From Candidatus Hodarchaeota archaeon (lineage in GTDB: Archaea; Asgardarchaeota; Heimdallarchaeia; Hodarchaeales; YT1-057): DNA of 23,047 bases. Below the pieces are notes generated by a model. The model had not been told where the DNA came from. It did not search any database and saw nothing but the letters and a program-made list of their open reading frames with translations. The position numbers and the translations under genes are program-made. The stretch lies in the NCBI GenBank assembly GCA_016839955.1, contig JAEOTI010000523.1, forward strand, positions 1 through 23,047. Reading direction: 5' to 3'. Shown one piece after another: positions 1 through 23,047 of the stretch; the stretch's first letter is position 1, and each line of letters starts with the position of its first letter.

Positions 1-1
1 A

Positions 2-253
2 TTAACTAAAACAGGTAAAAAAATTGGTGCTTTTTTTGTAAAAAGGTTGAATCCACTTCCCAAAAATGCAATTACTTCATTTGTAAAGAATTGTTCTCAA
101 ATAGCGGTAGTAGAAGCAAATTACTCAGGACAACTTGCTAATCTTCTAAAAATGGTTTGTGGAATAGATTCGTCAAGATATAATTTGTATGGCGGTCTAC
201 CCATAACTAGTGAAGAAATCTGTATATTTTGTGAAAAGGAAGGAGGCAATTGA
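2..253 (+). CDS. korA: 2-oxoacid:ferredoxin oxidoreductase, alpha subunit (C-terminal end only)
   Basis: The reading frame is open from the window edge to TGA at 251-253, giving about 83 residues of a protein that begins upstream. The visible part matches the C-terminal end of KorA/PorA-type alpha subunits: a beta strand followed by a proline-rich segment (RLNPLP), then the hallmark VVEANYSGQLANLL (family consensus VvEnNysGQLa), which lies near the end of this chain. With KorB it forms the enzyme that oxidises 2-oxoacids to acyl-CoA and reduces ferredoxin in the cytoplasm. The korB start lies at or just after the stop codon, so the two are translationally coupled. A TTG inside this stretch (47) is not the gene start, because family similarity continues upstream of it. 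2-Oxoglutarate is the likely substrate from gene arrangement, but other 2-oxoacids are possible. Confidence 0.87.
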   Translation, partial: LTKTGKKIGAFFVKRLNPLPKNAITSFVKNCSQIAVVEANYSGQLANLLKMVCGIDSSRYNLYGGLPITSEEICIFCEKEGGN

Positions 254-255
254 AA

Positions 256-1098
256 ATGTCTGATTATAAATTAACCCCTGATGATTTCGCTACACCTTAT
301 TTTCCAATCTGGTGCCCTGGCTGTGGAGATTTTGCGGTTTTATACTCAATGAAACGTGTATTAGTCGAATTAAAGAAAATTCCAGAAGAAGTTTTGCTTT
401 TTACTGGAATCGGATGCAGTTCCCGACTTCCAGGGTTTATTAAAACGTATGGGGTGAATGGGGTTCATGGGCGAGCATTACCTGCAGCGATGGGTGCAAA
501 AATCGCCAATCCTGAACTTTTTGTAATTGCAGCGGGAGGAGATGGAGATGGTCTCAGCATAGGTGGAAATCACTTTATTCATGCTTGCCGTCGAAACTTA
601 GACATTCCTTATATATTAATGCAAAATTACATTTATGGATTAACTAAGGGTCAACCTTCTCCCAGTACAAAGACTGGTCATGTAACAAGCGTTTCTCCCT
701 TCGGATCTGTCGAATATCCTATTAATTCAATTGCATTAGCTCTTACTTGTGGCGCAAGCTTTGTAGCAAGAGCATTTGCTGGTGACCCTGAAAGATTAAC
801 AGAAATTATGCTCGAAGCTTTTCGACACAATGGTTTTGCTTTTCTTGAAGTTATTAGTCCATGTATTACATATTATGATACTTATCACTATCGAGAACTT
901 GTTGAAGAAATCCCACTGAATCATAACCCTCAAGATTTGGTGAAAGCATATGAATTAGCATTGATTACAGACAAACAACCCTGTGGAATCTTCTATCAGG
1001 TGAAGAAACCAACTCTCCTTGATAGATTAAATGAAAATGCTGGGAAGGCCAAAACAATGACTCCAGATCAACTTTGTGAATTATTTACTAGGAGATAA
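256..1098 (+). CDS. korB: 2-oxoacid:ferredoxin oxidoreductase, beta subunit
   Basis: This is the thiamine-diphosphate-binding catalytic chain, which decarboxylates a 2-oxoacid and passes electrons to ferredoxin. Residues 19-24 (WCPGCG) and 53-55 (GCS) supply three cysteine ligands of the family's [4Fe-4S] cluster, and a later cysteine in SPCITYY fits the fourth. The TPP/Mg motif is GGDGDGLSIGGNH (about residues 93-105), followed by QNYIYGLTKGQPSPST. A length of 280 residues is normal for the family. ATG at 256 was chosen because GGAGG at 242-246 lies nine bases upstream; an in-frame TTG at 250 would add two residues but sits too close to that site. It directly follows korA and is followed five bases later by an FrhB-like gene, so the three are probably one operon. 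Confidence 0.93.
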   Translation: MSDYKLTPDDFATPYFPIWCPGCGDFAVLYSMKRVLVELKKIPEEVLLFTGIGCSSRLPGFIKTYGVNGVHGRALPAAMGAKIANPELFVIAAGGDGDGLSIGGNHFIHACRRNLDIPYILMQNYIYGLTKGQPSPSTKTGHVTSVSPFGSVEYPINSIALALTCGASFVARAFAGDPERLTEIMLEAFRHNGFAFLEVISPCITYYDTYHYRELVEEIPLNHNPQDLVKAYELALITDKQPCGIFYQVKKPTLLDRLNENAGKAKTMTPDQLCELFTRR

Positions 1099-1103
1099 GT
1101 CCT

Positions 1104-2054
1104 ATGTACCCAATGCGACCTGCCCTAGAGAAAGAAGTCATTCTCACCAATATGTGTACAGCATGTGGGGGATGTGCTGCAATTTGTCCTGTTCACGCAA
1201 TTATAGTAGATGAGCACACAGCAAATATAGATCATACATGTATTGGTTGTATATGGTGTGATTATGTCTGTCCAGTGTTAGAGACCTATGATAAAGAAGT
1301 TGGTTATTATAAAGAAGTAGTTTCAGCAAAAAGTGACTTTCAGGGACAGGATGGTGGAATCACTCAAAAAATTCTCCATAAACTGTTTGAAATAGGTGAA
1401 GTCGATTGTATTGTTGGAGTTGGCCATGATGAGAGGTGGAAACCTCTTCCTATGATAGTAGATAAGAAAGAAGATATTATAAACCTTGCATTATCAAAAT
1501 ATACCTTCACACCACTCCTAGAGACGCTAATAAAAGCTGTTAAAACTGGGTACAAGAAAATTGCCTTAACAGGGGTTGGGTGTCAGGTTTCAAGTGCTGC
1601 CTTATTTAGAGAGAATTTTCCAGAGTATGGTAGAACCATGGTGTGTTTAATTGGATTAATTTGTACAAAAACCTTCAAATATGATGATTTTTTTGGTTAT
1701 TTAAAAGAACAAAACCTCTCAGTAAATGATATTAAAAAAATAGATATTACAAAAGGTAAAATTATTGTCGAAGGATTAAAAGACACTTTCAAGGAGAAAG
1801 TTCAGAAATTAGGACATTTATCAAGGACTGGATGTAATTATTGCGAAGACGTTCCTGCTTTTTCAGCTGATATCACCCTCGGTGCTGTAGGAGCTAAGCC
1901 AGGATACAATAGTGTTATTATTCGTAGCTATGAAGGACAAAGAATCTGGAACCTTGTGAAGGATTCTGTGACTATTGATGAAATAAATCCAGATCTTATA
2001 TCTAGATTGCAAATTATGAAACGACGAGAAGTTCGGGACACAATGAGGGCCTGA
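1104..2054 (+). CDS. FrhB-like iron-sulfur oxidoreductase (coenzyme F420 hydrogenase/dehydrogenase beta family)
   Basis: The N-terminus carries two complete ferredoxin-type [4Fe-4S] motifs, with cysteines at 18, 21, 24, 28 and at 46, 49, 52, 56. The rest matches the FrhB/FdhB family: the GGITQKIL segment, the ALTGVGCQ segment and the C-terminal RTGCNYC...DITLGAVG block. Family members carry FAD and exchange electrons between Fe-S carriers and F420 or another partner. A GGAG at 1091-1094 gives nine-base spacing to ATG 1104, only five bases after korB. I infer that it passes electrons between the ferredoxin reduced by KorAB and a second carrier. Whether that carrier is F420 cannot be read from sequence, because this family also includes F420-independent enzymes. 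No hydrogenase large or small subunit is present in the window. Confidence 0.83.
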   Translation: MYPMRPALEKEVILTNMCTACGGCAAICPVHAIIVDEHTANIDHTCIGCIWCDYVCPVLETYDKEVGYYKEVVSAKSDFQGQDGGITQKILHKLFEIGEVDCIVGVGHDERWKPLPMIVDKKEDIINLALSKYTFTPLLETLIKAVKTGYKKIALTGVGCQVSSAALFRENFPEYGRTMVCLIGLICTKTFKYDDFFGYLKEQNLSVNDIKKIDITKGKIIVEGLKDTFKEKVQKLGHLSRTGCNYCEDVPAFSADITLGAVGAKPGYNSVIIRSYEGQRIWNLVKDSVTIDEINPDLISRLQIMKRREVRDTMRA

Positions 2055-2103
2055 TTAAACATAAAAATGTACTATACAAACCTTGGTGAGTTTATTGTCA
2101 AAA

Positions 2104-2508
2104 ATGAGTGAAGAAATGAAAGAGATTGTACTAAATCAGCCATTTTCAGTTGTTGCAACGATCCAAGAGGATAAACTACCTCATCTAATAGTTGTTTCAG
2201 ATAAATGGATTATAGATGATGAAATATTGGTTTTTGGTCGTTGGCAGATGAAAGAAACAGAGAAAAATCTTGATAAGAACTCAATGGTAATAGTCCTTGG
2301 AATTGATCCTGAAAAAAGACGCTCTGTGAAATTTTTTGGGAAAGGGTATTTCGAGAAAAGAAAAAAATTACCTCTTGACAAAAAAGCAGATCGATTTGAT
2401 GAATTTCTAGTCGTTAATATCAAAAGAATTCAATATGGGCAATGGGGACAAGATACCAACACTGATTTCGCTTTTGACCATACTTGGGAAGAACTTACTT
2501 CTAAATGA
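2104..2508 (+). CDS. Pyridoxamine 5'-phosphate oxidase-like FMN-binding split-barrel protein
   Basis: A soluble protein of about 134 residues with the PNPOx-like split barrel pattern: an N-terminal helix (MSEEMKEIVLNQP), a strand with VVATIQEDKLPHLIVVSD, a second strand pair with the KETEKNLDKNSMVIV segment, then VKFFGKGYFE. Such proteins bind FMN or, in archaea, sometimes F420, and act as small flavin reductases, F420 binders or haem-utilisation proteins, so the substrate cannot be assigned. ATG 2104 is preferred by similarity to typical starts. In-frame TTG 2083, GTG 2086 and TTG 2095 are alternatives, and TTG 2095 is close to a GGTGA at 2085-2089. It lies 49 bases after the FrhB-like gene on the same strand, so a redox role with the upstream operon is plausible but inferred. 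Confidence 0.7.
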   Translation: MSEEMKEIVLNQPFSVVATIQEDKLPHLIVVSDKWIIDDEILVFGRWQMKETEKNLDKNSMVIVLGIDPEKRRSVKFFGKGYFEKRKKLPLDKKADRFDEFLVVNIKRIQYGQWGQDTNTDFAFDHTWEELTSK

Positions 2509-2525
2509 TTTAGTGGGGGCAAAAA

Positions 2526-2876
2526 ATGGAAATTCAGTGCCCGTGTGGTACACCAATAAATTCACCAGGCGATTATCGAATTATTTTCCTAAAAAAAGAT
2601 CTAAATGAAATAGATATTTTATGTTCGAATCCAGATTGTTATCTTAAAGAACTCGGATTTATTCGTTTCATCTCAGATAATGAAAAAGGGTTATTTTTAG
2701 AAAGAGCTAAATTTTACGGACCTTATGTGACCTGGAATGCTACACAACTTGGAAAAGAAAATGCAATAAAAATACTCAGAAACCATTTGATGTCAGTTGT
2801 TAGGAATGAAATCGACTGGCAGTGGATATTGGAGGTATCGAACCCTGCCAATCTTGCGTCTTCAAAATCTCACTAG
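2526..2876 (+). CDS. Small cysteine-containing protein of unknown function
   Basis: This is a 116-residue protein that I do not recognise. It has a CPCG motif at residues 5-8 and a CSNPDC motif near residues 33-38, which together could bind one zinc ion or another metal. The middle has alternating hydrophobic strands, and the C-terminal part contains a helix (GKENAIKILRNHLMSVV) and the aromatic segment DWQW. A strong GGGGG site just upstream (about 2514-2518) fits ATG 2526. Its 3' end overlaps the proposed start of the next ATPase gene by about 32 bases, which suggests translational coupling. It belongs to the same plus-strand run as its neighbours. No signal peptide or membrane segment is visible. 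Confidence 0.62.
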   Translation: MEIQCPCGTPINSPGDYRIIFLKKDLNEIDILCSNPDCYLKELGFIRFISDNEKGLFLERAKFYGPYVTWNATQLGKENAIKILRNHLMSVVRNEIDWQWILEVSNPANLASSKSH

Positions 2877-3573
2877 AATTTACCGACTCGGTGACGAAGA
2901 GATTATTGCCCTAAATAACGTTTCTCTAGGTGTTGATGATGGTGAATATCTAGTTATTATGGGTCCTTCCGGTTCAGGTAAATCCACGGCCCTTAATTTA
3001 ATTGGAGGTCTAGATTTTCCATCACATGGAAAAATAATTTACCAAGGACATCCCCTTTCGAAAATGAATGGGTCTCAACTAGCATCATATCGGACATTCG
3101 AAGTAGGATATATCTTTCAAGCATTTAACCTAATAGAATCTTTGAATGCCTTTGATAATGTTCGAATACCTTTAATTTTAGCCAATGTTCCCAAAGAACG
3201 CCAAAAAAAACGAGTTGAACATCTCTTAGAGATCGTTGGTCTTTCAGATAGAGCTGAACACAAACCTCGAGAACTTTCAGGCGGTCAAAAACAGCGAGTA
3301 GCAATTGCAAGGGCGTTAGCAAATAAACCAAGATTACTTTTAGCCGATGAACCAACTGGGAATCTCGATTTACGCACTGGTCTAAAGATTATGAGTTTAT
3401 TGGACTCTATTAATCAAATGGGAGTAACTGTAGTTAACTGCACTCATGATATACGGTTAATCGACGCAGCTGATCGCATCACTTGGTTAAGGGACGGAAA
3501 AGTTGAAACCATTCAAAAGAAAATTTTTGTACAAATAACTTCTGAAGATATTAAAACACCTCTTACAGCTTAG
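2845..3573 (+). CDS. ABC transporter ATP-binding protein, MacB/LolD type
   Basis: A canonical ABC ATPase. Walker A is GPSGSGKST (residues 40-48 from the proposed start), the Q-loop is in IFQAFNLI, the signature is LSGGQKQRVAIARAL, Walker B is LLLADEPTGNLD and the switch histidine is in THD. The opening ILRLQNLTRIYRLGDEEIIAL is typical of the MacB/LolD/FtsE-like group that partners with FtsX-type permeases. The start is unusual: GGAGGT at 2831-2836 lies eight bases before an in-frame CTG (2845), which yields the family-typical MPILRL. Alternatives are TTG 2854 (17 bases from that site) and ATG 2806 or TTG 2797, both of which add a non-conserved leader. No permease gene lies in the window, so the partner must be elsewhere or the ATPase acts without one. 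Confidence 0.9.
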   Translation: MPILRLQNLTRIYRLGDEEIIALNNVSLGVDDGEYLVIMGPSGSGKSTALNLIGGLDFPSHGKIIYQGHPLSKMNGSQLASYRTFEVGYIFQAFNLIESLNAFDNVRIPLILANVPKERQKKRVEHLLEIVGLSDRAEHKPRELSGGQKQRVAIARALANKPRLLLADEPTGNLDLRTGLKIMSLLDSINQMGVTVVNCTHDIRLIDAADRITWLRDGKVETIQKKIFVQITSEDIKTPLTA

Positions 3574-3603
3574 ATTATTGGTCAAAATTTGGAGATCTGG
3601 AAC

Positions 3604-4344
3604 ATGCCCGGTGTAGAGAAAAGAACTGAAGAGTGGAAACCCCTGCGGGAGTTACCAATCACATGGGTCACCCTATCAGAACTAAAACCACATGAACGCC
3701 TTAACAATGAAGAATTAAAAGGTTTTATTGAAAGCCTTACTTCCAGTGGAATATTTTGGCTTCCATTACTGATTTCAAAAAATGAAAAAATCATAATTGA
3801 TGGACATCATCGGTGGAAGGGCCTTTTAGAGTTGGGAGCAGAGAAAGCACCAGCTGTTATGGTTGATTATGCTGATCCTGAAATTGAATTAGGAATCTGG
3901 TTTCCTTTACTTTCTAAAGATAAAACTACATTTCTAGAAGCTTTACAAAAGGCTAGTATTACAACAAAAATAGTTAAAGATCGAAATGAAGCAATCAATG
4001 AAGTTCATTCTGGAAAAGCCTCTTTTGCTATTGTTGGAAAAGAAAATGAAGAAGCTGTGTTAGTTTATAATAAACCCGAAGCTTGCGATATGCTTGTGAA
4101 AATTGAAGGCGAATCAATAGTATATATTGATACGGAATCCGCAGCACTAGCTGAAGTAGACAACGAAGAAGCTAAATTTGCGATAATACGAAAACCTTTA
4201 TCTAAGGACTCAGTTCGAAGAACTTGCTCTAAGGGAGAAGTTTTTCCTGCAAAATCAACAAGACACATTCTTCCATTTACTTTTCAAAAAATAGATGTTA
4301 AAATTAATGAAATAATCCCGAACTTCTCTAACAAGGAGAAATGA
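3604..4344 (+). CDS. serK: Free L-serine kinase of the ParB/sulfiredoxin fold (SerK family)
   Basis: The protein resembles the archaeal SerK enzyme known from Thermococcus, which phosphorylates free L-serine to O-phosphoserine for cysteine synthesis. From memory of that protein, matching segments are LKPHE (residues 27-31, with E31 aligning to the catalytic glutamate), the FIESLTSSGIFWLPLL stretch, IDGHHRW (65-71), and the C-terminal KGEVFPAKSTRHILPF and KIDVK. Preservation of the C-terminal TRHILPF block argues for SerK rather than a chromosome-partitioning ParB. ATG 3604 is chosen because GGAG at 3591-3594 lies nine bases upstream; TTG 3589 would overlap that site. The next gene is a cysteine desulfurase, which supports a cysteine and sulfur role. 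Whether ADP or ATP is the phosphate donor cannot be judged from the sequence. Confidence 0.83.
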   Translation: MPGVEKRTEEWKPLRELPITWVTLSELKPHERLNNEELKGFIESLTSSGIFWLPLLISKNEKIIIDGHHRWKGLLELGAEKAPAVMVDYADPEIELGIWFPLLSKDKTTFLEALQKASITTKIVKDRNEAINEVHSGKASFAIVGKENEEAVLVYNKPEACDMLVKIEGESIVYIDTESAALAEVDNEEAKFAIIRKPLSKDSVRRTCSKGEVFPAKSTRHILPFTFQKIDVKINEIIPNFSNKEK

Positions 4345-4400
4345 AAATTAAAAAAGCTATTATTACTCAAAAAACCAATACTTAAGATGAGGAACATTAA

Positions 4401-5627
4401 TTGTTTGATATAAATCGTGTTCGCGAAGAATTTCCCCCTTTGTCTGTAGTACGAAATGGTAAACCAGTTGTGTATCTAGATTCCGCTTGTATGGCCCTGA
4501 AACCAAAATCAGTATTTGAATCTCTCCGGGAATACTATGAAGAACATACAGCATGTGGTGGAAGAAGCCACCATTTCTTTGGATTAACTACAACAAAAAA
4601 AGTTGATGAAGCTCGTGAGAAAGTCGCAAACTTCATTAATGCCGATCATCCTGAAGAATGTATCTGGGTTCGAAATACCACTGAAGCGATTAACTTTGTT
4701 GCGAATGGAATAAATTACGAAAAAAGAAATGAGGTCATTAGCGAAGATTCAGCACATAATAGTAATCTAATCCCTTGGATGCGGCTTCAAGAGAATGGTA
4801 AAATCAAGCATCATCTTCTTGATATTAAACTAGATGGAAAGTTAGATCTCGAGGAGATCTCTGCTCTTCTATCTAATAAAACAAAAATAGTTAGCTTGTG
4901 CCATATGAGTAATGTTCTCGGAATGTCTATCCCTGACAAAGAAATAATTAACATGGCACACGATGCTGGAGCATTAGTTCTCTTAGATGCGGCTCAAACA
5001 TTCCCACACCATAAGATTGATGTAAAAGACCTTGATGTCGATTTTCTCGCAGTTTCAATGCACAAAGCATGTGGTCCCACTGGAGTAGGAGTTTTATATG
5101 GGAAACTGGAGTTGTTAGAAACCTTAGAACAAACATTAGTAGGAGGAGAGACTGTAAAAGATGTTTTTCGTGATAAAGTGATATACTCCCCCCCACCTCA
5201 CCGTTTTGAGGCTGGTCTTCAAAATTACGCGGGGATAATTGCATCAGGAGCTGCTGTTGATTTTCTAAATAATTTGGGTATGGAATCCATTGGTAATCAT
5301 GAAAAAAAGCTTTCACAAAGACTTATTAACGGGATAAATGATTTAGATTTTCCATTTCTTAAATTATTAGGTTCTAACAATCATAATGAAAGGTGTCCAT
5401 TAGCAGCACTTTATTTGGGAGATATAAACCCACATGAGATTTCAATGCTTCTTGAAGAAAACGCTAATTTGTTTTTAAGAGCAGGATTCCATTGTACGCA
5501 TGCTTATCATCATAAACACGGTTTTGAAAACGGTACCATTAGGCCATCCTTTTATATATATAATACAGAAGAAGAAGTAGACCTATTTTTAAAAGAACTG
5601 GAGGAAATACTTACTGCCTTGGCTTAG
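4401..5627 (+). CDS. sufS: Cysteine desulfurase, SufS/CsdA type (class V aminotransferase fold)
   Basis: This PLP enzyme is predicted to remove sulfur from L-cysteine as a protein-bound persulfide, giving alanine. The PLP lysine is K222 in SMHKACGPTGVGVLYG. LLDAAQTFPH precedes it, RFEAG lies near 268-272, and the reactive cysteine is C365 in LRAGFHC, followed by the conserved IRPSFYIYNT block. The length of 408 residues and the cysteine position match SufS-type enzymes (group II). The loop after C365 is unusually rich in histidine. TTG 4401 is supported by a GAGGA about seven bases upstream. It sits 56 bases downstream of serK, implying a joint cysteine-to-sulfur route. No SufBCD or SufE/IscU gene is visible here. 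A selenocysteine lyase or other persulfide-forming role is possible. Confidence 0.88.
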   Translation: MFDINRVREEFPPLSVVRNGKPVVYLDSACMALKPKSVFESLREYYEEHTACGGRSHHFFGLTTTKKVDEAREKVANFINADHPEECIWVRNTTEAINFVANGINYEKRNEVISEDSAHNSNLIPWMRLQENGKIKHHLLDIKLDGKLDLEEISALLSNKTKIVSLCHMSNVLGMSIPDKEIINMAHDAGALVLLDAAQTFPHHKIDVKDLDVDFLAVSMHKACGPTGVGVLYGKLELLETLEQTLVGGETVKDVFRDKVIYSPPPHRFEAGLQNYAGIIASGAAVDFLNNLGMESIGNHEKKLSQRLINGINDLDFPFLKLLGSNNHNERCPLAALYLGDINPHEISMLLEENANLFLRAGFHCTHAYHHKHGFENGTIRPSFYIYNTEEEVDLFLKELEEILTALA

Positions 5628-6810
5628 ATCATTAAGTCACAGATCAAAATCAAAAATAAGATATTTTCTTATTTTTAGTTTCCTCTTTTTTATTGGTACG
5701 CCTTTTTTTCTGTCTACGTTTCATTCTAATAGTATTGATAACTTTGATGCTTGGCCCTTCGACGCTATTCATCTCTCAGGAGCTCATAAGATAACGAAAG
5801 GGAATGAAAATATCACTGTAGCAGTGATTGATAATGGAATTAACTTCTCACATCCTGCATTAAATGGTAAGCAGTGGAATAACATCAATGAAATCCCCAA
5901 CAATGGACTAGATGATGATACTAATGGTTATATTGACGATGTAACTGGTTGGGACTATATTAATAACGATTCCTTGCCGGAAGCTATCCCTGACGGAAAA
6001 GATAACAATGAAAATGGTCAAATCGATGAATCATTATGGCATGGAACCTTTATAGCTGGTTTAATTTCTGGAGATGACACCTCAACTGGCTTTATAGGTG
6101 TAGCTCCTAATTGTAAGATCATGACACTTCGGGTTCTTGATTCGGATGCATCCTTCAACTCCTCTATGTGGGACTCAATACTTGATGCAATTGATTATGC
6201 AATTGATAATGGAGCAAATGTCGTCTCTTTCAGTATAAAATTTAATAATTTTCCCCCTTCAACATTCTATGATGCCTTGAAAAGGTGTGAGTTAGCAAAC
6301 GTCCCTTTTATAGGAGTAGCTGGGAATGATGGCGATGAAATTAGTTTTCCTGGTCGTTATGACGAAGTAATTTGTGTTGGCGCCACTACAATAGCATCTA
6401 CACGTGCATCATTTTCAAATTTCGGACCAGAACTTGATTTAGTCGCACCAGGTAGATACATTACTTCTTGTAAGCATGATGGAACATATCATATTGGTTC
6501 AGGAACATCATATGCCGTTCCTCTTGTTTCAGGAACTATTGCTCTTATGCTTTCAATAAATTCAAGTTTAAGTTATGAAGATGTTGACACCATTTTGAAA
6601 GATACTGTAAACGACATAGGTCCAACTGGACGAGATGATGAGTATGGTTATGGATTACTTGATACAGAAAATGCAATTCGAAAGGTTAAAGGGCTTCCCT
6701 TAAGAAACGAAAACGCAGAAACTAATTCAACGATTTTATATCTTCTTATAGTTATTACTACTTTATCATTATGCGCAATAACTCTTATTTTTTCGAGGAG
6801 GAAGAACTAG
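5614..6810 (+). CDS. Membrane-anchored extracellular subtilisin-like serine protease (peptidase S8)
   Basis: The catalytic triad is visible, numbered from the proposed CTG start: Asp73 (VIDNGI), His143 (WHGTFIAG) and Ser299 (GTSYAVPLVSG), with the oxyanion Asn in GVAGNDG. Acidic inserts around DDDTNGYIDD and DNNENGQIDE resemble calcium-binding loops common in bacterial and archaeal subtilases. No ATG, GTG or TTG start lies upstream of GTG 5824, yet similarity extends further. The frame is open back to 5593 and encodes a basic-then-hydrophobic signal sequence (about residues 8-33). GGAGG at 5600-5604 lies nine bases before in-frame CTG 5614, the best start, which overlaps the desulfurase end by 14 bases. 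A C-terminal hydrophobic helix ending in RRK predicts an anchor, with the protease outside the cell. Confidence 0.85.
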   Translation: MPWLRSLSHRSKSKIRYFLIFSFLFFIGTPFFLSTFHSNSIDNFDAWPFDAIHLSGAHKITKGNENITVAVIDNGINFSHPALNGKQWNNINEIPNNGLDDDTNGYIDDVTGWDYINNDSLPEAIPDGKDNNENGQIDESLWHGTFIAGLISGDDTSTGFIGVAPNCKIMTLRVLDSDASFNSSMWDSILDAIDYAIDNGANVVSFSIKFNNFPPSTFYDALKRCELANVPFIGVAGNDGDEISFPGRYDEVICVGATTIASTRASFSNFGPELDLVAPGRYITSCKHDGTYHIGSGTSYAVPLVSGTIALMLSINSSLSYEDVDTILKDTVNDIGPTGRDDEYGYGLLDTENAIRKVKGLPLRNENAETNSTILYLLIVITTLSLCAITLIFSRRKN

Positions 6811-6813
6811 AAT

Positions 6814-7884
6814 ATGAAAAATGATTATTTTTCAAAATTGTCGGAACTATGTGAATTACCTGCTCCAACAGGAAAAGAAACTAAAGTTCTGCAATTTATA
6901 TCATCAGTTTTATCTAATTACATGGAAGTGTCAAGTGATCAAGTTGGAAATGTTGTTGGGGAACTTCCCGGACGCTCTAAAAAGAAACAAGTTGTAATAG
7001 TTGCCCATGCAGACGAGATTGGTTATGTAATTCGTTCGATTGATCCAAATGGTTTTCTTCACTTATCATTTAACACTGGTGCAACAGTTCCTGATACTCG
7101 TTTTCTTCCAGGAGAACGTCTCCGGGTCTTAACTGATACTGACAGAGAAATAATCGGAATAGTAGGGCTGACGAGTGGACATTTAGCTGGAAAAAAAGGC
7201 AAAAAAGAACTGCTTACTCTTCCTTCATTATATTTAGATGTTGGGGCAAACTCCACAAAAGAAATCCAGGAAGATTATGAAATACAAATTGGAAATCCTG
7301 CTGTTTTTGAAAGAAAAACCGAATTCTTGGGAAAGAATAATCACCTTGTAATGGGAAAGGCGATGGATGATCGTACAGGGATATTGGTTCTTTTAGAGAT
7401 AGCAAAACGGATGGCAGAATATGAAAATCATGAAAGACCAACTCTCAAATTTATTTTTACAATTCAAGAAGAAATAGGAGTTAAAGGGGCGCCCTCAAGT
7501 GCATTACAGTTACGAGATACAAAAGCTCAAACTCAAGTTATTGCTCTAGATGTTGGTCCTGTCGGAGATACTCCGGGGGCGAAAGATCTAGCTACTCCAA
7601 AATTAAACCAAGGTCCGATAATAGTTTTTAAAGACTCAGAAATGCATTATGATAGAAAAATTATCCACAATTTATTAGAAATCAGTGAGAAAAAAGAAAT
7701 TCCAACTCAAAGAAGCGTCTATGCTAATTATGGCTCAGATGCATTGGGTTTTCTTACAACTGGATTTCCAAGTGCTTTAGTTGCAGTTCCTTGTAGATAT
7801 ACTCATACGCCATTTGAAACGATTAGTATTCGAGATTTACAGGATGTAATTGAGTTAGTTTTTGGTTTTATAAAACAACAATGA
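6814..7884 (+). CDS. M42 family metallo-aminopeptidase (TET/glutamyl aminopeptidase-like)
   Basis: The protein is a dinuclear-metal aminopeptidase of 356 residues. The metal-binding and catalytic pattern of family M42 is visible: VAHADEIGYV (first His and Asp), GKAMDDRTG (bridging Asp), IQEEIGVKGA (catalytic and metal glutamates), ALDVGP (Asp) and CRYTHTPFE (final His). Family members form dodecameric tetrahedral particles in the cytoplasm and trim peptides from their N-terminus. ATG 6814 lies 3 bases after the subtilase stop, with GAGGAGG at 6795-6801 as ribosome site, so the two are co-translated. The pairing suggests a peptide-use pathway: extracellular cleavage by the subtilase, then intracellular trimming. 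A short T-tract at about 7950-7955 may end the transcript. Substrate preference (acidic, neutral or basic residues) cannot be told from sequence alone. Confidence 0.92.
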   Translation: MKNDYFSKLSELCELPAPTGKETKVLQFISSVLSNYMEVSSDQVGNVVGELPGRSKKKQVVIVAHADEIGYVIRSIDPNGFLHLSFNTGATVPDTRFLPGERLRVLTDTDREIIGIVGLTSGHLAGKKGKKELLTLPSLYLDVGANSTKEIQEDYEIQIGNPAVFERKTEFLGKNNHLVMGKAMDDRTGILVLLEIAKRMAEYENHERPTLKFIFTIQEEIGVKGAPSSALQLRDTKAQTQVIALDVGPVGDTPGAKDLATPKLNQGPIIVFKDSEMHYDRKIIHNLLEISEKKEIPTQRSVYANYGSDALGFLTTGFPSALVAVPCRYTHTPFETISIRDLQDVIELVFGFIKQQ

Positions 7885-7986
7885 CGAAAATCAAGATGAT
7901 AATAAAAATTTCCAGCTTCATTCTTTTAAGTTAGAAATATTAAAGAAAATTTTTTATCTAGAGAGGATAATTAGTAAATCTCAAGT

Positions 7987-8014
7987 GTGTTAATAATATA
8001 TCATGAATTAACAC
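7987..8014 (+). promoter_or_regulatory. Inverted repeat bracketing a TATA-like box
   Basis: GTGTTAAT (7987-7994) and ATTAACAC (8007-8014) are perfect eight-base inverted arms. The loop of 12 bases contains AATATATC, a TATA-like sequence. It lies about 55-80 bases before ATG 8069, so transcription would start near 8025 and leave a leader carrying the TGAGGA ribosome site. An operator overlapping the promoter is plausible, but no regulator is assigned. Confidence 0.35.
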
Positions 8015-8068
8015 TATTATGGAACATTCGAAAAAATCTACAAAGAACAAAAAACTGAGGAAATTAAG

Positions 8069-8776
8069 ATGAGATCCTATATTAAACTCTTCGGCCCTAA
8101 AATTGATCAAGCCCTTACTGAATTGGAGAAATTAACAGAAGAACTATCACATATAGATGATGGTAGAACTATAGGCATAATGCAAGAAGAAAAAAAAGGA
8201 TTTCTTTCTAGATTATTGAAGGGTGATGAGGATAAAAGAGGCTTAATTGGCGAATATGACTATGAAATCATTTGGGCTGAGGAACCAACAGTAAATAAGT
8301 TATTAGAATTCATCAAGAAAATTGATGATATAATGGAGAGTATTGGAGCCCGATATAGCATAAATTCTGTTCCAGAGAAATTTGATGATATGAAAAAGGA
8401 ACAAGAGGACGATGTTGTTAGCTATATCAATTTTATTGGTCCATCTATCACTAAGGCTTTAGGTGCTGTTCATGAAGTTGTTCTCAATATGCCTCAGACT
8501 AAGGATCTTGAAGAAGTAATGGCTGGAGAAATTACAATCGGAGAATATGATTATGCCTTTGGATGGGGGTATTATCCTAGCGTAGACCAAATTCGAAAGA
8601 TTATTAGCGCCATTGATGAAGCCATAGGTCCAACTGGTGCTCTATACACAATTACTACTAAAAGTCGAAAAGAAACTCGGCCAATTACTTCAGAAGACAA
8701 ACGAAAAACTCGTCAAGTCGCAGCGAGACATAAATTCAAGAAAGACTATCAAGAAGTTGTCGGGCAGTTCCGATAG
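8069..8776 (+). CDS. Protein of unknown family made of two copies of one domain
   Basis: I do not recognise this 235-residue protein, but it has a clear internal duplication. Copy 1 (residues 3-100) and copy 2 (118-198) share the pattern SYI..(x)GP.I..AL near the start, IGEYDY...W...P.V in the middle, and an I..ID helix followed by GA.Y.I at the end. Copy 1 carries an extra charged insert (residues 41-58, KKGFLSRLLKGDEDK). The tail is basic (KRKTRQVAARHKFKK) and could contact nucleic acid or acidic partners. No signal peptide, transmembrane segment or cysteine is present. ATG 8069 follows TGAGGA with good spacing. It stands alone between M42 and the convergent phosphohexomutase gene, ten bases from the latter's end, with its own promoter upstream. 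Confidence 0.72.
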   Translation: MRSYIKLFGPKIDQALTELEKLTEELSHIDDGRTIGIMQEEKKGFLSRLLKGDEDKRGLIGEYDYEIIWAEEPTVNKLLEFIKKIDDIMESIGARYSINSVPEKFDDMKKEQEDDVVSYINFIGPSITKALGAVHEVVLNMPQTKDLEEVMAGEITIGEYDYAFGWGYYPSVDQIRKIISAIDEAIGPTGALYTITTKSRKETRPITSEDKRKTRQVAARHKFKKDYQEVVGQFR

Positions 8777-8786
8777 AGACAATTCA

Positions 8787-10157
8787 TTAATTCATTTGTT
8801 TCAGAAGACTCTCTAGAGAATTTATTATCTCCTCCTGTAATTCTTCTAAACGTTGTCTCGTTTTAGCTTGAAATCTTGTCTCAATGGCCGCTTCAGTATT
8901 TTTTGCTCTTACTAAGGCGAAAGCATCTCCAAAATCGAGTCTTAAACCATCAATGGTTGTAGATTTTCCTCCCAAATGTGCGATTTTCTTCTTCAATTCT
9001 TCAACACATTGATGTTTAATTGAGTCTGATACGACAATTTTTTGAGTTGGAGTTTCTTCCATTACAGGAAATTCCTGGCGTAACTTTGAAAGTGGTTTTT
9101 TCAATATTAAAGGAATTTCCAAAGCTTTGGTTAATGCGAAAAGCGCATCATCAAAGAAGTAATTTTCTGCAAAGTAATAATGCCCTGTTAACTCCCCTGC
9201 GAAGTGTGCCTTAGGATACAAGCGGATGAGCTCAGCCATTACATAAGAATGCCCAGACTTACAGAAAGCAATTTCTCCTCCCCGAGAAGAAATATATTCA
9301 TCTGCTCCAAGCCCAGTTCTGACCTCATGTAAAATTGTAGAACCAGGATGTTTCTGAAGTATTTGTTCTGCTAACCATGCAGTCAACATGTCATTTGGTA
9401 CCGGAACACCGTGATCATCAAACATACGTAATCGATCACCGTCTCCATCAATCGCAAAACCAATATTTGCCCCTGAATCGAGAATGCTTTCAGCAACAAC
9501 TTCTTCGACCTCTGAAAGAAAAACATCAGGTTCATGAGCAGGAAAGTTTCCATCAGGTATTTCGTTTAATATTTCAAAATTAAGATCCAAGCTTTGAAGG
9601 ATTTTTCTAACCGCTGGTCCACTTGCACCATTCGCACAATCAACAACAATTCGAAGGTTATTCTTAATTCCATTTTTTGAAATAACATGGTTGACATAAT
9701 CATTTACATATTGGACAGTTTTGCTAGAACCACTAGTTCTTTTCGGATCTCTTCGACTTTCATTTAGTAATCTGTCCCGAAGGTCCTTTATTCCTTCTTC
9801 CCAAGTCAGGCAAATAGCTTTCTCACGCATTAATTTTGCTCCGTTCCAATCTTTAGGGTTATGGGATGAAGTTATCATTATTGCCCCATCAATCTTCTCG
9901 TTACATACGTAGTAGTAACAAACGGGCGATGGAACCATCCCCAATCGATGAACATTAGCCCCTATAGATTCTAATCCCGAACAAGCTTTTTGTTCAAATT
10001 CGGGACCTGTTAGTCGTGCATCATAGGCAATAGCTATCTTAGCACCTTCAGGGAAGTCTAATCCAAATTCTTGAGCAATTTTATAGAAATCATTCGAATT
10101 AAAATCGTCTGGTACTTTTCCCCTAAGATCATAACGACGAAAAACAGATGATTGCAT
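8787..10157 (-). CDS. Phosphomannomutase/phosphoglucomutase family phosphohexomutase
   Basis: This alpha-D-phosphohexomutase (456 residues) moves phosphate between C1 and C6 of a hexose or hexosamine, supplying sugar-1-phosphates for nucleotide sugars and glycans. The N-terminus FRRYDLRG, the phosphoserine loop TSSHNP (residues 96-101, catalytic Ser98), the Mg loop DGDGDRL (237-243), the sugar-specificity loop GELTGH (321-326; common form GExSGH) and the phosphate-binding RAKNTEAAIETRFQAK near the C-terminus are all present. The exact substrate (mannose, glucose or glucosamine phosphate) cannot be assigned. ATG 10157 has an AGGA about ten bases upstream on the minus strand. It converges on the duplicated-domain gene with only ten bases between stop codons and is divergent from the aminotransferase gene. 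Confidence 0.9.
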   Translation of the reverse strand: MQSSVFRRYDLRGKVPDDFNSNDFYKIAQEFGLDFPEGAKIAIAYDARLTGPEFEQKACSGLESIGANVHRLGMVPSPVCYYYVCNEKIDGAIMITSSHNPKDWNGAKLMREKAICLTWEEGIKDLRDRLLNESRRDPKRTSGSSKTVQYVNDYVNHVISKNGIKNNLRIVVDCANGASGPAVRKILQSLDLNFEILNEIPDGNFPAHEPDVFLSEVEEVVAESILDSGANIGFAIDGDGDRLRMFDDHGVPVPNDMLTAWLAEQILQKHPGSTILHEVRTGLGADEYISSRGGEIAFCKSGHSYVMAELIRLYPKAHFAGELTGHYYFAENYFFDDALFALTKALEIPLILKKPLSKLRQEFPVMEETPTQKIVVSDSIKHQCVEELKKKIAHLGGKSTTIDGLRLDFGDAFALVRAKNTEAAIETRFQAKTRQRLEELQEEIINSLESLLKQMN

Positions 10158-10329
10158 TATTTTTAGTTCCTTGAGGAAAATGTGATTTTTTTTAGATTTA
10201 ACAGGCTTCTTGACTAAGTAAATTATTAATTTCTTTGAATTTTGTTCTTTTGGTTATTAAACAAGAATGTCTCGAAGACAACAAAACTGGTTATTAGCAC
10301 AAATGAAATAATTAATTTTCAAATTGTAA

Positions 10330-10339
10330 CCCCTAGGGG
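10330..10339 (+). promoter_or_regulatory. Palindromic ribosome-binding site of the aminotransferase gene
   Basis: CCCCTAGGGG is a perfect ten-base palindrome ending six bases before ATG 10346. Its right half supplies the GGGG of the only Shine-Dalgarno candidate. Pairing within the palindrome, or between transcripts, could mask the site. Upstream, TGTCT-CGA-AGACA (about 10269-10281) and two copies of TGGTTATTA (10251, 10288) are further candidate operator elements in the same divergent intergenic region. Confidence 0.4.
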
Positions 10340-10345
10340 ATAAAT

Positions 10346-11551
10346 ATGCAAATATCTAAGCGATCCAAAGAAATTCGATATGCAATTAGAGATATTGTTC
10401 TTGAAGCAAAGAAAGTAGAAGCAACAGGAAAAGAAGTCTTACGCTGTAATATAGGCGATCCTACTAAATTTGATTTCGCTCCTCCTCAAACGCTCACTGA
10501 TGCATTAGGCGAGGCTGTGAAGGAAAAAGCTTCGAACTCTGGTTATGCTGACTCCCAAGGAGTACTTGAATTACGAGAAGAAATTTCAATATTAGAGAAG
10601 AAAAAAGGAATTGATCATCCCCCTGAAAATATCATAATTACTCAAGGTGTCTCGGAAGGGATTGCCTTCTTAACTGGTTCTATCGAACCCGGGGATGAAA
10701 TACTTATTCCAGGGCCGCATTATCCCACCTATACAGGCTATTCTAAGTTCATGGATGTATTTCCAAGGGAGTACCGTTGTGATGAAGAAAATGCCTGGCA
10801 AATTGACCTTGAAGACCTAGAAAAAAAGATAAACGAAAAAACACAAGCAATTGTTGTAATCAACCCTAACAACCCAACAGGAACAGTATTTACGGAGAAA
10901 ACGCTTAAAAAAGTCGTAAACATAGCTGGGCAGCATAATTTAACAATTGTTTCCGATGAAATTTACGATCTCCTTTGTTATTCCTCTGAAACTAAAAAAA
11001 TTGTCCCTATGGCAAAAATCGCCAATGAAATCCCAGTATTAACCTTTAATGGAATATCCAAAACACTTGTTGCTCCAGGGTGGCGTGTTGGTTGGGCTAT
11101 GATGCATGATCCGGAAGAGAAAGTGACTGAATTCTGGGATGTCATTAACAAGCAGTCGAGAATTCGTCTCTCGGGTTCTAGTCCAGAACAAGTAGCTGTT
11201 AGTATGATTCTAAACAAACCTGAAACTTGGGAGCACCTTGACGAAATGCGAACAAAATTAATTCGTAGACGCGATTTAATTGTAAAACGAATGAATGAAA
11301 TTGAAGGTGTTTCAATAACTTCTCCCGAAGGAGCTTTCTACGCTTTTCCAAAAATAACTCATCCTAAATGGAAAAAGGACGATTGGGCTTTTGCTTTAGA
11401 ACTATTACGATCAAAATACACCCTAGTGGTTCCTGGATCTGGGTTTGGGAAAGAATTCGGGGACGGTCACTTTCGATTAGTTTTTCTTCCTCAAGATGAA
11501 GTATTAAGTGCAGCTATGGATTCTTTAGAGGATTTCTTTAAAGAATCTTAG
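10346..11551 (+). CDS. Class I/II aminotransferase (alanine/aspartate aminotransferase type)
   Basis: This PLP-dependent fold type I enzyme (401 residues) is predicted to transfer the amino group of an amino acid to 2-oxoglutarate or pyruvate in the cytoplasm. The sequence shows GYADSQGVLELREEI, NPNNPTGTVF (173-182, cofactor contacts), VSDEIYDLL, the PLP lysine K239 in NGISKTLVAPGWRVGW, and a C-terminal GHFRLVF with the carboxylate-binding arginine. It is closest in feel to archaeal alanine aminotransferases, but the amino acid preference is not readable. ATG 10346 lies behind AGGGGA. The last 14 bases overlap the end of the convergent acyl-CoA synthetase gene. Together with KorAB and that synthetase it would fit amino acid fermentation. 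Confidence 0.92.
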   Translation: MQISKRSKEIRYAIRDIVLEAKKVEATGKEVLRCNIGDPTKFDFAPPQTLTDALGEAVKEKASNSGYADSQGVLELREEISILEKKKGIDHPPENIIITQGVSEGIAFLTGSIEPGDEILIPGPHYPTYTGYSKFMDVFPREYRCDEENAWQIDLEDLEKKINEKTQAIVVINPNNPTGTVFTEKTLKKVVNIAGQHNLTIVSDEIYDLLCYSSETKKIVPMAKIANEIPVLTFNGISKTLVAPGWRVGWAMMHDPEEKVTEFWDVINKQSRIRLSGSSPEQVAVSMILNKPETWEHLDEMRTKLIRRRDLIVKRMNEIEGVSITSPEGAFYAFPKITHPKWKKDDWAFALELLRSKYTLVVPGSGFGKEFGDGHFRLVFLPQDEVLSAAMDSLEDFFKES

Positions 11552-12932
11552 ATCTTTGGATAATTTCACTCCCTTTAACCACTGCCCAAGCTGCCGTTAT
11601 CCATTCCTCTGGTGTTTCAAATACTGGAACACCAGTTGTTTCTGTTAGTTTGTTACTCATCTTCCTAGTGAAAGGACCACCTAAAGCTCCGCAAATTATC
11701 GGTTTTTTTTGATTTACTTTCCTTAAAGTTTTCTGAAGAGATAATGATTCTAAATTTAACGGTGTATCTTGCATTACAAACCAAGGCATAATTAAGTCAA
11801 CGTTTTCATTACTTAAAACTTCAATTACGAATTGATAATCTTTAGCAGTTGCAGACCCTGTAAGATCGATTGGATTTCTTGTGAGATAGAAGGATGGCAA
11901 TCCATTAGATAATTTTTCTATTGTTTTTTCCAGAAGTTCCGTGATTTCTAATTTCTTTTCAACCGCTAAATCAATTGCTGATACCATAGGACCTGCACCG
12001 TTACTTAAGAGTGCGATCCTTTTTCCTTTAGCATAACAATTTAACAAAGTAAGAGTGCGAATTGCTGAGAAAAATTGACGATAAGAGTTCGTAATTATTG
12101 CACCTGCTTGATTTAAAGCACCTTCAAATACTTTCCATGACCCACCAAGCCATCCAGTATGTGAAATTGATGCTTGAGAACCTTGAGACGATCTCCCACT
12201 TTTTAGGACGACAACAGGGGTATTAACTTCTTCAATTGCCTTGATAAGTTCTCTTCCTTTTTCCAATCCTTCGATATATAGTCCAATGACTTTATCGCCT
12301 TTAAATGTTCTAATTAATTCAAATTCACTAACATCTACTCTATTACCATAAGATACAAACCTAGAAACACCTATTTGAGATTCAGCTGCATATTCTAGAA
12401 AAGCACACCCAACTGTTCCTGATTGTGTTAAGAAGCTCATAGTTTTTTCTTGCGGGGAAGGTCGGAGCATTCTTTCACGACTTTGAAAAAAAGTGTCTAA
12501 GCCTGATTCAATTGAAAAAATTCCGATACAATTGGGACCAATAATCCTGATATTGAACTTTCGAGCCAGTACACGAATCCTTTCTTCAAGATTTATTCGG
12601 TCCTCAGTCTGTTGTTCTCTTCCACCTCCTGAAACGATAATCATTGCTTTTGTATTCTTTTCTGCAGCTTCTTCTAGGGTTTTAGGGACAAATACTAAAT
12701 CGATGGCATACACTATTAGGTCAATATCAAGTACCGGGATTGCTTGAAGTGAAGGATAAGTTTGAAGACCTAATATTTCAGGGCATCGAGGATTTATTGC
12801 AAATACTTGCCCATCATACTGACTTTCTATTATGGAGCGAAATACTTCATAACCAATTTTACCTGGTTTTTGAGAAACTCCAATAACAACGACGTTTTTC
12901 GGACTAAAGAAAACTTCTAAATTATCTTTCAA
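11538..12932 (-). CDS. NDP-forming acyl-CoA synthetase, alpha (CoA-ligase) subunit
   Basis: At 464 residues this fits the alpha subunit of acetate/acyl-CoA ligases (ADP- or GDP-forming), which make ATP or GTP from acyl-CoA. The CoA-binding Rossmann domain is at the N-terminus (VVVIGVSQKPGKIGYEVF; IIGPNCIGI), followed by two ligase-CoA-type domains with TQSGTVG and SYGNRVDV. The phosphorylated histidine is H258 in SISHTG, followed by WLGG where many members have SLAG. The ATP-grasp beta subunit is absent from the window, so it must be encoded elsewhere. TTG 12932 follows the Toprim gene by 33 bases, with a GGATGA eight bases upstream, so both are probably one transcript. Its end overlaps the aminotransferase gene by 14 bases in a convergent arrangement. 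Confidence 0.87.
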   Translation of the reverse strand: MKDNLEVFFSPKNVVVIGVSQKPGKIGYEVFRSIIESQYDGQVFAINPRCPEILGLQTYPSLQAIPVLDIDLIVYAIDLVFVPKTLEEAAEKNTKAMIIVSGGGREQQTEDRINLEERIRVLARKFNIRIIGPNCIGIFSIESGLDTFFQSRERMLRPSPQEKTMSFLTQSGTVGCAFLEYAAESQIGVSRFVSYGNRVDVSEFELIRTFKGDKVIGLYIEGLEKGRELIKAIEEVNTPVVVLKSGRSSQGSQASISHTGWLGGSWKVFEGALNQAGAIITNSYRQFFSAIRTLTLLNCYAKGKRIALLSNGAGPMVSAIDLAVEKKLEITELLEKTIEKLSNGLPSFYLTRNPIDLTGSATAKDYQFVIEVLSNENVDLIMPWFVMQDTPLNLESLSLQKTLRKVNQKKPIICGALGGPFTRKMSNKLTETTGVPVFETPEEWITAAWAVVKGSEIIQRSKIL

Positions 12933-12965
12933 CCTCTAACTCATCCTTTGTATTTTCAAACCTGT

Positions 12966-13355
12966 TTATAGGTCATATTCTTTTACTACTTTAGTTAAAT
13001 GTCGTGGAAGGCCTTCAACATGGGATATATGCAAAGATCGTAAGATTTTCCAGTATCTATCTTGTATTTGGAATCCCGCTCTCTGAAGATTTACCTTCCA
13101 TTGTTTAAGAAGTTCTTCACCTGCTTTATCAGTATCAAATAAAAGAATGACAATTTTTTTTTCTACCTTAAGAGAATTTACTTGGTTTTTTAACTTTTTA
13201 TTGATACAAACTGCTTTAATACCTAATTGGGCTAAAGCATCAACATCTTTTCGGCCTTCTACAACTATTGCCACTGAAGAATCTTCTGATTCCTCACGTA
13301 ATCGTTCACACAATCTTTCTAATTTCAGTTCACTTCTATTTGCTTTCCTAAGCAA
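12966..13355 (-). CDS. Small Toprim-domain protein
   Basis: A 129-residue protein consisting of a short N-terminal helix and one Toprim domain: AIVVEGRKDVDAL (the conserved Glu) and, after about 40 residues, ILLFDTDKAGEEL (the DxD motif). This matches small stand-alone archaeal Toprim proteins related to RNase M5 and primase cores; the function of such proteins is poorly defined, and cleavage of structured RNA or DNA is inferred from the fold only. The C-terminal part (YWKILRSLHISHVEGLPRHL) looks like a conserved family tail. TTG 13355 is the best start; an in-frame TTG farther inside is an alternative that would still keep the Toprim core. A perfect inverted repeat spans the start codon. It precedes the acyl-CoA synthetase gene in the same direction. 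Confidence 0.8.
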   Translation of the reverse strand: MLRKANRSELKLERLCERLREESEDSSVAIVVEGRKDVDALAQLGIKAVCINKKLKNQVNSLKVEKKIVILLFDTDKAGEELLKQWKVNLQRAGFQIQDRYWKILRSLHISHVEGLPRHLTKVVKEYDL

Positions 13356-13359
13356 ATAG
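13336..13359 (-). promoter_or_regulatory. Perfect hairpin across the start codon of the Toprim gene
   Basis: CTATTTGCTT (13336-13345) pairs perfectly with AAGCAAATAG (13350-13359). On the mRNA the four-base loop reads AGGA, and the TTG start codon (13355-13353) lies inside the 5' arm. A ten-base-pair stem here would hide the start codon from ribosomes if the transcript begins upstream of 13359. Confidence 0.5.
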
Positions 13360-13362
13360 AAT

Positions 13363-13416
13363 CCCTTCTTCTCACTTATTTATTCCAGATCCCCTTCTTC
13401 TCACTTATTTATTCCA
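13363..13416. repeat. Tandem duplication of a promoter-like 25-base element
   Basis: CCCTTCTTCTCACTTATTTA followed by TTCCA occurs at 13363-13387 and again, identically, at 13392-13416, a 29-base period. Each copy holds an AT-rich CTTATTTATT box (AATAAATAAG on the other strand). The element lies between the divergent Toprim (-) and B-box (+) genes. The inner copy is about 25 bases from the Toprim TTG, and the outer copy about 25 bases from TTG 13431 on the plus strand, which is the expected TATA-to-start distance. Confidence 0.8.
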
Positions 13417-13454
13417 AAGTAAGAAATGATTTGAATCAATATCTAAAACTACAC

Positions 13455-13760
13455 ATGATTATGTTGAGCGTTGTAAAAAAGAAGAAGAAAGCAAAGAAAG
13501 TTCCCAGGGCTTGTAAAAACCATTCAGAGGTTTCTGGGATTCAGAGATGCGAAAGATGTGGCCTATGGCTTTGTAAAGAATGTATTGAGGAAGTATGGCA
13601 TCAAGCGTTCCTAAAAGAGTTTATTGGAGAAAAAAGAAAATTTGAAAAGGAGATCCTATGTAGCGATTGTGCTAAACGAGTATCTCGCTATCGAGTTTTG
13701 TTAGCTTTTTTCTTTCTTGTAGTTGTATTAGTTGCAATGTTTGGAGCTTTGTTGTTTTAA
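13455..13760 (+). CDS. B-box-type zinc finger protein with C-terminal membrane anchor
   Basis: A short protein with one zinc-binding domain and one membrane helix. After a lysine-rich N-terminus (KKKKKAKK), the segment from CKNH through CERCGLWLCKECI to a later CSDC follows the B-box/zinc-ribbon pattern with ligands Cys and His. The last ~25 residues (LLAFFFLVVVLVAMFGALLF) form a single hydrophobic helix, so the protein is probably tail-anchored with its zinc domain in the cytoplasm. ATG 13455 is the first ATG, but TTG 13431, ATG 13461 and TTG 13464 are also possible and no Shine-Dalgarno decides between them; leaderless initiation at or near 13431 would match the box at 13404-13413. The role is unknown; B-box proteins usually mediate protein contacts. 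Confidence 0.7.
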   Translation: MIMLSVVKKKKKAKKVPRACKNHSEVSGIQRCERCGLWLCKECIEEVWHQAFLKEFIGEKRKFEKEILCSDCAKRVSRYRVLLAFFFLVVVLVAMFGALLF

Positions 13761-13787
13761 AAAAGGGGAAAGAAGAAAAAAGAGAAG

Positions 13788-14576
13788 TTAACCACCAAAG
13801 GTTTCTTCAAATTCCTTTTCAAGTTCCTTGAGTCTATTATCCTTTTCTTCAACTGTCTTTTCTAATTCTGCAACTTTTGTTTTGAGCCCTTCAGCTTCTG
13901 CAATAACAGCTTCTTTTTCTTTTTCTTTTTGTTCTAATTCATTTTCAGCAGAAGTTAGCTTTTCTTGGGCTTCTGTTGGACCTAAACTTGCTGCTTCTTC
14001 AAGTTTCTTTTCTAGCTCTTGGATTTTCGCATCTTTATCAGCAAGTTGAGATTTGAGTTCTGAAATTCTTCTCTCAAGTTCTTGAATTTTGGCATCCTTT
14101 TCCTCAATAGATTTACTCTTCTGTGTGACAAGAGGTTCTAATTCGCTAATTTTACTACCTTTCACGGAAAGCTGGCCTTCAAGCTCCTTAATTTTACTTT
14201 CCTTTTCTGCGATTTGAGGTTCAAATTCAGTTAGTTTAGTCTGTTTTTCAGTTAACTGTGATTCTAAATCTTGAATTTTGGTATCTTTTTCTGAAACTGT
14301 TGCCCTCAACTTTTTTGTTTTTTCTAATTCAGCTTTTAATTCTTCTTCTGCAGCACCAAGTGCTTCTTGATATTCACTAGAGTGTTTTTTCAGTCTTTCT
14401 AGCTCTTCATGTAGGTTAGATAGATCTGCTTCCATTTGTTCGATTTCTGAAAGTGTTGGACGTTTCTTTGGTGGTGCAACATCTGAAACGAGGCCCTCGC
14501 TATCAACTGGACCTGCTGAGCAGTTAGGACAAGGCAATCTTACATAATATGATCCGCATTTCTCACAAATAGGCAT
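13788..14576 (-). CDS. Zinc-ribbon protein with long coiled coil built from 14-residue repeats
   Basis: The N-terminus is a zinc ribbon with CEKC (C4, C7) and CPNC (C16, C19). After a proline-rich linker (APPKKRP), residues about 45-260 form a long coiled coil rich in Glu, Lys and Leu. Residues 97-194 show a regular 14-residue period (units begin KDTKIQDLE, KQTKLTEFE, KESKIKELE, KGSKISELE, KDAKIQELE), i.e. two heptads per unit. There is no signal peptide or membrane helix, so a cytoplasmic scaffold is likely, but no specific function can be named. ATG 14576 has GGAG nine bases upstream (14586-14589) and a TATA-like TTTAAAAATAT at 14601-14591, which is so near that a leaderless transcript is also possible. 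It converges with the B-box gene across 27 bases. Confidence 0.8.
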   Translation of the reverse strand: MPICEKCGSYYVRLPCPNCSAGPVDSEGLVSDVAPPKKRPTLSEIEQMEADLSNLHEELERLKKHSSEYQEALGAAEEELKAELEKTKKLRATVSEKDTKIQDLESQLTEKQTKLTEFEPQIAEKESKIKELEGQLSVKGSKISELEPLVTQKSKSIEEKDAKIQELERRISELKSQLADKDAKIQELEKKLEEAASLGPTEAQEKLTSAENELEQKEKEKEAVIAEAEGLKTKVAELEKTVEEKDNRLKELEKEFEETFGG

Positions 14577-14937
14577 TAGAGAGATCTCCGATATTTTTAA
14601 ACGTGAGGAATCTTTACACTTAATTTTGAAACTGCATAATTTTGTAATTCTTGTATTTCTGATTCCTCTTATTATTTTTCTGACGAGAAATTGTATATTG
14701 TCTGTTGGATTAAATTGTTATCGGAACGAACGAAAATCGGTTAGTTCGGTTTGAATTAAAGATGTTTTTCATTCTAGACCTAAGAAATCAAAAAATTGAC
14801 TTACTAATAGATTTTATAGATTAATGAAAAAAAAATTTCTTAATGTTTACATGTTTGCAACAATATTAAGCCATTTCTTTTATTCTACCAACCATTTGGT
14901 AATATTAAATGTTGATTGCTTGAAAGTGGATTAATTT
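14577..14937. other. Intergenic region between two minus-strand genes
   Basis: About 360 bases without a credible gene. The end near 14591-14601 holds the TATA-like box of the coiled-coil gene. TACCAA (14886-14891) and TTGGTA (14896-14901) form a perfect six-base inverted repeat, 37-52 bases after the HTH gene stop. A nine-base A tract near 14826-14834 (a T tract on the minus strand) may help end that transcript. No tRNA or sRNA structure is evident to me. Confidence 0.5.
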
Positions 14938-15618
14938 TCAAACTAGAAAACTAGTAAAATATTTCATCAGAAGACGTTCCGCTTTCCTCAAATGTTCATG
15001 TACAGTTGCTTTCTTTAATCCTAACTCTTTTCCAATTTCGGACATTGTAACAGTCCGCGGAATATTATAATATCCTAACCTATACGCTGTAAGTAATGTT
15101 TGACGTTGTCGCTTCGTTAGTTCTTGGGCTACATTTGAAGTTAGTAAAACCCGGTTGGAAACACTAGATGATAAACTCCTAATTGATACTACTTCTGCTT
15201 CTCCGCTTCTTCTTAAATCACATAAAAGGGATTCAAGGTTTTTTTCATTGGTTACAAGTATATGGTATCGCCTTCGTCCTTTCTCTGTAATAATTGCATG
15301 TGGGAGAAGATAATGACAGTCGTATTTCTGTAAAAGAGGATGAACACATCCAATATCACACTTACATCGAGTCTCAACAAGAATAGACGTTTCAAGATCA
15401 GTTTTTTGGAGTTTTTGGATTCCAATTAAACTTGGATGGTTTATACATGAATCAAACGCTTCTAAAAGCATTTCAGGGTTTTTTAAAACCCATTTTGATA
15501 ATCCAAGAACAGATTGTACACTAATAACTTCCATCCGGAGATCAGGAAACCTCTCTGAGACTTCTTGAGCCCAACAACCGCTGCTACGACGATCAAACAC
15601 AACTTCAAACAATCTCAA
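14938..15618 (-). CDS. HTH_10 (Bat-type) transcriptional regulator
   Basis: A 226-residue protein with the archaeal HTH_10 domain at the C-terminus (residues about 167-220): LTKRQRQTLLTAYRLGYYNI, then a two-helix turn in VTMSEIGKELGLKKATVHEHLRKAERLL. The N-terminal part contains a cysteine-rich stretch (CKCDIGC near residues 85-91) that could bind a metal or sense redox state, and a possible ligand-binding region. Bat-type proteins regulate transcription in many archaea, including halophiles, where the founding member controls bacterio-opsin genes. TTG 15618 is the most upstream plausible start, with no Shine-Dalgarno; a TATA-like TTTTATTTTC lies about 25-35 bases upstream on the minus strand. 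It is divergent from purA across 106 bases and may share or control that intergenic region, which is inference. Confidence 0.85.
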   Translation of the reverse strand: MRLFEVVFDRRSSGCWAQEVSERFPDLRMEVISVQSVLGLSKWVLKNPEMLLEAFDSCINHPSLIGIQKLQKTDLETSILVETRCKCDIGCVHPLLQKYDCHYLLPHAIITEKGRRRYHILVTNEKNLESLLCDLRRSGEAEVVSIRSLSSSVSNRVLLTSNVAQELTKRQRQTLLTAYRLGYYNIPRTVTMSEIGKELGLKKATVHEHLRKAERLLMKYFTSFLV

Positions 15619-15715
15619 TAACCATACATGTCTGGGAGAATTGAAAATAAAACTTGTTTGATAGATAAAAAAAACAGAAAAAATCCTAGAATTATAATTG
15701 GATACTTAAAATTGA

Positions 15716-17008
<1,293 letters not shown>

Positions 17009-17031
17009 AGGTTTTTTATTTTCAAAAACCT
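17009..17031. terminator. Stem-loop between the convergent purA and M50 protease genes
   Basis: AGGTTTTT (17009-17016) and AAAAACCT (17024-17031) form a perfect eight-base stem with a seven-base loop. It begins right after the purA stop codon and includes the last codons and stop of the minus-strand gene. Short T runs on both strands make a bidirectional terminator plausible, though archaeal termination often needs only T tracts. Confidence 0.45.
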
Positions 17032-18017
17032 AAGTAATAAGTCGATATAGTAATAAAGATTGCCATTGCTATTAAACCTCCCCAAATTGACCCATTCCAT
17101 TGTAGGATTTTCTTTCCATCGAGATTCCAAAATGGAAGAAGGTTAAATATTGCCAAAATACCGTTTAATACAGCAATAATTCTAAATGTAATGGCAATGA
17201 TAGAAGAACCAAAGGGGACAGAAAGAAGAAGGAAGAGCGAACCAAAAAAAATATTAACACTGGGTCCAGCTGCAGAAATCTTTCCGTTTGTGCGATTATC
17301 TACAAAACCTTGGATAAGGACAAAACCAGGAGCCGCAATTGCTGGTAAACCTACTGCTAATGCAAAGAAAATCATGACTACTGTAAGATACAAACCTTGT
17401 CGCCATAAAACAAAACGAGCTGACATTCCTGCACCTTTTGCAAATTGGCGATGTGCTATTTCATGACAAACAAATGCAGTAAAGGATGCTAGTAGTGCCC
17501 CACTTATTGCAAGAAGTAGATTCAACCAGGTAAAACCTTCAACAAGAAGAACTCTATTGTAGAATATTCCAAATACAAATAATGCTATAAGCGCCATACC
17601 TAGAAGAAGATCCCGAAATTCACTTCCTAAAGTAACAACGTCCATGCCTGGGGGCGGAATAAAACCATCTCTTGGTCGAGCTCTTTGGGTGTATAATGTA
17701 CTTGGATCCCCTCTTATATCAAAAACGATTGTCCCTGAGTTTGATCTAGTTGCATAAGGTTTCCACATGCCTGGAGTGCCACGCATTTGGTCCATTACTT
17801 TACAATCATGATTTTCAGGCAATCTATGGCGAGAACAGAAGGTTTTTTTACAATAATGACATTGAAAAGGCATTAATTCTTGTTTCCCACAAATAAAACA
17901 TCCAGAAGATTTACTTTGTGTGGTAGAAGGAATTTTATTCCCACATCCACCACAGAAGTTAGTATTTGCAGGAATTTTTTCACCACAATAAGGACAAAAT
18001 CTCATTTTTTTAGCCAC
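17022..18017 (-). CDS. Membrane M50 metalloprotease with N-terminal zinc ribbon and AN1 zinc finger
   Basis: Three modules are visible in 331 residues. A zinc ribbon comes first (CPYC 8-11, CGGC 22-25), then an AN1 finger whose eight ligands are all present (C40, C43, C53, C56, C61, H64, H70, C72, with HRLPENHDC), then a membrane metalloprotease of the S2P/M50 family with HEIAH at 185-189 inside a helix and a NLLPFWNLDG motif late in the protein as the third metal ligand. About six hydrophobic helices follow residue 138. M50 enzymes cut proteins inside or beside the membrane; the zinc fingers probably face the cytoplasm and could recruit substrates. GTG 18017 is the start, 11 bases after the nadA stop, so both genes are likely co-transcribed; ATG 18005 is an alternative. 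Confidence 0.9.
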   Translation of the reverse strand: MAKKMRFCPYCGEKIPANTNFCGGCGNKIPSTTQSKSSGCFICGKQELMPFQCHYCKKTFCSRHRLPENHDCKVMDQMRGTPGMWKPYATRSNSGTIVFDIRGDPSTLYTQRARPRDGFIPPPGMDVVTLGSEFRDLLLGMALIALFVFGIFYNRVLLVEGFTWLNLLLAISGALLASFTAFVCHEIAHRQFAKGAGMSARFVLWRQGLYLTVVMIFFALAVGLPAIAAPGFVLIQGFVDNRTNGKISAAGPSVNIFFGSLFLLLSVPFGSSIIAITFRIIAVLNGILAIFNLLPFWNLDGKKILQWNGSIWGGLIAMAIFITISTYYLGF

Positions 18018-18028
18018 TTAGATTTTTT

Positions 18029-18940
18029 TTAGCTGAGTGCAAGCATTTGTTCGATAGCTTTTCGAGCACGGCTCGCTATTTCTTCTTCTACTTCTACACG
18101 GGGATTTAATTCACATAAAGACTCAAAGACATTATAAAGTGTGTTTTTTTTCTGTTCTATACATATAGCATCTAAAAGAGCCGGAATAAAGGTTTTTTGA
18201 GGAAATGTTTGTTTTAATCTGTCAACCATTCCAATTTCTGTCACAATGATAAAGGAATTGGAATCGGACCTTTCTGAAAAAGACATCATTCCCGAAGTTG
18301 AACAAATTTCATCTGCTAATTCTTGAACATCAGGGTTACATTCTGGATGGACCAAAATCATTGCTTCAGGATATTCTTTTTTTAATAATAAAATATTTGA
18401 CGATGAATATTTTCGATGAACATAACAATAACCATCTGCAGGCATCGGAATTATATTTTTATCAGTAAATTTAGCTGCATGTAAAGCAAGATTTCGATCG
18501 GGGCCAAATAAGATCGTATCTGAATCTAACTTTGGAATGATTTTGTGTGCGTTAGCAGAAGTAACACAAACATCTGCCAGAGCCTTAATTTCCGCTAGTG
18601 TATTTACATAGACAACAGAAGTCGCTCTAGGATATTTTTCTTGCCATTTTTCCATTTCTTTTGCTGGTAAATGATTTGCCATTGGACATCGGGCTTTAAG
18701 ATCAGGAACAATTACTACTGAATTGGGGTTCAAAATAGCAGCAGTTTCAGCCATAAAAATTGCCCCACAAAATAAAATATATTCAGAATTTAATCGTGAT
18801 GCAGTTTGAGCTAAATAGAGAGAATCTCCAATATAATCAGCTAATTTTTGAATCTCAGGTGATTGGTAATTGTGAACTAGAATTAAGCAATTCAGTTCTT
18901 GTTTCATAGTTTTAATTTGCGATATAAGATTGGAAGTCAT
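18029..18940 (-). CDS. nadA: Quinolinate synthase
   Basis: NadA condenses iminoaspartate with dihydroxyacetone phosphate to quinolinate for NAD, using a [4Fe-4S] cluster. The three cluster cysteines are found where family members have them, numbered from ATG 18940: C85 in ARCPMANH, C172 in GYCYVH, and C260 in AICIEQKKNTL. Other hallmarks are ILVHNYQSPEIQ, ADYIGDS, MAETAAILNP and ILVHPEC. The first 22 residues upstream of this ATG (from TTG 19006) are low-complexity and not family-like, so ATG 18940 with a 303-residue product is preferred. A perfect TTTAAATA box at 19043-19036 predicts a transcript start near 19013, which would allow the TTG start nearly leaderless, so 19006 remains possible. 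It is followed by the M50 gene; nadB and nadC are not in the window. Confidence 0.94.
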   Translation of the reverse strand: MTSNLISQIKTMKQELNCLILVHNYQSPEIQKLADYIGDSLYLAQTASRLNSEYILFCGAIFMAETAAILNPNSVVIVPDLKARCPMANHLPAKEMEKWQEKYPRATSVVYVNTLAEIKALADVCVTSANAHKIIPKLDSDTILFGPDRNLALHAAKFTDKNIIPMPADGYCYVHRKYSSSNILLLKKEYPEAMILVHPECNPDVQELADEICSTSGMMSFSERSDSNSFIIVTEIGMVDRLKQTFPQKTFIPALLDAICIEQKKNTLYNVFESLCELNPRVEVEEEIASRARKAIEQMLALS

Positions 18941-19382
18941 GATGATACTGTCTCGAGCCAATGGATTTGAGTTTTTTTTCGATATGTTAATAAAAATAAA
19001 AGGCAATCAACCTAAAAAAGACATTTTGGTAACTTTATTTAAATTCTTGTATCACACCAAATTATTAATTCAAGATAAGTTAATATTATAGGTTTTTTTT
19101 TTGTTTAGTATAGATAAAGAGGTTTTTATCGGATTTTATTCACATTTTTTCAGAATTTTTTCTTCTTAAAAGAAATTTCTTTTGAAAGCAATAAAAATAA
19201 TGTCTATTCTTCTTTTTTTATAATCTCAGTTGGTTTTTTATTACAAACAGTCTTATCAAATTGATTTATCCAAGTATATCTTGAACCTACCACAAAATAA
19301 ATATTAAGATCTAGAACTTCAAACCATTAGAATTTTTATAATCTACATCCTAAATTTGATTCTGTATTGGAACGAATTAGAG
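18941..19382. other. AT-rich divergent promoter region of nadA (-) and the TPR gene (+)
   Basis: About 440 bases if the preferred starts are right. It contains TTTAAATA on the minus strand at 19043-19036 for nadA, and TTTTTATAA at 19333-19341 on the plus strand, about 42-50 bases before ATG 19383, for the TPR gene. T runs include ten bases at 19093-19102. No gene, tRNA or clear repeat was seen. Confidence 0.5.
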
Positions 19383-21506
19383 ATGAGCGAAAAAGAAGTA
19401 GGAATAGCCTATAACGACCAGGAAACTGTTCTCCTACATGCAAGAGAAAAATGGATTTCAGGCTACTGTGATGAAGCTCAAGAAATATTGATGGAATTAT
19501 TACGGAAGAGTCAATCACAAAATTTGCGAATTCGTGCTCGTAATGAACTAGGACGCGCTGCTTTGGAACTTGGTGATACTTCAGGAGCATTAAAGCATCA
19601 TCAATTAGCTTATGATTTAGCTGAGGACCTATCAAATGTAGAACAGAAAGCTTGGGCTCTTTCTGGCCTTGCTAGAGTATTTTTTCGACAAGGAGATCTT
19701 GAAAAAACCTTAAAATTGGCAACTGATGCGTTTGATCTATTTCAAACAGTTGAAGATGTAGATTTAGGAATTTATGAAGTAAAAAATTCACTTGCGCTTC
19801 ATGATTTAATAACGGGAGATATTGAAAGAAGCTTAGCAACATTTGAAGATATTGTAAAAGTTCTGGAGAGCAAAGATAATCTTAGTAATTTTGGAAAAAT
19901 AGCACTCATCCAAGCTTATTTAGGCCTTTCTAATATTTATGCCAGCGATGGTGATTATAAAAAATCCTTACAGCAATGTAGGGATTGTTATGAACTTGCT
20001 ACCAGTCTTACTTCTCAAGGTTACCGTAGAGTTATGGCATTATGTAATAATAATATTGGAGAAGCTTACAGGCTTCAAGGTGATTATAAAAAAGCTTTAG
20101 ATCACTATAATCAAGCTCTCAAGATAAATGAAGAATTAAACCTTGAACACGATAACGCAACACTTTTTCTTAATCTTGGTCTTGTCTATTCAATACGAGG
20201 AGAGTTTTCTCTTGCTTCTGAATCATTTAAAAAGAGTATTGACTTAGTTAGAAGAACTGGGCAAGATAATGATCTTGCTGTTACCCTAGGTGATATGGCT
20301 GCCTTTGAACATTTAAGAGGCAATTTTAAAAACGCAAAACAATTATTTGAAGAATCCGTTGCTCTTTATCAAAAAGTTGGCTCAGAAGAAGAACTTGTTG
20401 AAAAACTCTGTAGGTTTTCTGGAACACTTGTGGAATTAGGGGAATTAGAAAAGGCTAAAAAATTAGTGTTGGATGCGAAACAGCTAGCAGACAAGCATCA
20501 ATCCAGATATGAACTAGCCTTCTGTCATTATCAAAGAGGCGTTCTTGAAGAAATGCAAGAGAATTTTGGGATTGCAAAAGAGCTTTTTTCAGATGCTTTG
20601 AAAGAAGCAGATTCAATAGGCATGTTTAGCCTATCTATTGATAGTTGTCTTAACCTTGCTCAACTTGCGATGAGAAAATATCGCCTTACGTTAGATTTAA
20701 AATCGTTTCAAATAGCAATGGACTTTGTAGAGAGAGCTAAAAAACTCGCGGAACGCGAGAGTCTGTATCCTATTGTTGTTGATACTAAAATTATTCTTAG
20801 TGCTCTCTATTTAGCTAAACTTGATTATTCAAAGTCTTTGGAAGCTATAGATGAGGCAATTTACTTAAGTGAAGAAAATAATTTAAATTTGCATATTAAA
20901 CGAGCTTTAACTCAAAAAACTGCTCTAGAAGAGAGAAAAAGATCGCTTAATACAGAGATAATACAACCAGAATCAGCTCGAGATTTTGCAGCAGAGACAG
21001 CTCAAAGATATATGATGCTTGCTGTACGAAGAACTAGAACTCCAGAAATGCCTGATTTAGACCCTCAACAGTTATTCATCACAGTCATCGAATATGGTGA
21101 ATTTGGTCCTAATGTGTTAATTTCTCAGGCACTGCCATTTTCAGGTATTGAACAAGAAGAGTTATTTCTGAAAATGGGTATTTTTTATTCTGCGGGGATT
21201 GCTCAAGGAAATCTCCAACATGAAGGGCTTTACGGTCCTCTACCCCTAACTGCTCAGTATTCTGCATTAATCTTTGCTACTTCTATACCGGATCAAAAAA
21301 GATCGACATCAGCTTCAAATGGAATGTGTTACACATTATCTTGTTTAGGATACCCTAGTACTTTTGAACCCTATTTTATTAACAGAGAAGATCTTGAGAG
21401 AGCATTTAAGAATAATTTAGATGACTTAGATGATATCTCCTTGATTAATGAAGATGTTCTTAATAGGATCCTAAATGATGTTATGAAAAACTCTCTGATC
21501 TCATAA
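19383..21506 (+). CDS. Large TPR-repeat protein with distinct C-terminal domain
   Basis: The protein has 707 residues from ATG 19383 (TTG 19356 would add nine). About eleven tetratricopeptide-type helical pairs of roughly 40 residues fill residues 25-510, for example units with LGRAALELGDTSGAL, LGLSNIYASDGDYKKSL, NIGEAYRLQGDYKKALDHY and NLGLVYSIRGEFSLA; TPR arrays bind peptides or proteins. Residues about 550-660 form a separate alpha/beta domain: a strand with ITVIEYGEFGPNVL, then LPFSGIEQEELFLKMG, then LYGPLPLTAQYSALIF. I recall this FGP...LP...KMG...GLxGPLP pattern from TPR proteins of Asgard archaea, but cannot verify it. The domain could resemble longin or roadblock folds, again unproven. 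UbiA follows 15 bases later, so they are likely co-transcribed. No membrane helix is present. Confidence 0.82.
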   Translation: MSEKEVGIAYNDQETVLLHAREKWISGYCDEAQEILMELLRKSQSQNLRIRARNELGRAALELGDTSGALKHHQLAYDLAEDLSNVEQKAWALSGLARVFFRQGDLEKTLKLATDAFDLFQTVEDVDLGIYEVKNSLALHDLITGDIERSLATFEDIVKVLESKDNLSNFGKIALIQAYLGLSNIYASDGDYKKSLQQCRDCYELATSLTSQGYRRVMALCNNNIGEAYRLQGDYKKALDHYNQALKINEELNLEHDNATLFLNLGLVYSIRGEFSLASESFKKSIDLVRRTGQDNDLAVTLGDMAAFEHLRGNFKNAKQLFEESVALYQKVGSEEELVEKLCRFSGTLVELGELEKAKKLVLDAKQLADKHQSRYELAFCHYQRGVLEEMQENFGIAKELFSDALKEADSIGMFSLSIDSCLNLAQLAMRKYRLTLDLKSFQIAMDFVERAKKLAERESLYPIVVDTKIILSALYLAKLDYSKSLEAIDEAIYLSEENNLNLHIKRALTQKTALEERKRSLNTEIIQPESARDFAAETAQRYMMLAVRRTRTPEMPDLDPQQLFITVIEYGEFGPNVLISQALPFSGIEQEELFLKMGIFYSAGIAQGNLQHEGLYGPLPLTAQYSALIFATSIPDQKRSTSASNGMCYTLSCLGYPSTFEPYFINREDLERAFKNNLDDLDDISLINEDVLNRILNDVMKNSLIS

Positions 21507-21521
21507 GGAATATGCTCACCA

Positions 21522-22415
21522 TTGAAGTACTTTAAAGCAACATTGGAGGTAATACGTGCAGAAATGTGCGTTGCAGCATCTATTGCAGCATTGACAGGGA
21601 TAATTATTGCATCCAAATTAGAAGATAACAAATTAATTTCGCTTTCTCCATTAACCATATTATTTTCTATGATAATTCCTTTCTTGATCGTAGCTGGATC
21701 TATGGCTCTTAATGATTACATAGATTTAGAGGTTGATATAATAAATAAACGAACAGATAGGCCCCTAGTTCGTGGGGAATTGAATCCAATTTGGGTGAAA
21801 TGGGGATCGGTAGCGTGTTTCATTATTGGAGTAGGGTTATGTATTCCAGTTTATCCAGATAAAATTGAGATTTTTATTTTATCTGCTGCTTTTGCTTTTC
21901 TAGCAATCATATATAATTATAAACTAAAAGATTTGGGGATATTAGGCAATTTTGTTACTGCTTTAACCTTTGTTGCTCCTCACACTCTTGGAGCTTTGAC
22001 TGTTGGCCTTAAAAAAGACGAAACACAATTTACAGTGGGTCTAATGATCCTAATTGTGTTTCTTGCTGCTTTTGGACGTGAAATCTATAAGGGGATAATG
22101 GATGTTGAAGGAGATGCCTTGCGTAACGCTATGACTGTTGCTCGTGTCCTTGGACCTAAAAATGCTGCAATCATATCATCAGTATTTTTTATTATTACAA
22201 TCCTCCTGAGTCCTCTACCTTTTTTCTGGACATTTCAAAATAATTATCCTTATATCATCTTAGTAATAATAATGGACATCTTGTTGCTTTACACGGTAAT
22301 TACCATTCTTAAAGACCAAAGTTACGAAGTAGGACGGCGAGGAAGAATAATCACTAGATTTGTAGAACTTATTGGGGTAATGGCATTCTTATTTGGTGCT
22401 ATTTTCATTGATTGA
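21522..22415 (+). CDS. UbiA-family prenyltransferase, digeranylgeranylglyceryl-phosphate synthase-like
   Basis: This integral membrane enzyme (297 residues) has about eight to nine hydrophobic helices. It carries the first aspartate motif NDYIDLEVDIINKRTDRP (N64, D68, D72) and the second, REIYKGIMDVEGD (D194, D198), which bind the Mg-prenyl-diphosphate. This pairing matches archaeal enzymes that add the second geranylgeranyl chain to glycerol phosphate for ether lipids, though other UbiA enzymes share it. TTG 21522 is the start; AAGGA is about 12 bases upstream. A short out-of-frame ATG (21512) upstream, encoding seven residues and overlapping the start, may affect initiation. It lies between the TPR gene and a PRPP-synthetase-like gene, both within 35 bases, so all three are likely one transcript. 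Confidence 0.86.
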   Translation: MKYFKATLEVIRAEMCVAASIAALTGIIIASKLEDNKLISLSPLTILFSMIIPFLIVAGSMALNDYIDLEVDIINKRTDRPLVRGELNPIWVKWGSVACFIIGVGLCIPVYPDKIEIFILSAAFAFLAIIYNYKLKDLGILGNFVTALTFVAPHTLGALTVGLKKDETQFTVGLMILIVFLAAFGREIYKGIMDVEGDALRNAMTVARVLGPKNAAIISSVFFIITILLSPLPFFWTFQNNYPYIILVIIMDILLLYTVITILKDQSYEVGRRGRIITRFVELIGVMAFLFGAIFID

Positions 22416-22448
22416 GATTAATTTGAACTAGTGAAAAGGGTATTATCA

Positions 22449-23047
22449 ATGAATCGTGGTACAGCAATTTTATGTAGTGGTTCGGTTCATTTGGAAGAAG
22501 AACTTCAGCATATTGGCTACAATATCGTTAAATCCGGACTGAACTTTGACAATAAACGTTTTTTTCCTAATAGTGATATATATACATGTATCTCAGAGAT
22601 TGATTCTTTGATGCAACCAATTATAATCTTTCAAAGTGCAACTCATAGTGGTGAGATGGAAAAAGAACGTTGGACCACTGCTGATCGTTTTTTTGAAGTG
22701 CTTCAAGTTATCCATTTATTACAAAACCCTCAAATTATTAAAGAAACAGGTCATAAACAATTCGATGTTACATCAATCCCTCCAAAAGAGAATTTTTGTC
22801 TTGTTTTTACCCATATGCCTTGTGGACGACAAGATCATGCAGTAAAGACTGGTGAAAGTATTACCGCTCAAATGTTGTTAGACTTATTAGTGCCTTTAGT
22901 TCCAGGGCCAATATTTCTTGTTGAACCACATCCTCCTGAATCTTTTGTTTTTTTTAAAAATCTGTTGTCAATAGGAAAGATAAAGAAAATATCGCTTGTT
23001 CCATATATTATTGAAGAAGCTAAAAAGAAATATGATGTTTCCAACCC
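22449..23047 (+). CDS. Divergent ribose-phosphate pyrophosphokinase (PRPP synthetase)-like protein, truncated by window end
   Basis: The frame is open from ATG 22449 to the window edge (199 complete codons), 33 bases after UbiA, with GAAAAGGG upstream. The ATP-binding segment is recognisable: a strand, then MPCGRQDHAVKTGESITAQML, where RQD matches the conserved ARQDR of PRPP synthetases, followed by VEPHPPESFVFF where the family has VDLHxxQIxGFF. The N-terminal part (SATHSGEMEKERWTTADRFF) replaces the usual LMELLIMIDALK region with a charged, longer helix, and an extra loop precedes the ATP segment. The PRPP-binding loop lies beyond the window, so catalytic competence is unknown. A paralogue with altered function is as likely as a true synthetase. 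It follows the UbiA gene, hinting at a lipid or nucleotide link that remains inferred. Confidence 0.62.
   Translation, partial: MNRGTAILCSGSVHLEEELQHIGYNIVKSGLNFDNKRFFPNSDIYTCISEIDSLMQPIIIFQSATHSGEMEKERWTTADRFFEVLQVIHLLQNPQIIKETGHKQFDVTSIPPKENFCLVFTHMPCGRQDHAVKTGESITAQMLLDLLVPLVPGPIFLVEPHPPESFVFFKNLLSIGKIKKISLVPYIIEEAKKKYDVSN

Follow-up and report, generated by a model that had tools for sequence, protein, structure and literature searches.

The window, that is, the whole stretch of 23,047 nt analysed here, encodes on its plus strand a protein of 235 amino acids (P0001; Table 1) that consists of two copies of one domain. An earlier note on this DNA had drawn the protein at positions 8075-8662, which corresponds to residues 3-198 of the ORF 8069-8776 (+). 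Two close relatives (P0002 and P0004) align with P0001 over their whole length starting at residue 1, and a third (P0003), which is named as partial, has a longer N-terminus. The gene is flanked on one side by an M42 aminopeptidase gene on the same strand (6814-7884) and has a phosphohexomutase gene on the minus strand (8787-10157) as its convergent neighbour. No further copy of the domain was found to be encoded elsewhere in the 23,047-nt window. Among the other genes of the window, the ORF at 3589-4344 (+) has a match to a ParB N-terminal domain just above the cut-off and, after it, a sub-cut-off match to the C-terminal part of SerK, so that its product may perhaps be a SerK-like free-serine kinase. 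The ORF at 17022-18017 (-) encodes a zinc ribbon and an AN1-like zinc finger, followed by a sub-cut-off match to the membrane protease family M50, and the 262-residue product of 13788-14576 (-) carries two N-terminal CxxC pairs and a long region weakly matching many coiled-coil families. Directly preceding an ABC-transporter ATPase gene, the ORF at 2526-2876 (+) encodes 116 residues with several cysteines and has no Pfam match at E 0.001.

Table 1. Features of the gene for the two-domain protein and its upstream region (positions in the window; residues of P0001; conservation counted among double-domain proteins).
Feature	Positions	Strand	Remarks
Inverted repeat GTGTTAAT-N12-ATTAACAC, upstream of the gene	7987..8014		A/T-rich centre; not above chance
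Whole gene, 235 aa	8069..8776	+	ATG start, stop included
Copy 1 of the domain, residues 3-101	8075..8371	+	Half-versus-half alignment; modelled strands 2-8, 65-69 and 95-101, helices 12-27 and 75-92
Variable charged loop of copy 1, residues 29-60	8153..8248	+	pLDDT <50 at 30-36 and 38-60; 18 gap columns
Motif of copy 1, IGEYDYEIIW, residues 60-69	8246..8275	+	D64 in 26/28, W69 in 28/28
Copy 2 of the domain, residues 116-199	8414..8665	+	Half-versus-half, profile and BLASTP comparison; modelled with all elements of beta-alpha-beta-beta-alpha-beta
Motif of copy 2, IGEYDYAFGW, residues 157-166	8537..8566	+	G158, D161 and W166 in 28/28 each
Basic C-terminal tail, residues 200-235	8666..8773	+	pI 10.7; predicted helix 208-220; low model confidence

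Upstream of the gene, the inverted repeat that had been noted within a promoter is indeed present and occurs a single time in the window when up to three mismatches are allowed. However, 109 of 300 Markov sequences (184 bases each, composition matched to the upstream region) contained a perfect arm of at least 8 bases, so that the repeat needs no explanation and, as an operator-like element, does not exceed chance. The TATA-like promoter proposed in the earlier note is a weak candidate, with the A/T-rich centre of the repeat as its putative TATA box. A scan of the upstream region for bacterial-type promoters, built for bacteria and unsuited to archaea, stayed at shuffle level.

The earlier note had read the protein as two copies of one domain, and all comparisons of the two halves bear this out. 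Smith-Waterman alignment of half 1 (residues 1-112) with half 2 (113-235) of P0001 gave a score of 101, a value reached by none of 2000 shuffles (27.7 +/- 4.8), and the halves of the three closest relatives scored 126, 125 and 134 (0/2000 shuffles each). BLASTP of the P0001 halves aligned them with 27/98 identical residues and 18 gap columns (E 5e-12), and a comparison of the profile of 15 N-terminal halves with that of 15 C-terminal halves reached a probability of 99.7% (E 2e-25). The copies differ in the distance between a Gly-Pro and the G-x-Y-D of the motif, which amounts to 52 residues in copy 1 and, counted by eye, to 34 in copy 2. This length difference, taken at first for an 18-residue charged insert in copy 1, is real, but the stretch is the variable loop of the family rather than an insert, because its length, determined by pattern, varies across N halves (31-51 residues in 25), C halves (28-33 in 26) and single-domain relatives (34-88 in 32, with a median of 78), being longer still in most of the latter.

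AlphaFold models of the protein show ferredoxin-like plaits, a common fold that is thus predicted for both copies. In the model of copy 2 the strands at residues 116-123, 150-155, 162-166 and 192-199 and the helices at 127-140 and 172-189 follow one another in plait order, while the second strand of copy 1 is not confident and would fall within the disordered loop. As far as they go, the models show no difference in fold between the halves, each of which matches solved plaits structurally.

A search with the P0001 sequence alone returned three relatives, two of which carry the name Hodarchaeales or Hodarchaeota, as do the closest named relatives (53% identity). The gene is probably of Asgard origin. 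The profile built from these four sequences reached 15 double-domain proteins (including the four), the fragment P0005 and 32 single-domain proteins of ~130 residues, and a profile of the domain gave 339 protein matches at E up to 10, 120 of them listed. With doubles defined as proteins of 190 residues or more and singles as those under 170, the family comprises at least 28 double-domain and at least 127 single-domain proteins, that is, 155 sequence clusters, mostly metagenomic. An organism name is attached to ten of the 28 doubles, all ten from Asgard lineages (Hodarchaeota/Hodarchaeales, Heimdallarchaeaceae, Heimdallarchaeota and Promethearchaeota; Hodarchaeales and Heimdallarchaeaceae placed by NCBI lineages), and to three of the 127 singles (Bathyarchaeia, Bathyarchaeota and Thermoproteota). 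The split between Asgard doubles and singles of other archaea is therefore seen in few named rows. The named members are annotated as hypothetical. For two singles, P0078 and P0113, the longest contig is 83698 bases in each case, a hint that one genome may carry both of them, perhaps close together. Relatives were found neither on viral contigs nor in phages (queries P0001 and P0113) nor in plasmids (query P0017 only). In the genome collection, two scans with narrow patterns gave 19 and 27 matches, from which tblastn recovered no relative, a result that with such patterns does not imply absence.

Family libraries were searched with Pfam (15 of the 28 doubles, P0005 and all 127 singles), NCBIfam (P0001 and 32 of the 127 singles), and PHROGs and PADLOC (8 proteins). 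None of their families matched the domain convincingly in the members scanned, and PADLOC gave no match at all on its 8 proteins. The weak matches that did appear (best E 0.0019 to 0.0092, on single members or small groups) change from member to member and are not carried by the family: in P0001 itself, DUF1877 (E 0.088, 1/16 of the doubles and fragment scanned) and MgtE (E 0.037); DUF883 (E 0.0031, 1/16); among singles, PG_1098_N (best E 0.0028, 4/127), a sulphotransferase family (E 0.0024, 1/127), DUF6169 (best E 0.04, 6/127) and a metallo-beta-lactamase model (best E 0.0092, 2/32); and the best PHROGs match (E 0.0019, on 1/8 proteins). Among PDB sequences no solved relative was found with P0001 and three profiles; chain 6ek7_A, which the single sequence had hit at E 0.0076, was not recovered with the profiles, whose best rows had E 0.036 or worse. 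The statement that the protein belongs to no recognised family thus holds for Pfam, NCBIfam, PHROGs, PADLOC and PDB sequences on the members scanned. Nothing in the listed titles and abstract openings was recognised as this domain family, passages of PMC7531240 did not bear on it, and four sequence motifs used as text strings retrieved 0 papers. The protein is therefore undescribed in the sense that no library family covers it, but it does not stand alone, since it belongs to a doubled branch, with all named members from Asgard archaea, of an archaeal family in which single-domain proteins are numerous. A well-conserved domain present in at least 155 sequence clusters is absent from every family library tried.

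The history of the doubling was approached with a tree of 84 domains, which contained 32 of the 127 singles (30 random and eight chosen ones, minus overlaps and those lost in trimming) and 52 of the 56 halves (P0014_C, P0050_N, P0053_N and P0056_C were lost to the trimming rule). In this tree the 26 C halves are set apart by one branch (98/86) and the 32 singles by another (97/85). The N halves group together save P0014_N, which sits on a very long branch. When five long-branch rows were removed all groups were clean, with support of 98/86 for the N halves (23/23), 99/93 for the C halves (25/25) and 88/89 for the singles (31/31). Because N halves, C halves and singles form separate groups in the trees, a single old duplication, before the double-domain proteins diverged, is most likely, as judged from unrooted trees with few columns and long branches.

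Conservation was counted over the 28 doubles and 127 singles, with the fragment P0005 excluded. The doubles retain the same residues in both copies, namely the Gly-Pro (G9-P10 and G124-P125), a proline (P73 and P170), an aspartate (D86 and D183) and a tyrosine (Y96 and Y193), each in 28/28, as well as the tryptophan that ends either motif (Table 1). Their placement is likewise the same in both copies: the Gly-Pro follows strand 1, the Asp of G-x-Y/F-D starts strand 3 and the Trp ends it, the Pro precedes helix 2, the second Asp lies in helix 2, and the Tyr and a Thr are on strand 4. Residue 6 is Lys or Arg in 28/28 doubles. In the singles G9, P10, D81, F82, E85, W86, P90 and Y113 are found in 127/127 each and K6 in 124/127; judged by the alternation of residues along the predicted strands, their Lys6, Asp81 and Glu85 would point towards the open side of the sheet. 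A pair of cysteines (C30 in 122/127 and C66 in 120/127) is the mark of the single-domain proteins, and an Arg precedes C66 in 126/127. Neither this pair nor the strand-3 Glu is retained in P0001, which has no cysteine, and any cysteine at all is found in 12/28 doubles. In the singles the cysteine pair with its Arg, absent from P0001, might bind a metal, take part in redox chemistry or form a disulfide. The Gly-Pro, Trp, Pro and Tyr could plausibly be folding residues, and no ligand-binding family is significantly related, which would suit a structural or adaptor protein whose conserved residues keep the plait stable and whose tandem domains offer a protein-binding surface without any small ligand. 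We consider this reading unlikely, since the charges on the strands (the Asp in both halves, and in the singles Asp and Glu in 127/127 and Lys in 124/127) are conserved like the hydrophobic residues, and such conservation of charge is seldom needed for a pure folding role.

The basic tail that had been noted at the end of the protein is confirmed by its computed pI (Table 1), and residues 200-235 are conserved in part across the four closest proteins. Together with the plait fold, and with structural matches to eIF4E and to the C-terminal part of eIF2-alpha, this tail could speak for a nucleic-acid binder that would use its plaits as in RRM domains, for example in RNA metabolism or translation. 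However, the protein as a whole is acidic (computed pI 5.2), the C-terminal ends differ across the 28 doubles and are short in some, and the eIF4E profile comparison lies at shuffle level for four of five family profiles, so that we hold such a role to be rather improbable, slightly more so than the structural one. In that comparison, made with three eIF4E sequences, the shuffled versions scoring as high numbered 17 of 30 for the N halves, 27 for the C halves, 10 for the pooled profile, 12 for whole doubles and 1 for the singles; all probabilities were <1%, and the match of the singles spans 9 columns. Kinship with eIF4E by sequence is thus not supported, shuffled columns scoring as high for four of the five profiles, and the structural match to eIF4E is tied in Z with unrelated plaits. 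W166 of human eIF4E touches the methyl group of the cap. Since the C half has its strands and helices in the same order as the core of eIF4E, and its invariant Trp at the end of strand 3 stands in place of the cap-contacting Trp, the doubled plait might be read as a distant archaeal relative of the fold behind eukaryotic eIF4E that would bind a nucleotide or RNA end, a notion that we regard as highly improbable.

Our tentative preference, held with somewhat less than even confidence, is for a small ligand-binding plait domain that forms a pseudo-dimer within one chain, which the symmetric conservation and the predicted fold suggest. By tandem duplication of one ferredoxin-like plait domain (beta-alpha-beta-beta-alpha-beta), a single chain would form the unit of two domains for which the single-domain relatives probably pair up as homodimers. 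The conserved polar residues, that is, the strand-1 Lys/Arg of copy 1, the strand-3 Asp and, in the singles, also the strand-3 Glu, would line the open face of the sheet, and the two stacked plaits would enclose a pocket in which a small molecule could be bound, as in the ligand domains of Lrp/AsnC proteins. The protein may then act as a sensor or carrier, with the basic tail passing a signal to, or anchoring the protein on, a partner or nucleic acid. Counting against a ligand-binding pseudo-dimer are the lack of a significant profile link to any ligand-binding family, the poorer results of the N halves in the profile comparisons, models that give no support to a closed barrel between the halves, the replacement of the strand-1 Lys by Asn (N121) in copy 2 of P0001, and the loss from P0001 of the Cys pair and strand-3 Glu of the singles. 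If the conserved set does mark a ligand site, a function recognised in one single-domain member would extend to the whole family, including the Asgard lineages, which are thought to be close to the origin of eukaryotes.

The domain families GYD, Lrp/AsnC, Dabb, PII and HMA were compared with the family as profiles, using small alignments made from genes retrieved from plasmids and from lrp of E. coli. The best probabilities of the C halves were 50% for Dabb (38 columns, 8% identity), 3.4% for Lrp/AsnC and 1.5% for GYD (score 16.9; 0.5% with the N halves), values for which a yardstick is given by GYD and Lrp/AsnC themselves, which reach only 56% against each other with the same alignments. With the C halves, shuffled-column versions of these partner profiles scored as high in 0/60 cases each for GYD, Lrp/AsnC and Dabb, in 21/60 for PII and in 1/60 for HMA; with the N halves the numbers were 3, 2, 1, 39 and 2 of 60, and with the pooled profile 0, 1, 1, 33 and 1 of 60 (GYD, Lrp/AsnC, Dabb, PII and HMA, respectively). 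As HMA, a plait that lacks the proposed ligand role, scores nearly as well, the excess was read as compatibility with the dimeric alpha+beta barrel group: the links to GYD, Lrp/AsnC and Dabb are suggestive only and fit this group without indicating membership, and the excess of the C halves may be an effect of the common fold alone.

Coproheme decarboxylases and chlorite dismutase-like proteins resemble the doubled family in carrying two plaits in one chain. With the first model, the former occupied ranks 1, 2 and 5-10 and the latter ranks 11 and 13 of the PDB list from Foldseek, with 225-262 alignment columns covered and a best E of 6e-4. Since Dabb is, in addition, the top profile partner of the C halves, the protein could be a dimeric alpha+beta barrel enzyme (like ABM monooxygenases, Dabb enzymes and coproheme decarboxylase), with Asp, Tyr and Trp placed around a catalytic pocket formed by the two halves. 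Yet these matches have a TM of ~0.2, an rmsd of ~15 A and, in most rows, an identity of <=15%, in the better model their E values are no better than 0.025, and at such an rmsd the whole-protein matches to coproheme decarboxylase lend no support to a closed barrel between the halves. Moreover, no scanned member has a Pfam match to such a family. The heme ligand in coproheme decarboxylases is usually a His, and no His is found in the conserved columns of the 28 doubles and 127 singles. A barrel enzyme is hence about as doubtful as the purely structural role.

For the preferred ligand-binding pseudo-dimer, the nearest comparisons are with Lrp/AsnC and GYD. The earlier note had stated that no family with an IGEYDY motif was known; a motif similar to the G-x-Y/F-D of the domain occurs at the same place in both GYD and Lrp/AsnC, a likeness that does not establish kinship. 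In contrast to Lrp/AsnC (RAM) proteins, the family members scanned contain no helix-turn-helix that could be found, the profile probability is 3.4% at best (see above), and the Lrp/AsnC (RAM) HMM gave no match in the Pfam scans of the 127 singles, 15 of the 28 doubles and P0005 or in the NCBIfam scans of P0001 and 32 singles. The GYD HMM (PF08734) was likewise not listed for P0001 (E up to 10), the 127 singles, the 15 doubles or P0005; the profile probability stays <2% with the family profiles as query and <=5% in reverse, and the seven fetched GYD sequences have no Trp at the position of the Trp of the domain. Nevertheless, the GYD proteins are small single-domain proteins with a G-x-Y-D of their own, and a weak profile alignment puts this motif in register with that of the domain described here.
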